Below, piece after piece: positions 1-64,000 of a stretch of 64,000 nt of DNA. Position 1 is the first letter of the stretch, and every line of letters begins with the position of its first letter. The stretch is from Nakamurella deserti (lineage in GTDB: Bacteria > Actinomycetota > Actinomycetes > Mycobacteriales > Nakamurellaceae): assembly GCF_003260015.1 (NCBI RefSeq), contig NZ_QCXS01000004.1, forward strand, positions 62,001 to 126,000. The letters are read 5' to 3'. A program made the translations under genes and the position numbers. The notes beneath the pieces were generated by a model. The model was not told the DNA's origin. It searched no databases and worked only from the letters and a program-made list of their open reading frames with translations.

Positions 1-54
1 GCGACTCCGTCCCGGCCGTGGGCCCGGTGCGCCGTCTCGGGCGCCACCTGCCCG

Positions 55-921
55 TCAGCCGACCCGGACGTCGGTCTGCTGCTCGGACAGCGTCCACAGG
101 GACGCCGCCAGCTCCACGTCCTTCGCGCGGGCGGACCGTCCGATCACCGTCGCTCCCCCGCGCATGTGCATGAGGTGGCGCGGACCGGTGAACGTCCCGC
201 CGGGGAGGTCCCCCGCGACGGCGAGCAGAACGGGCAGCGCGCCGGCTTCGGGCTCTTGTCCGACCATCGGAAGCAGCCGGTCCCAGACCCCCGGACGGTG
301 TCCCGCGGGATGGTCGTAGATGGCCGTCACCACCAGCCCCGGATGCGCGGCCAGGGCCCGTACCGGCGATCCCGACGCACGCAGTCGGCGGTCCAGTTCC
401 ATCGTGAACAGCAGATTGGCGAGCTTGGAATCGGCGTAGGCCCGGCTGCCGTCGAACGGCCGCCGACGCCAGTCCACGTCGTCCAGGTCCGGTCGGGCCA
501 TCCGCTCCGCCTGCGAGGCGACGGTGACCACCCGGCCCGCGATCTGCGGCAGCAGCAGCGCCGTCAGGAGGAAATGGCCCAGATGGTTGACCCCGAACTG
601 CAGCTCGTGCCCGTCCACGGTGCGCTGCAGCCGCTGCGCCGAGACGCCGGCGTTGTTGACCAGCACGTCCACCGGCCCTGCGAAACCCGCCGCGAAGCGC
701 CGGACCGACCCGAGATCGGCCAGATCCAGTTCCCTGACCAGGTGGGTGCCCTCGGCACCGGGCAGGGCGGCCGCGACGCGCTCCCCTTTCACGGTGTCCC
801 GCACCGCCAGCACGATCCGTGCTCCGCGGTCGGCCAGCGCCACCGCCGTCGCCCGGCCGATACCGCTGGTGGCGCCGGTGATCATCACGGTGCGTCCCCG
901 CACGCTCTCCTGGGTTGTCAT
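55..921 (-). CDS. SDR family oxidoreductase
   Basis: This is a 288-residue classical short-chain dehydrogenase/reductase, a cytosolic NAD(P)-dependent oxidoreductase of the retinol dehydrogenase/WW-oxidoreductase-like group. Visible motifs are the TGATSGIG cofactor loop at residues 15-22, the NNAG motif near residue 92, and the YADSK catalytic Tyr-x-x-x-Lys. I start at the ATG at 921 (MTTQES) rather than the TTG at 957, because a good promoter (-35 at 957-952, -10 at 934-929) would begin the transcript right at this ATG, making it leaderless. The substrate cannot be read from the sequence. A TetR regulator gene diverges from the same intergenic region and probably controls it. Confidence 0.88.
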   Translation of the reverse strand: MTTQESVRGRTVMITGATSGIGRATAVALADRGARIVLAVRDTVKGERVAAALPGAEGTHLVRELDLADLGSVRRFAAGFAGPVDVLVNNAGVSAQRLQRTVDGHELQFGVNHLGHFLLTALLLPQIAGRVVTVASQAERMARPDLDDVDWRRRPFDGSRAYADSKLANLLFTMELDRRLRASGSPVRALAAHPGLVVTAIYDHPAGHRPGVWDRLLPMVGQEPEAGALPVLLAVAGDLPGGTFTGPRHLMHMRGGATVIGRSARAKDVELAASLWTLSEQQTDVRVG

Positions 922-928
922 GACGGCC

Positions 929-960
929 AATGTAGGCACCGTCCACATTGTTGTCAATGT
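929..960 (-). promoter_or_regulatory. Promoter of the SDR gene with overlapping palindromic operator
   Basis: On the minus strand TTGACA (957-952) and TACATT (934-929) are separated by exactly 17 bases. The perfect inverted repeat ACATTG-TTGT-CAATGT (945-960) covers the -35 box and is a plausible operator for the divergent TetR protein. On the plus strand, TATCCT at 972-977 lies 6 bases before the TetR ATG. Confidence 0.6.
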
Positions 961-983
961 CTACATCGGCCTATCCTGACGTG

Positions 984-1580
984 ATGGCCGACGTCTACCA
1001 CCACGGGTCGCTGCGTCAGGCACTGCTCGACGAGGCCCGCCGGGTACTGCTCGACCGGGGCTCCGAGGCGGTGACCCTGCGCGAACTCGCCCGCCGGACC
1101 GGCGTCAGCCACGGCGCCCCCGCCCGCCACTTCGCCGACCGGGACGAACTGCTGGACGCGTTGGCAGCCCAGGGATTCGACGAACTGAGCCGGCAGTTGG
1201 AACGAGCCGCCACCGACGGCGACATGACCGAGCGTTTCCGCTCCTACGCCCACGCCCATGTCCGGTTCGCGCTGTCCACCGGCCCGTTGATGGACCTGAT
1301 GTTCTCCCGGATCGCCGTTCATCCCGGCCGGCCGCCCACGGCCGCCACCGACGCTGCCGGCCGGTTCTTCGCGCTGGGCGCCCGACTGCTGGGCGAACGC
1401 GACCCCTCCCGGGTGAGCCCGCTGCCGTACCTCCTGGCCGGAACGCTCGAAGGCATCAGCGCTCTCGCGGCGTCCGGGCGCCTGCCGCAGGACCGCGTCG
1501 CCGAGGTGACCGACGCCGCCGTCTCGATGTTGATGCCGGTCATCCGAGGCCGGCTGGGGAACGACCCGGCCGGCGGATGA
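984..1580 (+). CDS. TetR family transcriptional regulator
   Basis: This 198-residue protein has a clear TetR N-terminal helix-turn-helix: a first helix (SLRQALLDEARRVLLDRG), then VTLRELARRTGVSHGAPARHF, as in repressors that begin YHHGSLRQ. The C-terminal part is the ligand/dimerisation domain and resembles the TetR_C_33/WHG type; the ligand is unknown. I chose the ATG at 984; TATCCT at 972-977 would give a leaderless transcript. It diverges from the SDR gene across a palindrome-bearing region, so autoregulation and control of the SDR are likely (inference). Confidence 0.88.
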   Translation: MADVYHHGSLRQALLDEARRVLLDRGSEAVTLRELARRTGVSHGAPARHFADRDELLDALAAQGFDELSRQLERAATDGDMTERFRSYAHAHVRFALSTGPLMDLMFSRIAVHPGRPPTAATDAAGRFFALGARLLGERDPSRVSPLPYLLAGTLEGISALAASGRLPQDRVAEVTDAAVSMLMPVIRGRLGNDPAGG

Positions 1581-2115
1581 CCCGACGGCGGCTGCGTGCA
1601 GTGTGGAACCGCCGCGCCGGCCCGGGTCGAGATGCCGAGGGCGACCTCGGGTCGGCCGGGTGGAGCCGGCGCGCCGGACCCCCATCATGTGGCTGGACCA
1701 TGACGGGGCGGTGTCACACCGGTTCGCCCCGTCCCGCGCACGGTCGGCGCTCGGGGACGATGTCATCGACGAGGTGCGGGCCCGCGGCCGGGCGATGTTC
1801 GAGGCGGGCCACCACGGCGACGCGGCAGCCGTGCTCTCCCAGGCGGCCCGGGGCGGGCCATCGGAGGCGGTGGCGCCGCCGCGCCGGAACCCGCCGGACC
1901 AGCCGGTCCGTGGATGCGGGGACCGGCGCCGGTGTCGCCCGTCGCGGGCCGTGCCGTGCACCGCGAAAGGACCCATCGACCCACTCAGCCGCACGCCGTG
2001 GTCGTCACCGGCGCCCCGCGGCCCGCCGGACCCCGGGTCGCGACGTCGTGCGGACTGTCGTACGGTGACGTCTCCCGGCCCGGTCAGCGGCCCGTTCCGA
2101 TGAGTGGAGATGCTG
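1581..2115. other. Gap with at most a doubtful ORF remnant
   Basis: No convincing gene is visible in this 535-base stretch. A plus-strand frame from the ATG at 1687 reads MWLDHDGAVSHRF and stays protein-like for about 60 residues, including an ARGRAMFEAGHHGDAAAVL helix-like segment. It then degenerates into Arg/Pro-rich sequence before a stop at 2103. This could be the decayed end of a gene or chance in GC-rich DNA. No RNA gene or repeat was seen. Confidence 0.3.
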
Positions 2116-2607
2116 ATGCGACGGTCCTGGCTCACCCGGTTGGCCGGCGCCGTGGCCGCCCTGCTGATCGCGCTGGGTGGCGCGCTGTCGGTACCGCTCA
2201 GCGCTGCGGCGTCGGACAACGTGCCGGGTTCGCCCGGCTCGTCATGCGCTGGACGCCTCGTGAAGGATTTCCCGGTCACCCGGTCCACGAAGTACGGGTC
2301 GGTGAAGATCTACGTCTACTACAGCACCGCCAACGGCGGTACGAACTGCATCATCGCTAAGAAGAGCGGGGCGTGGGCAGGGAGGAAGACGTACATGAAC
2401 GTCGCGATCTGGCGGGACGACCACCGCGCCAGCGGCGACTACCCCTACGTCGCCTACGATTCCGGCGCCTACAGGTCCTACGCCGGTGCAGTGTCGATCC
2501 CCCGCACGAACGGACGCTGCATCTCCGCCCTCCTCGACCTGGGCTCCGGCAGCTCCGCCGCCACCCAGTTCAACTACTGGAGCAAGACCAGCTTCGCCTG
2601 CGGCTGA
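2116..2607 (+). CDS. Small secreted protein, spore-associated-protein-like
   Basis: This 163-residue protein has a classical signal peptide (MRRSWLTRL, a hydrophobic core, then an AAAS cleavage region near residue 33). The mature part of about 130 residues carries four cysteines (SSCAG, TNCII, GRCIS, FACG) that probably form two disulfides, and is rich in Tyr, Ser and Gly. The arrangement resembles the small spore-associated/SapA-like secreted proteins of actinomycetes, a resemblance judged by eye. The start at 2116 is preceded by GGAGA at 2106-2110; ATG 2110 and GTG 2104 are alternatives. No catalytic motif is seen and the function is unknown. Confidence 0.75.
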   Translation: MRRSWLTRLAGAVAALLIALGGALSVPLSAAASDNVPGSPGSSCAGRLVKDFPVTRSTKYGSVKIYVYYSTANGGTNCIIAKKSGAWAGRKTYMNVAIWRDDHRASGDYPYVAYDSGAYRSYAGAVSIPRTNGRCISALLDLGSGSSAATQFNYWSKTSFACG

Positions 2608-3042
2608 CCCGATCTGCGTGCGCCGGCGCGCCGGGGACGAGTCCGTCGAGCACCCGACCCCGCCGGCCTGAACGCGGTGGCGCCGTCGTCAGGTCGGCCC
2701 CGGTGTGTCTGTGGCACGCGTGCCTGCGAGCCGTCCCGGGGCGACGCGCTGCCGATCCGCCACCGTGTCGGCACGGATGTTCGTGAGGTACTTCGACGAT
2801 TCCGTCGACACCCTGCGGGTTCGCCATGCCGCAGGATGGCGCCGTCATGCGGTCCCCGATGCCGTCGTCCGCCGGGGCGCGGCCCGGATCATCACCACGC
2901 CGGCGCCACGGCCCGCCACCCACCCCGTGGTGTCGCTAACTTTCTGTACTTCCGGCGTAACGGAGAGCTACACTCGGGTTTACGCGCGAAATACCCACTG
3001 AGTGCTGTGCACCACGGACGCAGTCGACCCGGAGAGGTACGG
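2608..3042. other. Intergenic region upstream of rsbQ
   Basis: No gene is supported in these 435 bases. A possible -10 box TACACT lies at 2969-2974, about 70 bases before rsbQ, with no good -35. Just downstream at 2977-2997 is an imperfect inverted repeat running from GGGTTT to AAATACCC, possibly a regulator site. The rsbQ ribosome-binding site GGAGAG is at 3031-3036. Confidence 0.4.
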
Positions 3043-3849
3043 ATGGCACGCAACGCAGTGGCCCGTAACAACGTGACGACGCTGGGGCGGGCGGACGGCC
3101 CGGTGCTGCTGTTCGCCCACGGGTTCGGTTGCGATCAGAACATGTGGCGCCGCATCATCGGCGCGTTCACCGACGGGTACCGGGTGGTGCTCTTCGACCA
3201 CGTGGGCGCCGGTGGCTCGGACCTCGACGCCTACGACCACGCCACCTACGCGAGCCTGGACGCCTACGCCCGTGACATCGTCGAGATCTGCGACGAGATG
3301 GCGCTCACCGAGGTCACGCTCGTCGGACACAGCGTGAGCGCGATGATCGGTGCGTTCGCGGTCGCGCAGCGGCCGGACCTGTTCGCCCGTCTCGTCATGG
3401 TCTCGCCGTCCCCGCGGTTCATCGACGACCGCGACTACACCGGCGGCTTCACCGAGGAGGACATCGACGGCCTGCTGGAGTCGTTGGACAGCAACTACTT
3501 CGGCTGGGCGGCGAACATGGCGCCGATGGTGATGGGCGACGCGCAGCCGGCGGCCCTGCAGGAGGAGCTCACCGTCAGCTTCTGCCGGACGCGACCCGAC
3601 ATCGCCTACGACTTCGCCCGGGTGACCTTCCTCAGCGACGCCCGCGACGTCCTCACCGAGGTTCCCACCCCCACCCTCGTGCTGCAGTGCACCAACGACC
3701 TGCTGGCCGCGGTGGAGGTCGGCGAGTACGTCCACGCCCAGCTGCCGCACAGCCGCTTCGTGCTGCTCGCGGCCACCGGCCACTGTCCGCACGTCAGCGC
3801 CCCCGACGAGACCGCCGCCGCCATCCACGCCTTCCTCGCCGATGTCTGA
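3043..3849 (+). CDS. rsbQ: RsbQ-type alpha/beta hydrolase
   Basis: This 268-residue single-domain alpha/beta hydrolase is very close in length and layout to Bacillus subtilis RsbQ (269 residues). The nucleophile elbow is GHSVS with Ser97; Asp219 (CTNDLL) and His247 (TGHCPH) complete a triad at almost the same positions as the known RsbQ triad. The oxyanion region HGFGCDQNMW also fits. RsbQ is needed for the PAS-domain phosphatase RsbP to signal energy stress, and is a relative of the plant D14/KAI2 hormone receptors. Its stop overlaps the start of the next gene by 8 bases, and that gene encodes a PAS protein, so the RsbQ-PAS partnership is preserved with a different output. The ATG has GGAGAG at 3031-3036. 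Confidence 0.93.
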   Translation: MARNAVARNNVTTLGRADGPVLLFAHGFGCDQNMWRRIIGAFTDGYRVVLFDHVGAGGSDLDAYDHATYASLDAYARDIVEICDEMALTEVTLVGHSVSAMIGAFAVAQRPDLFARLVMVSPSPRFIDDRDYTGGFTEEDIDGLLESLDSNYFGWAANMAPMVMGDAQPAALQEELTVSFCRTRPDIAYDFARVTFLSDARDVLTEVPTPTLVLQCTNDLLAAVEVGEYVHAQLPHSRFVLLAATGHCPHVSAPDETAAAIHAFLADV

Positions 3850-5644
3850 GGTCGCCGTCGCCGCCGAGCGGCCGCGCACCGCTCCCGCAGCGGTCGCCGA
3901 GGTGGTGACCCCGGCCGGCGCCGCCGACCGGTTGTTCCACGACGCCCCCTGCGGGTACCTCGTGACCACCGACGACGGCTGCATCCAGGCCGTCAACGAC
4001 ACCTTCGTGCGCTGGTCGGGCCGCGCTCGCGAGGACCTCATCGGGACCCCCGTGGGGCGGCTGTTCCCCATCGGCGACCGCATCCTCTACGCCACCCACT
4101 GCCAGCCGATGCTCGAGATGGTCGGCGTCGTGGCCGAGATCGCCGTCGAGGTGGTCACCGCCGGCGGTGCCCGGCGTGCCGCGCTGCTCAGTGCCGCGCG
4201 CACCCCCGCCACCGACGACACCCCGGCGTCGGTGCGGGTCGTCATCTTCAGCGCCCACGAACGCCGTCGGTACGAGAAGGAACTCCTGGCCGCGAGACGG
4301 GCGGCCGAACAGTCCGAGGCGCAGCGGGCGGACGCCGAGGCGGGGCTGCAGCATCTGGCGCTGCACGACTCGCTGACCGGGCTGCTCAACCGCGCCGGCC
4401 TCACCGCCCACCTGGACCGGCTGTTCGCCGCGCCACCGGACACCCGGATGGGGCTGGCCCTGCTGTTCGTGGACCTGGACCACTTCAAGGCCATCAACGA
4501 CAGCCTGGGCCACGCGGCGGGTGACGAGCTGATCGTCACCGTCGCGCGGCGACTGACGGCGTCGGTGCGCGGCTCGGCGATCTCCCGGCTCGCCGGTGAC
4601 GAGTTCGTCGTGCTGGAGAAGGTCCGCGACACCACCGAGGTGGTCACGGTCGCCCAGCGGCTGCTCGAGCTGCTCAACGCGCCGGTGACCATCGACGGCA
4701 TCGAGATCGTGCCGTCGGCGAGCATCGGGGTGGCGCTGACCGAGCCGGACGACACCCCGGACCGGCTGCTGCGGCACGCCGACATCGCGATGTACCGGGC
4801 GAAGTCCCTGGGTCGTAACACCTGGCACCTGCACGACCCGCTCAAGGTCGATCCCGCCACCGGACGACTGCGGGTCATCGGCGAGCTCCGGCACGGGATC
4901 GAGCGCGGCGAGTTGCGGGTCCACTACCAGCCCCGCATCGACCTCGGCACCGGCCAGGTGCACAGCGCCGAGGCGCTCGTCCGGTGGCAGCACCCGACCC
5001 GGGGGTTGCTCAGCCCCGACCAGTTCGTCGACATCGCCGAGGAGTCCGGCCTGATCCGCAGGCTCGGGGCCCGGGTCCTCGACGAGGCCGTCGGGCAGGC
5101 GACCCGCTGGCGGGCCGCGCACCCGCAGCGGCCGCCCCTCGAGATCGCGGTCAACCTCTCGCCGCGCCAGCTGACCGACCCGGCCCTGCAGTCCGTCGTC
5201 ACCGAGATCCTGGCCCGGCACCGCTTCGACCCGGCGCTGCTGACGCTGGAGATCACCGAGACCGCACTGATGGCCGACCCGGACGCGGCCCTCGCAGCCC
5301 TGTCCGCGCTCAAGCGGCTGGGGGTGCTGCTGGCGGTGGACGACTTCGGCACCGGGTACTCGAGCTTCACCTACCTCAAGCGCTTCCCGGTGGACGAACT
5401 CAAGATCGACCGCAGTTTCGTCGCCGGACTCGGCACCGACACCGGCGACACCGCCATCGTGGCGAGCTGCATCCAACTGGCGCACGCCGTCGGCATCCGG
5501 GCCGTCGCCGAAGGCGTCGAGACCGACGGCCAGTACCGGGCCCTGGTGGAGATGGGCTGCGACTACGCCCAGGGTTACCACTTCGGCCGCCCGGTCCCGC
5601 CGGAGCGGTTCGACCTGGGCAGCGCGGGTGCGGTGGCCCCCTGA
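3842..5644 (+). CDS. PAS-GGDEF-EAL cyclic-di-GMP turnover protein, RsbQ partner
   Basis: This 600-residue cytosolic signalling protein has no membrane segment. An N-terminal PAS domain (about 28-125, with the ILYATHCQPML segment typical of RsbP-type PAS domains) is followed by a helical linker (about 135-170), a GGDEF domain (about 175-335) and an EAL domain (about 350-590). The diguanylate cyclase signature is AGDEF at 251-255, a tolerated variant. The phosphodiesterase signature EAL is at 377-379, with DDFGTGYSS and EGVET motifs present, so both halves may be active. It overlaps rsbQ by 8 bases and is surely co-translated with it. By analogy to RsbP, the hydrolase product or the hydrolase itself probably acts on the PAS domain. 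Whether net synthesis or breakdown of cyclic-di-GMP results cannot be told. Confidence 0.93.
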   Translation: MSEVAVAAERPRTAPAAVAEVVTPAGAADRLFHDAPCGYLVTTDDGCIQAVNDTFVRWSGRAREDLIGTPVGRLFPIGDRILYATHCQPMLEMVGVVAEIAVEVVTAGGARRAALLSAARTPATDDTPASVRVVIFSAHERRRYEKELLAARRAAEQSEAQRADAEAGLQHLALHDSLTGLLNRAGLTAHLDRLFAAPPDTRMGLALLFVDLDHFKAINDSLGHAAGDELIVTVARRLTASVRGSAISRLAGDEFVVLEKVRDTTEVVTVAQRLLELLNAPVTIDGIEIVPSASIGVALTEPDDTPDRLLRHADIAMYRAKSLGRNTWHLHDPLKVDPATGRLRVIGELRHGIERGELRVHYQPRIDLGTGQVHSAEALVRWQHPTRGLLSPDQFVDIAEESGLIRRLGARVLDEAVGQATRWRAAHPQRPPLEIAVNLSPRQLTDPALQSVVTEILARHRFDPALLTLEITETALMADPDAALAALSALKRLGVLLAVDDFGTGYSSFTYLKRFPVDELKIDRSFVAGLGTDTGDTAIVASCIQLAHAVGIRAVAEGVETDGQYRALVEMGCDYAQGYHFGRPVPPERFDLGSAGAVAP

Positions 5645-5661
5645 CGCCGTCGGCGACCCCG

Positions 5662-5671
5662 CCGTATACGG
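5662..5671. promoter_or_regulatory. Short palindrome upstream of a TetR gene
   Basis: CCGTATACGG is a perfect 10-base palindrome in the 169-base gap before the TetR gene at 5814. It may be an operator or part of a promoter. The evidence is positional only. Confidence 0.25.
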
Positions 5672-5813
5672 TGTAATCCGCACCTCGGACCCGAGGGTGG
5701 CAGTGCCTCACGCGGTGGACGCGTGCGCGCCCGCCGGCGCGCTCCTCCACAGGGATCGATGCCGACCGACGCCACGGTCGGCGCCGGGCACCCGGAGCAG
5801 CGGGGAGGGACCC

Positions 5814-6452
5814 ATGGGGCACCACCAGACCGAGGCCACGACGAGCGACGCCGTCGCGGTCCGCATCCTCGACGCGGCCGTCGCGGTGATCAACCGGCAG
5901 GGCGTCACCGAGACGACGATCGCGGCGATCTGCGCCGAGTCCGGGATCGACCATCCGGAGTTCGACGCGCGCTTCGGCTCGGTGAACGACGTCCTCGTCC
6001 AGATCATCGCGTTCATCACACAGGCCTACGGCGACGCGATGGCGGCCACGGCCCGACGCCGCCGCTCCCTGTACGAATCCGTCCGGTTGGCCCACCAGAA
6101 GCTGCTCGATGTCGCCGAGGAACACCGCGACTTCCAGAGCGCCCTGATGGCCATCCGACTGGCCGCGATGACCGACCGCCGGATCGGCGTCCCGACCGCG
6201 GCGACGAGATCGCTGCAGGAGGAGCTGATCGCGCGGTCGGAGGACTGGCTGGAGGACTTGGCGCGCCTGCACAACGTGACCTGGGAGCTGCCGACGCGAC
6301 TGCTCGCCACCTTCATGTCGGTCAGCCTCACCGGTGTGCTCGTGGACTACCTGGCCCGCCAGGACATGACGGCGAGTCGGTCGATGGTCGATCTGATCGC
6401 GTTCGACCTGGCGCACCGCGGCCGGCGGATGTCCAAGAACAGCAGCTACTGA
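5814..6452 (+). CDS. TetR family transcriptional regulator
   Basis: This 212-residue protein has a TetR-like N-terminus: RILDAAVAVINRQGVTETTI, then AAICAESGIDHPEFDARFGS as the turn-recognition helix. The rest is helical and of unknown ligand specificity. The ATG at 5814 follows a strong GGGGAGGG site (5802-5808). It lies downstream of the PAS-GGDEF-EAL gene on the same strand, but a 169-base gap suggests its own promoter. Its target is unclear: no divergent partner is adjacent, and the genes downstream are convergent to it. Confidence 0.85.
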   Translation: MGHHQTEATTSDAVAVRILDAAVAVINRQGVTETTIAAICAESGIDHPEFDARFGSVNDVLVQIIAFITQAYGDAMAATARRRRSLYESVRLAHQKLLDVAEEHRDFQSALMAIRLAAMTDRRIGVPTAATRSLQEELIARSEDWLEDLARLHNVTWELPTRLLATFMSVSLTGVLVDYLARQDMTASRSMVDLIAFDLAHRGRRMSKNSSY

Positions 6453-6459
6453 GCCGCCG

Positions 6460-6831
6460 TCAGCCGGCCGGACGGCGGCGGCGCCGCACGTCCACCGCGC
6501 CGGCGGCGGCGAAGCCGAGACCGATGACCGCGTCGGTGGAGCCGGCCCGCCGACGGCGCCGGTCGGCGGCGGCCAGCGCGACCATCGACGCGGCGTGGGC
6601 GAGGTCCGCCGCGACCCCCAGCGCCGACACCGCCGGGCCGGGCCGGGCCACGGCGACCGCGCCCTGTGCCAGATGCCGAGCCCCCAGGACCCGCGCCACC
6701 ACGACGTCCACCCGGTCCGCCGGTGCCCGGTGGACGCCGGTCAGGACCCGCACCGGCTGGATCAGCAGGGCCGCCCCCCACGCCATCCGCAGGAGCTCCA
6801 CGGGCCGTGCGGCCCTGTTCGACGTCGCCAC
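6460..6831 (-). CDS. Small putative membrane protein
   Basis: This protein of about 123 residues starts at a GTG (VATSNRAARPVELL); the frame stays open upstream to 6921, so the start is uncertain. It is rich in Ala, Val and Leu with three weakly hydrophobic stretches (AWGAALLIQPV, LGVAADLAHAASMVALAAA and VIGLGFAAAGAV) separated by Arg-rich turns. The pattern resembles small uncharacterised actinobacterial membrane proteins. It lies 87 bases downstream of the DHA2 transporter on the same strand and could be co-transcribed with it. Function unknown. Confidence 0.55.
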   Translation of the reverse strand: MATSNRAARPVELLRMAWGAALLIQPVRVLTGVHRAPADRVDVVVARVLGARHLAQGAVAVARPGPAVSALGVAADLAHAASMVALAAADRRRRRAGSTDAVIGLGFAAAGAVDVRRRRRPAG

Positions 6832-6917
6832 TGCGTGTCCGTTCGGTCGGGTGGAGCGCGGATGGGCCGACGACCGCGGTCGTCCCCCACCCGGACTCTG
6901 CCCATCCGGCCGCGGGC

Positions 6918-8429
6918 TCACCGGCGGGCGTCGACCACCCGGACGTCACGGGTGGACGGGATGATCCGCCACGCGACCACCGCGGCCAGCAACAGCAGGA
7001 CGGCGGCGATTCCCGAGGTCCACTGCATGGCGCCGGTGAAGGCGTGCGCGGCGGCGGCGAAGCCGTCGCCGGTGAGCACCGCGGAGGCCGACGCGAGCGA
7101 CTCCCGGGCGGCCGCCGTGACTTCGGGACCGAGGCCGTCGGGCACGACCAGCCCGGAACGGTAGAACACGGTGATCAGGCTGCCGAGGACGGCGATGCCG
7201 AGGGCGACGCCGAGTTCGTAGGCCGTCTCCGACACCGCGGAGGCGGCACCGGCCTTGGCCGGCGGAACGGCGGACACCACGGCGTCGACCGTCAAGGTCA
7301 TCGCCACCCCGATGCCGAGACCGACGGGGAGCAACGACAGCGCGAGCCAGCCGTAGTGCGGTGACGCCTCCGCCACCGCCAGCGCGGCGAGTCCGACGGC
7401 GGCCAGCGCCATCCCGGCACCGATGGCGCGGCCACGGCCGAGCCGGGTCACCAGGACCCCGACCAGCGCGATCGAGACGAAGGTCGCCAGCGTGATCGGC
7501 AGCTCCCGCAGGCCCGCACCGAGCGGGCCGTACCCCCGGACCAGCTGCAGGTACTGCGAGAAGAAGAACAGCAGGCCGCTGAACGCGAAGATCGCGAGCA
7601 GGTTCGCCGCGACCGCGCCGGCGAACGCCGGCACGCGGAACAGGCCGACGTCGAACAGCGGCACCGGGAGCCGCCGCTGCCGCCGGACGAACGACCGGCC
7701 GGCGAGCACCCCGACGACCGCGGAACCGAGCGCGACGAGATCGGCGCCGTCGCTCACCAGGTGCTTGACCGCGAACACCACGGGGACGACGGTCGCCAGT
7801 GACAGCAGCGAGGACAGCGGGTCGAACCGGCCCGGACGCGGATCCCGGGACTCCGGGATGAGCACCAGCCCGGTGACGAGCAGCACGGCCATCACCGGCA
7901 CGTTGATCAGGAACACCGACCCCCACCAGAAGTGCTCGAGCAGCGCCCCGCCGACCAGCGGCCCCAGTGCCGCACCGCCGCTGGCGCCGGCGGACCACAC
8001 GGCGATGGCGGTGGTGCGCTGGCGGGCGTCGGTGAAGACGTTGCGGATGATCGACAGCGTCGACGGCATCAGCGTGGCCCCGGCCACCCCGAGGAGCACC
8101 CGCGCGGCGACGAGCCAGCCGGCGCCGGGTGCGAACGCGGCCAGCATCGACGCGAGCCCGAAGCCGGCGGTGCCGATCAGCAGCAGCTTCTTGCGCCCGA
8201 TCCGGTCGGCCAGGGTGCCCATGGTGACGAGCAGACCGGCCAGCGCGAACGAGTAGCTGTCGCCGATCCAGAGCAGTTCGGTGGCGCTGGGATCCAGTGC
8301 CCGGGTCAACGCCGGCACCGCCAGTGACAGCACGGTGCCGTCGACGGCCAACAGCACGACGGCCAGGGTGAGGACGGCCAGGGCGGCCCATTCGCGCGCG
8401 CCCGCCCGGCGGGTGGTCTCGACTTCCAT
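6918..8429 (-). CDS. DHA2-type MFS multidrug exporter
   Basis: This 503-residue inner-membrane drug/proton antiporter has about 14 predicted transmembrane segments, as in LfrA, QacA and SmvA. Visible signatures are the DGTVLSLAVPAL motif in TM1, GxLaDRxGrkk between TM2 and TM3 (GTLADRIGRKK), and the proline-containing motif C region in TM5 (SGGAALGPLVGGAL). A TetR gene diverges from it and an operator-like palindrome (8441-8454) lies immediately upstream, the same arrangement as mycobacterial lfrA/lfrR. Likely substrates are cationic dyes, biocides or quinolones, by family only. The short leader (TATGTT at 8436-8441, 6 bases before the ATG) suggests a leaderless mRNA. Confidence 0.9.
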   Translation of the reverse strand: MEVETTRRAGAREWAALAVLTLAVVLLAVDGTVLSLAVPALTRALDPSATELLWIGDSYSFALAGLLVTMGTLADRIGRKKLLLIGTAGFGLASMLAAFAPGAGWLVAARVLLGVAGATLMPSTLSIIRNVFTDARQRTTAIAVWSAGASGGAALGPLVGGALLEHFWWGSVFLINVPVMAVLLVTGLVLIPESRDPRPGRFDPLSSLLSLATVVPVVFAVKHLVSDGADLVALGSAVVGVLAGRSFVRRQRRLPVPLFDVGLFRVPAFAGAVAANLLAIFAFSGLLFFFSQYLQLVRGYGPLGAGLRELPITLATFVSIALVGVLVTRLGRGRAIGAGMALAAVGLAALAVAEASPHYGWLALSLLPVGLGIGVAMTLTVDAVVSAVPPAKAGAASAVSETAYELGVALGIAVLGSLITVFYRSGLVVPDGLGPEVTAAARESLASASAVLTGDGFAAAAHAFTGAMQWTSGIAAVLLLLAAVVAWRIIPSTRDVRVVDARR

Positions 8430-8440
8430 GCGACCAACAT

Positions 8441-8454
8441 ACCGTCCAGACGGT
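8441..8454. promoter_or_regulatory. Operator palindrome between DHA2 exporter and TetR genes
   Basis: ACCGTC-CA-GACGGT is a perfect inverted repeat in the divergent promoter region. It overlaps the probable promoter spacer of the exporter and lies just upstream of a -10-like TAGACT (8470-8475) for the TetR gene. It is the natural candidate site for the TetR protein encoded at 8528. Confidence 0.6.
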
Positions 8455-8527
8455 CGGTTACCAGCCGGTTAGACTGTTCGGGCCGGACGGATCCGCGTCA
8501 CACCGGCACCCGCATCCAGGAGGAACC

Positions 8528-9100
8528 GTGGCCGGACGGCAGACGCGCAACGCCGAGCGAACGCGGACCGAGCTGCTCGAGGCGGCCACCGTGGTGTTCT
8601 CCCGCCAGGGACCGGCCGCCAGCCTGGACGCGGTCGCCGCCGCCGCCGGCACGTCCAAAGGTGGTCTGCTGCACCACTTCCCCACCCGCGACCAACTGCT
8701 GGTGGCGCTGGTCGAACACCAGGCCGAGCGGTTCCGCCGCCGGGTGGAGGCCGAGCTGGATCCCGACGACACCGCCCCCGGCCGGCTCACCCGGGCGTTC
8801 GTCCGCGCCACCTTCGCCGACATCGCCGAGCAGCACGGCCGCGCGCACGAACAGGCGATGCTGCTCGGGACGCTGGGCTCGTCACCGCACCTGCTGCAGA
8901 TCGTCGCCGCCGACGCCCGGCGCTGGAACGAGCGGCTGCGGGAGGACGGCCTCGAGTGGCAGCGGCTGGTCCTGATCCTGCGGGCGGCCGACGGCACCAC
9001 GATCGCCTCGCTCTACGAGGGCGCCCTGACCCGGGAGGACGCCGACCGCACCCGGGACTGGCTGCTGGAGCTGACCCACGGCACCGGTCCGCTCCGCTGA
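8528..9100 (+). CDS. TetR family repressor of the adjacent exporter
   Basis: This 190-residue protein has a strong TetR DNA-binding domain (RTRTELLEAATVVFSRQG, then AAAAGTSKGGLLHHFPTRDQLL). The C-terminal domain is the TetR_C_28/TetR_C_6-like type of small drug-binding repressors. The GTG at 8528 has an AGGAGGA ribosome-binding site (8518-8524). It is divergent from the DHA2 exporter with the palindrome ACCGTC-CA-GACGGT between them. Drug-induced derepression of both genes is the expected logic (inference from lfrR and qacR). Confidence 0.88.
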   Translation: MAGRQTRNAERTRTELLEAATVVFSRQGPAASLDAVAAAAGTSKGGLLHHFPTRDQLLVALVEHQAERFRRRVEAELDPDDTAPGRLTRAFVRATFADIAEQHGRAHEQAMLLGTLGSSPHLLQIVAADARRWNERLREDGLEWQRLVLILRAADGTTIASLYEGALTREDADRTRDWLLELTHGTGPLR

Positions 9101-9265
9101 CGCGTACCCCGGCAGCGCCGACCACCCGGCGGTGCCCGCACGCCCGGCTGGTGTGGCTCTCGCCACGGCGCCCGGCGGAATATCGGGGAGGCATAGCGGG
9201 CTGTGCCGTGAGGCCGGGTGTCACACCGGGCCGGCCCTGACCCTCGTACCGCTTGGACTGCACCC

Positions 9266-10339
9266 ATGGACCTGTTCTCCCCTGTCACCCTCGGCTCGAT
9301 GGAGCTGCGCAACCGGGTCGCGATGGCGCCGATGACCCGGATGCGGTCCGGCGCGGACGGCGTCCCGGGCGAGCTCGTCGCCGATCACTACGCGCAGCGC
9401 GCCGGTCTCGGCCTGCTGGTCACCGAGGGCACCTACCCGAGCGCCGAGTCGCGCGCCTACCCGAACCAGCCCGGCATCGCCACCGAGGAGCAGGCCGCGG
9501 GCTGGGCCCGGGTGGCCCGCGCGGTGCACGAACAGGGCGGGGTCATCGTCATGCAGGTGATGAACGGCGGCCGCGTCTCGCACCCCGACATCACCGGCAC
9601 CGAGCGGATCGTCGCACCGAGCGCGATCGCCATCGACGGCGAGGTCCACACGCCGAACGGCAAGGCCGCCTACCCGGTGCCGCACGCGCTGACCACCGAC
9701 GAGCTCGCCACCGTCCGTCAGGAGTTCGTCGACGCGTCCCGCCGGGCGGTCGACGCCGGCCTGGACGGCGTCGAGATGCACGCCGCCAACGGCTACCTGC
9801 TGCACGAGTTCCTGTCGCCGGCGTCCAACCGGCGCACCGACGGCTACGGCGGCAGCCCCGCCGAGCGCGCCCGCTTCGTGATCGAGGTGACCACCGCGGT
9901 GGCCGCCGAGGTCGGCGCCGACCGGGTCGGCATCCGCATCTCCCCCGCCCACAACATCCAGGACGTCGCCGAGACCGACGCCGCGGACGTCGCGGCCACC
10001 TACCGCGCGCTCGTCGACGGACTGGCGCCGCTGGGCCTGGCCTACCTCAGCGTCCTGCACCGCGACCCGGAGGACGAGCTGGTCCGCGAGCTGGCCGACC
10101 GCTTCGGCGGGCCGCTCATGGTCAACACCGGATTCAGCACGATGACCACCCGCGAGGAGGCGCACCACCTGATCGACCGGGGCCTCGCCGACGTGGTCGC
10201 CGCGGGACGTCCGGCCATCGCCAACCCCGATCTCGTCGAGCGCTGGGCGGGTGACCACCCGGAGAACGAGCCGAACCCGGGCACCTTCTACGGCGGCGGC
10301 GCCGAGGGTTACACCGACTACCCGCGGCTGAGCGCCTGA
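9266..10339 (+). CDS. Old Yellow Enzyme family NADH:flavin oxidoreductase (alkene reductase)
   Basis: This 357-residue FMN-dependent TIM-barrel ene-reductase is similar in length to NemA/XenB. It begins MDLFSPVTLGSMELRNRVAMAPMTR, the FMN-binding start of the family. It has the HAANGYLLHEFLSP segment with the substrate-binding His and Asn, then NRRTDGYGGS, and the phosphate-binding region near AAGRPAIANPDLVER. It reduces activated C=C bonds or nitro compounds in the cytosol; the natural substrate is unknown. The ATG at 9266 was chosen by family alignment; the ribosome-binding site is weak. It stands alone between a TetR gene and a convergent SDR gene. Confidence 0.92.
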   Translation: MDLFSPVTLGSMELRNRVAMAPMTRMRSGADGVPGELVADHYAQRAGLGLLVTEGTYPSAESRAYPNQPGIATEEQAAGWARVARAVHEQGGVIVMQVMNGGRVSHPDITGTERIVAPSAIAIDGEVHTPNGKAAYPVPHALTTDELATVRQEFVDASRRAVDAGLDGVEMHAANGYLLHEFLSPASNRRTDGYGGSPAERARFVIEVTTAVAAEVGADRVGIRISPAHNIQDVAETDAADVAATYRALVDGLAPLGLAYLSVLHRDPEDELVRELADRFGGPLMVNTGFSTMTTREEAHHLIDRGLADVVAAGRPAIANPDLVERWAGDHPENEPNPGTFYGGGAEGYTDYPRLSA

Positions 10340-10347
10340 CCCACCGG

Positions 10348-10370
10348 GGCCGCGGCGGACCGCCGCGGCC
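10348..10370. terminator. Bidirectional hairpin between convergent OYE and SDR genes
   Basis: GGCCGCGGCGG (10348-10358) and CCGCCGCGGCC (10360-10370) are perfectly complementary arms around a single A. The structure lies in the 129-base gap between the two convergent stop codons. There is no T-run, as is common in actinobacterial terminators. Confidence 0.5.
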
Positions 10371-10468
10371 GGCGGTGTCGGCGGACCGCCCCCGCCCGGC
10401 GGTGGTGCCGGACGGCGGCGCCACCGGGGGGCGGGCCGGCTCCCACCGCGCTGCGGTCCGGACGGCGG

Positions 10469-11413
10469 TCAGGCCGCGGCGTAGGCCACCCGCGTGAGCT
10501 CCTCCGACACCGCCCAGACGCGCGCGGCCGCGACGTCGTCGCGCAACGGGCGGTAGAGCTTCTGCTCGCCCGGCGCACCGCCCAGGTGGCCAGGTCCGCC
10601 GGGCCCGTAGAACGCACCCGGCCGCGCGTCCGGTGACGTCGCGGCCCACAGGGCGGGCAGGGCGGCGCTGTCCACCGTGCCCAGCAGGATGCCCCGGCGC
10701 GACAGCGCCCCGATCAGCCGGCGGCCGCGGGTGGCGGTGGCCCGGCCGAGCTCGGGACGCGCGGACAGCAGACCGGTCGGCGCGATACCGGGGTGCGACA
10801 GGTTGCTGGTGATCCCCCACCCCGCCGCCCGGCTCCGCCGGTCGAGCTCCAGGCCGAACAACCCGAACGCGATCTTGGACTGGCTGTACGCCTTGGCGCC
10901 GTCGTAGGACCGCTGCCAGTTCAGGTCGTCCCAGTTGACCGCACCGCTGAGCGCGGCCACGCTGATCTGCGAGGTCACCCGGGCCCGGCCGGCGCGCAAC
11001 AACGGGAGCAGCTGGCCGACGAGCGCGAAATGACCCAGGTGGTTGGCGCCGAACTGCAGCTCGAATCCGTCGGCGGTCGTCATCCGGGCCGGCGGGGTCA
11101 TCACACCGGCGTTGTTGACGAGGACGTGGATGGGCGTGCCCTCCGCCCGCAGGGTCGCGCCGAGCGTCGCCACCGAGTCCAGCGAGGCCAGATCGAGATC
11201 ACGCAGCGACACGTCCGCCGACGGATGCTCGCGGCGGATCGCGGCGACGGCCGCCTCGCCCTTGCTGCGTCGACGGACGGGCATCACCACCTCGGCGCCC
11301 GCGGCCGCCAGCCGCGCGGCCAGCCGCAGGCCGATGCCGTCGCTGGCGCCGGTGACGACGACGCGTCGTCCGGTGAGATCGGGAACGCTGACGGTCGGAG
11401 GATTTCGGGTCAC
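10469..11413 (-). CDS. SDR family oxidoreductase
   Basis: This 314-residue short-chain dehydrogenase is of the WW-oxidoreductase/protochlorophyllide-reductase-like group. It has [17 protein letters not shown] and the catalytic YSQSK. I chose the GTG at 11413 because it has GGAG at 11418-11421 and gives a standard N-terminus; the frame stays open further upstream without family features. The gene diverges from an XRE/MmyB-type regulator at 11614. That pairing with SDR genes is very frequent in actinomycetes, and the regulator probably controls it. Substrate unknown. Confidence 0.9.
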
Positions 11414-11613
11414 GGGGACTCCTTCGGGGAGGGGGTGTCGACCTCCACCGTGACCGTCGGCGCAGCCACCGTTCAGGGCCCGTCGAACCTCGGATCGGCG
11501 ATCCCCGCCTGCGGCCCATCCCCGGCCGGACGGCGGCGGAGAGGGGGATCGACGGACCGTGGCTACGTTCCCCCGTCCCCGACGACAATGGGCGTGCCGG
11601 GAGGGAGGCGCAG

Positions 11614-12501
11614 ATGGGCATCGACCGGAGCGGGCTGGCGGAGTTCCTCCGCCGTCGGCGTGGAGCACTGCAACCCGACGACGTGGGGCTGCCGCACGGG
11701 CAGCGGCGCCGCACCGGCGGCCTCCGGCGGGAGGAGGTGGCGGCGCTGTGCCACATGTCGACCGACTACTACTCGCGCCTGGAGCAGGAGCGTGGGCCGC
11801 AGCCGTCGGTGCAGATGATCGCGTCCATCGCCCAGGGGTTGCACCTGTCGCTGGACGAGCGCGACCACCTGTTCCGGCTGGCCGGGCACCAGCCGCCGGC
11901 GCGCGGCAGCGCCGGCGACCACGTCGGCCCCGGTCTGCTGCGCATCTTCGACCGGCTGCAGGACACCGCGGCCGAGATCGTCACCGAACTCGGCGAGACC
12001 CTGCTGCAGACCCCGCTGAGCGTCGCCCTGACCGGTGATCTGACCTCCTTCCGCGGGCCGGCCCGCAGCATCGGCTACCGGTGGTTCACCGACCCCGCGA
12101 CCAGGCGCCGCTACGCCCCGGAGGAGCACGCCTTCCTCGGCCGCCTGTTCGTCTCCGGGCTGCGCGGGGTGGCCACCCTGCGGGGTCCGGGATCCCGCGC
12201 GGCCCACCTGGCCGAGCTGCTGGCCGACAACGCGGAGTTCCGCGACCTCTGGACCGGCCACGAGGTCGGCGTCCGGCACCGTGACGTCAAGCACTTCGTA
12301 CATCCGGAGGTCGGCGAGCTGGAGGTGAACTGCCAGTCGCTGGTGGACCAGGACAACGGACACCTGCTCCTCGTCTACACCGCGGTGCCCGGCAGTGAGA
12401 GCTACGACAAGCTCCAGCTGCTCAGCGTTCTCGGTGCGGGGCTCGGCGAGCGCGCGGGCCCCGTCGGAGTGGCAGCCACCGACGGCGACCGGCGCGACTG
12501 A
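11614..12501 (+). CDS. XRE family regulator with MmyB-like ligand-binding domain
   Basis: This 295-residue protein has an N-terminal helix-turn-helix (about 8-85: [23 protein letters not shown], the classic actinomycete XRE signature) and a C-terminal MmyB-type PAS-like ligand domain (about 105-280, ending around [14 protein letters not shown]). MmyB regulates methylenomycin genes in Streptomyces, and the family is often divergent from an SDR, as here. The C-terminal domain may bind a fatty-acid-like ligand in this family. A strong GGGAGGGAGG site (11599-11608) precedes the ATG. Confidence 0.9.
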
Positions 12502-12520
12502 GCGGCCGGCCCGACCGGGG

Positions 12521-12595
12521 GCCGCGCCGGCGGACGCAGCGCCGGGGGTCGCAGCGCCGGCGGACGCAGCGCCGGGGGTCGCAGCGCCGGGGGTC
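12521..12595. repeat. Tandem repeat, five 15-base units
   Basis: Five consecutive 15-base units of the form GCAGCGCCGGSGGWC, with alternating GCGGAC and GGGGTC endings, follow the stop of the MmyB-type regulator, with a partial sixth unit to 12600. It is non-coding, lying between two convergent genes. Slipped-strand expansion is the likely origin. Confidence 0.85.
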
Positions 12596-12613
12596 GCCGG
12601 GAGCGCCCGACGG

Positions 12614-13282
12614 TCAGGGCTCGCAGCGTCCGTCGATCACGCTGCCGTTGCGCGGCAGCCAGGTCGAACCGTCCGCCCGCCGGAACACGAACGGGACGCC
12701 CCGCGCCGTGGGCCAGTCCGTGGAGTCGCTGACCTGCAGGTGCACGTGCGGCTCGGTGCTGTTGCCCGAGTTGCCGCACCGGCCGACCCGGTGCCCCCCG
12801 TCGACGGCCTGCCCGGGCTGCACCCGCACGCTGCCGCACTGCAGGTGCGCCAGCAGCACGAAGGGCCCGCCGGGGCCGAGGGCGATCACCACATGGTTCC
12901 CGGCGAGCGCCGCACCGCCCCGACGGGCCCGCGCCGCCTGCCCGAGCACGTACAGCACCAGGGCCGGCTGCGACCGGCGGGCCCGGTGGTCGGGTTCGCC
13001 GTCGTGGACCTGGACCACGGTCCCGGCGGCGGGAGCGGACACCGCCGCCCCGAAGCCGACGAACGCCGCCGGCGACTCGGTCGCGACGACGCCGCGCCAG
13101 GTCCGGGGGGCCGACCGGCCACGCCCGTCGACCGGCACGAGATCGATCGCGTGGGCCGAACCGAACGACCACGTCCCGTGGCTCGGCACCCGGTCGGCCG
13201 GACTGTGCTGCACCAGGCTGCGGCCGGTCAGCGGCACGGACAGGAGCACGGCACCGGACGGCGGCGGGACGGGACGCGTCAT
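12614..13282 (-). CDS. M23 family metallopeptidase-like protein
   Basis: This 222-residue LytM/M23-like protein has a plausible zinc site in AHAIDL (His44, Asp47) and HVHLQV near residue 179. Between them lies the typical beta-rich core (GTVVQVHDGEPDH, AGNHVVIALG, LLAHLQCGSVRVQPGQAV, VGRCGNSGNSTEPH). Such enzymes cut peptidoglycan cross-links. Unusually there is no signal peptide or transmembrane segment at the N-terminus (MTRPVPPPSGAVLL), so export is unclear. It may be exported by another route or be a non-secreted relative. It is convergent with the MmyB-type regulator. Confidence 0.82.
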   Translation of the reverse strand: MTRPVPPPSGAVLLSVPLTGRSLVQHSPADRVPSHGTWSFGSAHAIDLVPVDGRGRSAPRTWRGVVATESPAAFVGFGAAVSAPAAGTVVQVHDGEPDHRARRSQPALVLYVLGQAARARRGGAALAGNHVVIALGPGGPFVLLAHLQCGSVRVQPGQAVDGGHRVGRCGNSGNSTEPHVHLQVSDSTDWPTARGVPFVFRRADGSTWLPRNGSVIDGRCEP

Positions 13283-13379
13283 CCCCGCACCCTGGCAGTC
13301 ACGGACGCCCGGCGCCAGACTCGGGATCGGCCCTCCGGGCTCCGTCGTCGCGGCGACCGGCCCGCGCCACCCACCGGGT

Positions 13380-13856
13380 TCAGTCGAGACGTTCGGCCAG
13401 CGTCCGGGTGTGCCGGCGCAGGTCCTGCGCCATCGTGGACAGCACGGTCGACAGGCGGGGCAGCTCGGCCGCGTCGACGTGGTCGAAGGTGCCGAGCAGG
13501 AAGCTCGCGGTGTCGCTGATCACCGACCGGCCCTCCTCCGTGAGCTCGACGACGAAACGCCGGCGGTCCGTCGGATGCGGGGTACGCCGGGCGATGCGGT
13601 GCGCCTCGAGCCGGTCGACCAACGCGGTGACGCTGCTGGTGTTGAGCATCAGCAACTGGGCCAGCTCGGCCTGGCCCATCGCCCCCCGGCTGTACAGGTA
13701 GCTCACCGCCTGGGTCTGGCGGACGTCGAGTTGCAGCACGGCGGATGCGGTCTGCCGGTAGTGCTCGATGGCCAGCGCCAGCTCACGGAGGGCGTTACCG
13801 GCCGCGGTCAACGCAGCACCGCCGTCGGACCCGGGCCCCGGAAGTGACTCGCTCAT
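13380..13856 (-). CDS. MarR family transcriptional regulator
   Basis: This 158-residue winged-helix regulator has the recognition region MGQAELAQLLMLNTSSVTALVDRLEAHRIARR and the DRRRFVVELTEEG wing, both typical for MarR. ATG 13856 is used; a GTG lies 3 bases upstream. An inverted repeat TGACCG-N12-CGGTCA at 13866-13889 just upstream may be its own operator. No drug exporter or enzyme gene is adjacent on the same promoter, so its regulon is not evident. Confidence 0.88.
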   Translation of the reverse strand: MSESLPGPGSDGGAALTAAGNALRELALAIEHYRQTASAVLQLDVRQTQAVSYLYSRGAMGQAELAQLLMLNTSSVTALVDRLEAHRIARRTPHPTDRRRFVVELTEEGRSVISDTASFLLGTFDHVDAAELPRLSTVLSTMAQDLRRHTRTLAERLD

Positions 13857-13865
13857 CACATTGCT

Positions 13866-13889
13866 TGACCGTCGAACGACATTCGGTCA
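13866..13889. promoter_or_regulatory. Inverted repeat upstream of marR-like gene
   Basis: TGACCG and CGGTCA are perfect 6-base arms separated by 12 bases, beginning 10 bases upstream of the MarR start codon. It is probably an autoregulatory site (inference). Confidence 0.4.
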
Positions 13890-14031
13890 TGCTATCGGAC
13901 GGCGGTCGGCTTCAGCAGCGCAGGTCGGTCGGTACGCAGCAGGAGTCAGACAGCGGCTCCCACTGGCGCGCCACCCCCACGCCGCCGGTCGCCGGCCCCA
14001 CCATTTCCCCGCCGGGCGTGACCGGACCCGG

Positions 14032-15195
14032 TCAGACCCCGGGTGTCCCGAGGGCATCCGCCGGATGCAGGACGTCGTCCACCTCGGCCAGCATCCGGTC
14101 CGCGGTCAGCAGCCGGGCGCACCGGAAGTCGATCGGGCAGGTCTGCAGACCACAGGGGTTGCAGCCCACGTCCACCGCCACCACCCGGTGCCGCCGCCGG
14201 TCGGCGCCGCGCCAGCGACGCGCGTCACCCGCGAGATAGGCGGTCACGGTCGGGGTCCTGGACGCGACCGCGAGCTGCACCACGCCGGTGTCGCCGCTGA
14301 CGACCACCGCGGCGCGGGCGATCACGGCGGCGGCCCCGCCGAGGCTGGTACGGCCGCACAGATCGGCGGCCGGCTCCCGCATCCCCGACAGCACCCGGTC
14401 GACGAGCTCCCGCTCGCCCGGCACCCCGGTGACCGCGACCCCGAGCCCGCGCTCCACGAGCCCGTCGGCGACCGTGGCGAACCGTTCCGCCGGCCACTGC
14501 CGGCTGGCCGCCGTCGCCCCCGGATGCACCACGGCGAACGGCCGGCCGGCCAACCCGGCGGCGTCCAGTTCCCGCCCGGCGACGGCGAGATCGTCGGCGG
14601 TGAGCGGGAACTCCAGGTCCCGGGAGCCGGCGGGGGCGCCGAGGAACTCCATCAACCGCAGGTGCCGGTCGATCTCGTGGGCGAACACCGGGTACGGCAG
14701 GTGGGTGGTGAGATCGGCCGGCCACGCCCCCGGTGTCACGAAGCCGGCCGTGATCCGGGCGCCCAGGCCGGCGGTGACCCGGTTCGCCGCCGGCAGCGCA
14801 CCGTACATCTGCACGGCGACGTCGAAGCCGCGGTCGCGGACTCCGGCGGTGAACGCCTCAATCACCGCGCGCTCGGGCGCCGGCCGTTCCGGAACACCGG
14901 GATCGCCGGGGAAGGGCAGGAACTCGTCGACGTACGCGGCCTGTCGGGCCACGATCCCGGCCATCTCCGGGTAGCTCATCAGCGCCACGTGCAGATCGGG
15001 CCGGGCCGTCCGCAGCGACCGCAGCGCCGGGACCGAGGCCAACAGGTCCCCGAGACCGGTGCGCAGCCGGACGAGGACGACACTGCGCACCGACGGGTCC
15101 GCGAGCGGCGCGAGCGGACCCACCACCCCGGACCCGGCGAGCTCCGGCCCGTCGGGGGCGACGGCACGCCGGGCCGCACCGGACGGCCCCGTCAC
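14032..15195 (-). CDS. Glycosyltransferase family 9 (heptosyltransferase-like)
   Basis: This 387-residue GT-B fold enzyme of family GT9 has an N-terminal VVLVRLRTGLGDLLASVPALRSLR, the family's acceptor-side signature, and a C-terminal donor site region (FAVVHPGATAASRQWPAERF, then VSGDTGVVQLAVA). A Cys-rich patch near the C-terminus (GCNPCGLQTCPIDFRC) is typical of GT9 enzymes. In actinomycetes these are found in surface glycan clusters rather than LPS synthesis. It begins at a GTG 32 bases from the divergent GT4 gene, so the pair shares a promoter region. Acceptor and donor are unknown. Confidence 0.9.
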   Translation of the reverse strand: MTGPSGAARRAVAPDGPELAGSGVVGPLAPLADPSVRSVVLVRLRTGLGDLLASVPALRSLRTARPDLHVALMSYPEMAGIVARQAAYVDEFLPFPGDPGVPERPAPERAVIEAFTAGVRDRGFDVAVQMYGALPAANRVTAGLGARITAGFVTPGAWPADLTTHLPYPVFAHEIDRHLRLMEFLGAPAGSRDLEFPLTADDLAVAGRELDAAGLAGRPFAVVHPGATAASRQWPAERFATVADGLVERGLGVAVTGVPGERELVDRVLSGMREPAADLCGRTSLGGAAAVIARAAVVVSGDTGVVQLAVASRTPTVTAYLAGDARRWRGADRRRHRVVAVDVGCNPCGLQTCPIDFRCARLLTADRMLAEVDDVLHPADALGTPGV

Positions 15196-15227
15196 CTGCG
15201 GTCCCCGGTACGGCAGGATGACCGTCC

Positions 15228-16298
15228 GTGCGCATCCTGGTGATCACCGACCGGTATCCGCCCGACGCGACCGGCGGCTACGAACGGTCGTGCGCCGACG
15301 TGGTCCGGCACTGGCGGACGGCCGGTCACCGGGTCACGGTGCTCACCACCGGGACGGCCGGTGGCGACGACGGCGGCGGCGAGGACGTGCTGCGCATCCT
15401 CCCGGGGGTGGACGAGCCGGCCGGTGCCGCCGCGGCGGTGCGTGCGGTGCTGCGGGACACGCGGCCCGAGGTGGTCAGTGCCTGGAACCTGGCCCGGGTG
15501 CCGGTCGCGGAGGTGCTCGGCCCGGTGGCCGCGGCGGCCGTGCCGGTGGTGCTGGTGGTCTGTGACGGCTGGCTGGACGCCGCGCCCGCCGACGTCCCCG
15601 CCGTCGCTGCGGGCTCGCGGGTGGTGTACGTCAGCGACCACCTGCGGTCGGCGTCGTCGCGCCCGTCGTGGGCGCCCGCGGTGGACGCCGTGGTCCCGAG
15701 CGGCATCGACACCGACGTGTTCACCCTGCGTCCGGTGACCGACCGGTCGTGGTCCGGTCGGTTGCTCTACGTCGGCCGGATGTCGCCGGCCAAGGGCGCG
15801 CAGGACGCCGTCGCCGCGCTCGCCGACCTCGACGCGGACACCACGCTGCACATCGTGGGCAGCGGCACTCCCGGGCAGTGGGCGGCGATCACCGCGCTCA
15901 GCGACGGGCTGGGCGTGACCGACCGCATCGAGATCAGCACCGGAGACAGGGATGTCGCGCGGGCGGCGTACGACGGGGCCGACGTGGTGCTGTTCCCGTC
16001 CCGCTGGGCGGAGCCGTTCGGACTGGTCCCGCTGGAGGCGATGGCGCGGGGTGTCCCGGTGGTGGCCACCGGCACCGGCGGCTCGGTGACCTACCTGCGC
16101 GACGGCGGGAACGCCCTGCTGGTCCCACCGGCGGACCCGGCCGGGCTGGCCGCTGCGGTCCGCCGGCTGGCCGCCGACCCCGCGCTCCGCCGGCACCTGG
16201 CCACCGGAGGTCTGGCGGCGGCCGGCACCTGGACGGTTCACCGGCTGGCCGAGCGGTTGGCGGTCGAGCACGCCGCCACGGTCAGCGCCGCGTCGTAG
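15228..16298 (+). CDS. Glycosyltransferase family 4
   Basis: This 356-residue GT-B retaining glycosyltransferase starts MRILVITDRYPPDATGGYE, the usual GT4 N-terminus with its Gly-rich acceptor loop. It has the donor-site GRMSPAKGAQDAV region and the EPFGLVPLEAMA E-x7-E motif. It is probably cytosolic, acting at the membrane on a lipid-linked glycan. It is divergent from the GT9 gene, and its last 61 bases overlap the convergent GT4 gene on the other strand. The GTG start has a weak AGGA upstream. Confidence 0.9.
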   Translation: MRILVITDRYPPDATGGYERSCADVVRHWRTAGHRVTVLTTGTAGGDDGGGEDVLRILPGVDEPAGAAAAVRAVLRDTRPEVVSAWNLARVPVAEVLGPVAAAAVPVVLVVCDGWLDAAPADVPAVAAGSRVVYVSDHLRSASSRPSWAPAVDAVVPSGIDTDVFTLRPVTDRSWSGRLLYVGRMSPAKGAQDAVAALADLDADTTLHIVGSGTPGQWAAITALSDGLGVTDRIEISTGDRDVARAAYDGADVVLFPSRWAEPFGLVPLEAMARGVPVVATGTGGSVTYLRDGGNALLVPPADPAGLAAAVRRLAADPALRRHLATGGLAAAGTWTVHRLAERLAVEHAATVSAAS

Positions 16299-17476
16299 AC
16301 GTCACGCACCGACTTCCCCAGCGTGGTCCAGTCGTAGTCGGCCGCGGCCACGAGACTCTGCTCCCCCAGCCGGGCCGCCAGCGCCGGGTCACCGAGCAGC
16401 CGGTCGAGCGCCGCCGCCATCGCCGGCGGGTCCGACGGCGGCACCAGCAGCCCGGTCTCGCCGTCGGCCACCACCGACGGGATGCCACCCACCCGGGTGG
16501 CCACCACGGGCCGACCGGCCTGCAGCGCCTCGGCCAGGATCGATCCCATCTCCTCGTAGATCGACGGCAGCACCACGACGTCGGCGGCCGCCAACAGCGC
16601 GGGCACCTCGGTGTGCGGACGGAAACCGAAGCGGTGCACCCGGTCCCGGACGTCGGCGGGCAGCGCGGCCACCGCCGCGTCCACCCGCGCGTGGTCGGGC
16701 CCGTCGCCGACCACCACCAGGGTGGCCGGCGTCCGCAGCCGGCCGAACGCGCGCACCAGGGTGGGCACGTCCTTCTGCCGGGCCAGCCGCCCCAGGTACA
16801 GCACGACCGGGCGGCCGACGTCGCCGAAGAGCGTGCTCGGCGGCACCCGGAACCGCTCGGGCTCCACCCCGGACGGGATGACCACCGTGCGGGGCCGCAG
16901 GTCCCCGAGCCGGTCGGCGGTGGCCTCGGTGAGCGCGATGATCCGGTCCGCCCGGTGCAGGCACGCGGTCTCCCACGGACCACCGAACGCCCGCATGGCG
17001 GTCAGCTTCGGCCCGGCCGCAGGCACGGTGTGGGCGACACTGCAGTGCAAGGTCGCCACCAGGGGCACCCGGAACCGGCGCGCGGCCAGGATCCCCAACG
17101 GCAGGGCCGCGAGGTCCTCGCCCTGGTGGGCGTGCACGAGGTCCACGGGACCGGTCCGCAGGATCTGCCGGACCGCACCCGCGGCCCAGAGCTGGCGCAG
17201 CCGGGTCGTGGGCCATCCGACCCGGACGATCCGTGCGGACCGGCCGAACGCGGTGTCGGAGGTGTCCCCGCCGAGCCGCGAGGTGATGACGGTCTGGCGG
17301 ACACCCTGCGCGTCCAGCGCCCGGGTGAGGTTGGCGGTGTGGTTCTGCATGCCGCCGATGGGGTCGAAGGCGGCCTGCGCCTCGACCTCGTCGGGGTCGG
17401 TCTCCGGCGGCTCGAACACCGAGCACAGCCGCAGCACCGACAGCGGCCGGTCGGTACCGCGCACGGGGCCGCTCAC
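16238..17476 (-). CDS. Glycosyltransferase family 4
   Basis: This 412-residue GT-B enzyme starts SVLRLCSVFEPPETDP, with the Gly-rich acceptor loop FDPIGGMQNHTANL, the core LYLGRLARQKDVPTLVRAF, and the EEMGSILAEAL E-x7-E donor site. The GTG start at 17476 overlaps the TGA of the upstream GT2 gene (GTGA), so the two are translationally coupled; the upstream frame extension is not coding. Its 3' end overlaps the convergent GT4 gene by 61 bases. It probably adds a sugar to the same surface glycan as its neighbours. Confidence 0.9.
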   Translation of the reverse strand: MSGPVRGTDRPLSVLRLCSVFEPPETDPDEVEAQAAFDPIGGMQNHTANLTRALDAQGVRQTVITSRLGGDTSDTAFGRSARIVRVGWPTTRLRQLWAAGAVRQILRTGPVDLVHAHQGEDLAALPLGILAARRFRVPLVATLHCSVAHTVPAAGPKLTAMRAFGGPWETACLHRADRIIALTEATADRLGDLRPRTVVIPSGVEPERFRVPPSTLFGDVGRPVVLYLGRLARQKDVPTLVRAFGRLRTPATLVVVGDGPDHARVDAAVAALPADVRDRVHRFGFRPHTEVPALLAAADVVVLPSIYEEMGSILAEALQAGRPVVATRVGGIPSVVADGETGLLVPPSDPPAMAAALDRLLGDPALAARLGEQSLVAAADYDWTTLGKSVRDVYDAALTVAACSTANRSASR

Positions 17477-19338
17477 CGGCCGGCCGCGGTCAGCAGGATG
17501 CCGTCCAGTTCGTCCACGACCGCCTCGAAGGTGAACCGCTCCCGGCCGGCCGCCATCCCGGCCCGGGCCGCACCCACCCGGTCGGCGTCGTGCAGCAGCG
17601 ACCCGGCGTGATCGGCGTCCTCGAACGACAGCCCCGCACCGATGTCGTCGACCACCCGGTTCACCGCGGTGCGCGATCCCGTCCGGTCCGGCAGCAGGAC
17701 CGGCAGGCCGGCGGCGGCGAGGGTGGGCAGCCGGGCGGGGAGGTTCAGATCGTCCCAGGACGCGCGTCGCAGGTCGCCGCCGTTGGCCACCGCACCGCTG
17801 ACGTGCAGCCAGCCCGCGTCGTACCGGGACAGCTCCGCCCGCCAGCGGGCCGGCGGTACGGCCGGATGCACGTGCAGGTGGTCGGGCGCGGCGTCCAGGG
17901 CGTCCCGCAGCCACGGCTCCGGCCGGGTCCGCGGGCTCGCGCCGGGCACCCCGTGCAGGTGGACGTGGACGTCCGCGGCAGCCAGCGTCGCGACGAACGC
18001 GGCGTCGACCCCGACCGGACGCCCGACGCACACGGTGTGCACCCCGGACCGGCCGGGTCGCTGCGCCGGGTCGCCGTCGAACCAGCGGGCTCGGGGCAGG
18101 TCGCCGTCGATCACGCTGGTGCGCACCGGATCCCGGCGGTCGGGCAGGGCCAGCTCCAACCACTCACGCTCCTCGGCACTGGCCAGCACCACGTGGTCGG
18201 CGACCTCCCACAGCCGGGCGAGCAACGGCCAGTCACCGCGGGCCAGGCAGCGCTGCGGCGCCTCCTTGAAGTGCCACACCAGCGGCAGGTCCGGGAACAC
18301 CTCGGCCACCCGCAGCGCCCATGCGAGGCTGCGCCAGTTCAGCAGGCAGTACGCCACGTCCGGCGGGTCACTGCGCAGCGCGTCCGCCCAGCCCGTTCTC
18401 GGGACGTCGCGGACGGCGCCGAACGGCAGCGGACCGACGGTCATGAAGCCGAGCGGGTCGTCGATCCACAACCCGGAGAACCGGATACCGCGGGCGGCGA
18501 GCACCAGGATGCGGTCGGCGTTGTAGGCCAGTTCGCCGACGAGGAGCACGTGCCGGTCGGTCGCGGCGCGGTCGGTCGTGGCGTCGGCGTCGGCGTCGGG
18601 GAGTCCGTAGAGCTCCCGCTCCTCCACGACGTCCGCGCCGCGGGCGGCGAAGCGGAGCGGGCCGGTCGCGCCGTAGCGGGCGCGGAACGGATTGAGACCA
18701 CCGTCGGTGTGCCGGGCGAAGGTCCGCCACCGCTGCCCCGGGTGCTGCACCCACTCGCAGGTCACCCGTCCGGTGGCGGCCGCCGGACCGGCGGCCCGCA
18801 GCTCCGCCAGCAGCAGCAGCTCGAGGTCGTCGGATTCCACCTCCGCGCGTTCCCGCCAGCGCACACCGGTGCGCCGGTGCGCGAGCTGGACGAGCTGCGG
18901 TCCCGCCGCCGTCGCGTCCGGGTGCTCCACGCCGTCGACCAGTACGCCCGTGGTGGCCAGTACGCCGTCCGGGACCGCGGCCAACGCCGCGGTCAGGGCG
19001 CTCAGGTGGTCGGGGAACCAGCAGTCGTCGGCGGGCAGGTACGCCACGACCGCGCCGGCGGCGGCGTCCAGCGCCGCGTTGCAGGCCGCCCCCAGCCCGG
19101 CGTTGCGCGGATGCACGATCCACCGGACGGCGTTCTCCGGCACCAGGTCCCGCACAGCGTCGGCCGGCGCGTCCGTGGAGCCGTCGTCGACGACCACCAG
19201 CTCCCAGCGGCGCGGCCCGGGCCCGCAGCCCCAGCCGTCCTGGGCGAGCAGGCTCCCGATCGCGCGGACGAGGAACGCGGCCTGGTCGAAGACCGGCAGC
19301 ACCACGCTCACCACGGGGGGGACGGACAACTGGCTCAC
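17473..19338 (-). CDS. Two-part glycosyltransferase: GT2 domain plus a GT-B-like C-terminal half
   Basis: This protein of about 621 residues has an N-terminal GT2 domain (about 10-230) with SVVLPVFDQAAFL, VVVDDGSTD and the LPADDCWFPDHL acidic metal-binding site. From about residue 290 a second domain begins with VLLVGELAYNADRILVLAARGI. It continues like a GT-B transferase (LVWHFKEAPQRCLARG, LASAEEREWLE, a late LAAAGLPVLLP and EDADHAGSLL). The whole may transfer two sugars, or one domain may be regulatory. The GTG at 19338 has AGGAG at 19344-19350. It overlaps the next GT4 gene by four bases and is the first gene of that two-gene unit. The C-terminal family assignment is by fold-like pattern only. 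Confidence 0.82.
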   Translation of the reverse strand: MSQLSVPPVVSVVLPVFDQAAFLVRAIGSLLAQDGWGCGPGPRRWELVVVDDGSTDAPADAVRDLVPENAVRWIVHPRNAGLGAACNAALDAAAGAVVAYLPADDCWFPDHLSALTAALAAVPDGVLATTGVLVDGVEHPDATAAGPQLVQLAHRRTGVRWRERAEVESDDLELLLLAELRAAGPAAATGRVTCEWVQHPGQRWRTFARHTDGGLNPFRARYGATGPLRFAARGADVVEERELYGLPDADADATTDRAATDRHVLLVGELAYNADRILVLAARGIRFSGLWIDDPLGFMTVGPLPFGAVRDVPRTGWADALRSDPPDVAYCLLNWRSLAWALRVAEVFPDLPLVWHFKEAPQRCLARGDWPLLARLWEVADHVVLASAEEREWLELALPDRRDPVRTSVIDGDLPRARWFDGDPAQRPGRSGVHTVCVGRPVGVDAAFVATLAAADVHVHLHGVPGASPRTRPEPWLRDALDAAPDHLHVHPAVPPARWRAELSRYDAGWLHVSGAVANGGDLRRASWDDLNLPARLPTLAAAGLPVLLPDRTGSRTAVNRVVDDIGAGLSFEDADHAGSLLHDADRVGAARAGMAAGRERFTFEAVVDELDGILLTAAGR

Positions 19339-19495
19339 GCAGAGCTCCTGGGGACGGACGCGACCGGACTCCACCGGAAGGAGCCACCGGAGCCTGTTTC
19401 CCCGTAGCCGGAGCCTAACCCGACGGCCGGACGGTGCGCCGGGAACGCGGGGCTGGTGCTTCACGGCCGGGGACCGCCGCACTACCGTGACGGCC

Positions 19496-20401
19496 GTGCG
19501 TGACCTCACCGAGCTGCGGGCCCTCCTGGTACACCGTCCCCTGCAGCGGATCAGCCCCCTGCTGCACCGTCAGTCGCGCTCGCTGGTGGTCCGGCGGCGG
19601 TGGCTGGACCTGCGGTCCCCGACGGCGTTCAACGAGAAGCTGAACTGGCGCTGCCTGTACGACCGGCGGGAGCTGCTGGCGTTCACCTGCGACAAGCTGG
19701 CCATGAAGGACTGGGCCGCGGCGCACGGCGGCCCGGCACTGCGGATCCCCCGGACCGTGTGGGCCGGAACGGATCTCGCCGAGCTGGCCGAGGTCGACCT
19801 GCCCGCCCGGTGGGTGCTCAAGCCCAACCACCGCAGTGGTCTCGTGCACTTCGGGCGGGGGTCGGTCACACCGGCGGAGCTGCCCGCACTGCGCCGGACG
19901 ACCACCGGGTGGCTGCGCGAGCACCTCGCCGCCGTCGAGGGCGAATGGGCCTATTCACGGGCCCGCGCGTGCCTGCTCGTCGAGGAGCAGATGCCCGGCG
20001 AGGTCTCCCCCGACGACGTCAAGTGCTTCACCTTCGGCGGCCGGACGGCGATGATCGTCGTCGACAGCAGCCGGTACGGCGGGCACCGCCGCACGGTCTA
20101 CAGCCCCGACTGGACCCGGCTCGACGTCGAGATCGACATCCCGTCCGGGCCCGCCGCCGCGCCGCCGGGCGATCTGGCCGAGTTGCTGGCCACCGCCCAC
20201 CGGCTCGGCGAAGCCTTCGACTTCATCCGGGTCGACCTGTACCGGGTCGGCGACGAGTGGTGGTTCGGCGAGCTCACGCCCTACCCGGGGGGCGGCTACG
20301 GCGTGATCCGGCCGTGGTCGTTCGACGTCGAGCTCGGTCGGCACTGGACGCTGCCGGAGCTGCCGGGCGGGGTGCCGGGACGCGGCGGGCGCGGACGCTG
20401 A
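19496..20401 (+). CDS. TupA-like ATP-grasp protein
   Basis: This 301-residue protein matches the TupA-like ATP-grasp family found in teichuronic acid and capsule clusters: FNEKLNWRCLYDRR near the start, CDKLAMKDWAAAHGG, the WVLKPNHRSG lysine/Gly loop, LLVEEQMPGEV, and FDFIRVDLYRVGDEWWFGELTPYPGGG with the acidic metal ligands. The family is presumed to use ATP to join a carboxylate to an amine on a glycan, but the exact reaction is not well established. It is divergent from the GT2 gene (a gap of about 157 bases), so it probably belongs to the same surface-polymer pathway. The GTG start was chosen by family length. Confidence 0.85.
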   Translation: MRDLTELRALLVHRPLQRISPLLHRQSRSLVVRRRWLDLRSPTAFNEKLNWRCLYDRRELLAFTCDKLAMKDWAAAHGGPALRIPRTVWAGTDLAELAEVDLPARWVLKPNHRSGLVHFGRGSVTPAELPALRRTTTGWLREHLAAVEGEWAYSRARACLLVEEQMPGEVSPDDVKCFTFGGRTAMIVVDSSRYGGHRRTVYSPDWTRLDVEIDIPSGPAAAPPGDLAELLATAHRLGEAFDFIRVDLYRVGDEWWFGELTPYPGGGYGVIRPWSFDVELGRHWTLPELPGGVPGRGGRGR

Positions 20402-20409
20402 CCGCGTCC

Positions 20410-20448
20410 GCTCCCGGCGCGTCGGCCGGCCGTCAGGACGCCGGGAGC
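20410..20448 (+). terminator. Hairpin after the TupA-like gene
   Basis: GCTCCCGGCG (20410-20419) and CGCCGGGAGC (20439-20448) form a perfect 10-base stem with a GC-rich loop that itself contains GGCCGGCC. It follows the TupA-like stop and overlaps the last codons of the convergent epimerase gene. Confidence 0.4.
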
Positions 20449-21320
20449 GCCTTGCCGTTCTCGTCCAGGTAGTCCCGCCAGGACCGCGTCGGTGTCCAGC
20501 CGAGCAGGTCCATCGCCTTGCGGGAGGTGATGCCCGACGAGTCCGGGCGCTCCAGGTCCCGCAGCTCGATCGCGTCGCCGTAGTACCGCTTCAGCACGGC
20601 GGCGAAGTCGTGGCCGCCGACGTTGTCGGGTGAGGCGATGTAGAAGACCTCGTGCCCGGGCAGGTCGGACTCGGCCGCCAGCCGGATGGCGTCGGCCAGG
20701 TCGTAGGCGTCGATGTAGCTCCACAGGTTGGGGCTGAGCACCGACGCGTCGCGGATCTGCGGTCCCAGATTGTGCTCGTAGTTGCCCTCGTACTGGACCC
20801 AGCACGGGCGGATCGTGATGCACCGGATGTCCGAGCGGCGCACGGCGGCGTCCATCAGCTGCTCGCCGAAGTGCTTGGACAGCGCGTAGGGGTCCTGCGG
20901 GCGCACCGGATGCAGCTCGTCCACCGGGGCGTAGTCGGGCAGGAAGTCGCGCTCCGGGAAGAAGAACCCCGGGACCGTCTCGCTCGAGATGTTCACGAAG
21001 CGCGGGACGCCGAACCGCACCGCCGCCTCGAGCACGTTGAAGGTGGCCATCAGGTTGGTGCGGAAGACGACCTGCGGGGGGTTGCCGGTCGGCTCCGGGA
21101 TCGCGGCGGTGTGCACCACGGCGTCGGCGCCGCGGACGACCGCGAACGCCTCGCCGGCGTCGGTGAGGTCGGCCTGCACGTAGTGCGCCTCACCGGCTTC
21201 CTTGCGGTCGAACCCCGGCCGGGTCAGATCGGTGGCCACGACCTCGTGACCGGCGTCGAGGAGCGTCCGGGTCGTGATGCGGCCGACCTTGCCGTGGGCG
21301 CCGGTGACGACGATCTTCAT
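20433..21320 (-). CDS. NAD-dependent epimerase/dehydratase family protein
   Basis: This 295-residue extended SDR protein has the MKIVVTGAHGKVG N-terminus with a TGAxGxxG cofactor motif, NISSETVPGF around the active-site Ser, and YALSKHFGEQL with the catalytic Tyr and Lys. Family members act on nucleotide sugars or sugar acids (uronate dehydrogenase-like members look similar). Its position beside a sugar transporter and LacI gene favours a sugar substrate, but this is inference. The ATG has a clean AGGGAGA site upstream (21324-21330). Confidence 0.88.
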   Translation of the reverse strand: MKIVVTGAHGKVGRITTRTLLDAGHEVVATDLTRPGFDRKEAGEAHYVQADLTDAGEAFAVVRGADAVVHTAAIPEPTGNPPQVVFRTNLMATFNVLEAAVRFGVPRFVNISSETVPGFFFPERDFLPDYAPVDELHPVRPQDPYALSKHFGEQLMDAAVRRSDIRCITIRPCWVQYEGNYEHNLGPQIRDASVLSPNLWSYIDAYDLADAIRLAAESDLPGHEVFYIASPDNVGGHDFAAVLKRYYGDAIELRDLERPDSSGITSRKAMDLLGWTPTRSWRDYLDENGKALPAS

Positions 21321-21481
21321 GGGTCTCCCTCTGGTTGGGCGGTTCACGGCGCGTCCGGTCTGCGGGATGCGCCGGTCGCCGCATCAGGGGCTCTACCCGG
21401 GATCGGGCGGGGTGGTCGCGGCTGCGGGTGCGGTCGTGCGGCGTTCCCCTCGCGTGACCCGGTCCGGCGCGCCCGGCAGGC

Positions 21482-22513
21482 TCACCGCGGCGGCGCGGTG
21501 GAGTCCCGGACGACGAGGCTGGTGGCGAGCTCGTAGTGGTGCGCCTCCGGTCCCTGCCCCCGGGACTGGTCGACCACCGTCCGCACGGCCAGCCGTCCCA
21601 TCTCGCGCAGCGGCTGATGGATGGTCGTGAGCCGCGGGGACGCCGACTCGGCGGCGTAGGTGTCGTCGAATCCCACGATGCTCAGGTCCTCCGGGAGTCG
21701 CAGCTGCCGGACCCGGGCGGCCGCGATCACGCCCAGCGCCGAGGCGTCGCAGCCGGCCACGATCGCCGTCGGCGGATCGGCGAGATCCAGGAAACGGGCG
21801 GCCATGTCGCGCCCGTCCTCGTAGCGGAAGCCGTCCTGCAGGGTCAACTCGGGCGCCGGCGGCACGCCGGCGGCACTGAGGGCCGCGACATGCCCGTGCA
21901 GCCGCTGACGGGCCGGTTGGGACTCCGGGGGCCCGCCGGCGAAACCGATCCGTCGATGCCCGAGGGCCAACAGGTGCTCGGTGGCCTGGTAGCCGCCGGT
22001 CCAGTTGGTCGCGCTCACGCTGACCAGCCCGTCGTCGTCGGCGTCGCGCCCACTGACCGGATCGACCAGCACCAGACCGAGGCCGGCGGCGATCGAGTCC
22101 GCGGCGGCGTCGGCGCGCACCTCGGTGGTGACCACGATGACCCCGAGGTGCCCCTTGTCGGCGACCCGGTGGAACCAGGCGGCACTCAGCGGTTCGTGCC
22201 GGTGCCGGCCGTTGGGATTGGTGGTCACGACGTCGATGTCGAGTTCCAGCCCGGCCTCCACCACCCCGGCGAGCACCTGGGCGGCGTAGAGACTCTCGTA
22301 GGCGTCGAACAGCACCGTGACGACGGGGGGTACGGCGCCGGCCGCCCGCGAGGTGCTGGGTTCGTACCGCAGCTTCTTCATCGCCGCCAGCACCCGCTGC
22401 CGGGTGGCCACCGAGACGCCGTCCCGGTCGTTGAGCACCTTGGACGCCGTCGCCTTGGAGACACCTGCGGCGGCGGCCACCGCTTCCAACGTGGCGCGTG
22501 AGGCTCTCGGCAC
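21482..22513 (-). CDS. LacI family transcriptional regulator
   Basis: This 343-residue protein has a LacI N-terminal helix-turn-helix (ATLEAVAAAAGVSKATASKVLNDRDGVS, hinge-proximal TRQRVLAAMKKLRYEP) and a periplasmic-binding-protein-like C-terminal domain ending FDDTYAAESASPRLTTI and RDSTAPP. It presumably senses a sugar carried by the adjacent ABC system. The GTG at 22513 follows GGGGGAAC. A perfect CGAAAC-A-GTTTCG palindrome lies upstream (22547-22559) and again before the transporter operon (22702-22714), so it probably represses both itself and the operon. Confidence 0.92.
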   Translation of the reverse strand: MPRASRATLEAVAAAAGVSKATASKVLNDRDGVSVATRQRVLAAMKKLRYEPSTSRAAGAVPPVVTVLFDAYESLYAAQVLAGVVEAGLELDIDVVTTNPNGRHRHEPLSAAWFHRVADKGHLGVIVVTTEVRADAAADSIAAGLGLVLVDPVSGRDADDDGLVSVSATNWTGGYQATEHLLALGHRRIGFAGGPPESQPARQRLHGHVAALSAAGVPPAPELTLQDGFRYEDGRDMAARFLDLADPPTAIVAGCDASALGVIAAARVRQLRLPEDLSIVGFDDTYAAESASPRLTTIHQPLREMGRLAVRTVVDQSRGQGPEAHHYELATSLVVRDSTAPPR

Positions 22514-22546
22514 CGTTCCCCCGTTCCCGGCCGACGTGCGCGACCC

Positions 22547-22559
22547 CGAAACAGTTTCG
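22547..22559. promoter_or_regulatory. LacI-family operator upstream of the lacI-like gene
   Basis: CGAAACAGTTTCG is a perfect inverted repeat with a central A, the typical CGAAAC/GTTTCG form of actinobacterial LacI sites. It lies 34 bases upstream of the regulator start. Confidence 0.7.
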
Positions 22560-22648
22560 CACACCGTCCCCGTCCCCGTCGTGCCGTTCTCTGGCCACAG
22601 CTGCGGTTCTCGCGCTCATCAACCACCCGAAGGAACCACTCCGCAGGG

Positions 22649-22678
22649 TTGCCAGCGACCGCGTTCCGTCTGTACGTT
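22649..22678 (+). promoter_or_regulatory. Promoter of the sugar transporter operon
   Basis: TTGCCA (22649-22654) and TACGTT (22673-22678) are separated by 18 bases. They lie immediately upstream of two LacI-type operator copies at 22689-22714, where bound repressor would block initiation. Confidence 0.5.
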
Positions 22679-22688
22679 CGGTCCACAC

Positions 22689-22714
22689 CGAAACAGTTTG
22701 TCGAAACAGTTTCG
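22689..22714. promoter_or_regulatory. Double LacI-family operator before the sugar ABC operon
   Basis: Two copies of the site lie 13 bases apart: an imperfect CGAAACAGTTTGT (22689-22701) and a perfect CGAAACAGTTTCG (22702-22714). They match the site upstream of the LacI gene, linking that regulator to this operon. Confidence 0.7.
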
Positions 22715-22745
22715 CAGAACACCGCCGTTCACCCTCCGAAAGGCA

Positions 22746-24074
22746 ATGACGCCCATGACCAGATCTGCACGACGGCCCCTCGTGGCCCTGGCATTGCTCT
22801 CCAGCCTCACGGTCGCCGCCTGCGGCGGCGCGACCCCCGGCGGAAACGCCGGCACCGGCGCCCAGGGCCCGGCCGCCGCGTCCGACACCAGCGCCTGGGT
22901 GCTGACCGGTGGCGGCTGGCCCGTCATCGAGAAGACCTTCGACACCTGGAACGACGCCCACCCCGAGCAGAAGATCGCCGTCGAGGCGTTCGCCAACGAC
23001 GCCTACAAGGAGAAGATCCGGACCTCGGTGGGCTCCGGCCAGGCGCCCACCCTGATCATGAACTGGACCGGCGGCGCGCTGGCCGACTACGTCGAGAACG
23101 GTCAGGTCGCCGACATCACCGCCGAGACCGCCGCTCTCGTGAAGCGGGTGACCCCCTCCGTCGCCGAGAACGGCGTCGTCGACGGCAAGACCTACGCGGT
23201 CCCGCTGAACGACGTGCAACCGGTGGTGCTGTACACCAACGAGGACGTCTTCGCCTCCGTCGGTGTCGAGGTGCCGAAGACCTTCGACGACCTGCTCGCG
23301 GTGGTGCCGAAGTTCCGGGAGGCCGGCATCGCACCGATCTCCATCGCCGGCCAGAGCGTCTGGCCGGAGCTGATGTGGCTGCAGTACCTCACCGACCGCA
23401 TCGGCGGCCCGGAGGTCTTCCAGGCCATCCTCGACGGCAAGCCCGACGCCTGGTCCGATCCGGCCGTCGTCGACGCGCTGACCAAGATCCAGCAGCTCGT
23501 GCAGGCCGGCGCGTTCGTCGACGGCTTCGCCTCGGTGACCGCCGACGCGGGCTCGGACTTCGCGCTGGTCCACACCGGCAAGGCTGCGATGATCCTGCAG
23601 GGCAGCTGGGGCTACGCCACCTTCAAGACCGACGCACCCGAGTTCGCCGGGACCTCCCTCGGTTTCGCCGAGTTCCCGGCCGTCCAGGGCGGCGCCGGTG
23701 ACCCGGCTAACATCGTCGGCAACCCGGCCAACTTCTGGTCGGTCTCGGCCTCGGCCGGCGACGCCAGCAAGAAGGCCGCGCTGGACTACCTGAACGACTC
23801 GGTCTACAGCGACGACCAGGTGGCCGCGATGCTGGCCGCCGGATCCGTGCCGCCGATCACCGGGCTCGAGGAGCAGATCGCCGCCACCGAGGACGCCGAC
23901 TACCTCGGCTTCGCCTACGACCTGGTCGACAAGGCGCCGCACTTCCAGCTCTCCTGGGACCAGGCCCTGCCGTCCCAGCAGGCCACCGAACTGCTCACCA
24001 ACCTGAGCAAGGTCTTCCTCGAGGAGCTCACCCCCGAGCAGTTCGCCACCGCGATGAACGGCACGCTGGGATGA
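22746..24074 (+). CDS. Sugar ABC transporter substrate-binding lipoprotein
   Basis: This 442-residue family 1 extracellular solute-binding protein has an N-terminal lipoprotein signal ending in a TVAAC lipobox, so it is anchored outside the membrane. The mature protein follows the MalE/UgpB-like pattern (FDTWNDAHPEQKIAVEAF, MNWTGGALADYVENGQVADI, GKAAMILQGSWGY). It captures an oligosaccharide for the two permeases that follow. ATG 22746 is used, with ATG 22755 an alternative that has better spacing to GAAAGG. It is the first gene of a LacI-controlled operon that ends with a GH3 enzyme. Confidence 0.92.
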   Translation: MTPMTRSARRPLVALALLSSLTVAACGGATPGGNAGTGAQGPAAASDTSAWVLTGGGWPVIEKTFDTWNDAHPEQKIAVEAFANDAYKEKIRTSVGSGQAPTLIMNWTGGALADYVENGQVADITAETAALVKRVTPSVAENGVVDGKTYAVPLNDVQPVVLYTNEDVFASVGVEVPKTFDDLLAVVPKFREAGIAPISIAGQSVWPELMWLQYLTDRIGGPEVFQAILDGKPDAWSDPAVVDALTKIQQLVQAGAFVDGFASVTADAGSDFALVHTGKAAMILQGSWGYATFKTDAPEFAGTSLGFAEFPAVQGGAGDPANIVGNPANFWSVSASAGDASKKAALDYLNDSVYSDDQVAAMLAAGSVPPITGLEEQIAATEDADYLGFAYDLVDKAPHFQLSWDQALPSQQATELLTNLSKVFLEELTPEQFATAMNGTLG

Positions 24075-25015
24075 CCCTGACCACCCCGGTGTCCACCGGT
24101 GCGGTGGCGTCGAGCCACCGCACCGGTGAGGGGCCCGGCCGCCGGCGGAAGGGCGGGGTGCCGTTCTTCATGGTGGTGCCCGCGGCGCTCGTCTTCGGTC
24201 TGTTCGCGCTGCTGCCGCTGGCCGGCGTGGTCGGGCTGTCGTTCATGGAGTGGGACGGGCTGGGTACGCCGACCTGGGCGGGCCTGTCCCAGTGGGCCGG
24301 CGTGTTGAGCAACCCGGTGACCCTCGACGCGATGCGCCTGACGGTGGTCTTCGTCGTGGTGTCCTTCGTGTTCCAGGCGCCGATCTCGCTGCTGCTCGGC
24401 GTGTTCATGGCCGGCCGGCAACGCAACCGCGCGCTCCTCGCGGTGCTGTCGTTCCTGCCGCTGGTGTTCTCCTCCGCCGCGGTCGGCATCGCGTTCAAGG
24501 CGCTGCTCGACCCGAATTTCGGTCTGAGCAGCGTGCTGCCCACCGGTTGGCTGGGCGGGAACCTGCTGGGCGACCCCGACCGGGCCCTCTACATCGTCAT
24601 CTTCGTCGTCGGGTGGAGCTTCGTGCCCTTCCACGCCCTGCTGTACCAGGCGGGCGTCCGGCAGATCCCGGCCGCGCTGTACGAGGCGGCGACCCTGGAC
24701 GGTGCCACCACCTTCCAGCTGTTCCGGTTCGTCACCATCCCGCAGCTGCGGTACACGATCATCACGTCGTCGACGCTGATGCTCGTCGGCTCGTTGACCT
24801 ACTTCGATCTCATCTTCGTGCTGACCGGCGGTGGACCCGGCAGCGCCACCCGGATCCTGCCGCTGGACATGTACCTGACCGGCTTCCGCAGCTACACCAT
24901 GGGCGCGGCGAGTGCGATCGGCGTCATCCTGGCCGCCGTGGGCCTGGCGATGTCGCTGCTGCTGAACCGGCTCTCGGGCAGCGGCCGGATGGAAAGTCAG
25001 CAGGCGGGCCTGTGA
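24071..25015 (+). CDS. Sugar ABC transporter permease (MalF/UgpA type)
   Basis: This 314-residue membrane permease has six transmembrane segments and the conserved EAA loop (AALYEAATLDGATTFQLFRFVTIPQL) that contacts the ATPase. It starts at an ATG overlapping the upstream stop by four bases (ATGA), so it is translationally coupled to the binding protein. It forms a heterodimer with the next permease. No ATPase gene lies in the operon, so a shared MsiK-like ATPase encoded elsewhere is expected. Confidence 0.93.
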   Translation: MTLTTPVSTGAVASSHRTGEGPGRRRKGGVPFFMVVPAALVFGLFALLPLAGVVGLSFMEWDGLGTPTWAGLSQWAGVLSNPVTLDAMRLTVVFVVVSFVFQAPISLLLGVFMAGRQRNRALLAVLSFLPLVFSSAAVGIAFKALLDPNFGLSSVLPTGWLGGNLLGDPDRALYIVIFVVGWSFVPFHALLYQAGVRQIPAALYEAATLDGATTFQLFRFVTIPQLRYTIITSSTLMLVGSLTYFDLIFVLTGGGPGSATRILPLDMYLTGFRSYTMGAASAIGVILAAVGLAMSLLLNRLSGSGRMESQQAGL

Positions 25016-25833
25016 TGCGACGCAAGGTCAACGTCCTCGGCGGACTGGCGGCCTGGTTGTGGCTCGCCATCACCGTCGTGCCGATCTACTACATCGTCGT
25101 CACCAGCCTGCGCAAGCAGTCGGCGTACTTCGCCGAGGGCCCGCTGAGCATTCCCTCGGCCCCCACACTGGACGCGTACCGGCTGGTGTTCGAGAACGAA
25201 TTCGTCCGGTACTTCGCCAACAGCCTGATCGTCACCCTGGCCTCGGTGCTCGTCACGCTGATCGTCTCGCTGATGGCGTCGTACTACCTGGTGCGCTCGA
25301 CGACCCCTGGTGCGGCCCGCATGTTGCGGCTGTTCCTGCTCGGGCTGGCGATCCCGATCCAGGCGACGATCATCCCGGTCTACTACATGATCGTGAAGCT
25401 GGGCCTCTACGACAGCCTTCCGGCGCTCATCCTGCCGTCCATCGCGTTCTCGATCCCGATCTCGGTGCTCATCATCGTGAACTTCCTCCGGGACATCCCC
25501 GGGGAGCTGTTCGAGTCGATGCGCGTCGACGGGGCCACCGACTGGCGGATCCTGCGCAGCCTGGCGCTGCCGCTGACCCGCCCGGCACTGATGACCGTCG
25601 GCGTCTACGTCGGCCTCAACGTGTGGAACAGCTTCCTGTTCCCGCTGATCCTGACGCAGAGCTCCAGCGTCCGGGTGCTCCCGCTGTCGCTGTGGACCTA
25701 CCAGGGTCAGTTCGCCGTCAACGTGCCGGCGGTGCTGGCGGCGGTGACGCTTTCCGCGGTACCCGTGCTGGCCGCCTACGTCGTCGGCCGCCGCCAACTG
25801 GTCTCGGGCCTGACGGCCGGCTTCGGCAAGTGA
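25015..25833 (+). CDS. Sugar ABC transporter permease (MalG/UgpE type)
   Basis: This 272-residue second permease has about six membrane segments. Its EAA motif is GELFESMRVDGATDWRILRSLALPL. The ATG overlaps the previous TGA by one base (TGATG). It is the partner of the permease at 24071 in the LacI-controlled sugar uptake system. Confidence 0.93.
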   Translation: MRRKVNVLGGLAAWLWLAITVVPIYYIVVTSLRKQSAYFAEGPLSIPSAPTLDAYRLVFENEFVRYFANSLIVTLASVLVTLIVSLMASYYLVRSTTPGAARMLRLFLLGLAIPIQATIIPVYYMIVKLGLYDSLPALILPSIAFSIPISVLIIVNFLRDIPGELFESMRVDGATDWRILRSLALPLTRPALMTVGVYVGLNVWNSFLFPLILTQSSSVRVLPLSLWTYQGQFAVNVPAVLAAVTLSAVPVLAAYVVGRRQLVSGLTAGFGK

Positions 25834-25861
25834 CCGCTCCCTCTCCGAACAGGAAACCTTC

Positions 25862-28240
25862 GTGACCCGACAGCAACTGACCCGACCCCCCGGGGTCTCC
25901 TTCGATCCCGCGGCACCGTCCGGACCGGTCGCCGCCGGGCGGCCGTGGCAGGACACCGACCGGTCGCCCGACGAGCGCGCCGCGTCACTGGTGGCGGCGA
26001 TGACGCTCGAGCAGAAAGCCGCCCAACTCGGCAGCTACTGGGCACCGCACGGGATCCCGGGCGAGGACGTCGCCCCGATGGAGGGCGTGCTGAGCGACAG
26101 CACCCGCCCGCTGTCGGACTACATCGCCTCCGGACTCGGGCACCTGACCCGGGTGTTCGGCAGCCGCCCGGTGACGGTGGCCGAGGGGGTCGGGGACCTG
26201 AACGACCTGCAGCGTCAGGTCGTCGCGTCGCCCGGCGGTCTCGGGATCCCCGCCGTCGCGCACGAGGAATGCCTGACCGGGTTCACCGCGCTGGGCGCCA
26301 CCGTCTACCCGACGCCGCTGGCCTGGGGGGCGACGTTCGACCCGGCGTTGATCCGGGAGATGGCCGCGGCCATCGGGCGGGACATGCACGACGTGGGGAT
26401 CCAGCACGGGCTCGCCCCGGTGCTGGACGTCACCCGCGACTACCGGTGGGGGCGTACCGAGGAGACCATCGGCGAGGATCCGTACCTCGTGGGCACTCTC
26501 GGCAGCGCCTACGTCGAGGGGCTGCAGGGATCCGGCGTGGTCGCCACCCTCAAGCACTTCGTCGGGTACTCCGCGTCCCGCGCCGCCCGCAACCACGCAC
26601 CGGTCGCGGTCGGCCGGCGGGAGCTCGCCGACGTGCTCCTGGTGCCGTTCGAGCGCGCCGTCCGTGACGGCGGCGCCCGGTCGGTGATGAACTCCTACGC
26701 CGACCTCGACGGCGTCCCGCCGGGGGCGAGCCGCGAGTTGTTGACCGACATCCTGCGCACGGAGTGGGGTTTCACCGGCACCGTGGTGTCGGACTACTGG
26801 GCGGTGACGTTCCTGGAGATCATGCACCGGGTGGCGGCCGATCCGGCCGATGCCGCCCGGCTCGCGCTGACCGCCGGGATGGACGTCGAGCTGCCGGAGA
26901 CCGGGGCGTTCGCGCACCTGCCCGAGCTGGTCCGCTCCGGGCGGGTGGACGAACAGGTGCTCGACGCGGCGGTCCGGCGGGTGCTGCGGCAGAAGGCCGA
27001 GCTGGGCCTGCTGGACCACGACTGGGCGCCGCCCGCCGCCGACGTCGAGGTGGACCTCGACTCGCCGGCCAACCGGGCGCTGGCCCGGCGCATCGCCGAG
27101 GAGTCGCTGGTGCTGCTGGCCAACGACGGCACGCTGCCGCTGTCCACCCCGCCCGGCCGGATCGCGCTCATCGGGCCCGGCGCCGGTGAGCCGCGGTCGT
27201 TCCTGGGCTGCTACTCGTTCCCCAACCACGTGCTGTCGCGCTACCCCGAGGGCGGCGTCGGCATCGAGATCCCCGATCTGGCCGCGTCGTTGGCGGCGGT
27301 CCTGCCGGGCAGCCGGCTGACCTACGAGCCGGGGTGCGACTTCTCCGACGGCGACCGCGGCGGGATCCCGGCGGCGGTGGCCGCAGCGGCGGACGCCGAC
27401 CTGGCCGTCGTCACGCTCGGCGACATCGCCGGCCTCTTCGGTCGCGGCACGTCCGGCGAGGGTTGCGACGCGCCGGATCTCCGGCTGCCCGGCGCCCAGG
27501 CCGAGCTCCTCGAGGCGGTACTCGCCACCGGCACCCCGGTGGTGCTGGTCCTGGTGTCCGGACGGCCCTACGCGCTCGGCGCGTTCGCCGACCGGTGCGC
27601 GGCGATCGTGCAGGCGTTCTTCCCCGGCGAGGAGGGTGGGGCGGCATTGGCCGCGCTGGTCACCGGCGCGGCCGAGCCGAGCGGCCGGCTGCCGGTCGGG
27701 GTGCCGCGGCACCCGGGCGGACAACCCGGCACGTACCTGGCGGCGCCGCTCGGCCAGCACGCCGAGGGGGTGTCCAACCTGGACCCGACGCCGCTGTTCC
27801 CGTTCGGCCACGGACTCAGTTACTCCTCTGTCGGCTACGGCGAGATCGACCTGGACCGAACGGATCTCCCCGCCGACGGGCTGATCGAGGTGTCGGTCGA
27901 GGTCCGCAACACCGGCGCCCGGCCGTGCGCCGAGGTCGTGCAGCTGTACCTGTCCGACCGGGTGGCCCAGGTGGTGCGACCGGTGCGGGAGCTGATCGGC
28001 TTCGCGAAGGTCCCGCTGGCCGTCGGCGAGACCCGGCGCGTCACCTTCACCGTGCACGCCGACCGGACGTCCTTCACCGGACTGACCGACCGGGTCGTCG
28101 AACCCGGGACCGTCACCTTCGCGGTGGGCCGGTCCAGCGCCGACCTGGTCGCCACCGCCGACGTCGAGATCACCGGTGCGACGCGGGTTCTCGCCGGCCG
28201 CCGGGTGATGGACACACCGGTCCGGCACGTCCCGGCCTGA
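25862..28240 (+). CDS. Glycoside hydrolase family 3 (beta-glucosidase/beta-xylosidase type)
   Basis: This 792-residue enzyme has no signal peptide, so it acts on imported sugar in the cytosol. It has an N-terminal GH3 TIM barrel with KHFVGYSASRAARNHAP and the catalytic Asp311 in VVSDYWAV (SDY instead of the commoner SDW). An alpha/beta C-terminal domain follows (from about 430, LIGPGAGEPRSFLGCYSF), and then a fibronectin-III-like domain (about 670-785, VRNTGARPCAEVVQLYL). It starts 28 bases after the permease, at a GTG with a GGAAA site. The operon therefore imports an oligosaccharide and hydrolyses it from the non-reducing end. Exact specificity is unknown. Confidence 0.93.
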   Translation: MTRQQLTRPPGVSFDPAAPSGPVAAGRPWQDTDRSPDERAASLVAAMTLEQKAAQLGSYWAPHGIPGEDVAPMEGVLSDSTRPLSDYIASGLGHLTRVFGSRPVTVAEGVGDLNDLQRQVVASPGGLGIPAVAHEECLTGFTALGATVYPTPLAWGATFDPALIREMAAAIGRDMHDVGIQHGLAPVLDVTRDYRWGRTEETIGEDPYLVGTLGSAYVEGLQGSGVVATLKHFVGYSASRAARNHAPVAVGRRELADVLLVPFERAVRDGGARSVMNSYADLDGVPPGASRELLTDILRTEWGFTGTVVSDYWAVTFLEIMHRVAADPADAARLALTAGMDVELPETGAFAHLPELVRSGRVDEQVLDAAVRRVLRQKAELGLLDHDWAPPAADVEVDLDSPANRALARRIAEESLVLLANDGTLPLSTPPGRIALIGPGAGEPRSFLGCYSFPNHVLSRYPEGGVGIEIPDLAASLAAVLPGSRLTYEPGCDFSDGDRGGIPAAVAAAADADLAVVTLGDIAGLFGRGTSGEGCDAPDLRLPGAQAELLEAVLATGTPVVLVLVSGRPYALGAFADRCAAIVQAFFPGEEGGAALAALVTGAAEPSGRLPVGVPRHPGGQPGTYLAAPLGQHAEGVSNLDPTPLFPFGHGLSYSSVGYGEIDLDRTDLPADGLIEVSVEVRNTGARPCAEVVQLYLSDRVAQVVRPVRELIGFAKVPLAVGETRRVTFTVHADRTSFTGLTDRVVEPGTVTFAVGRSSADLVATADVEITGATRVLAGRRVMDTPVRHVPA

Positions 28241-28251
28241 CCGGGTCCCGT

Positions 28252-28280
28252 CCGGGTCCGGCACCCCGCGCCGGACCCGG
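28252..28280. terminator. Bidirectional terminator hairpin between GH3 and SMR genes
   Basis: CCGGGTCCGGC (28252-28262) and GCCGGACCCGG (28270-28280) form a perfect 11-base stem with a 7-base loop. It lies between the convergent stops at 28240 and 28296. Confidence 0.7.
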
Positions 28281-28295
28281 GCGGCTCCCCGCGTC

Positions 28296-28610
28296 TCAGT
28301 GCAGGACCTTGAGCCCCACCACGCACCCGACGATGCCGCTGAGCAGCAGGATCTTGACCAGCGAGACCGACTCGGCCCCGGTGGCCATCGCGTAGCCCAC
28401 CGTGCCCACGGCTCCGACGCCCACCCAGACCGCGTAGGCGGTGCCCACGGGCAGATCCCGCAGGGCGACGGCCAGGCCCACCATGCTCAGGACGAGGCCG
28501 ACGACGAACACGACGGTGGGGACGGGACGGGAGAAGCCGTCGGCCCTGCCGAGTGCGGTCGCCCAGACCGCCTCCAGCACCCCGGACACCAGCAACACGA
28601 ACCAGGCCAT
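28296..28610 (-). CDS. sugE: SMR family guanidinium exporter (SugE/Gdx)
   Basis: This 104-residue small multidrug resistance protein has four transmembrane helices. It starts MAWFVLLVSGVLEAVWATALG with the membrane Glu (about residue 13) essential in SMR proteins, followed by PVGTAYAVWVGVGAVGTV. The sequence type is SugE/Gdx, whose members export guanidinium. A guanidine-III riboswitch immediately upstream supports that role. The ATG at 28610 has a GAGGAGGGG ribosome-binding site that is part of a hairpin with the riboswitch 3' end. It is convergent with the GH3 gene. Confidence 0.93.
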   Translation of the reverse strand: MAWFVLLVSGVLEAVWATALGRADGFSRPVPTVVFVVGLVLSMVGLAVALRDLPVGTAYAVWVGVGAVGTVGYAMATGAESVSLVKILLLSGIVGCVVGLKVLH

Positions 28611-28617
28611 GACAGAC

Positions 28618-28632
28618 CCCTCCTCAGGAGGG
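28618..28632 (-). promoter_or_regulatory. Hairpin sequestering the sugE ribosome-binding site
   Basis: Read on the minus strand, CCCTCC-TGA-GGAGGG forms a six-base stem that hides the GGAGGGG Shine-Dalgarno sequence 7 bases before the sugE ATG. Its 5' arm abuts the 3' end of the guanidine-III aptamer, so ligand binding probably frees the ribosome-binding site (inference). Confidence 0.6.
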
Positions 28633-28671
28633 CCGTCTTGTCGCAGACCGGGTACGGCACCACTCGTCCGG
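28632..28671 (-). ncRNA. Guanidine-III riboswitch (ykkC-III)
   Basis: The minus strand reads, in order, CCGGACGAG, then GTGCCGTACCCGGTC, then GACAAGACGGC. This matches by eye the known Thermobifida fusca guanidine-III aptamer almost base for base, including the pseudoknot-forming CCGGACGAG and CCCGG elements and the terminal ACGGC strand pairing with GCCGT. It lies 22 bases upstream of the sugE ATG. Free guanidinium should switch on the exporter at translation. Confidence 0.9.
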
Positions 28672-28690
28672 GGGCTCGGTCGGGAGCCTC

Positions 28691-28705
28691 CTGCCATGGT
28701 GGCAG
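28691..28705 (-). terminator. Short hairpin after the gamma-glutamyltransferase gene
   Basis: CTGCCA-TGG-TGGCAG is a six-base perfect stem located between the GGT stop codon and the guanidine-III riboswitch. It is a weak candidate terminator or separator. Confidence 0.3.
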
Positions 28706-28740
28706 AGTGCGGCGCCGCCGGGAAGCGGCGGCGATGGACG

Positions 28741-30501
28741 TCACCGCCCGACCGCGTAGCCCTGCCGTCCACGTGGGTCCGATGCCGCCCGCAGCCGGCC
28801 GGACGGGTCGCGGCCGACGACGCAGAGCCGCCCCAGCGACCACGGCGCCGACAGGACCACCTGGTGGCCGCGCCGGCGCAGCTCGGCGACGACGCCGGGC
28901 CCGAACCGCTCCTCCACCACGATCTGCCCCGGGGACGCCTCCCGCGGGAAGAACGAGCTCGGGAAGTGCGTGGTGTGGAACATCGGCGCGTCGACGACCC
29001 GCTGCAGGTCCGCCCCGTCCTCGCTGAACGCCAGCTGCAGGAAGAAGTTCAGCTGCCACTGGTCCTGCTGGTCGCCGCCGGGCGTCCCGAAGGCCAGCTG
29101 CGGTCGGCCGTCCCGGGACACGATCGTCGGGGACAACGTGGTCCGCGGCCGCCGGCCCGGGGTCAGCGAGGCCGGCAGGCCCGGTTCGAGCGTCGTCATC
29201 TGCAGCCGGGTCCCGAGGGGGAACCCGAGGGCCGGGATGACCGGCGAGGACTGCAGCCAACCGCCGCTGGGCGTCGCGGCGACCATCGTCCCCCAGCGAT
29301 CGGCGACCGCGACATGGCAGGTGTCGCCGCGGTTCTCACCCGACCGGGCGACCGTCGGCTCGCCGGTGCCCGCGGCGCTGACGGCCGGGGCGGCGGTGAA
29401 GTCGGGGAGCCGCGGTGTGCGGCCGGCGGGGGATCCCGGCCGGAGCTCGTAGGAGGCGGTGTCGGTCAGCAGCGCCCGTCGCGCCTCGGTGTAGGGCGCG
29501 CCGAGCAGTTCGACGAGCGGCACGTCGGGGTCGTCGCCGTACCAGGCGTCCCGGTCGGCGAACGCGAGCTTCGCGGCCTCCACCACGGTGTGCACGAAGT
29601 CGGCGCCGCCCGGGCGCAGGTCGGTGCCGTCGAGCAACCGGAGCTGCTGCAGGAAGGCCGGTCCCTGCGTCCACGCGGGGGCCTTCGCCACCGTCCACGC
29701 GCCGAGGGTCGTCGTCACGGCGGGCTCGTACCCGGGTCGCCAGGCGGCCAGATCCTGCCCGGTCAGCACGCCGGTGGAGCGCTGACCGGAGGTGTCCCGC
29801 CACGGGGTCCGGCAGAAGTCGTCGACCGCCTCGGCCACGAAACCCGTCGTCCAGGCGTCGATCACGGCATCGACCGCGGCCTCCCGGCCGGTGACCCCCG
29901 CGGCCGCCGCGACCAACCGGCGGTACGTGGACGCCAGCACCGGGTTGGTCAGGACCTCCCCCGCCACCGGCACCCGGTCGCCCGGCAGGTACACCTCGGC
30001 GGACGGCAGCCACTCGGTGCGCAGCAGGTCCGCGACCGCGCCGATCGTGCGGGCCATCGACGGGAGCACCGGGTAGCCGTGCTCGGCGTAGTGGACGGCG
30101 TAGGAGAGCACCTGCCCGACGGTGGCAGTGCCGGAGTCCCGCAGCAGCGTGAGCCAGGCGACCACCGATCCCGGCACCGCGGCGGCCAGCAACCCGGTGC
30201 CGGGCACCACGGCGTGACCACGCGCCCGGTAGGCGTCGATGGAGGCGGCCGCCGGCGCCGGGCCCTGACCGCCCAGGACCACCGGATCGCCGCCGCGCTC
30301 GCTGATCAGCAGCACCAGATCGCCGCCGGGGCCGTTCAGGTGTGGCTCGACCACCTGCAGGACGAAGGCCGCCGCGACCGCGGCGTCCACCGCGCTGCCG
30401 CCGGCCTCCAGCATCGCCATCCCGCTGGCCGACGCCAGCCAGTGGGTGCTCGACACCATCCCGAACGAACCCGTCAGGTCCGGTCTCGTCGCGAACGACA
30501 T
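28741..30501 (-). CDS. Gamma-glutamyltransferase family protein
   Basis: This 586-residue Ntn hydrolase of the gamma-glutamyltranspeptidase family has an N-terminal SSTHWLASASGMAMLEAGGSAVDAAVA and a glycine-rich NGPGGDLVLLI region. The autocatalytic cleavage site lies before the nucleophile Thr394 in RGDTCHVAVAD. It is followed by the small-subunit LSPTIVSRDGRPQLAFGTPGGDQQ motif. No clear signal peptide is present, so it may be cytosolic, like several actinomycete members that act on other gamma-glutamyl or acyl substrates. ATG 30501 is chosen by family alignment; the frame is open to 30597 without family features. Confidence 0.9.
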   Translation of the reverse strand: MSFATRPDLTGSFGMVSSTHWLASASGMAMLEAGGSAVDAAVAAAFVLQVVEPHLNGPGGDLVLLISERGGDPVVLGGQGPAPAAASIDAYRARGHAVVPGTGLLAAAVPGSVVAWLTLLRDSGTATVGQVLSYAVHYAEHGYPVLPSMARTIGAVADLLRTEWLPSAEVYLPGDRVPVAGEVLTNPVLASTYRRLVAAAAGVTGREAAVDAVIDAWTTGFVAEAVDDFCRTPWRDTSGQRSTGVLTGQDLAAWRPGYEPAVTTTLGAWTVAKAPAWTQGPAFLQQLRLLDGTDLRPGGADFVHTVVEAAKLAFADRDAWYGDDPDVPLVELLGAPYTEARRALLTDTASYELRPGSPAGRTPRLPDFTAAPAVSAAGTGEPTVARSGENRGDTCHVAVADRWGTMVAATPSGGWLQSSPVIPALGFPLGTRLQMTTLEPGLPASLTPGRRPRTTLSPTIVSRDGRPQLAFGTPGGDQQDQWQLNFFLQLAFSEDGADLQRVVDAPMFHTTHFPSSFFPREASPGQIVVEERFGPGVVAELRRRGHQVVLSAPWSLGRLCVVGRDPSGRLRAASDPRGRQGYAVGR

Positions 30502-31061
30502 GTCGCCAGCCCCCGTCTGTCCGTGCCGGCCCGGACGCCCGACCTCCACGCGGACCGTACCCGGCGCCGCACCCGCCGCTTTCCCGGACGGTCGCACCGG
30601 GCGACCGCGCGTCCGGTCGGTGGCCGGCCGGCCGGCCGCAGACCGTCGGTCTCGGTCTCGGCCTCGGTCTCGTCGATCCGCCGGTCGGCCTGCTCGCCCG
30701 GATCGTCGACCGGTTCGCCCGCTGCATCGACGGTGCGCTCACCTCGGTGACCGACCGAAACGGTCGCCGGACACGCGCGCCTGCACCGGTGCGGCGGATC
30801 CGGGGCGTCCCCCGCCGGCCGGATCGACCGGGAGAGCTACGGCCGCACCGACACGCGTTCCGCGGTGAGGGTACCGTCGGCGATCTCGGTCCTCCCCGGG
30901 AGATCGAGTGCCGAGCTCCCGGGCCGGGGCCCGGTACCGCGACGTCGTCCGGTACCGCATCCTCGATCGCCGTGGCATTCCCCGAGCCTGGAGGTACCGG
31001 ACGTGTTCGTGGCGGCGTTGCCGCGGTGCCTGCGGCGGACCCAGCGGAACGGCGACACCCC
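30502..31061. other. Long intergenic region with a GGTCTC-type low-complexity run
   Basis: No gene is supported in these 560 bases; the frames open across it give Arg/Pro-rich products. A run of GGTCTCG/GGCCTCG units occurs around 30643-30680. The stretch must hold the promoters of the GGT gene (minus) and the MOSC fusion gene (plus), but I see no clear boxes. Confidence 0.4.
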
Positions 31062-32840
31062 GTGAGCGACGCGACGGGTCTGGGGACCCTGCTGGCGGTC
31101 AACGTGGGCCGACCGCGCCCGGTGTCGTTCCAGGGACGGCAGATCCACACCGCGATCTTCAAGGACACCGTCGACGGGCCCGTCGGCGTCGTCGACGGCA
31201 GCCTCGCGGGTGACCGGCAGGGTGACCAGGTCAACCACGGCGGCCACGCCAAGGCCGTCTACCTCTACCCGCACGCGCACTACCGGTTCTGGGCCGGGGA
31301 ACTGGGCGGTCTGCCGCCCGGTACCGGGGTCTTCGGGGAGAACCTCACGGTCGAGGGTTTCGACGAGAACGACCTGCTCATCGGCGATGTGCTGCAGATC
31401 GGTTCGATGCGCCTGACCGTGACCGAGCCGCGGTACCCCTGCTTCAAGCTCGGTATCCGCCTCGACCGGCCCGACGTCGTCGACCGTTTCGTCCAGATCA
31501 ACCGGGTGGGTGCCTATCTCGCGATCGACTCCCCCGGGGAGGTCACCGCCGGTGACACCATCCACCGGATCCGGGTCGATCCCGCCGGGCTCACCGTCGC
31601 CGAACTCATGCGGCTGCGCGCTCTCAGCGGACCGGAGGACATCGACGCCGTCCGGCGCGCGCTGGACGTCCCGGCGCTGACCGCGGAATGGCGTGGCCAT
31701 CTCCAGCGGCGGCTGCGTGACCTGACCCGCGGCCGGGCACCGGGCTGGCCCGGCACCCGGCCGTTCGTGGTCCAGGAGTCCCGCCGGGAGGCCGACGACG
31801 TCGTCGCCCTCACCCTCGTCCCGCGGGACGGGCGGCCGCTTCCCGGGCACCGTCCCGGCCAGTTCGTGGCCGTCGAGGTTCCCGGGGTCCCGCCGGTCGT
31901 GCGCTGCTACTCGCTCTACGACCGGCCGGGACGGCCTCACCTGCGGGTCGCGGTGAAACAGCTCGACGTCGCCACTCCCGGCGGCGGGGTGTCGGCCCGC
32001 CTGCACGGCCTCGCACCCGGCGACGAGCTGCAGCTGCGGGCGCCGGCCGGTTCCTTCACCCCCGATCCCACCGCGACCCGGCCGCTGGTCCTCGTCGCGG
32101 GTGGGGTCGGGGTGACACCGATCCACGCGATCGCCGACACCATCACCGCCGCCGCCGGTTCCGCCACCGCTGCGGACGCCACCGCTGCGGACGCCACCGC
32201 CGCCGATCCCACCGCCGCCGATCCCACCGCCACCGCCGCGGTCGGGACGGCGCGCCCGACCCATGTGTTCTACGGGGCCCGGCGCCCGGGGCTGGACCCG
32301 CTGGCGGCGTCGCTGGCCGCGCTGGCCGCCGGCGGCGCGTTCCGCCTGCATGTGCGGTACAGCCGCGACAGCGCCACCGCACCCGCCCGGGTCACCGCCG
32401 CGGAGATCGTCGCGACCGTCGGGACCACCGACGTCGAGGTCCTGGTGTGCGGACCGACCGGGATGGTCACGACCCTGCCCCATGACCTGGCGAACCTCGG
32501 GGTGCCGGCGCACCTCATCCGGGTCGAGGCCTTCGGCGGCGACGCCACCCGCGCCCTGGCCGCCGCTGTGACCGTGCCGCCCGGCGGCCGCGGCGTGCGG
32601 TTCGCCCGGTCCGGGATCGGCACCCGGTGGCAACGGGCCGATCAGACCCTGCTCGAACTCGCCGAGACGACCGGCCTGTCACCGGCGTTCTCCTGCCGGA
32701 CGGGCAGCTGCGGATCCTGCGAGACCACCGTCGAGAGCGGCACCGTCGCACACCTCCGCCCGCCCGGAGTGGACCTGGACCCCGACCGGTGCCTCACCTG
32801 CATCGCCGTGCCCACCGGCGACGTCGTGCTGGACCTCTAG
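31062..32840 (+). CDS. MOSC domain fused to a flavin/[2Fe-2S] reductase
   Basis: This 592-residue fusion begins with an N-terminal YiiM-like MOSC domain (about 1-220: VNHGGHAKAVYLYP, GENLTVEGF, and Cys127 in TEPRYPCFKLG, the expected molybdenum-cofactor ligand). It continues into a ferredoxin-NADP reductase-like FAD/NAD module (about 235-490: RCYSLYDRP, LVAGGVGVTPI, VLVCGPTGM). It ends in a plant-type [2Fe-2S] ferredoxin domain (Cys545, Cys550, Cys553 and Cys580 in CRTGSCGSC...C). Such proteins may reduce N-hydroxylated compounds with the MOSC domain taking electrons from NAD(P)H. The NAD domain contains an in-frame repeat insert at about residues 364-392. The GTG at 31062 was chosen by the family start; its RBS is weak. 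Confidence 0.9.
   Translation: MSDATGLGTLLAVNVGRPRPVSFQGRQIHTAIFKDTVDGPVGVVDGSLAGDRQGDQVNHGGHAKAVYLYPHAHYRFWAGELGGLPPGTGVFGENLTVEGFDENDLLIGDVLQIGSMRLTVTEPRYPCFKLGIRLDRPDVVDRFVQINRVGAYLAIDSPGEVTAGDTIHRIRVDPAGLTVAELMRLRALSGPEDIDAVRRALDVPALTAEWRGHLQRRLRDLTRGRAPGWPGTRPFVVQESRREADDVVALTLVPRDGRPLPGHRPGQFVAVEVPGVPPVVRCYSLYDRPGRPHLRVAVKQLDVATPGGGVSARLHGLAPGDELQLRAPAGSFTPDPTATRPLVLVAGGVGVTPIHAIADTITAAAGSATAADATAADATAADPTAADPTATAAVGTARPTHVFYGARRPGLDPLAASLAALAAGGAFRLHVRYSRDSATAPARVTAAEIVATVGTTDVEVLVCGPTGMVTTLPHDLANLGVPAHLIRVEAFGGDATRALAAAVTVPPGGRGVRFARSGIGTRWQRADQTLLELAETTGLSPAFSCRTGSCGSCETTVESGTVAHLRPPGVDLDPDRCLTCIAVPTGDVVLDL
32160..32236 (+). repeat. In-frame tandem repeats inside the MOSC-reductase gene
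   Basis: Four to five 15-base units of the form ACCGCYGCSGAYSCC encode Ala/Asp/Thr-rich pentapeptides (ATAAD and PTAAD). They lie in a loop of the NAD-binding domain between the GVGVTPI motif and the following strand, and keep the frame. Confidence 0.8.
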
Positions 32841-32846
32841 GTCCCG

Positions 32847-32878
32847 CCGGACCGGTCGCCGTCAGGAGCGCGGTCCGG
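32847..32878 (+). terminator. Possible terminator after the MOSC fusion gene
   Basis: CCGGACCG (32847-32854) and CGGTCCGG (32871-32878) are perfect 8-base arms with a 16-base loop, 6 bases after the stop codon. Confidence 0.35.
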
Positions 32879-32981
32879 TGGCCGGTGCGGCGGCGCCGGA
32901 CGCCGCCTCCACCGCCCGCCCGGTCAGCCGCACGCACGCAGGAGCGGCTGGACGCCATCCACCCGGCGCTGCCGCACCTGC

Positions 32982-33593
32982 TCACTCCAACGGCCACCCG
33001 ATGTTCGCCGCCCGGGGGTTGCGGTCCTGGCAGTAGTCGGCCATGGCCGCCCACGGCCACAGACCGGCGCGGATCTCCGTCAGTGACCGGTCCGCGCGAG
33101 TCTCGAAGACCATGACCGTGTCCCCGTCCCGGGGGGCGCCGCGGTCGGGTGAGTGGAGCACCATGGGTCCACCTTGCTTGGACACGGTGTCCAGGTCGGC
33201 GAGGCTGTCGGCGCCGTAGGTGGCGACCAGATCGTCGACGGTGCTCGCGCCCACGGCGATCCCCTCGGCCGTGCCCAGGTCCGGCTCCGCGGTGACGTAG
33301 GCCAGCACCATTCCGTCGTCGGTGGTGACGACGGCGAACCGGGCCTGCCGGTCGACGTGGATCGAGCAGTCCTCGGTCTGGCCGGCACTGAACAGGTCCA
33401 GCCCCGGGAGTACGTCCTCCTGCATCGCGTGGACCGACGTCCGTCCGACGGGCGCGCCCGGCAGTCCGGACGCCGACAGCGTCAGCCGGTCCGGGCCCGG
33501 CGGTGTCGGACGGGGAGGGGCGGGCGGACTGCAGGCCACCAACGTCAGCGCGGTCACCGGACCGACGATCTTCGCTCGCCCTGACAGCCGCAT
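32982..33593 (-). CDS. Putative lipoprotein of unknown function
   Basis: This 203-residue protein has a lipoprotein signal (MRLSGRAKIVGPVTALTLVACSPP; lipobox LVAC), so it is anchored on the outer face of the membrane. After a Pro-rich spacer, the mature domain (about 50-203) is small and soluble, with two further cysteines (EDCSIHV, ADYCQDR). No known motif is recognised. ATG 33593 has GGGAG with 7-base spacing. It lies downstream of the L9 terminator and is convergent with the MOSC fusion. Confidence 0.78.
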   Translation of the reverse strand: MRLSGRAKIVGPVTALTLVACSPPAPPRPTPPGPDRLTLSASGLPGAPVGRTSVHAMQEDVLPGLDLFSAGQTEDCSIHVDRQARFAVVTTDDGMVLAYVTAEPDLGTAEGIAVGASTVDDLVATYGADSLADLDTVSKQGGPMVLHSPDRGAPRDGDTVMVFETRADRSLTEIRAGLWPWAAMADYCQDRNPRAANIGWPLE

Positions 33594-33688
33594 GGGCATC
33601 TCCCGCGGAGTGAACGACGTGACCACACGTCATCGCCACGCGAATTCTGAGCGCGATTCCGGGCGGTCGTCAACCCCCGGACACACCT

Positions 33689-33720
33689 CCGGCCCCGCTC
33701 GCCGAGGCGGACGGGGCCGG
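33689..33720 (-). terminator. Terminator of the rpsF-ssb-rpsR-rplI operon
   Basis: CCGGCCCCG (33689-33697) and CGGGGCCGG (33712-33720) form a perfect 9-base stem, with further CGCC/GGCG pairing in the loop. It begins 22 bases past the rplI stop codon. Confidence 0.75.
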
Positions 33721-33742
33721 AAGGGAACCACGGGACTCCAGG

Positions 33743-34195
33743 TCAGGCGGAGGTGACGACCGTGACCTTGAAGCTGGCGGAGACGCCCGGGTGCAGCTTG
33801 ACCGACACCGGGTGCGAACCGGCGGTCTTGATGTGACCACCGACGTCGACGGTGTTCTTGTCCAGCGACGGACCACCGGCGGCCTTGATCGCGGAGGCGA
33901 CGTCGGCGTTGGTGATCGAACCGAACAGCTTCTTGCCGTCGGCGGTGGCGCGGGCGGTGATGGTCACCGACAGCGCCTCCAGCGCCTGCTTGACCTCGTT
34001 GGCGTGATCCGCGTTGCGGATCTCGCGCGCGATCTGCGTGCGCTTCATCGTGGCGATCTGCTTCTCGGCGCCCTTGGTGGCGACGATGGCCTTGCCCTGG
34101 GGCAGCAGGAAGTTGCGGCCGTAGCCGTCGCGGACCTCGACGATGTCGCCGGGGGCACCCAGCTTCGGCACGTCGACCGTGAGAATGAGCTTCAT
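33743..34195 (-). CDS. rplI: 50S ribosomal protein bL9
   Basis: The protein has 150 residues, the usual length. The N-terminal domain MKLILTVDVPKLGAPGDIVEVRDGYGRNFLLPQGKAI is the canonical rRNA-binding half. A long connecting helix and a C-terminal domain (GKKLFGSITNADVASAI, then FKVTVVTSA) follow. It binds domain V of 23S rRNA near the L1 stalk. It is the last gene of the rpsF-ssb-rpsR-rplI operon, 13 bases after rpsR. Confidence 0.98.
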   Translation of the reverse strand: MKLILTVDVPKLGAPGDIVEVRDGYGRNFLLPQGKAIVATKGAEKQIATMKRTQIAREIRNADHANEVKQALEALSVTITARATADGKKLFGSITNADVASAIKAAGGPSLDKNTVDVGGHIKTAGSHPVSVKLHPGVSASFKVTVVTSA

Positions 34196-34208
34196 GTGAG
34201 GTCCCTTC

Positions 34209-34445
34209 TCAGCGCGCGGTCGAGGTGTAGGGCAGCAACGCCACTTCGCGGGCGTTCTTGACCGCGATGGCGATGTCCCGCTGGTGGATGGTGCAGTTGC
34301 CGGTGACGCGGCGGGCGCGGATCTTGCCACGGTCGGAGATGAAGCGGCGCAGCAGGTTGACGTCCTTGTAGTCGATGGGCGTCGACTTCTTCGAGCAGAA
34401 GCCACAGGGCTTCGTGCTCACCTTGCGGGGGGGAGGCTTGGGCAT
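34209..34445 (-). CDS. rpsR: 30S ribosomal protein bS18
   Basis: The 78-residue protein has [27 protein letters not shown] and [20 protein letters not shown], the bS18 core. The CGFC pair, together with the later Cys and His in NCTIH, marks the zinc-binding C+ type of bS18. Genomes with the C+ type often also carry a zinc-free paralogue used in zinc shortage; none is visible here. It sits between ssb and rplI, as usual. Confidence 0.98.
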
Positions 34446-34491
34446 TCGTTACTCCAGTGGAAGAGAGAGATCAGGAAGAGAGCAGGGAGGC

Positions 34492-35001
34492 CTAGAAGGG
34501 CGGTTCGTCCGAGTAGCCGCCGCCACCGCCGGCCGGCGGTGCCGAGGCCCACGGATCGTCGGCCGGAGCCGAGTTGCCGCCGCCGCCGCCACCGCCGTAG
34601 CCGCCGCCACCGCCGCCGCCCCCGCCACCGGCAGGCCGGTTGACGCGGTTGACCTTGGCCGTGGCGTAGCGCAGCGAGGGGCCGATCTCGTCGACCTCCA
34701 GCTCGATGACGGTGCGCTTCTCGCCTTCCTTGGTGTCGAAGGACCGCTGCTTGAGCCGTCCCGTGACGACGACGCGACTCCCGCGGGTCAGCGACTCCGC
34801 CACGTTCTCCGCAGCCTGACGCCAGATGTTGCAGCGCAGGAACAGAGCCTCGCCGTCCTTCCACTCATTGCTCGCCCGGTCGAACGTGCGAGGAGTGGAC
34901 GCGACGGTGAAGTTCGCGACGGCCGCTCCGGACGCGGTGAACCGCAGCTCCGGATCGGCGGTGAGGTTGCCCACCACCGTGATGATCGTGTCGCCAGCCA
35001 T
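34492..35001 (-). CDS. ssb: Single-stranded DNA-binding protein
   Basis: The 169-residue SSB has an N-terminal OB fold (about 1-112: [36 protein letters not shown]), a very Gly-rich linker (about 122-150) and the acidic C-terminal tip SDEPPF that recruits partner proteins. It binds single-stranded DNA as a tetramer. The linker is encoded by CCG/CCA-rich near-trinucleotide repeats (about 34570-34632). It is the second gene of the operon, 9 bases after rpsF. Confidence 0.97.
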
Positions 35002-35010
35002 GACCGACCC

Positions 35011-35322
35011 TTACTTCTTGACGGTCGGGCGGATGATCTTGGTGCGGAGCACGGACTCGTTCAGGTTCAGCTGACGGTCCAGCTCGGTGACGGCCGCGGA
35101 CGGCGCGGTCACGTTGATCACCGCGTAGATGCCTTCGGCGTTCTTCCGGATCTCGAAGGCGAGGCGACGACGTCCCCACACCTCGACACTCTCCACCGAA
35201 CCGCCGCCCTGACGGACGACGTTGAGGAAGGTGTCGATCGAGGGAGCGACGGTGCGCTCGTCGAGACTGGGATCGAGAATGAGCAGAAGCTCGTAGTGAC
35301 GCGGCGTCGTGGATACGCTCAC
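35011..35322 (-). CDS. rpsF: 30S ribosomal protein bS6
   Basis: This 103-residue bS6 has [40 protein letters not shown] and [15 protein letters not shown]. The GTG at 35322 is preceded by AGGAGG (35328-35333) at 5-base spacing; an in-frame GTG 6 bases upstream would overlap that site. It is the first structural gene of the rpsF-ssb-rpsR-rplI operon. A 16-codon ORF ends 17 bases upstream, suggesting leader-dependent control. Confidence 0.97.
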
Positions 35323-35339
35323 GTACACCTCCTATGGGC

Positions 35340-35390
35340 TCATCGGTCGCGGTAGGTCCGCGACAGGAGGGGGTTGCAGACCGGGCACAT
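35340..35390 (-). CDS. Possible leader peptide ORF upstream of rpsF
   Basis: A 16-codon ORF reads MCPVCNPLLSRTYRDR and stops (TGA, 35342-35340) just before the rpsF ribosome-binding site. GGGGG stands 5 bases upstream of its ATG as a possible ribosome-binding site. Its last third is folded into a perfect hairpin (GTCGCGG-ACCTA-CCGCGAC). The CPVC pair resembles a zinc or cysteine-sensing element. It could be a regulatory leader peptide coupling to rpsF; translation is not proven. Confidence 0.5.
   Translation of the reverse strand: MCPVCNPLLSRTYRDR
35345..35363 (-). promoter_or_regulatory. Hairpin in the rpsF leader
   Basis: On the minus strand GTCGCGG-ACCTA-CCGCGAC is a perfect 7-base stem with a 5-base loop, located inside the leader ORF and 11 bases before the rpsF ribosome-binding site. 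It could be an attenuator or a protein-binding leader element, such as one for S6:S18. Confidence 0.5.
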
Positions 35391-35419
35391 GGGCGCCCCC
35401 GGCCGGGCACAACTCTCCC

Positions 35420-35425
35420 AGGTTA
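35420..35425 (-). promoter_or_regulatory. Possible -10 box of the rpsF operon
   Basis: TAACCT (35425-35420, minus strand) with a weak TTCGTC-like -35 about 17 bases upstream would start a transcript near 35413, about 23 bases before the leader ORF. The -35 region touches the 3' end of the amylase gene. Confidence 0.4.
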
Positions 35426-35452
35426 CCAGCGCGCGCAGGCCGGACGAACCCG

Positions 35453-36769
35453 TCAGCCCAGGACCACCCAGCCGTGCCCCGGCACCCGCACCGTGCCCCC
35501 GACGAGGTCGGCGTGACCGGCCCGCACCTGCGACGCCCCGAGCCCGGTCAGCTCGAGCGTGTCGTCGCCGATGTTGAGCGCCACCACCAGCCGGTCGTCG
35601 CCGGACCGCACCTCGTAGGCGTAACCGGTGTTGGTCAGCGACAGCTCCGCGGTCCGCCCGCGGTGCAACCAGGGGTGGCGCCGCCGCAGCGCGATGAGCT
35701 CCTGGTGACGGTGGTAGGTCGACCACCCGCCGGCGGCCAGGTCGTCCGGGCCGTCGGGGAAGGCCGGCCGGATGGCGTCGTCCCCCCCGGCCCGCTCCTC
35801 CTTGAGCCCGGTGAAGCCCTGCTCGTCGCCGTAGTAGACGGCCGGCACGCCGCCGACGGTCATCAGCACCACGAGGGCGTGCTGCCGGTGCCGCTCGTCG
35901 GTGATCAGCGTGGCCAGCCGGGTGACGTCGTGGTTGCCGACGAAGGTCATCGGCACGAACGACTCCAGGAACTGGTTGTGCCGCTTCATCGACCACGCGA
36001 GCTCGAAGAAGTTCCGCTCGACGATGCCGTTGCCGACGGCCTTCCACAGTTCGTACTGGGTCACCGAGTCCATCCCGGACTCCGCGACGATCCCGGCGTA
36101 GTCGCCGTGGATGACCTCACCGACGATCCAGGCGTGCGGATGGGCGTCGCGGACCCGGGGCAGCACCTGCGCCCAGAACGCCGCCGGCACCGCGTACGCC
36201 GCATCCAGCCGCCAGCCGTCCGCGCCGCGGTCCAGCCAGTGCGTCATCACGTCGGCGACGAGCTCCACCACGGCGGGGTCGTCGTGGTCGAGGGCGACGA
36301 GCGCGTCGTGGCCCTCGAAGTTGTCGGCGCGCGGCGGGGCGTCGCCCGGCGACCACCCGTCGGGCCAGTCCAGCCGGAACCACGACGCGGTCTCCGACGC
36401 CGGCCCGCCGGCCAGCGCGGCGGCGAACGCCGGGTGGGCGCGACCGACGTGATTGAACACACCGTCGAGCAGGATCCGCAGCCCGCGGCTGTGGGCAGCC
36501 TCGACGAGCGCCTCGAAATCGGCCTCGGACCCGAGCCGGGGGTCGATCGTGAAGTGGTCCACGGTGTCGTAACCGTGCGTCTCCGATGCGAACACCGGAC
36601 CGAGAGCGATTCCACTGCAGCCCATCTCGATGACGTAGTCCAGCCAGGCGCCGATCCGGCCGAGGCGGTGTACGACGTCGGCGTCCGGGCGACCCTCACG
36701 GGGAGCGCCGACGAAGCCCAACGGATAGACCTGCCACCAGATCGCGTGTTCCGACCATTCCGCCGCCAT
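35453..36769 (-). CDS. Alpha-amylase family (GH13) glycosidase
   Basis: This 438-residue protein has a TIM-barrel GH13 core. It has GWRLDAAYAVP with the nucleophile Asp, IVGEVIHGDY with the acid/base Glu, and FVGNHDVTRL with the transition-state Asp. DGVFNHVG is conserved region I, and the barrel begins IWWQVYPLGFVG. No signal peptide is seen, so it acts in the cytosol on glycogen- or maltodextrin-type glucans. ATG 36769 is chosen; ATG 36778 is an alternative. It diverges from a TetR gene with an inverted repeat between them, so that regulator probably controls it. Confidence 0.92.
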   Translation of the reverse strand: MAAEWSEHAIWWQVYPLGFVGAPREGRPDADVVHRLGRIGAWLDYVIEMGCSGIALGPVFASETHGYDTVDHFTIDPRLGSEADFEALVEAAHSRGLRILLDGVFNHVGRAHPAFAAALAGGPASETASWFRLDWPDGWSPGDAPPRADNFEGHDALVALDHDDPAVVELVADVMTHWLDRGADGWRLDAAYAVPAAFWAQVLPRVRDAHPHAWIVGEVIHGDYAGIVAESGMDSVTQYELWKAVGNGIVERNFFELAWSMKRHNQFLESFVPMTFVGNHDVTRLATLITDERHRQHALVVLMTVGGVPAVYYGDEQGFTGLKEERAGGDDAIRPAFPDGPDDLAAGGWSTYHRHQELIALRRRHPWLHRGRTAELSLTNTGYAYEVRSGDDRLVVALNIGDDTLELTGLGASQVRAGHADLVGGTVRVPGHGWVVLG

Positions 36770-36804
36770 GTGATGCATCCCCTGCTGATCGTTGCGCACC
36801 TGTC

Positions 36805-36823
36805 TAGTGACCAAATCTCACTA
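36805..36823. promoter_or_regulatory. Inverted-repeat operator between GH13 and TetR genes
   Basis: TAGTGA-CCAAATC-TCACTA is a perfect inverted repeat with a 7-base spacer in the 73-base divergent promoter region. It is the obvious candidate site for the TetR protein at 36843. Confidence 0.6.
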
Positions 36824-36842
36824 CCCCCGTACCGTACCCATC

Positions 36843-37460
36843 ATGGCCCGCGTCGATCGTCGTCCCCGTCAGCGACTTCCCATCGCCCAGCGACGGTCGG
36901 CGATCCTCACCGCCGCCGAGGCCGCCTTCGCCGCGGCGCCCTACGACCAGGTCAGCCTGGCCGGCATCGCGGAGGTGGCCGGCGCGTCGGAAGCGTTGGT
37001 GCACCGTTATTTCGCCACGAAGAGTGAGCTGTACGTCGAGATCGTCACCGCCGCCGTACAGGACCTGGAGGACCGGTGGACCGCGGCGGACGGGGCCGCC
37101 GGCGGCCCCGGTACGGACGGATGGACGCGGATCGCCCTGGCCATCGACGCCTACCTCGACTTCACCGCCACCTCCGGCAGGGGCTGGACGGCACCGCTGC
37201 GGGCGCCCGACAGCGGCTTCGGGCCGGCGTTCGCGATGCGGATGCACGCCCGGGAGACCTTCGTCGGCCGCGTCCGCGACGCGCTCGGCCGTACCACCGC
37301 ACCCGCCGAGAACCAGGCCCTGCACGGCTATCTCGGGTTCCTCGACGGTGCGGCGCTGACCTGGGCGTCCGACGGTTGCCCCGAGGAGCAGCGGTCCGGG
37401 TTGATCACCATGGCGCTCGGCGCCCTCAGCGGCGCGCTCGCCGCCCTCGACGCCGAGTAG
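36843..37460 (+). CDS. TetR family transcriptional regulator
   Basis: This 205-residue protein has the TetR DNA-binding domain (QRRSAILTAAEAAFAAAPYDQVSL, AEVAGASEALVHRYFATKSELYVEIV). The C-terminal domain is helical and its ligand is not recognised. The ATG at 36843 directly follows GTACCGTACCCATC and may be near-leaderless. It diverges from the GH13 gene and probably represses it and itself via the TAGTGA/TCACTA repeat. It is followed by a convergent lipoprotein gene. Confidence 0.88.
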   Translation: MARVDRRPRQRLPIAQRRSAILTAAEAAFAAAPYDQVSLAGIAEVAGASEALVHRYFATKSELYVEIVTAAVQDLEDRWTAADGAAGGPGTDGWTRIALAIDAYLDFTATSGRGWTAPLRAPDSGFGPAFAMRMHARETFVGRVRDALGRTTAPAENQALHGYLGFLDGAALTWASDGCPEEQRSGLITMALGALSGALAALDAE

Positions 37461-37506
37461 CGCTCCGGCGACGGAGGCGGCACGCCCGGTCGATGCCGCC
37501 CGCGGC

Positions 37507-38520
37507 TCAGGACGTCGAGAACGAGAAGGTCGCCGGCGGTGTGCCCTCGGCGGTGATGTCGCCGTTGTCGTAGGTGAGGGTGTACTCGCCGGTGCCGGGC
37601 AGCGGCACCACGAAGGTCAGGACGTTCCGCTCGCTGTCGGACACGGTGCCGGGATACAAGGCGTCGCAACAGTAGTCGCTGCGCTGGTCGGCGACGACCG
37701 AGCTGCCGTCCGGCGCGGTGACGGAGAACTGTTCGTAGCCGGTGTTCCAGCCGGAGGCGTTGCAGTCCGGTGCGCACGTCAGCTTCACCCGGACGTCGAG
37801 CAGCGCCTTGCCCTTCTCACCGGACTCGTAGCTCGGGGCCAACGAGGCCTCGACGACGTCCACGACGATCTGGCCCTGGGTGAGGTTGCCGGTGACGGGG
37901 ATGTCGAGCGGCTCGATGCTGTCGACCTCGGCCGAGTCGGCCAGCGGCAGCACCGTCCGGTTGTCGCCGGCGTCCCCGTAGACCAGCGACACCAGATCGA
38001 TGGCCTCCGCCGGCGTCACCGCCTCGTCCGGCGTCACGGTGAAGGTGGCGGTCCCCCGGGCCTTCCCACCACCGGGGATGTCGGGGGCGTCGAAGAACGC
38101 CTCGACGGCGAGCCCGTCGACCTCGACGTCACCCCGGGGCGGCGAGTCGTCCTCGATCCCGAGATTGTCGTAGGTCAGACCGACCGTCACGTCGACGGAC
38201 GTTCCGTATCCGGGTTCCGCGGTCGCCTCGTCCACGGTGACGGCGAATCCGTCGTACCACCCGGTCCTGTCGATGCTCCGGGTGACCGGTGCGGCCACGG
38301 CGGCCTCGCTCGTCGGCCCGGCCGGCTCCCCCGTCCCGGTGGCCGACGCCATCGGCAGGTCCGACGGGAGCGCGGTGGCGAGCGCGCTCGCGGACTCCAC
38401 GGCGGCGGCGATGCCGCCGGCGACCGCTTCGGCGGTCCCCTGCGTCCCGCCCCCACCGCAGCCGGCGAGGCCGGCGACCAGGACCACGGCCACCCCGGCG
38501 GACACGACACGACGTCGCAC
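37507..38520 (-). CDS. Putative lipoprotein of unknown function
   Basis: This 337-residue protein has a lipoprotein signal ending in LAGC (VVLVAGLAGCGGGG). A low-complexity Ala/Ser region (about 25-65) is followed by two or more beta-rich segments (DGFAVTVDEATAEPGYGTSVDVTVGLTYDN; GQIVVDVVEASLAPSYESGEKGKALLDVRVKL; and a last strand with a CAPDC pair and DYCCDAL). The Ig-like pattern suggests an extracellular cell-wall-associated protein. GTG 38520 has GGAGG at 38526-38530. Function unknown. Confidence 0.8.
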   Translation of the reverse strand: MRRRVVSAGVAVVLVAGLAGCGGGGTQGTAEAVAGGIAAAVESASALATALPSDLPMASATGTGEPAGPTSEAAVAAPVTRSIDRTGWYDGFAVTVDEATAEPGYGTSVDVTVGLTYDNLGIEDDSPPRGDVEVDGLAVEAFFDAPDIPGGGKARGTATFTVTPDEAVTPAEAIDLVSLVYGDAGDNRTVLPLADSAEVDSIEPLDIPVTGNLTQGQIVVDVVEASLAPSYESGEKGKALLDVRVKLTCAPDCNASGWNTGYEQFSVTAPDGSSVVADQRSDYCCDALYPGTVSDSERNVLTFVVPLPGTGEYTLTYDNGDITAEGTPPATFSFSTS

Positions 38521-38774
38521 GACGACCTCCACTGCTCGACGGCGCCGGCGGGAGGTGCCGGCCCGTCGCAGCGTAGGCAGGGCGTCAGCGCCGTGACCAG
38601 GTACTTTCGGGCAGACCTCCGGCCGCGGCGCCGCCCGGTGCGGCCGTCCGCCCGCTCGGCGGCGCGGGGCGGGGCGGGGCGGAATCCGTCGTGGGCGACC
38701 GGTCGGCCGACCGCCGCCGCCCACGCCGGTCGGGTGGACCGGTTCCGGCCCGCCGCCGCCGGTCGGGCGTCCGC

Positions 38775-39122
38775 TCAGGCGCAGCGCACGCAGCGGACCG
38801 CCGCCGGCAACGCCTCCAGCCGGCCGGCGGCGATCGGCCCGCCGCAGCGTTGGCAGATCCCGTACCGGCCTGATGCCGCGTGCGCCACCGCCGCTTCGGC
38901 GGCCGCCACCCGGCGGGCCGCCGCCCGGTGCAGACCGTCCAACCGGGCCCACTCCGCCGACAGCGGACTGCCCTCCGGATCGTGCTCGTCGTCGTCCACC
39001 CGGTCCGCACGGACCCGTCGGATGTCGGCCAGGGCACGCTCGGTGGCGGCCAGCTCGGCCCGCGCGGCCTCGAGCACCTCGGTCGGCGCGGGGAGCCCGG
39101 CCGGACCGCTCTCAGGCGCCAC
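38775..39122 (-). CDS. DksA/TraR C4-type zinc finger protein
   Basis: This 115-residue protein has a long helical hairpin (EVLEAARAELAATERALADIRRVRADR and AARRVAAAEAAVAHAASGRY) followed by a C4 zinc finger, ICQRCGGPIAAGRLEALPAAVRCVRC, as in the DksA/TraR and RbpA-neighbouring small regulators of actinomycetes. It may bind RNA polymerase through its secondary channel, but that role is not certain for short members. The GTG start overlaps the upstream esterase stop by 11 bases, so the two are co-translated. Confidence 0.85.
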   Translation of the reverse strand: MAPESGPAGLPAPTEVLEAARAELAATERALADIRRVRADRVDDDEHDPEGSPLSAEWARLDGLHRAAARRVAAAEAAVAHAASGRYGICQRCGGPIAAGRLEALPAAVRCVRCA

Positions 39123-39897
39123 GGGACCGCAGCGGCAGCCAGGCCAGGACGTCCTGGATGGTGCGGTCCCAGTACGCCCAGTCGTGCACGCCCTCCTGGA
39201 AGTCGACCGTCAGGTCGACGTCGCGCTCGGCGCAGGCGGCGACGAACCGCCGGTTGTCGTCGATGAGATGGTCGCCGGTGCCGCAGCCCAGGTACAGCGG
39301 CGGCGGGTCGGTGACGGTGTCGAGCAGCGCGAACAGGTCGTCGTCGGACCCGGCGACCGCCGCGTCGCCGAAGATCCGCCGCATCATCCCGGGGTCCTGC
39401 ATGCGGCCGTGTTCCCGTTGGATGCGGTCGAGGTCGACCGCGCCGGACAGGCTCGCCGCGGCGGCGAAGCGGTCGGGACGGCGCAGCGCCCACTTGAACG
39501 CGCCGTAGCCGCCCATCGACAGACCGGCGACGAAACGGTCCTCCCGGCGGGTCGACACCCGGAACATCGACTCCACCTTCGCCGGCAGCTCGTCGGCGAG
39601 GAAGGTCCAGTACTCCAGCCCGAACGCCTCGTCGGCGTAGAAGCTGCGGCTCACCGACGGCATCACCACGGCGAGCCCGAGCGGTGCGACGTAGCGTTCC
39701 AGCGCGGTCCGCCGCTGCCAGATGCTGTGGTCGTCCGAGAGACCGTGCAGCAGGTACAGCGTCGGGAAGCCGCCGGCGGCGGCGGCCGGAGCGCCCGCCA
39801 GTCCGATCTGACTGGAGGTCTGTTCGGGCAGCAGCACGGTCATCGAGGTACCGACGCCCAGGGCGTCGGAATGGAAGTCACACCGGATCAGGGCCAT
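39112..39897 (-). CDS. Alpha/beta hydrolase, esterase family (EstA/esterase D-like)
   Basis: This 261-residue serine esterase has the fold of tributyrin esterase or S-formylglutathione hydrolase: TLYLLHGLSDDHSIW oxyanion region, the nucleophile elbow VAGLSMGGYG, a charged strand before the Asp (LYLGCGTGDHLIDDN), and GVHDWAYW with the catalytic His. It has no signal peptide. It is followed by the co-translated DksA/TraR gene, with an 11-base overlap. Natural ester substrate unknown. Confidence 0.9.
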   Translation of the reverse strand: MALIRCDFHSDALGVGTSMTVLLPEQTSSQIGLAGAPAAAAGGFPTLYLLHGLSDDHSIWQRRTALERYVAPLGLAVVMPSVSRSFYADEAFGLEYWTFLADELPAKVESMFRVSTRREDRFVAGLSMGGYGAFKWALRRPDRFAAAASLSGAVDLDRIQREHGRMQDPGMMRRIFGDAAVAGSDDDLFALLDTVTDPPPLYLGCGTGDHLIDDNRRFVAACAERDVDLTVDFQEGVHDWAYWDRTIQDVLAWLPLRSRGA

Positions 39898-39927
39898 CGG
39901 GTCATCCTGCTCCCCGGCGCCGGGCGG

Positions 39928-40881
39928 TCACGCGGCCGGGCACCAGTCCACCGGTGCGGCCAGCACGGCGTCCAGCGTCGACTCGACACTCGGCACGACG
40001 ACCCGCAGCAGTGCGGAGCCCAGCCACCCGGTGGCGGCGCAGTCCAGCGACGGCGGGGCGGCGGCGGGCGCCGGCGGGTACATCGCGTCGACCCGGTCGG
40101 TGAGGACCTGGGCGGTGAAGGTGGACGCGGCCTTCATCGTGTCGCTGCCCGCGCTGGCGGACGTCTGCAGGATGGCCACGAAGAACCGCCCGGTCCAGCC
40201 GACCGAGTGGATGTTGTACGGCGACCAGCCCGGATCGCTCCAGCCCTGTTTGGCGCCGTGGTCGCCGGTCACCGCGTTGAGCCCGAAGGCCTGGTCGAAG
40301 CCGTCCGATCCGGTCGGGGCGGCGGCCGCCATCCAGCTCATCAGCGACGGTCCGACGAGCGGGTCCTGTGACATGCCCCAGAGGAATCGCACCTGGTCGT
40401 TCGCGGTGATCTTCGCCGAACCCCAGTTGCGGGAGCTGGCGTTCGCCGCGTTCGTCGTGCCGGTCAACCCGTACCGCTCGGCGATGGTGGGCACGATGTC
40501 GCGCCGCCAGAGGTCGCTCTGGATGCCGTTGTCGGACACCTCGATCATGGTGCGCAGCGCGGCGGCGGTACCCGCGTCGAGCTGCCCGTCCGCCTGTACG
40601 AGGTAGTAGGCCGCGGTGAACAGCTTCAGGACGGACTCGGAGTTGTACACGGAGTCGCCGCCCGCCGAGGCGAGCAGGGTGCCGTCGGTCCGGTCGAGCA
40701 CGGCGACCGACTGCTGCACGTCGGCCGCCGCGGCCGCCGCGACCGCACCGTCGACGGTGGCCTGCACCGTGTCGTCGGCGTGGGCGAACGGCGGGAATGC
40801 CAGGGCGAGCACCAAGACGACCAGCGCGGGCAGCAGCCGCCGGCGGGTGCGTCCGGAAAACGGCGAGGGTGGTGCGGTCAA
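39928..40881 (-). CDS. Secreted beta-lactamase-fold serine hydrolase-like protein
   Basis: This 317-residue protein has a signal peptide (RRRLLPALVVLVLALAFPPFAHA) and a penicillin-recognising fold. It has SVLK (the SxxK Ser and Lys in NSESVLKLFTAAYYL), a SDN motif (EVSDNGIQ) and AKQGW in place of the KTG box. It could be a DD-peptidase- or beta-lactamase-like cell-wall enzyme; the last motif is degenerate. The start is a TTG at 40881 with AGGAG at 6-base spacing, an unusual codon but the best supported. It lies where mycobacteria have a large penicillin-binding protein near DUF5318 and the GT87 gene. Confidence 0.82.
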   Translation of the reverse strand: MTAPPSPFSGRTRRRLLPALVVLVLALAFPPFAHADDTVQATVDGAVAAAAAADVQQSVAVLDRTDGTLLASAGGDSVYNSESVLKLFTAAYYLVQADGQLDAGTAAALRTMIEVSDNGIQSDLWRRDIVPTIAERYGLTGTTNAANASSRNWGSAKITANDQVRFLWGMSQDPLVGPSLMSWMAAAAPTGSDGFDQAFGLNAVTGDHGAKQGWSDPGWSPYNIHSVGWTGRFFVAILQTSASAGSDTMKAASTFTAQVLTDRVDAMYPPAPAAAPPSLDCAATGWLGSALLRVVVPSVESTLDAVLAAPVDWCPAA

Positions 40882-40981
40882 CGGGGGCTCCTGCGGGACC
40901 GGGGCGGCGGGAGACGCCGTCCACCCGGTCCAGTCTGCCCACCGCGGCGGCGCGCCGAGCCGCCCGACCGGGTGGCACCTG

Positions 40982-42682
40982 TCACTCGCGCGGCGCGACG
41001 CGTTCCACGAGCGGGACGGCCTCCGCGGGCGGCCCGCCCGCCGGTACGGCGGGCACGTCGGCGGCCCGCGGGTCCATGGCCGGGCGGCGGCCGAACCCGA
41101 GGACGGCGGGCAGCGACAGCAGCGTGAACCGGTCGGGTGCATCGGCGAAGACGCCGCCGGTCGGGTCGTCGTCGCCGGCCTGGCGGACCAGGTCGTCGGC
41201 CGGCCGCAGGATCTCCCGGATCACCATCACCATGAGCATCAGCACGATCGCGTCCCGCACCAGCGCCATCGCCTGGAACGGGTAGGCCGACAGGAGCGCG
41301 TACCGCGCCGAACTGTCGCCGCGGGTGGCGAAGGTCAGCATCAGCAGCCACCAGAGTGCCGCCTCGGCCAGCTGCCAGACCAGCAGCGGCCGCCAGCGCG
41401 GCAACGCCAGCACGGCCAGCGGCAGCAGCCACAGCGAGAACTGCGGGTTCCACGTCTTGGTGATCAGCAGGAACGCCGCCACGGTGAGGAACATCAGCTG
41501 CGCCACGCGGGGCCGGCGCGGCGCGGCGAGTCCGAGCCAGCCGATGAGCAGCACCGCCACCACCAGCAGCACCGCGACCACCGCGTTCAGCAGCGCCGGC
41601 GCCTGGCCGGGGGCGAGGTCCGGCGTGAACAACGTCGAACCCGACCACGTCGAGAACACCGACCACAGCGAGGTGAACTCGGGTCTGCGGTCGAGGTTGG
41701 CCGCGTAGAACTGCGACCACGCGGCCGGATCGGTGAGTACGAACGGCAGGTTGACCGCGGCCCAGGCGACGGCGGCGGTCACCGTGGTGACGAGCACCGG
41801 CCGCACCCTGCCGGTCCGCAGCGCCAGGACGACCAGCGGCACCAGCAGGAGCACCGGGTACAGCTTCGCCGCCACCGCCAGACCGAGCAGGGCCCCGGCC
41901 CACACCGGCCGCGAACGCGACCACGACAACATGGCCGCCGCGAGCAACGCGATGGGCAGGATGTCCCAGTTGGTGAAGGCGTGCACGACGAGCAGCGGGG
42001 ACAGACACATGATGGCGGTGTCCCACGGCCGCCGCCGGGAGATCTTCAGGGTGCTGGCCACCGCCCACAGGTACACCAGGCCCAGCGCGATGGCGCCGAC
42101 GGTGAAGAAGACGCCGACGTCCAGCGACGCCGGCAACAGGCCGCTGCCGTCGGCCACCTTGCGGTAGGCGCCGGCGCCCCGGGCGACCAGCCACAGGAAC
42201 GCGGCGGTCAACGCGCCGTAGGGCAGCGCCGGCATCACCGACCCGTCACTGGCGTAGTGCGTCGCGAACGGCGAGATCGACTGGTTCAGGCCGTGGATCT
42301 GGTAGGCGGGAACGACGTCGTTGTAGCAGCCGGAGATCCACTGCCGGTTGCCGCTGGAGTCCAGCACCATGGCACCGTCGGCACCCGGGGTCTGCTGGAT
42401 GCACGGCGATTTCGCCAGCCATCCGAAGATCAGGAACAGCAGCGCCATCAGCAGGCACACCCGCAGCGGCGTCAGGATCGGCAGCCGGCCCACCTGCGCG
42501 TGCCGACCGAGCGGTCCGCCGATCAGCTGCGACGCCCGGCGCACCGTCGCATCGGTCCAGCTGGGGACGACGCGTTCGTAGGGCGTGAGCGTGGCGCTCG
42601 GGTCGGCTGCGCGATCAGACCGACGGCGACCGGCGTCGGGAAGGTCGGGTGCCGGTTCCCCCCGGTCGGCGCTCCTGCTCAC
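40982..42682 (-). CDS. GT87-like integral membrane protein (DUF2029 type)
   Basis: This 566-residue protein has about 11-12 hydrophobic segments from residue 60 onward (LRVCLLMALLFLIFGW; VFFTVGAIALGLVYLWAV; many more), arranged like polyprenyl-phosphate-dependent GT-C transferases of family GT87. A soluble N-terminal tail and a large external loop with SGCYNDVVPAYQIHG are visible. In mycobacteria the homologous position (Rv0051) holds the same type next to rpsF. It probably adds a mannose-like sugar from a lipid donor at the membrane outer face (family inference). A TAGCAT box 7 bases upstream of the GTG suggests a leaderless mRNA. Confidence 0.85.
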   Translation of the reverse strand: MSRSADRGEPAPDLPDAGRRRSDRAADPSATLTPYERVVPSWTDATVRRASQLIGGPLGRHAQVGRLPILTPLRVCLLMALLFLIFGWLAKSPCIQQTPGADGAMVLDSSGNRQWISGCYNDVVPAYQIHGLNQSISPFATHYASDGSVMPALPYGALTAAFLWLVARGAGAYRKVADGSGLLPASLDVGVFFTVGAIALGLVYLWAVASTLKISRRRPWDTAIMCLSPLLVVHAFTNWDILPIALLAAAMLSWSRSRPVWAGALLGLAVAAKLYPVLLLVPLVVLALRTGRVRPVLVTTVTAAVAWAAVNLPFVLTDPAAWSQFYAANLDRRPEFTSLWSVFSTWSGSTLFTPDLAPGQAPALLNAVVAVLLVVAVLLIGWLGLAAPRRPRVAQLMFLTVAAFLLITKTWNPQFSLWLLPLAVLALPRWRPLLVWQLAEAALWWLLMLTFATRGDSSARYALLSAYPFQAMALVRDAIVLMLMVMVIREILRPADDLVRQAGDDDPTGGVFADAPDRFTLLSLPAVLGFGRRPAMDPRAADVPAVPAGGPPAEAVPLVERVAPRE

Positions 42683-42735
42683 CGCACGGATGCTACCGAC
42701 CGGTCGACCGGGCCCACCCGAGCCGACCCGTCGGG

Positions 42736-43134
42736 TCAGCCGCCGGCGCGGCGGGCCTTGGGCGCACGCTCGCCCTGGTGGCCCATCACGAACGAACTGA
42801 CGAGGTGGTTCCACTGGCAGGTGCGGCACACCTCGACCATGTAGACGTCGAACTCGCTGAACACGCCGGCCATCTTCTCCAGCTCCGCGGGGGTGCGGGC
42901 CGACCCCGCCGCCGTGCCGAGCTCGTCGCCGTAGATCCAGTGCACGTGCGTCAGGTTCTCCTTGCGGCACACCGGGCACGGCACGTCGGTGGGCACACCA
43001 TGGAACTTCGCCGCCTGCATCAGGTACGGGCTCGCCTCGCACACCTCGGCGACCGGGACCCGCCCGCTGGTCACCTGCGCCAGCAGCGACCGACGCCGGA
43101 GGGCGTAGTCGACGAGGCCGCGCTGAGTCTGCAC
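42736..43134 (-). CDS. DUF5318 protein
   Basis: This 132-residue protein begins MQTQRGLVDYALRRRSLL and has two Cys pairs (CPVC and CRTC) that could bind zinc. A long middle helix and a WNHLVSSF segment follow, ending in a basic tail. It is the conserved actinobacterial family found at Rv0049, two genes from the GT87 gene, which supports the assignment. Function unknown. GTG 43134 has a TACGCT box 6 bases upstream, again suggesting a leaderless mRNA. Confidence 0.85.
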   Translation of the reverse strand: MQTQRGLVDYALRRRSLLAQVTSGRVPVAEVCEASPYLMQAAKFHGVPTDVPCPVCRKENLTHVHWIYGDELGTAAGSARTPAELEKMAGVFSEFDVYMVEVCRTCQWNHLVSSFVMGHQGERAPKARRAGG

Positions 43135-43344
43135 GGGACGAGCGTACGCGCGCCCTCCCGGCCCGCCGAGGGCACCGTCGGAGGATTCCGGCTCCCGGAC
43201 GAGCGCCGTGACGGCGGAGCCGCTGTGGGGGCGGTCACCGGTTCCGGTGAATCGGGAATGGCCGCGCGGAGGGGGCGGTTGGTCACGGGAGGACGCGTCC
43301 GAGGGCGTGCGCACCACACCCGAGCACGACGCGAAAGGCTTCCC

Positions 43345-44631
43345 ATGACCCCCACCCCGACGCGCGCCACCCGCGAGCGGATCAGCGCCGGCTTCGTTCT
43401 GCTGCTGGGCGCACTGACCGCCATCGGTCCGTTCACCATCGACCTGTACCTGGCCGCGTTCCCCCGCATCGCCGAGGAGTTCGGCACCACCCCCGCCGCC
43501 GTCCAGCTGACGATCACCGCGACGCTCGCCGGGCTGGCGATCGGTCAGCTGCTCATCGGTTCGCTCTCCGATGCGCTCGGCCGCCGCCGCCCGCTGATCG
43601 GCGGGCTGGTGCTGTACGTCCTGGCCTCCGCGGCGATCATCGTGGCGCCGTCGGTCGAGGTGCTGGCCGCGATGCGCTTCGTGCAGGGTCTGGCCGCGGC
43701 TGCCGGGATGGTGCTGTCGATGGCCATCGTGCGGGACCGGTTCTCCGGCATCCAGGTCGGCAAGGTGCTCGCCCGCCTGATGCTGGTGGTCGGGGTGGCC
43801 CCCATCGTCGCGCCGGTGATCGGCTCCTTCATGCTGGGGCTCGGCTCGTGGCGCTGGCAGTTCGGCGTCCTCACGGTGTTCGGTGTGGTGCTGCTGGGCC
43901 TGGCCGTCTTCGTGCTGCCGGAGTCGCTGCCGGTCGACCGGCGCCGTAAGGGTGGTGTCCGACCGGCGCTGCGCACCTACGCATCGCTGTTGCGGGACCG
44001 CACCTTCATGCTGCTGACGCTGGTCAGCGGCTTCTTCATGGCGGCGATCTTCACCTACGTCTCGTCGGCGACCTTCGTCTTCCAGGACCAGTTCGGGTTG
44101 TCCGTCGGCGGCTTCGCCCTCGTCTTCACCGCCGGTGCCGCCGCCCTGACCGCGGGAACCCAGATCAACGGCGCCCTGATCGGCCGCTTCACGCCGGCGC
44201 AGATCCTGCGCGTCGCCGTACTGGCCGGCGCCGCCGTCGCCACCGCCATGCTGGTGACGGCCCTCCTGGGTCTGGGGATGTGGCCGCTGATCGTCACGCT
44301 CGTCCTCACCCTGTTCACCGCCGGGTTCGTGCTGCCCTCGGTGCCGACGATCGCGCTGGATGCGAACCCGGACCGGGCGGGCAGCGCCTCGGCCCTGCTC
44401 GGCTCCTTCCAGTTCGGTGTCGGCGCGGTCGTCGCCCCGCTGACCGGCGTCTTCGGCGGAGTGACCGCACTGTCGTTGGCGGCGGTGATGTTCGGTGCGG
44501 TGATCGTGGCGACCGTGGTCTTCCTGGTGGTCGCGCCGGCCCTCGGCCGGCTGGACTCCCGGCTGACGGCGCAGACCGCCGTACCGCACGTGGCGGTCGC
44601 GCCGCCGGTGCTGGCCACCGAGGCCCGCTGA
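43345..44631 (+). CDS. Bcr/CflA family MFS drug exporter
   Basis: This 428-residue 12-helix transporter starts with the Bcr/CflA signature IGPFTIDLYLAAFPRIAEEF and has GSLSDALGRRRPL between TM2 and TM3. Members export bicyclomycin, sulfonamides or dipeptides; the real substrate here is unknown. ATG 43345 has AAAGG at 43334-43338. The frame stays open far upstream but without membrane character. It stands alone between DUF5318 (divergent) and a serine hydrolase gene. Confidence 0.92.
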   Translation: MTPTPTRATRERISAGFVLLLGALTAIGPFTIDLYLAAFPRIAEEFGTTPAAVQLTITATLAGLAIGQLLIGSLSDALGRRRPLIGGLVLYVLASAAIIVAPSVEVLAAMRFVQGLAAAAGMVLSMAIVRDRFSGIQVGKVLARLMLVVGVAPIVAPVIGSFMLGLGSWRWQFGVLTVFGVVLLGLAVFVLPESLPVDRRRKGGVRPALRTYASLLRDRTFMLLTLVSGFFMAAIFTYVSSATFVFQDQFGLSVGGFALVFTAGAAALTAGTQINGALIGRFTPAQILRVAVLAGAAVATAMLVTALLGLGMWPLIVTLVLTLFTAGFVLPSVPTIALDANPDRAGSASALLGSFQFGVGAVVAPLTGVFGGVTALSLAAVMFGAVIVATVVFLVVAPALGRLDSRLTAQTAVPHVAVAPPVLATEAR

Positions 44632-44709
44632 CCCCGCGGCCGCCCGGCCCTATCGTGGGGCCATGACGGCCCGCTGCTCCCTGTCCCCCCGTGCGTCGGC
44701 GAAGCGCTG

Positions 44710-46050
44710 ATGGTCACCACCGCCGAACAGCTCTCGCACCGGCTCGCCGTCGAGCAGTCCGACCGGCGACTGCCGTCGGTGTCGGCCGCCTGGGTGCGGG
44801 ACGGGGAGATCCGCTGGCAGGACGCGATCGGCACCGTCGACGCGCGCCCCGACGGGTCACCGGCGACGCCCGACACCCAGTACCGCATCGGCTCCATCAC
44901 CAAGACGTTCGTCGCGGTGCTGGTTCTGCGGCTCGCCGAGGAGGGCCGGCTCGCGCTCGACGATCCACTCGACCGGTACCTGCCCGGTACGGCCACTGCG
45001 TCGGTGACCCTGCGGTCGCTGCTCAGCCACGCCGGCGGGATCCGTGCGGAGACCGACAACCCCTGGTGGGAGCGCACCGCGGGGATCGACGAGGCCGAGC
45101 TGCGCCGTCAGTTGATCGCCCGTGATCTGGCCGTCGGCCACTTCCACTACTCCAACGTCGGCTACGGCGCGTTGGGCGCGGTGGTGGCGGCCCTGCGCGG
45201 CCGGAGCTGGCTGGACTGCGTGCGCGAGGAGATCCTGGCCCCGCTGGGCATGTCGCGCACCACGGACCGACCGGCGGCACCCCACGCCACCGGGCTGGCC
45301 GTGCACCCGTTCGCCGATGTGGTCCTCGGCGAACCCGAGCACGATGCGGTGGCGATGGCCCCGGCGGGCCAGTTGTGGTCCACCACGGGGGACCTGGCCC
45401 GCTACGCGACGTTCCTGCAGGCCGGCGACGACCGGGTGCTGCCCGCCGCCGTCCTGGCCCGGATGAAGCGCCCGCACACGTGGGACGACCCGCCCGGGCA
45501 GCGCTGGAGCCGCGCGTACGGGTTGGGCCTGGAGATACTCAACGCCGACGGCCGCCGGCAGTACGGACACGGCGGGTCGATGCCGGGATTCCTGGCGATG
45601 CTGCGGTTCCGGGCCGACGGTGACGCGATCCTGGTCCTCACCAACACCACGACCGGGCTGTCGCCGACGCTGGTCGGTGACCTGCTGACCGTCGTCGACC
45701 GGTCGGCACCGCGGTCGCCCACCGTGTGGCACGCGCGGCCGGACCAGGCCGACCGGCTGGAGTTGACCGGGGAATGGTTCTGGGGTCCCGCCCGGCTGAC
45801 GATGCACGTCCGGCCCGACGGCTGGCTGGAGCTCGTGCCCGTGGGAGCCGGTCGTGGCTCGCGGTTCCGGCGGACGGGCGCGGACAGCTGGGAGGGGCAG
45901 GACGGCTACTACCTCGGTGAGACCCTGCGGGTGATCCGCCCCGCCGGCACCCGTCCGTACCTCGACCTCGCGTCGTTCCGGCTGACCCGCACCCCGTACG
46001 ACCCGGACGCCGACATCCCCGGCGGGGTCGACCCGGCCGGCTGGAGCTGA
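44710..46050 (+). CDS. Serine hydrolase of the beta-lactamase/penicillin-binding fold
   Basis: This 446-residue protein has the active-site SITK (GSITKTFVA, SxxK), YSN in place of the YxN motif (FHYSNVGYG), and HGGSMPGF as the third motif. A C-terminal extension (about 345-440) carries a beta-rich domain. It lacks a signal peptide, so the substrate is probably a small ester or peptide in the cytosol. It follows the Bcr/CflA gene by 78 bases on the same strand. Its last codons lie in the first of three 55-base direct repeats. Confidence 0.88.
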   Translation: MVTTAEQLSHRLAVEQSDRRLPSVSAAWVRDGEIRWQDAIGTVDARPDGSPATPDTQYRIGSITKTFVAVLVLRLAEEGRLALDDPLDRYLPGTATASVTLRSLLSHAGGIRAETDNPWWERTAGIDEAELRRQLIARDLAVGHFHYSNVGYGALGAVVAALRGRSWLDCVREEILAPLGMSRTTDRPAAPHATGLAVHPFADVVLGEPEHDAVAMAPAGQLWSTTGDLARYATFLQAGDDRVLPAAVLARMKRPHTWDDPPGQRWSRAYGLGLEILNADGRRQYGHGGSMPGFLAMLRFRADGDAILVLTNTTTGLSPTLVGDLLTVVDRSAPRSPTVWHARPDQADRLELTGEWFWGPARLTMHVRPDGWLELVPVGAGRGSRFRRTGADSWEGQDGYYLGETLRVIRPAGTRPYLDLASFRLTRTPYDPDADIPGGVDPAGWS

Positions 46051-46184
46051 GCGCGCGCGGTTCCGGCTCGGCCCGGCGGGGTCGACCCCGCCGCTGGAGC
46101 TGACCGGGTGCGCGGTTCGGGCTCGGCCCGCCGGGGTCGACCCGGCCGGCTGGAGCTGATCGCGCGGTTCCGGGCTCAGCCCGC
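46021..46184. repeat. Three direct repeats of about 55 bases at a convergent gene border
   Basis: Copies begin at about 46021, 46075 and 46130, sharing GGSGGGGTCGACC, GGCTGGAGCTGA and GCTCGGCCCG blocks. The first copy encodes the end of the serine hydrolase (GGVDPAGWS and stop), and the last runs into the C-terminal codons of the convergent lipoprotein. Tandem duplication of the gene end is the simplest explanation. Confidence 0.85.
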
Positions 46185-46727
46185 CGGCTGGATCTCCATC
46201 AGGGACCAGGCCTCGGTGGTCCCGCAGTACACCGGGCGGTCCCGCTGGTACACACGGACCTTGACCCTGTCCCCCGCGGCGAGGGTGCCGCCGGTCCCCG
46301 TCACCGTGTAGACCGGCCCGTCGTCGGCGGTCACCGTGTAGCACGGGCCGTCGCCGCCCTCGGTGACCGTGCCGACCACCCAGAGCCCGGCGATCCGGTC
46401 GCTGGGTTCCGACGGCGGGGCGGTGGGCCGGGTGAGCGTCGGCAGCACGGTGGTCGACATCGGCCGGGTCGACGACGAGGTCGTCGTCGCCGGTGGGGTC
46501 GCTCCCGGGGCACTCGTCGTGGTGGCACCCGACGCCGTGGTGCCGGACGCCGTGGTGCCGGACGTCGAGGTGCCGGACGTCGCGGAGCCGGACGCCGTGG
46601 TGCCGGACGCGGTACCCGCGGACGTGGCGCTGCCCGTCCGGTCGCCGGTCCCGGATCCTGCGCAGCCGGCCACCGCGAGCGAGATCGCACCCAGCACCGA
46701 CACGGTTCTGATCATCAGCTGCTTCAT
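46176..46727 (-). CDS. Repeat-rich putative lipoprotein
   Basis: This 183-residue protein has a lipoprotein signal (VLGAISLAVAGCAG, lipobox VAGC), so it sits outside the membrane. A 45-residue Thr/Ser/Gly/Ala linker (about 22-70) is encoded by 15-base tandem repeats. A small C-terminal domain (about 105-183) has two cysteines (DGPCYTV, VYCGT) and YTVTADDGPVYTVTGTG strands. The linker probably spans the cell wall. Start 46727 has an adjacent GAGGAGG; ATG 46715 is an alternative. Function unknown. Confidence 0.75.
   Translation of the reverse strand: MKQLMIRTVSVLGAISLAVAGCAGSGTGDRTGSATSAGTASGTTASGSATSGTSTSGTTASGTTASGATTTSAPGATPPATTTSSSTRPMSTTVLPTLTRPTAPPSEPSDRIAGLWVVGTVTEGGDGPCYTVTADDGPVYTVTGTGGTLAAGDRVKVRVYQRDRPVYCGTTEAWSLMEIQPAG
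46531..46605. repeat. 15-base tandem repeats in the lipoprotein linker
   Basis: Five consecutive GACGYCGWGGTGCCG-type units encode, on the minus strand, GTTAS-like pentapeptides of the low-complexity linker. More degenerate units flank it on both sides. Frame is kept, so copy number could change without breaking the gene. Confidence 0.85.
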
Positions 46728-46827
46728 CCTCCTCTGACGGTGCGACCCGGGCCTCGGGTTGCACGGAGCGCGACGTGGTCTGCGCGCGAACAGTTCTCGC
46801 GGTGCGACCGATTCGGGAACAGAACAG

Positions 46828-46856
46828 CGGCGCCCGGGGGTTGTCCCCGGACGCCG
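46828..46856 (-). terminator. Terminator of the M6 protease gene
   Basis: CGGCG-C-CCGGGG (46828-46839) and CCCCGG-A-CGCCG (46845-46856) pair with one opposed mismatch around a 5-base loop. The hairpin lies 45 bases past the protease stop codon and before the lipoprotein gene on the same strand. Confidence 0.7.
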
Positions 46857-46900
46857 CCGTCGTCTGGTCCGCACCGATCGCGCGGTCGGAATCCCTCAGG

Positions 46901-49336
46901 TCAGCTGACGCTGCCCAACCGGATCGTGGCGCCGTTGTCCTTCTCGTTCAGGACCTTGATCGTCACGCCGGCCCCGGCGACCTTGACACCGTGGTTCGGG
47001 AGCTCCGGATCGAAGTAGTCCCGGGTGTCGTCGAACGTCGGGTTGCCCTTCACGCCGCGGATGTAGCTCGGTCGGCCCGCGATGTGCAGGGTGAAGGAGT
47101 CGGCCTTGGCCTTGGTGAACGGCGCATCGTAGAGCTGGACGCGGGTCCGCCAGGGCAGCCCGTCGAGCCGGTACAGCGTCTCGGGCCGGGAGTCGATGTA
47201 CAGGTTCAGGCCCTCACCCGGGTGCTCACTGACGTTGTTGTCCGACTGGGAGGTATCCCAGTAGGAGATCAGCAGGCCCTCCTGGTAGGCGTAGTGCTCG
47301 ACGAAGTCGGGCTTCGCCGGGCCGAAGCCGTAGTTGTACGGCCCGGTCTCCAGGTACCGGTCGTAGGAGACGTAGCTCCGGTAACCGGCGATGTAGTAGT
47401 TGTCGAACAGTTCGGTGGCGACGCTGCCGACCGTGCTGAAGCCGTCGAGAGTCCAGCCGTTGGGTGAGGTCTCGGCGTCGTCGGTGAGCAGCGTGGCATC
47501 TCCGGAGGTCACGGCGATGTCGTCGACGAAGATGCCGGCGGGCAGACCGAGGTCGTTGCCCTCCTCGGAGCCCTGGGCGGCGCCGTCGGTGGAGTACGAC
47601 ACCCGCAGCCCGACGGTCTCCCCGGCGTAGGCGGACAGGTCGAAGGTGGCCGGCTGCCAGCCGTCGCTGAAGCCGTCGATGCCGTTGCCCTCGTCGGCGT
47701 TGGTGATGGAGCCGGGCACGGCGGCCCAGCCGGTGCCGTCGTCGACCTGGACGTAGGCGTAGTCGCACGGATCGGGGCCACAGTCCTCGATGCTCCAGCG
47801 GGCCTGGAAACTCAGCTCCGCCGGCTGGTCGGCCGGCAGCTCCACGGTCCGCGACATGCTGTTGCTCAGGTCGTCACCGGTCCCGGAGTACCACTGGTTC
47901 TCACCACCGAACGGAGCACCCAACTCGCTGGTGACCTCCTTCTGGGGCAGCACGACGACGAGCGCCTGGGCCTTGTCGGTGTTGAACTCCTCCGGTCCGA
48001 GCTCGATCTTCTTCTCCTGGCCCGCCACCTCGACCTGGTAGTCGAGCCAGCCCAGCTGCAACTTGTTCCAGGCGCCGAGATCGCCACCGCGGTCGCCGAT
48101 GAAGTCCTCCCCTGCGGCACCCAGGCGGCTCTGCGCCATGAGAGTCCAGTGCTCGTTCGGGTTGTCGCCCGCACCGGTGGTGTCGTAGTCGTCCGGCAGA
48201 CCGAGGTCGTGGCCGTACTCGTGGTAGAACACGCTGCGGCCGCCGTTCTCCGGCTGGATCGTGTAATCGCCGATCCAGACGCCGGTGTCGCCGATCTCGG
48301 TGCCGCCCAGAGCGTTCTCGGCCGGACCCTCCGTGCCGATGCCGCCCTGGTAGGCGTACCAGCGGTGCGACCAGATGGCGTCCTCACCCTGGTACGGGTC
48401 GCCGTCGGCCTGGTCCCCACCGGCGTGCACGATCTGGAAGTGGTCGATGTAGCCGTCGGACTCGTTGAAGTCGCCGTCACCGTCGAAGTCGTAACGGTCC
48501 CACTGGTCGAACGACTTCATGTCGGCGGCGATGTCGGCGTCGCTGCGGCCGGCGGCCTCCTGGTCGGCGACCCACTGGTCGGCGGCGTCCCGGACGAGGT
48601 CCCAGGTGTTGCTGCAGACGTTGGACAGGCAGGGGAAGCCGTCGGAGCGGCCGTACCGGGCCTCGTTGTACTTGACCTTGACCCAGTCGGTGACCTCACC
48701 GTCGACGGAATACCGGCCGGAGGACTGCGTCTCGTAGTACTGCTTCAACGACTCGTCGCTGGGATCGGTGCCGAAGTACAGGTTCTCGAAATACTCCCGG
48801 CTGAAGTCCGGGATCCACTTGGTGCTGTTGTCCAGCGTCCGGTCCGGCTCGGGGATCTGGTTCACCAGCGGACCGTCGAAGACGGTCGGTCCGGGGGTGT
48901 CCGGATCGGTGTCCTGGTCGGGGTAGAGCGGATCCCGCTCGTCCCCGAACTCGGCCAGGATGACGAAGATCCGGTCGGTTCGTTCCCGTTCGAGCTCCAC
49001 GTACTGCTCACGCTGGGTCGCCTCGGACTCCCGCGCCCCGTTCTCGGCGGCCGCCGACCGGTCGGCGGTGCCGACCTTGACGACCGTGCTGCCGTTGACC
49101 TCCTGGGGCTGCAGTTCGCCGTTGAGGACCCCGGTGATGGCCTCCTCGCGGAGGTCCCGGCGCTTGTCCTCCAGGGCGTTCGGCAACTCGTCGACCACCT
49201 TGGCCGAATCCGGTGTCGTCGAGACCTGGGAGTCGTCGACGGCGGGCACCGCCGACGCCAGCGCCGGGGTGATCACCGCCCCGCCGAGTCCGGTCGCGAG
49301 TGACACGGCGAGCAGTCCCGCCACGATCTTTCGCAC
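46901..49336 (-). CDS. Secreted M6 family metalloprotease (immune inhibitor A-like)
   Basis: This 811-residue protein has a signal peptide (MRKIVAGLLAVSLATGLGGAV then ALAS). A propeptide region is followed by the catalytic domain with HEYGHDLGLPD at 372-382 (His372, Glu373, His376 and Asp382 of the M6 zinc site). The long C-terminal part has a SNSMSRTVELPAD beta domain and a distal domain (from about 600) typical of immune inhibitor A proteins. It degrades extracellular proteins. ATG 49336 has an upstream GGAGG. A promoter is seen at 49423-49451. It is followed by a strong terminator, so it is monocistronic. Confidence 0.93.
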   Translation of the reverse strand: MRKIVAGLLAVSLATGLGGAVITPALASAVPAVDDSQVSTTPDSAKVVDELPNALEDKRRDLREEAITGVLNGELQPQEVNGSTVVKVGTADRSAAAENGARESEATQREQYVELERERTDRIFVILAEFGDERDPLYPDQDTDPDTPGPTVFDGPLVNQIPEPDRTLDNSTKWIPDFSREYFENLYFGTDPSDESLKQYYETQSSGRYSVDGEVTDWVKVKYNEARYGRSDGFPCLSNVCSNTWDLVRDAADQWVADQEAAGRSDADIAADMKSFDQWDRYDFDGDGDFNESDGYIDHFQIVHAGGDQADGDPYQGEDAIWSHRWYAYQGGIGTEGPAENALGGTEIGDTGVWIGDYTIQPENGGRSVFYHEYGHDLGLPDDYDTTGAGDNPNEHWTLMAQSRLGAAGEDFIGDRGGDLGAWNKLQLGWLDYQVEVAGQEKKIELGPEEFNTDKAQALVVVLPQKEVTSELGAPFGGENQWYSGTGDDLSNSMSRTVELPADQPAELSFQARWSIEDCGPDPCDYAYVQVDDGTGWAAVPGSITNADEGNGIDGFSDGWQPATFDLSAYAGETVGLRVSYSTDGAAQGSEEGNDLGLPAGIFVDDIAVTSGDATLLTDDAETSPNGWTLDGFSTVGSVATELFDNYYIAGYRSYVSYDRYLETGPYNYGFGPAKPDFVEHYAYQEGLLISYWDTSQSDNNVSEHPGEGLNLYIDSRPETLYRLDGLPWRTRVQLYDAPFTKAKADSFTLHIAGRPSYIRGVKGNPTFDDTRDYFDPELPNHGVKVAGAGVTIKVLNEKDNGATIRLGSVS

Positions 49337-49422
49337 TCATGTCCTCCGAGAGTGATGGGTTCCCACGGCCGCTCGCTGGTACGGGCAGCCTCGGAACCGC
49401 ATGTGAAAAGGCTGTGACGGTG

Positions 49423-49451
49423 ACCGTACTCACGAGTAATGCCGTTGTGAA
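49423..49451 (-). promoter_or_regulatory. Promoter of the M6 protease gene
   Basis: On the minus strand TTCACA (49451-49446) and TACGGT (49428-49423) are separated by exactly 17 bases. This would give a leader of about 80 bases before the ATG at 49336, with GGAGG just upstream of the start. Confidence 0.5.
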
Positions 49452-49509
49452 CACCCCCCTCGAATTGACGGGAAATGCTTTCGCCGAGCCCTGACGACAC
49501 CAAGATCAT

Positions 49510-49552
49510 CCGATCGGATGCACTTCGACGGAATGTGCATCCAGCCGATCGG
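49510..49552. repeat. Nested inverted repeats upstream of the M6 protease promoter
   Basis: GGATGCAC (49516-49523) and GTGCATCC (49535-49542) form an 8-base stem with an 11-base loop. Palindromic CCGATCGG copies (49510-49517 and 49545-49552) border it on both sides. It may be a regulator-binding array or a transcribed hairpin. Confidence 0.55.
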
Positions 49553-49868
49553 ACGCGCCTCCGTGGACGTCGTCCCAGCTCAGGACACCCGACAGCCGCC
49601 CTCCATCCACCCCGCATCGCATTCCTCCCGCGTCCGACGACGCATTCGGCGCACGTGCGATCGCTCGATCACGAAACGATAACGAGCATTCGGGTGAAGA
49701 ATGGCGGACCCGGAGGCGTCCCGGTCGTCCACCCGGACGCCCGGACCTCGACGACCACCGCCGGGCTCACCCGTCCTGCTGGCGGCGGTCGGTGCGCAGG
49801 TGTAGAGGGGCTGCGGATGTGAGACGGCCGACATCCGGATCCCTGCCTCGAAAATTGCACGACGTGCA

Positions 49869-52203
<2,335 letters not shown>

Positions 52204-52301
52204 CGTCGGTCACCCGCGCCCCGGTGCCCGCTCCGCCGAGCAGGTACCGGGGCGCGGCATTCCGGCACCTGCTCCGCAGCTGCGGCGGTAAGCTCCATTC
52301 C

Positions 52302-52709
52302 ATGCCGCAGTTTCGGATCCGCGAGGCCGCTGATCTCCTCGGAGTCAGCGACGACACGGTGCGTCGCTGGATCGACGCCGGATCGCTGTCGGCCGCCGCG
52401 GACGGGGGCGGCCGCAAGGTGATCGACGGACGCGAACTCGCCGCGTTCGCGCGCGACCACGCCGCCACCGCCGCCGCCGACCCCTCGGGGGTGCGACGTT
52501 CGGCCCGCAACCGCTTCGTCGGTCTGGTCACCCGGGTGGTCGCCGACGGTGTGATGGCCCAGGTCGAAATCCAGTGCGGGCCGCACCTCGTCGTGTCGTT
52601 GATGAGCAGCGAAGCCGTCGGGGAGCTGCAGCTTGAGCCGGGGCGGATGGCCGTGGCCGTCGTCAAGGCCACCACCGTGATCGTCGAGACGCCGGGCGGA
52701 TCGTCGTGA
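52302..52709 (+). CDS. Helix-turn-helix protein with Mop/TOBE molybdate-binding domain
   Basis: This 135-residue protein has an N-terminal MerR/excisionase-type helix-turn-helix (FRIREAADLLGVSDDTVRRWIDAGSL, then RKVIDGRELAAFARDH) fused to a C-terminal Mop-type TOBE domain (SARNRFVGLVTRVVADGVMAQVEIQCGPHLVVSLMSSEAV, ending KATTVIVET). The Mop half binds molybdate or tungstate. It is the first gene of the molybdate operon, overlapping modA by four bases (GTGA), and is probably the operon's molybdate-responsive regulator. A TAAGCT box 7 bases before the ATG suggests a leaderless mRNA. Confidence 0.88.
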   Translation: MPQFRIREAADLLGVSDDTVRRWIDAGSLSAAADGGGRKVIDGRELAAFARDHAATAAADPSGVRRSARNRFVGLVTRVVADGVMAQVEIQCGPHLVVSLMSSEAVGELQLEPGRMAVAVVKATTVIVETPGGSS

Positions 52710-53497
52710 GACGCCGCATCTCCCGGCCGGCCGGTGTTCTCGTCGGCGCCCTGCTGCTCGCCGGGTGCGGCGGCGACGCCCCGGCCGCCGACCGGTCCCC
52801 GGCCCCGTCCACCACCGGCGTCCAGGGCACGCTGACCGTCTTCGCGGCGGCGTCGCTGAAGACCACCTTCACCGCCCTCGGCGCCACCTTCGAAGCGGAG
52901 AACCCCGGTGTCGCGGTCACTTTCGGTTTCGCCGGGTCGTCGGACCTGGTCACCCAGCTGACCGACGGGGCGCCGGCCGACGTGTTCGCCGCCGCCGACA
53001 CCGCGACCATGGACAGGGTGGTCGCCGCCGGGTTGGCGGCCGACCCGGTGGCCTTCGCCCGGAACACCCTGGTCATCGTCACCCCGCCCGACAACCCGGC
53101 CGCGATCGCGTCCTTCGGCGACCTGGCCGGCGTCGGGGTCAGCGTCGTCGTCTGCGCCGACGCCGTCCCGTGCGGCAGCGCGACCGCGAGGGTCGAGGAC
53201 GCGACGGGTGTGCGGCTCACCCCGGTCAGCGAGGAGCAGTCGGTCACCGACGTGCTCAACAAGGTCCGCACCGGGGAGGCCGACGCGGGCCTGGTGTACG
53301 TCACCGACGCCCGGGCGGCGGGCGACGCGGTCCACACCGTGCCCTTCGCGGAGTCCGGCGAGGCCGTCAACACCTATCCGATCGCGGCCCTCACGGACGC
53401 CGCCGACCCCACGGCCGCGGCGGCGTTCATCGCCCTGGTGACCGGCACGACCGGACGGGCCGTCCTCGCCGACGCCGGGTTCGCCCCGGGCGCCTGA
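52706..53497 (+). CDS. modA: Molybdate ABC transporter substrate-binding lipoprotein
   Basis: This 263-residue protein has a lipoprotein signal ([15 protein letters not shown], lipobox LLAGC). The mature part is Mod[45 protein letters not shown] with the oxyanion-binding Ser and Ala residues, and [13 protein letters not shown] near the end. It binds molybdate (or tungstate) outside the cell. The GTG start overlaps the HTH-Mop stop by four bases, and modB follows after one base. Confidence 0.95.
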
Positions 53498-53498
53498 C

Positions 53499-54305
53499 GT
53501 GGCGGGGCGCCGTCCGGGAGCGGCGGAGTCGGGGGTACCCCGCTGGGTGTTCGTCCCGGCGGCCCTCGCCGTCCTGTTCGTGGTGCTGCCCCTGGCGGCG
53601 ATGCTGACCCGGGTGCGATGGTCGGACTTCTGGTCGCTGATCAGCTCGGAGTCCTCGCGGGACGCGCTGTCGCTGAGCCTGCGGACGGCCGCGGCGAGCA
53701 CCGTGCTGTGCGTGCTCCTCGGTGTGCCGCTGGCCCTGGTGCTGGCGCGCGCCGGCTTCCGTGGCCTGCGGGTGCTGCGGGCGTTCGTGCTGCTCCCGTT
53801 GGTGCTGCCCCCGGTGGTGGGCGGTATCGCGCTGCTGTACACCTTCGGCCGACGTGGCCTGCTGGGGGACACGCTGGAGTTCCTCGGAGTCCGCATCGCC
53901 TTCTCGACCACCGCCGTGGTCATCGCCCAGACCTTCGTCGCGCTGCCGTTCCTGGTGCTGAGCCTGGAGGGTGCGCTGCGGACCGCCGGCCGCCGCTACG
54001 AGGCGGTCGCCGCCACTCTCGGGGCGCGGCCGACCACCGTGCTCCGGCGGGTGACGATCCCGCTCGTGCTGCCCGGCCTGGCCTCCGGCGCGGTGCTGGC
54101 CTTCGCCCGGGCCCTCGGGGAGTTCGGCGCGACCCTGACCTTCGCCGGCAGCCTCCAGGGAGTCACCCGCACCCTGCCTCTGGAGATCTACCTGCAACGC
54201 GAATCCGACGCCGACGCCGCCGTCGCCCTGTCGCTGGTCCTCGTCACGATCGCGGTGGTCATCGTGCTGGTGACGCGCGGCCGCGGCACCGAGGGCAGCC
54301 TGTGA
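53499..54305 (+). CDS. modB: Molybdate ABC transporter permease
   Basis: This 268-residue permease has about six membrane segments. The EAA-loop motif is [48 protein letters not shown] and [14 protein letters not shown] match ModB. It pumps molybdate from ModA with ModC energy. It starts one base after modA and overlaps modC by four bases (GTGA). Confidence 0.95.
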
Positions 54306-55390
54306 GCGCCGGGGCGTTGTCGGTGGACGTCGCCCTCGCCGCGCGCGGTCTCGAGCTGCGCTGCGAGGTCGCCGCCGGTGAGGTGCTGGCCGTGCTCGGC
54401 CCGAACGGCGCCGGCAAGAGCACCCTGTTGTCGTTGGTGGCGGGCCTGGAGCGGCCCGACCGCGGCCGGATCGTCCTGGACGGCGCCGCGCTCGTCGACA
54501 CCGACGCGGGCGGCTGGCGGGCCCCGCACGAACGGCGGACCGTGCTGCTCGCGCAGCAGGCGATGCTGTTCCCGCACCTGACCGTGGCCGCCAACGTCGC
54601 CTTCGGCCCGCGCAGCCGGGGCGTGGGGCGCGTCGCTGCCGCCGCCGCGGCGACGGTGTGGCTGGCCGCGGTCGACACCGGTGATCTGGCCGACCGACGG
54701 CCCGGGGAGCTGTCCGGCGGGCAGGCGCAGCGGGTCGCGGTGGCCCGGGCGCTGGCCGCCGACCCCGCCCTCCTGCTGCTCGACGAACCCCTGGCCGCGC
54801 TCGACGTCGCGGTCGCCCCCGCCCTGCGCCGGCTGCTGCGTACGGTGCTGCGGACCGGCGACCGCAGTGCGCTGCTCGTCACCCACGACATCCTGGACGC
54901 CCTGACGCTCGCCGACCGGGTCATCGTGCTCGAGGCCGGCCGGATCGTGGAGCAGGGACCCGTCCGCGAGGTGCTCAGCCGCCCCCGGTCCGCCTTCGCC
55001 GCCCGGATCGCCGGCGTCAATCTGGTCGCCGGCACGCTGGACGGACACAGCCTGGTGACCCCTCGCGGCGAGCGCCTGCACGGCGTGGTCGACGCGCCCG
55101 CCGGTGGGGCCGGCGTGGCGTTGTTCCGGCCGTCCGCGGTCGCCGTGCACCTGACGCCGCCGGGCGGCAGCCCCCGCAACCGGCTGCCGGTCACGATCGG
55201 CGAGATCGAGCCGCGGGGCGAGCTGGTCCGGGTACGGGCCCTGGACGGGCCGGACGGCGCCGCCGGCCCGGTCGCCGACCTGACCGCCGACGCGGCCGCG
55301 GATCTGGACCTGGTGCCCGGTCGGGAGGTCTGGTTCGTGGTGAAGGCGACCGAGGTGACGCTCTACCCGTCGGCGTCCCCGACCGGCTGA
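54302..55390 (+). CDS. modC: Molybdate ABC transporter ATPase
   Basis: This 362-residue ATPase has Walker [10 protein letters not shown] (33-41), the Q-loop LAQQ, the signature LSGGQAQR, Walker [13 protein letters not shown] and the VTHD H-loop. The C-terminal about 120 residues form a MOP/TOBE regulatory region ([30 protein letters not shown]) that senses molybdate. It begins with GTGA overlap to modB and ends the molybdate operon. Confidence 0.95.
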
Positions 55391-55476
55391 CGGCGCCGGC
55401 TCGTCGACCTCGCCCGCCACCGGCGGAATACTGGTCCGGTCGGTGGCGTCGTGGCCACCGGGAGGAGAGGCGTCCG

Positions 55477-56037
55477 ATGAAGAACCCGCTGGCCCGGCTG
55501 CTGGCCCGGCCCACCCGGTCCGAGGAGCTGCGGCAGCTGGGCGTCCGCGCGGACCTGGTCCGGGCGGTCGAACGCACCGCCTTCGGCCGCCAGACCGACC
55601 GGGACCTGCTCGCCCTGGACGCCGTCCTCGACGACGACGAGGCCGTGCTGCGCCTGCTGGAGGGCCGCGCCGGCCGGTCGGTCGGCCTGCTGGCGCTGAC
55701 CAGCCGCCGGCTGGTGTTCCTGCCCAGGGGCGCGGGTGACGTGGTCGAGGTGCCGCTCACCGCGGTCCGCGCGGCCACCTCGGCGACGCACCGGGGGATG
55801 GGACGGCTGACCGTCGAGCGCGACGGCGACGCGTTCGTCGTCGACCAGATCCTGGGGATCCAGGCCGGCTGGATGTGTGACGACATCACCGCGGCCGGAC
55901 GGGCACCCGCGGACGCCCCGGCGCCGGTCCGGGACCCGCTGGAGGAACTGGCCGAGCTCCGGGCGCTGCACGCCGGTGGGCTGGTGGACGACAGCGAGTA
56001 CGACGCGCGCAAGCGGGAGTTGTTCGGCCGCCTGTAG
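55477..56037 (+). CDS. PH-like and SHOCT domain protein
   Basis: This 186-residue cytosolic protein has a bacterial PH-like domain (about 55-140: VGLLALTSRRLVFLPRGAGDVVEVPLTAVRAA) and a C-terminal SHOCT motif (EELAELRALHAGGLVDDSEYDARKRELFGRL). The N-terminal 50 residues are helical. PH-SHOCT proteins are common in actinomycetes and of unknown function, perhaps membrane-associated. ATG 55477 has GGAGGAGAGG upstream. It follows the molybdate operon by 86 bases and may be independent. Confidence 0.85.
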   Translation: MKNPLARLLARPTRSEELRQLGVRADLVRAVERTAFGRQTDRDLLALDAVLDDDEAVLRLLEGRAGRSVGLLALTSRRLVFLPRGAGDVVEVPLTAVRAATSATHRGMGRLTVERDGDAFVVDQILGIQAGWMCDDITAAGRAPADAPAPVRDPLEELAELRALHAGGLVDDSEYDARKRELFGRL

Positions 56038-56070
56038 CCACCCCCGGCGCCCGGGGCCGGCCGGCCGGAC

Positions 56071-57501
56071 CTAGGCGGCCGCGTCGCCGACGGACACCGG
56101 TGCGACCCGGGCCCGCTCGCCGCCGACCCGCGCCATCAGGGACGCGGCCGCCCCGACCACCGCGGCCCGGTCGTAGGTGAGCACGAACTCGAAGCGGCGG
56201 TCGCCGTCCGGCTCCCCGTCGACCTCCCGCGCGATCAGCGCCGCGGCGAAATGGGGTGACAGCACGACGATGTCCCACTCGGCGCAGAGGTAGTCGGACG
56301 CGTCCAGGTGGGCGCCCCGGACGCCGGGCGCGACGTCGTCGGGCATGTCGGTGCCGAAGGCGGCCACGAACCCGACCTGCATGCCGAGGGCGGCGTAGCG
56401 ACGCCGCGTCGCCGGCGTGAAGAACCGCGCGTGCTGGAACGTCGAGAGCACCACGCAGGTGGCGCCGAGGTCGGCCGCCTGCCGTTCCAGGTGCTGGCTC
56501 ACCTGGATGAGCAGTGGCTTGGTCGCCGTCCGGGTCCGCATGGTCGGCACCGACGCGAACGGGGTGACCGACACCGGGGCCGACGCCACCGCGGGGAGCG
56601 TGAGCCGCCCCACGGTCCCGTCGCACCGCGCGTCGGGGGTGGGCCGGCCGAAGTACCAGCCCTGCCCGAGGGTGGCCCCCAGGGCGAGCGCGACCGCGAG
56701 GTGCTGCGCGGTCTCGATGCCTTCCGCGAGGATCACGCAGCCGGTCGACTCGGCGTGCGCGTTGACCGCGCTCATCAGCGTCGCCACCGCGTCGTCGGGC
56801 CGGCGCTGCACGATGTTCATGTCGATCTTGAGGATGTCCGGCCGCAGCATCGCCATGAACGCCAGCGACATGTCGTCGGCCCCGACGTCGTCCAGGGCGA
56901 TGCGCCACCCCGCGGCGCGCAGGATCTCGACGACCGCGAGCAGCTCGGCGGGGGCCGTGGCCAGCGCCCGCTCGGTGATCTCCAGGACCAGCTGCCGCTG
57001 GGAACCGACGGCGTCGGCCACCTCGAGCAGCTCCTGCAACGCCGACCGGCGCAGGGCCTGCGGCTCCACGTTGACGAACAGCGCCGCCGCCGCGGGCATC
57101 TCCACCGCGGCGGCACCGCGGATGGCCGTCACGCGGCACAGCTCGTCGAGGTCGGTGAGCAGACCCGCATTCCGCGCGGCGTCGAACAGCGCGTCCGGCG
57201 CCTGCAGCGGCCCTACCGGGCCGCGGGCGAGCGCCTCGAATGCCACCACCGCACCGCCGTCCAGCTCGACGATGGGCTGGAAGACGCAGTGGATCTCACC
57301 GCGGCGGATGACCCCCGCGACGTCGGCCATCCGCTCCGGGTCGCCCGGCAGGCTCCGTACCGCGGCGCCGCCGCCGACCCGGCCGGTGGTCCCGAACGGC
57401 CGGCTCCGGCCCACGAGCAGGTCGCCCCCGGGCAGCGGCCGCCCCCGGGTGCGGCGCAGCGCCCCGGTGGCGAGTTCGGCGGGATGGTCGATCACGGTCA
57501 T
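56071..57501 (-). CDS. EAL-DICT protein (cyclic-di-GMP phosphodiesterase-like)
   Basis: This 476-residue protein has an N-terminal EAL domain (about 55-300) with the EAL motif at 89-91 (FEALARG), VNVEPQALRR, LEITERAL and EGIET. The usual DDFGTG motif is DDVGAD, a variant that may weaken metal binding. The C-terminal part (about 320-465) is the DICT sensory domain often joined to cyclic-di-GMP proteins. It is soluble. Start ATG 57501 is near the end of a 417-base gap. The protein may degrade cyclic-di-GMP or act as its sensor, together with the PAS-GGDEF-EAL protein far upstream. Confidence 0.88.
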   Translation of the reverse strand: MTVIDHPAELATGALRRTRGRPLPGGDLLVGRSRPFGTTGRVGGGAAVRSLPGDPERMADVAGVIRRGEIHCVFQPIVELDGGAVVAFEALARGPVGPLQAPDALFDAARNAGLLTDLDELCRVTAIRGAAAVEMPAAAALFVNVEPQALRRSALQELLEVADAVGSQRQLVLEITERALATAPAELLAVVEILRAAGWRIALDDVGADDMSLAFMAMLRPDILKIDMNIVQRRPDDAVATLMSAVNAHAESTGCVILAEGIETAQHLAVALALGATLGQGWYFGRPTPDARCDGTVGRLTLPAVASAPVSVTPFASVPTMRTRTATKPLLIQVSQHLERQAADLGATCVVLSTFQHARFFTPATRRRYAALGMQVGFVAAFGTDMPDDVAPGVRGAHLDASDYLCAEWDIVVLSPHFAAALIAREVDGEPDGDRRFEFVLTYDRAAVVGAAASLMARVGGERARVAPVSVGDAAA

Positions 57502-57918
57502 GTGTGTGGCGACGCCCGGATCGGTCGGCGGTCACGGCGCGGCGACCGACCGGCCCGCAAAGCCCCGGTTCGGGTGGTCGGCGGTCACGCTGCGCAACCG
57601 TCGGAGGGGCCCGGCGCTGCCGGAAGGCTGACCGCGCGCCGCCGGGTGGGGACGGCGCCCAGGACGGTGCCCAGGACGGCCGCGGTACGCGACGACGAGG
57701 ACACCAGGCACCGAAGACGCCTAAAGAAAACGTTTACATTAATTGAGAGCCGTGTCACCACCGGGTCCGCCGCAGCGCGGTGAGCTGCGCTGACAGGACC
57801 GGCAGCCGGCCCGGAGACCCGGCTCACACGCCGGAACGGCATTTCCGGTCCGCGCCGGACGTCTCATGGAATGACGGAGCACAGAACGTGCCCCGCACAC
57901 CTGAGGAGAGAAGCAGCA
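57502..57918. other. Intergenic region with a LacI-like operator
   Basis: No gene is supported in these 417 bases. It contains an unusual AT-rich patch (57722-57745) with GAAAACGTTTAC and AAACGTTT (57728-57735), a LacI-type palindrome. It must hold the promoters of the EAL-DICT gene (minus) and of the small protein gene at 57919 (plus). Confidence 0.45.
57726..57737. promoter_or_regulatory. LacI-type operator-like palindrome
   Basis: GAAAACGTTTAC contains the perfect palindrome AAACGTTT, the core of many LacI-family sites. It is far from the LacI gene at 21482 and does not match its CGAAACAGTTTCG site, so another regulator would be involved. Confidence 0.4.
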
Positions 57919-58152
57919 ATGACTTTCGCGGACCGCATCGCCCAGGCCCGTCACGATCGTGGCGCCCGCCGGGCCGCCCGCGCCGAGATGAACAAGCTCA
58001 CCCACGAGCTGGCCGCCTACTCGAGCCCCGCCGACCGGCGTGAGATCGAGCTGTTGGCTTCCCGCAGCACCGAGCCGGGAGCGGACGTCGTCCGCTCCAT
58101 CCTGGACCGGATGCGCGTCCAGGACGCCGTCACCGGCCGCCAGGTCCGCTGA
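57919..58152 (+). CDS. Small conserved-type protein of unknown function
   Basis: This 77-residue basic protein reads FADRIAQARHDRGARRAARAEMNKLTHELAAYSSPADRREIELLASRS and continues as short helices. No cysteines, signal peptide or membrane segment are seen. A strong GAGGAGAG site (57903-57910) precedes its ATG, and a 14-base-stem terminator follows, so it is clearly a transcription unit. The sequence style resembles small proteins of other actinobacteria, but I do not recognise a family. Function unknown. Confidence 0.75.
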   Translation: MTFADRIAQARHDRGARRAARAEMNKLTHELAAYSSPADRREIELLASRSTEPGADVVRSILDRMRVQDAVTGRQVR

Positions 58153-58188
58153 CGCACCCGCGGCCCGTCGGGCCGCACCGCACCACCG

Positions 58189-58220
58189 ACGCCGGTGTCC
58201 GCTTCCGCGGACACCGGCGT
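58189..58220. terminator. Bidirectional terminator with a 14-base stem
   Basis: ACGCCGGTGTCCGC (58189-58202), loop TTCC, and GCGGACACCGGCGT (58207-58220) pair perfectly; TTCC follows. It lies between the convergent genes ending at 58152 and 58228. Confidence 0.85.
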
Positions 58221-58227
58221 TTCCGCG

Positions 58228-58416
58228 TCAGGCGGGTCCCTCGGCGGGCTCCTGCGGAGCGGCTCCCTCACCGGGAGCGTCGCCGGTGGCGGTCGACCCC
58301 GACTGACCGGCGTCGGTCGGGTCGGCGTGCTCACCCGCCGCGACGGAGCCCTCCGCGGGCTCCCTGCTCCCGGCGTCGCCGGCCTGGCTGATCGTCGTCG
58401 CGCTGTCCTCGGTCAC
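58228..58416 (-). CDS. Small acidic, disordered protein
   Basis: This 62-residue ORF encodes a Gly/Ala/Glu/Ser-rich acidic protein (starts MTEDSATTISQAGDAG) with no cysteine or hydrophobic stretch. The GTG start has a GGGG nearby. Its stop lies 8 bases from a strong bidirectional terminator, which argues that it is transcribed. It could be an intrinsically disordered stress-type protein. The evidence is limited to composition and context. Confidence 0.45.
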   Translation of the reverse strand: MTEDSATTISQAGDAGSREPAEGSVAAGEHADPTDAGQSGSTATGDAPGEGAAPQEPAEGPA

Positions 58417-58681
58417 TGGAACCCCGGTTCCGGGCGGTTCTCCACGGCCCGGCGCCGGACCGGAGGGTCACCGGGGCGCCGGCTCACACCGCCACGGACC
58501 TGATCTACCCCGACGCCCGCTCCGATGCGCAGTGCCGCCACAGCTGCCCGGCCGGCCGCCGGGTTCCCGCCGTCGCGTCGCCGGCACCGACCCACGGCCA
58601 CCGCTCCCCGACCGCCGACCGGCACGGCCCGACCGTCCGGAACGCCCTCGTCCGGCACACCCGCTCCCCCACAATGAGCAC

Positions 58682-59485
58682 ATGTCACCCCGATGGAGCG
58701 CCTGGGAGCTGCGCGCCTGCGCGCGGCACGGCCACCTCACCTACCGGCCGGACGAGACCGAGCTGGCCGCGCGGTTGTCGGTGTCGACCGCCGTCGGCGA
58801 GGCGTGGCGGTGCCTGCGCTGCGGCGACTTCGCCGTCGGTCCGCCGCGGTCGTCCGGTCCCGCGGAGGACGCGCCGCTCGTGCTGCGCGGCGCCGCCCTC
58901 CGGCAGGCCGTCGTGATCCGTTTCCTCGCCGTCGAGCGGGACTTCCGGTTCGTACTGCTGGGGCTGGGGGTGTGGGGGGTCCTGCAGTTCCGCGACTCCC
59001 GGCAGTCCATCCAGGCGACCGTCGACCGCGACCTCCCGCTGCTGTCGGCGATGGGGATCCACGTCGAGCAGTTGGCGCTCGTGCGGGACCTGCAGAACGC
59101 GCTCACCGAGTCCCCCGGGCGGCTCACCCTGGTGGCGGTCGGGCTGGCCGCGTACGCCCTGCTGGAACTGGCCGAGGCGGTCGGTCTGTGGACCATGAAG
59201 CGCTGGGGTGAGTACCTGGCGGTGGTGGCCACCTCGGTCTTCCTGCCCTGGGAGATCCGTGAGCTGGCACGAGGTCTCACGGCGTTCCACATCGGCCTCT
59301 TCGTGGTCAACCTGGCGGCGGTGGGATACCTCCTGTGGTCCAAGCGGCTGTTCGGGCTCCGTGGTGGCCGGGCCGCCTACGACGCCGGACGCCGCGGCGA
59401 ACAGCTCCTCGAGGTCGAGGCCGGTGCCGTCCGTGGCGCGCCGGTCGGCCGCGCTCCCCGCCCGCAGGCCGACGCCGCCCGCTGA
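58682..59485 (+). CDS. DUF2127 membrane protein
   Basis: This 267-residue protein has an N-terminal region with CARHG and CLRC (a possible zinc site), then about four hydrophobic segments (VLLGLGVWGVLQF, TLVAVGLAAYALLELAEAVGLW, EYLAVVATSVFLPWEI, IGLFVVNLAAVGYLLW) matching the DUF2127 pattern. The ending is basic and disordered. The function is unknown. The ATG follows CACAAT (58670-58675) by 6 bases, so the mRNA may be leaderless. Confidence 0.82.
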   Translation: MSPRWSAWELRACARHGHLTYRPDETELAARLSVSTAVGEAWRCLRCGDFAVGPPRSSGPAEDAPLVLRGAALRQAVVIRFLAVERDFRFVLLGLGVWGVLQFRDSRQSIQATVDRDLPLLSAMGIHVEQLALVRDLQNALTESPGRLTLVAVGLAAYALLELAEAVGLWTMKRWGEYLAVVATSVFLPWEIRELARGLTAFHIGLFVVNLAAVGYLLWSKRLFGLRGGRAAYDAGRRGEQLLEVEAGAVRGAPVGRAPRPQADAAR

Positions 59486-59735
59486 CCGCGGCACCGTCCC
59501 GCGGCGGGTTTGCCGCGCGGAGGGGTCGGGCAGACACCCGGTTGTCGATCCAAACAGCGGTCGGCCGCCATGCCGTCAGGTCGTCACCGGTGGACCGACG
59601 GCGAATGGGAATAGCCCTCAGGACGATCCGCGACGCCGGCCGACGATCCCGTCGGCGCGTCCTCTCCGCATCAACCGCGTTCCGCTCCCGGCGGGACGGG
59701 TTGATCTGCGCCTTCCGACAGCGAGGAGCCCGTCG

Positions 59736-60683
59736 ATGTACCTGCACACCGAACTCTTGATCAACCAGATCGCCCAGGACGAGCCGGACCCGGCAGCCGC
59801 CAACGCCCTCCAGGAGGGCCTCGGCGGACAGTTCGGCGAGATGCGCACGATGATGCAGTACCTGTTCCAGAGCATGAACTTCCGTGGTGACCCCGCCTCC
59901 AAGCCCTACAAGGACCTGATCCAGGGCGTCGGCACCGAGGAGATCAGCCACGTCGAGCTGATCGGCACCACCATCGCCCGGCTGCTGGACGGCGCCCCCG
60001 GCTACAGCGGCAAGAAGACCGACCCGGTCGACGCCCCCGGCGCCAAGGGCGCGACGCCGCTGACCATCGCCAAGGACACCGGCAACATCCACCACTTCCT
60101 GGTCGGCGCGCAGGGCGCGCTGCCGGTCGACTCCGTGGGCAACCCCTGGTCGGGGTCCTACGTCTACAACAGCGGCAACCTGGTCCTGGACCTGCTGTAC
60201 AACCTGATGCTGGAGTCCACCGGCCGGCTGCAGAAGTGCCGCATCTACGAGATGACCGACAACAAGACGGCCCGCTCGACCATCGCCTACCTGATCGTGC
60301 GCGACCAGGCCCACGAGAACGCCTTCGCCAAGGCGCTGGAGAGCCTCGGGGTGAACTGGGGTGCGATGCTGCCGATCCCCAAGACCAACGCCGAGGCGTT
60401 CCCCGAGGTCAAGGCCCTCACCGACAAGGGTCTGCAGAGCATCCAGTACACGTTCAGTGCCGACAACAAGAGCGAGGCGGACAAGCTGTACCGCGGCGCC
60501 TCGCCGTCCAACGACGGCACCGAGCTGACCACCGAGTTCATGCCGCAGGGCGGCGAGCCGATCACGATCGCCCCCGAGCGGCGTGAGGAGTTCGCGCCCG
60601 GTCTCGATCCGGCGCTGCTGGCGCTGATCCAGGCCACCGCCGAGGAGGAGATCCGCACCGCGGACCGCCCGACGATCAGCTGA
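59736..60683 (+). CDS. Manganese catalase
   Basis: This 315-residue non-haem catalase has a dimanganese four-helix bundle. It begins MYLHTELLINQIAQDEPDP, with Glu35 (FGEMRTMMQYL), Glu69 and His72 (EEISHVEL), and the later Glu in LMLESTGRL and His in RDQAHENAF as metal ligands, close to the Thermus enzyme pattern. It breaks down hydrogen peroxide in the cytosol. The ATG at 59736 has GAGGAG at 59723-59728. It is followed by a duplicated terminator block. Confidence 0.95.
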   Translation: MYLHTELLINQIAQDEPDPAAANALQEGLGGQFGEMRTMMQYLFQSMNFRGDPASKPYKDLIQGVGTEEISHVELIGTTIARLLDGAPGYSGKKTDPVDAPGAKGATPLTIAKDTGNIHHFLVGAQGALPVDSVGNPWSGSYVYNSGNLVLDLLYNLMLESTGRLQKCRIYEMTDNKTARSTIAYLIVRDQAHENAFAKALESLGVNWGAMLPIPKTNAEAFPEVKALTDKGLQSIQYTFSADNKSEADKLYRGASPSNDGTELTTEFMPQGGEPITIAPERREEFAPGLDPALLALIQATAEEEIRTADRPTIS

Positions 60684-60699
60684 TCCGTCCGGCCACAGC

Positions 60700-60732
60700 G
60701 GCGCCGGTGTCGGGACTCCCGACACCGGCGCC
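60700..60732 (+). terminator. Terminator of the manganese catalase gene
   Basis: GGCGCCGGTGTCGGG (60700-60714) and CCCGACACCGGCGCC (60718-60732) form a perfect 15-base stem around a three-base ACT loop. A partial second copy of the same hairpin follows within the 69-base duplication. Confidence 0.85.
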
Positions 60733-60846
60733 GTCGTCGTCTGGTGACCACCTCGGGCAGGCGGACACCGGGCCGGCGTCGGGACTCCCGACACCGGCGC
60801 CGTCGTCGTCTGGTGACCACCCCGGGCAGGCGGACACCGGGCCGGC
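60709..60846. repeat. 69-base tandem duplication containing terminator sequence
   Basis: Copy 1 (60709-60777) and copy 2 (60778-60846) differ at only one position in the middle (CCTCGGG versus CCCCGGG). Each carries the TCGGGACTCCCGA core of a terminator hairpin between the catalase gene and the convergent oxidoreductase gene. Confidence 0.9.
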
Positions 60847-61542
60847 TCAGAGCCGCTGCAGTGCGACCGGGATCGGTTCCGGACCGCTGACGACCTCGAA
60901 CTGGCGGCGGATCGCGAGCCCCTGGTCGAGGGCGACGGCGATCACCTCGGCGACGTCGGACCGCGGGATCGTACCGCGGCCGGTCGACGCCGCGACGGTC
61001 ACCGACCCGGTCGGGGCGTCGTCCACCAGACCACCCGGCCGCACGATCGTCCAGTCCAGGTCACGGTCGCGCACCGCGGCGTCGGCGGCGCCCTTCGCCC
61101 GCTGGTAGACGGTGAACACGTCCAGACCGTCGGGATCGTCCCGCAGGCCGGCGGCGACGTCGGCGTCCAGGCCCTCGGCGGGACCGAAGTCGTCGGCGCC
61201 CATCGACGAGACCACCAGCAAGCGGCGCACTCCCGCGGCGACCGCGGCGTCGGCCAGCAGGACGGCCCCGTCCCGGTCGACGGCCAGCTTGCGCGCCGCT
61301 CCGCTGTCCGGGCCGCCGCCGGCCGCGAAGACCGCGGCATCCGCCCCGGCGAGCACCGCGGCGACGGCGTCGACGCCGGACGACTCCAGGTCCAGCACCA
61401 CCGGTTGCGCACCGGCGGCCGCGAGATCGGCGGCGTGGTCGGCGTTGCGGATCAGTCCGACCGGCTCGTGACCGCGGTCGCGCAGGCGGCGGGCGAGCAG
61501 CAGGGCGATCCGGCCGTGACCGCCGGCGATGACGATGCGCAC
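60847..61542 (-). CDS. NAD(P)-binding atypical SDR protein
   Basis: This 231-residue protein has a Rossmann start (MRIVIAGGHGRIALLLARRLRDRG), which is the GxxGxxG-like form of atypical SDRs related to HSCARG/YwnB. It has VVSSMGADD and YQRAKGAADAAV in place of the classical active site. It may be an NADPH-sensing or NAD(P)-reducing protein. It overlaps no gene but starts 4 bases after the aldo/keto reductase stop, so the two form an operon. The GTG start has a weak ribosome-binding site. Confidence 0.85.
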   Translation of the reverse strand: MRIVIAGGHGRIALLLARRLRDRGHEPVGLIRNADHAADLAAAGAQPVVLDLESSGVDAVAAVLAGADAAVFAAGGGPDSGAARKLAVDRDGAVLLADAAVAAGVRRLLVVSSMGADDFGPAEGLDADVAAGLRDDPDGLDVFTVYQRAKGAADAAVRDRDLDWTIVRPGGLVDDAPTGSVTVAASTGRGTIPRSDVAEVIAVALDQGLAIRRQFEVVSGPEPIPVALQRL

Positions 61543-61546
61543 GGTC

Positions 61547-62524
61547 TCAGAACCCTTCCGGATCGCGGCTGACGTAGGAGCTCCCCAGCCTCGACAACTC
61601 GTCGCCGGTCAGCTCCACGTCCACGGAGGCGACCGCGTCCTCCAGGTGCGACATCTTCGTGACCCCGACGATCGGCGAGGTCACCGCGGGCTGCTGACGC
61701 ACCCAGGCCAGCGCGACCTGGGCCCGCGGGATGCCGCGCGCCGCCGCGATCTCCGCGACCGCCGCGATGGTCGCGCGGTCGCTGTCCTCGCGCTGCCGGT
61801 ACAGCTGCCTGCCGAACTCGTCGGTCTCGCTGCGACCGGTGGTCTCGTCGGGATCCCGGGTGAGCCGGCCGCGGGCCAACGGCGACCAGGGCAGCACCCC
61901 GACCCCCTGGTCGAGGCAGAACGGGTGCATCTCGCGTTCCTCCTCCCGCTGGATGAGGCTGTACTGGTCCTGCATGGAGACGAACCGGGTCCAGCCGTTG
62001 AGGTCGGCGGTGTACTGCGCCTGCGCGAACTGCCACGTCCACATCGACGACGCCCCGAGGTAGCGGGCCTTGCCGGACCGGACGACGTCGTGCAGCGCCT
62101 CCATCGTCTCCTCGATCGGCGTCTGCGGGTCCCAGCGGTGGATCTGGTACAGGTCGATGTAGTCGGTGCCGAGCCGCCGCAGGCTGTCGTCGACGGCACT
62201 GAGGATGTGCCGACGGGACAGCCCGCCGCCGTTGGGCCCCGGCCGCATCCGGCCGTTGACCTTCGTCGCCAGCACGACCTCCTCGCGGACCGCGAAGTCG
62301 CGCAGCGCCCGGCCGACGATCTCCTCGCTGGTGCCGTCGGAGTAGACGTCGGCGGTGTCGAAGGTGGTGATGCCGAGCTCCAGGGCCCGCTGGATGAAGG
62401 GCCGCGACTGCTCCTCCGGCATCGACCAGGGATGGCCACCGCGGTCCGGCGTCCCGAAGCTCATGCAGCCGAGGGTGACCGTCGAGACCTGCAGACCGCT
62501 GCGGCCGAGGCGTGCGTACTCCAT
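61547..62524 (-). CDS. Aldo/keto reductase
   Basis: This 325-residue (alpha/beta)8 NADPH oxidoreductase starts MEYARLGRSGLQVSTVTLGCMSFG. The catalytic tetrad is visible: Asp in TTFDTADVYS, Tyr in the same motif, Lys in ATKVNG and His in YQIHRWD. The coenzyme region VGVTKMSHLEDAV lies near the C-terminus. ATG 62524 has GGAAGGA upstream. It is the first gene of a two-gene operon with the atypical SDR gene. The substrate, a carbonyl compound, is unknown. Confidence 0.93.
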   Translation of the reverse strand: MEYARLGRSGLQVSTVTLGCMSFGTPDRGGHPWSMPEEQSRPFIQRALELGITTFDTADVYSDGTSEEIVGRALRDFAVREEVVLATKVNGRMRPGPNGGGLSRRHILSAVDDSLRRLGTDYIDLYQIHRWDPQTPIEETMEALHDVVRSGKARYLGASSMWTWQFAQAQYTADLNGWTRFVSMQDQYSLIQREEEREMHPFCLDQGVGVLPWSPLARGRLTRDPDETTGRSETDEFGRQLYRQREDSDRATIAAVAEIAAARGIPRAQVALAWVRQQPAVTSPIVGVTKMSHLEDAVASVDVELTGDELSRLGSSYVSRDPEGF

Positions 62525-62607
62525 GGGGATGTCCTTCCGTCGTCGGCGGCCGGAACCGCCCTGCATGGTCTACCCGGGACACACCCGGTCGCGACGCCGG
62601 GGTGCGG

Positions 62608-63189
62608 TCAGATCGGGCCCAGGAACTGCGTCGGGTCGAACTCCTCGATCGGGATGACCCGCAGCCGCGGCAGTTTGCGGTTGAACGCCTGCACGTCGTA
62701 CTCCAGGTCCAGGAACTCCAGCCCCTGCGACCGCAGGTCGAGGTAGCGGCTGTTGAAGTGCTCGGGGAACCCGAGGAGGCCGACGCGCCGGGCGCCGCCG
62801 AGCAGCGGGGTGAGGCCGGGCAGGAAGTCCTGGTCGTGGCTGGCCAGGATGACGTCCGCGCCGTCCTCCTGCGCGGCGATCGCGGCCAGCGTGCGCAGGA
62901 TCGCCGCGTCGACCACCTTGACCTCCGACGGGCCGCTGAGCAGCACCGGCCGGTACCGCATCCCCACCAGTGCCTGCACGAAGGCGCTCGGCAGCTGCAG
63001 GTTGGCGGCGTTGAGGAAGAACAGCGGCCGCACGTCGCCGCCCCACCGGGTGCGCGCGTACTCCGTGAGCCGCTCCCAGCGCGGCCGCTCGCTGGACTCC
63101 GGCCGGTGCCGCAGGATCGTGTTCCCCAGGGTGCTGTCGAGGTTCTCGCCGTCGACCAGGATGTAGACGACGCGCGCGGGATCGGTCAT
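62608..63189 (-). CDS. NYN domain (LabA/PIN-like nuclease) protein
   Basis: This 193-residue protein has YILVDGENLD with acidic active-site residues at the N-terminus, FLNAANLQLPSAF, and later ILASHDQDFLPGL with the Asp pair of the NYN/PIN-like nuclease fold. Such proteins may be RNases. The start ATG at 63189 gives a family-like N-terminus; the frame is open upstream without features. It diverges from the methyltransferase gene. Target RNA unknown. Confidence 0.85.
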   Translation of the reverse strand: MTDPARVVYILVDGENLDSTLGNTILRHRPESSERPRWERLTEYARTRWGGDVRPLFFLNAANLQLPSAFVQALVGMRYRPVLLSGPSEVKVVDAAILRTLAAIAAQEDGADVILASHDQDFLPGLTPLLGGARRVGLLGFPEHFNSRYLDLRSQGLEFLDLEYDVQAFNRKLPRLRVIPIEEFDPTQFLGPI

Positions 63190-63246
63190 CGGCTGAGTCT
63201 GGCAGGCGCGGGGCCGCGCGTGGGGCGGGCCCGGGATACTCGGGCG

Positions 63247-64000
63247 ATGCCGCACCGTCCCGTGGTCACCGCCCTGCAGGCCCTCGTCGACGACGACCGT
63301 GGCGCCGCCCGCTCCGCGCTGACCGGCGACCCCTCACTGCTGGGTCGCGCCCTCAGCCGGTTCCTCGACGACGATCCCCTGGCCGGCTCGGTCTACGACC
63401 GGCCGGCGGCGTTCGCGGCGTTCATCCGTGGTGGCGGCAACGTCGCGCTGTACGAGGCGACCAGCGCGGCCCTGGCCGCCGAGTACGCGACGCACGGGGT
63501 CGGCGCGCTGCTGGACATCGGCTGCGGGGACGGCACCGCGCTGCTGCCCGCCCTGACCCGTCGACCGGTCCCCCGCGTCGACGTGGTGGAGCCCTCCGGT
63601 GAGCTGCTCGCGGCCACCGCCGCGGCGCTGGCCGCGCTGTCCGGGATCACCGCCACCACCGCGGGCACCACGGTGCAGGAGTTCCTCGGCGACCTGGCGC
63701 CCGACCGCCGCTGGGACCTCGCGGAATCGACCTTCGCGCTGCACGCCCTGGCGCCGGGCGAGCGCACCCGGGTTCTCGAGGTGCTGGCCGGACGCGTCCG
63801 CCGGATCGCCGTCGTCGAGTTCGACGTCCCGGATCTGCCGCCCCGCGGTCCCGCGGCGCTGGCCTTCCTGGCCGACACCTACGAACGCGGCCTCGCCGAG
63901 TACACCGCCGACCGCGACCTGGTCGCCCAGGGGTTCCTGATGCCGGTGCTGGTCGGGCAGTTGGCCCCGGGCGCCGTCCGGTCGACGTGGGAGCAGCCCG
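63247..64000 (+). CDS. Class I SAM-dependent methyltransferase (partial, cut by window end)
   Basis: An open frame from the ATG at 63247 runs to the window end (about 251 codons read, no stop). It begins MPHRPVVTALQALV and has the SAM-binding motif LDIGCGDGTALLPAL. Acidic VDVVEPSG as motif II and a later VEFDVPDLPPRG follow. The helical N-terminal cap (about 1-85) resembles small-molecule methyltransferases. A GATACT box (63235-63240) 6 bases upstream of the ATG suggests a leaderless mRNA. The 3' end is missing, so the substrate type is unknown. Confidence 0.8.
   Translation, partial: MPHRPVVTALQALVDDDRGAARSALTGDPSLLGRALSRFLDDDPLAGSVYDRPAAFAAFIRGGGNVALYEATSAALAAEYATHGVGALLDIGCGDGTALLPALTRRPVPRVDVVEPSGELLAATAAALAALSGITATTAGTTVQEFLGDLAPDRRWDLAESTFALHALAPGERTRVLEVLAGRVRRIAVVEFDVPDLPPRGPAALAFLADTYERGLAEYTADRDLVAQGFLMPVLVGQLAPGAVRSTWEQP

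Follow-up and report, generated by a model that had tools for sequence, protein, structure and literature searches.

The RsbQ-RsbP pair of Bacillus subtilis, which forms the energy-stress branch of sigma-B control, is the best described relative of the locus reported here. The catalytic triad of its hydrolase, RsbQ, is required for signalling, as shown by earlier work cited in a 2011 study by Nadezhdin, Brody and Price (PMC3183031). That study brought together 45 pairs of RsbQ with the PAS domain of RsbP-type proteins and proposed them as a common input module, whose outputs are a phosphatase, a histidine kinase or a diguanylate cyclase, three of the cyclases bearing a C-terminal EAL domain (PMC3183031). 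In that study the PAS domain of the module is not closed by a DIT motif, the EAL-containing proteins are listed as having no predicted coiled coil, and the natural ligand of RsbQ in bacteria is given as not known (PMC3183031). The ligand of the plant receptor KAI2 is likewise described as undiscovered (PMC10504578). An AlphaFold2 model of two RsbP and two RsbQ chains places RsbQ between the PAS domains and linkers, in a report that restates the outputs of 2011 (PMC12143880).

The window, that is, the whole stretch of 64,000 nucleotides from Nakamurella deserti analysed here, carries an RsbQ-type gene followed by a gene for a PAS-GGDEF-EAL protein. It resembles the cyclase branch of the 2011 module, including its GGDEF-EAL members, in its upstream RsbQ gene, its N-terminal RsbP-type PAS domain and its GGDEF output. 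Since the same wiring was already in print (PMC3183031), the pair is a confirmed case of a published class and the concept is not new. A literature search by title and abstract opening, with subscription journals mostly outside its reach, returned no further paper on the RsbQ/cyclic-di-GMP pair as a topic.

The hydrolase and its PAS-GGDEF-EAL neighbour

The features of the locus, with the basis of each assignment, are as follows.

3031-3037, + strand: Shine-Dalgarno-like GGAGAGG, 5′ of the rsbQ ATG (sequence read)
3043-3849, + strand: rsbQ-type alpha/beta hydrolase gene, 268 aa, ATG start (sequence read, family searches)
3331-3333, 3697-3699 and 3781-3783, + strand: codons of the RsbQ triad Ser97, Asp219 and His247 (alignment)
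3842-5644, + strand: PAS-GGDEF-EAL gene, 600 aa, its 5′ end overlapping rsbQ by 8 bases (family searches)
3920-4252, + strand: RsbP-type PAS domain, residues 27-137 (alignment, structure model)
Residues 80-94, within the PAS domain: F-alpha helix, where Leu82 corresponds to B. subtilis Phe55, Tyr83 to Cys56, His86 to Tyr59 and Pro89 to Pro62
4253-4363, + strand: predicted unbroken linker helix, residues 138-174, with ERRRYEKELLAARRAAE (structure model)
4358-4819, + strand: GGDEF domain, residues 173-326 (family search, alignment)
4883-5593, + strand: EAL domain, residues 348-584 (family search, alignment)

A palindrome lies at 2976-2996, 5′ of rsbQ, and a TetR-type regulator gene with a likely start at 5814 follows the PAS-GGDEF-EAL gene on the same strand.

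The first-pass annotation described the hydrolase as RsbQ-like, with the triad Ser97/Asp219/His247, and related RsbQ to the plant D14/KAI2 hormone receptors; both statements hold, and the coordinates are right. A search of the PDB ranks B. subtilis RsbQ (1wom) first (E 4.6e-78) and 3qvm next, followed by the KAI2/D14 receptors. Judged by sequence, the nearest solved relative of the window hydrolase is RsbQ and not another alpha/beta hydrolase. Identity to 1wom is 46.3% (120 of 259 aligned residues), and chain positions 98, 221 and 249 of 1wom align with the three triad residues. The triad is invariant across an 11-row alignment and complete in 151 of 154 RsbQ rows, the other three being a partial match (L136), a hydrolase at a contig end (L141) and an eroded copy (L144). 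The window pair is like B. subtilis RsbQ-RsbP in triad, PAS class and gene order, whereas the output of RsbP is a PPM phosphatase and that of the window is GGDEF-EAL. The KAI2/D14 receptors share the hydrolase family with window RsbQ, but their signalling partners are plant F-box/SMXL proteins and no PAS domain is involved.

The hydrolase might instead be an ordinary esterase that is merely co-transcribed with a cyclic-di-GMP gene. Pfam assigns it to generic hydrolase families only, and the 25 NCBIfam matches listed out of 30 all fall under their cut-offs, which would suit such an enzyme. Against this stand the first rank of RsbQ itself among solved proteins and the genomic pairing considered below.

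In the neighbouring protein, Pfam finds the three domains of the original description (PAS_9, E 5.5e-07; GGDEF, E 9.4e-40; EAL, E 3.3e-75) in the order PAS, GGDEF, EAL, at the positions listed above. The PAS domain finishes VVIFSAHERRRYEKEL and has no DIT motif there. A structure model built on an 11-row alignment (mean pLDDT 80.3) has a pTM of 0.47, too low for the relative placement of its domains to be informative. It shows a PAS fold with the F-alpha helix, from which a single continuous helix of 37 residues runs into the GGDEF domain, in contrast to the EAL proteins of 2011, which are reported to have no predicted coiled coil (PMC3183031). Foldseek returns the PAS-GGDEF-EAL structures of Pseudomonas aeruginosa PA0861 (5xgb, 5xgd and 5xge) as the closest folds, with the same domain order and 30% identity over the Foldseek alignment. 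PA0861 is also named RbdA. In the window protein, ERRRYEKELLAARRAAE in the linker helix resembles the start of the RsbP linker.

The active-site motif of the GGDEF domain is AGDEF (residues 251-255), which makes cyclase activity uncertain, and the RxxD I-site is absent at its usual spacing. The EAL domain carries every motif sought (EALVRW, NLSPRQL, LEITETALM, DDFGTGYSS, ELKIDRSF and AEGVET), and its catalytic set (EAL, N, E, DDFGTGYSS, K, E, Q) is complete in the alignment. Because the EAL motifs are intact and the cyclase motif is AGDEF, net breakdown of cyclic-di-GMP by a phosphodiesterase appears somewhat more likely than net synthesis. The AGDEF motif and missing I-site could also be taken to mean that the module works with a catalytically silent GGDEF-EAL part, serving as a cyclic-di-GMP- or GTP-binding effector or as a scaffold. 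The completeness of the EAL motifs makes this very improbable, and an AGDEF cyclase of Vibrio cholerae is reported to be active (PMC3974145).

Pairing and outputs of the module among relatives

The stop of rsbQ overlaps the start of the PAS-GGDEF-EAL gene at 3842-3849, so that the 8-base overlap noted at first pass can be read directly. Across 394 genomes of the window's class, a search with the window PAS (E ≤ 1e-8) gave 76 matches in 71 genomes and one with RsbQ (E ≤ 1e-35) gave 78 in 74; 69 genomes have both. A PAS match stands directly 3′ on the same strand for 69 of the 78 RsbQ matches, and 69 of the 76 PAS matches are neighboured in this way, at gaps of -31 to 202 nt. Nine RsbQ matches are unpaired, several of them because the contig ends there or because the PAS is on another contig (G135, G186, G265, G136). 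Adjacency at this frequency indicates that the pairing is not due to chance. When the class sample is combined with the best 80 of at least 576 relatives, some contigs being common to both, 148 of 160 RsbQ matches are paired. At the level of the genus, PAS occurs in 2 of 17 genomes and RsbQ in the same two; the module is therefore patchy among close relatives and tightly linked where found. The check on conservation of the pairing in relatives is thus mixed in outcome, as the pairing holds across the class and only these two genomes of the genus have it.

This distribution weighs heavily against the ordinary esterase. Its relatives sit directly 5′ of one type of PAS domain in 69 of 78 class matches, whether the output is SpoIIE, kinase or GGDEF, and a fusion of RsbQ, PAS and GGDEF exists (see below); the conserved pairing by itself already disfavours that explanation, which can be given hardly any credence.

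GGDEF-EAL outputs are found in 5 of the 78 PAS-bearing ORFs at loci L066-L151: those of the window and of a congener (L151), a further copy from the window's own genome (L144), L131 (G095) and L128 (G080). A scan of named genomes, for which the best 80 of at least 576 confirmed relatives were taken, adds Arthrobacter sp. OV608 and 9AX, and a later search adds Arthrobacter sp. Leaf137 (L234). Among 142 pairs with distinct PAS segments (class sample plus the best 80 of at least 576 relatives, with partly overlapping contigs and Leaf137 left out), 110 have a SpoIIE-type phosphatase, 24 another output, 7 GGDEF-EAL and 1 GGDEF, and GGDEF-EAL is a rare output in this set. Six of the 24 other outputs were scanned and all proved to be histidine kinases, of which four also have a receiver domain; in a seventh (L069) PAS alone was recognised, and some of the 24 are cut by contig ends. 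The GGDEF-EAL pair is adjacent, with a small gap or overlap, in seven genomes (the window's, G004, G095, G080, and Arthrobacter OV608, 9AX and Leaf137), and the triad is complete in all seven.

A control set of 398 Pseudomonadota genomes, centred on a genome picked for having RsbQ (G418), contains RsbQ at E ≤ 1e-60 in 20 genomes and at 23 places, with PAS behind it or fused to it in 21. At one place in genome G688 (L278) a single stop-free ORF of 585 codons joins RsbQ (20-280), PAS (300-386) and GGDEF (423-578). Pfam confirms its hydrolase and GGDEF parts; the PAS part has no Pfam match at E ≤ 0.001 and was recognised by a custom RsbP-PAS profile and by alignment. In a second copy in the same genome, one stop stands between the parts, and no other stop-free match spanning both parts was found at E ≤ 1e-30 in 295 genomes of that order. 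As a single case, the one-chain fusion suggests that hydrolase and PAS-cyclase work together, and it would offer a convenient protein for solving the interface between hydrolase and PAS.

The PAS contact surface and free-standing RsbQs

PAS positions are numbered here by B. subtilis RsbP, and ten numbered residues of the sequence used agree with those in the 2011 paper. As described in that paper, C10, L13, L48, Q53, C56, Y59, E72 and P86 are class-typical by consensus and not strictly, and an aromatic residue at the position of Phe55 is a consensus feature of RsbQ-linked PAS domains, not an absolute definition; the substitution F55A in B. subtilis RsbP disrupts the contact with RsbQ and gives a null signalling phenotype (PMC3183031). 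The window PAS retains C10, L13, P62 and E72 and has R for Q53 and H for Y59, both the commonest residues at those positions among the aligned rows. Positions 48, 55, 56 and 86, occupied by F, L, Y and A (not P) respectively, depart from B. subtilis. Phe55, the best documented residue for RsbQ contact in B. subtilis RsbP, is replaced by the non-aromatic Leu82.

This replacement is shared. In the class sample plus the best 80 of at least 576 relatives, position 55 is L or V in all seven GGDEF-EAL pairs and Y, F or H in 129 of 131 other rows (108 of 110 SpoIIE rows and all 21 readable rows with other outputs, three being gapped). Leu also occurs in the PAS of Leaf137 and in the single GGDEF row (L140). 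The same seven GGDEF-EAL pairs have all lost the usual E57 and the bulky residue at 60, and all retain C10, L13, P62 and E72. The F-alpha stretch is ungapped, and an alignment slip at position 55 is therefore unlikely. With L or V at this position, the contact known from B. subtilis cannot transfer unchanged. Whether Leu at 55 might be a general mark of cyclic-di-GMP outputs was considered and rejected: the five Pseudomonadota places with a GGDEF or GGDEF-EAL output have Y, L, F, F and Y (aromatic in four of five), while the 16 with other outputs have Y or F in 14, L in one and V in one. Leu/Val at 55 is thus a lineage trait and no rule for cyclic-di-GMP outputs.

In a 77-row RsbQ tree, one clade (support 99/99) takes in all six RsbQs that are intact and belong to GGDEF-EAL pairs. 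The tree kept one SpoIIE row in three and excluded both the eroded L144 and three rows without PAS that scored at most 400 bits; the paired RsbQ of Leaf137 was not represented. The same clade holds seven RsbQs with no adjacent PAS, one from the window's own genome and six from Arthrobacter/Pseudarthrobacter. The own-genome orphan (C4:254165-254956) is intact and 69% identical to window RsbQ, and a search downstream of it found no PAS. Six Arthrobacter/Pseudarthrobacter genomes were chosen for their orphan RsbQ; in five of them a PAS search at E ≤ 1e-6 found nothing, and the sixth, Leaf137, has one RsbQ-PAS pair plus one orphan. An RsbQ of this lineage can therefore persist alone. A conserved partner beside the orphans was sought and is rejected for now, as most shared neighbours look like synteny between close species. 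Two of the seven lie a few kb from an opposite-strand multi-PAS GGDEF-EAL gene (L067:7288-10419 in the own genome, and L170:3011-5521), a proximity that may be due to chance, given that the own genome has 29 GGDEF matches.

The second PAS-GGDEF-EAL copy of this genome (G000:C2, L144) is 63% identical to the window protein over 578 aa. Its hydrolase matches only residues 5-163 of window RsbQ, at 41%; the reading frame lacks the region of Asp219 and His247, and a search of the other frames gave no significant match. This output must then either do without a hydrolase or be served by another RsbQ, and its retention beside the eroded gene suggests that a cognate RsbQ may be dispensable.

These observations could be explained if the PAS-GGDEF-EAL protein were independent of RsbQ, its F-alpha contact lost, the hydrolase retained for another job, as a receptor or a hydrolase acting on its own, and the gene overlap a relic. 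The changes at 55, 57 and 60 in all seven pairs, the orphans within the RsbQ clade, the orphan-bearing genomes with no PAS match and the C2 copy would all fit. Independence is nonetheless unlikely: the pair is still adjacent in seven distinct genomes, with the triad in each, and none of the seven GGDEF-EAL PAS domains of the main sample has lost C10, L13, P62 or E72.

A more elaborate possibility, speculative and rather doubtful as a whole, is that the actinobacterial GGDEF-EAL branch has been rewired. The F-alpha surface and the RsbQ clade would have changed together, free RsbQs would serve PAS-GGDEF-EAL proteins in trans, the orphan would replace the L144 hydrolase, and a network of two receptors and two outputs would be read through cyclic-di-GMP. 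The residues concerned would be Leu/Val55, Tyr/Trp56, no acid at 57 and a small residue at 60 in PAS, and Arg/Lys37, Phe/Tyr153 and Leu221 in RsbQ. Changes in RsbQ at 37, 153, 163, 221 and 251 were rejected as proof of co-evolution; the PAS-less RsbQs of the clade carry most of them, and shared descent would suffice to explain them. Position 203 is V, I, L or M in paired rows versus E in Arthrobacter-type orphans, a difference that spans few lineages.

Proposed signal flow and its meaning

Homology, gene order and conservation support the original proposal of an RsbQ-PAS input on a cyclic-di-GMP enzyme, and it is probable that the window encodes a two-gene RsbQ-PAS sensing module with this enzyme as its output. 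The Ser-His-Asp pocket of RsbQ would bind, and probably hydrolyse, a small molecule, which is a reasonable candidate for the signal in view of the kinship of RsbQ, KAI2 and D14. RsbQ would then contact a presumably dimeric PAS-GGDEF-EAL protein at its N-terminal PAS domain and probably also along its linker helix. Control would run from hydrolase to enzyme, a change travelling along the 37-residue helix to GGDEF-EAL and altering cyclic-di-GMP turnover, with the GGDEF domain acting perhaps as a partner under GTP regulation or as a cyclase of low activity.

The main interest of the window pair lies in its divergent contact residue, in its free-standing RsbQ relatives and in the fusion found elsewhere. 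If the output of RsbQ is a cyclic-di-GMP enzyme, the module would provide a direct second-messenger read-out in the hunt for the RsbQ ligand.

Palindrome-like element upstream of rsbQ

A palindrome-like sequence, GGGTTTACGCGCGAAATACCC, ends 46 bases 5′ of the rsbQ ATG, and its pattern has one exact match in the window, the element itself.

Window 2976-2996: palindrome-like GGGTTTACGCGCGAAATACCC

Further RsbQ genes in N. deserti and Arthrobacter/Pseudarthrobacter

The N. deserti genome carries a second PAS-GGDEF-EAL copy, found with a truncated hydrolase in which the stretch bearing the catalytic Asp and His has been lost. An extra intact RsbQ, 69% identical to that of the window, is an orphan with no PAS gene directly 3′ of it; about 2.3 kb from this RsbQ, the opposite strand carries a multi-PAS GGDEF-EAL gene.

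L144:2109-4569 (own genome C2, about 1225-1227.5 kb), minus strand: second PAS-GGDEF-EAL copy and shortened hydrolase
L067:4153-5001 (own genome C4:254165-254956), minus strand: extra intact RsbQ
L067:7288-10419, plus strand: multi-PAS GGDEF-EAL gene near the orphan RsbQ

RsbQs lacking an adjacent PAS gene also occur in Arthrobacter/Pseudarthrobacter (loci L167, L170, L182, L188, L194 and L204), and five of the six genomes bearing them yielded no RsbP-type PAS match at E<=1e-6. At L170, a multi-PAS GGDEF-EAL gene sits 1.7 kb from the orphan RsbQ on the opposite strand.

Distant and fused forms

An RsbQ-like hydrolase of genome G203, 42% identical to the window's RsbQ, is adjoined by a PAS-GGDEF protein and sits on a long branch of the RsbQ tree. 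In the Pseudomonadota genome G688, RsbQ, PAS and GGDEF are joined in a single open frame, with an unfused second copy about 103 kb from the fusion.

L140:2759-4708 (G203), minus strand: distant RsbQ-like hydrolase and adjoining PAS-GGDEF protein
L278:3586-5340 (G688 contig C1, around 3924095-3924874), minus strand: RsbQ-PAS-GGDEF fusion, 585-codon open frame
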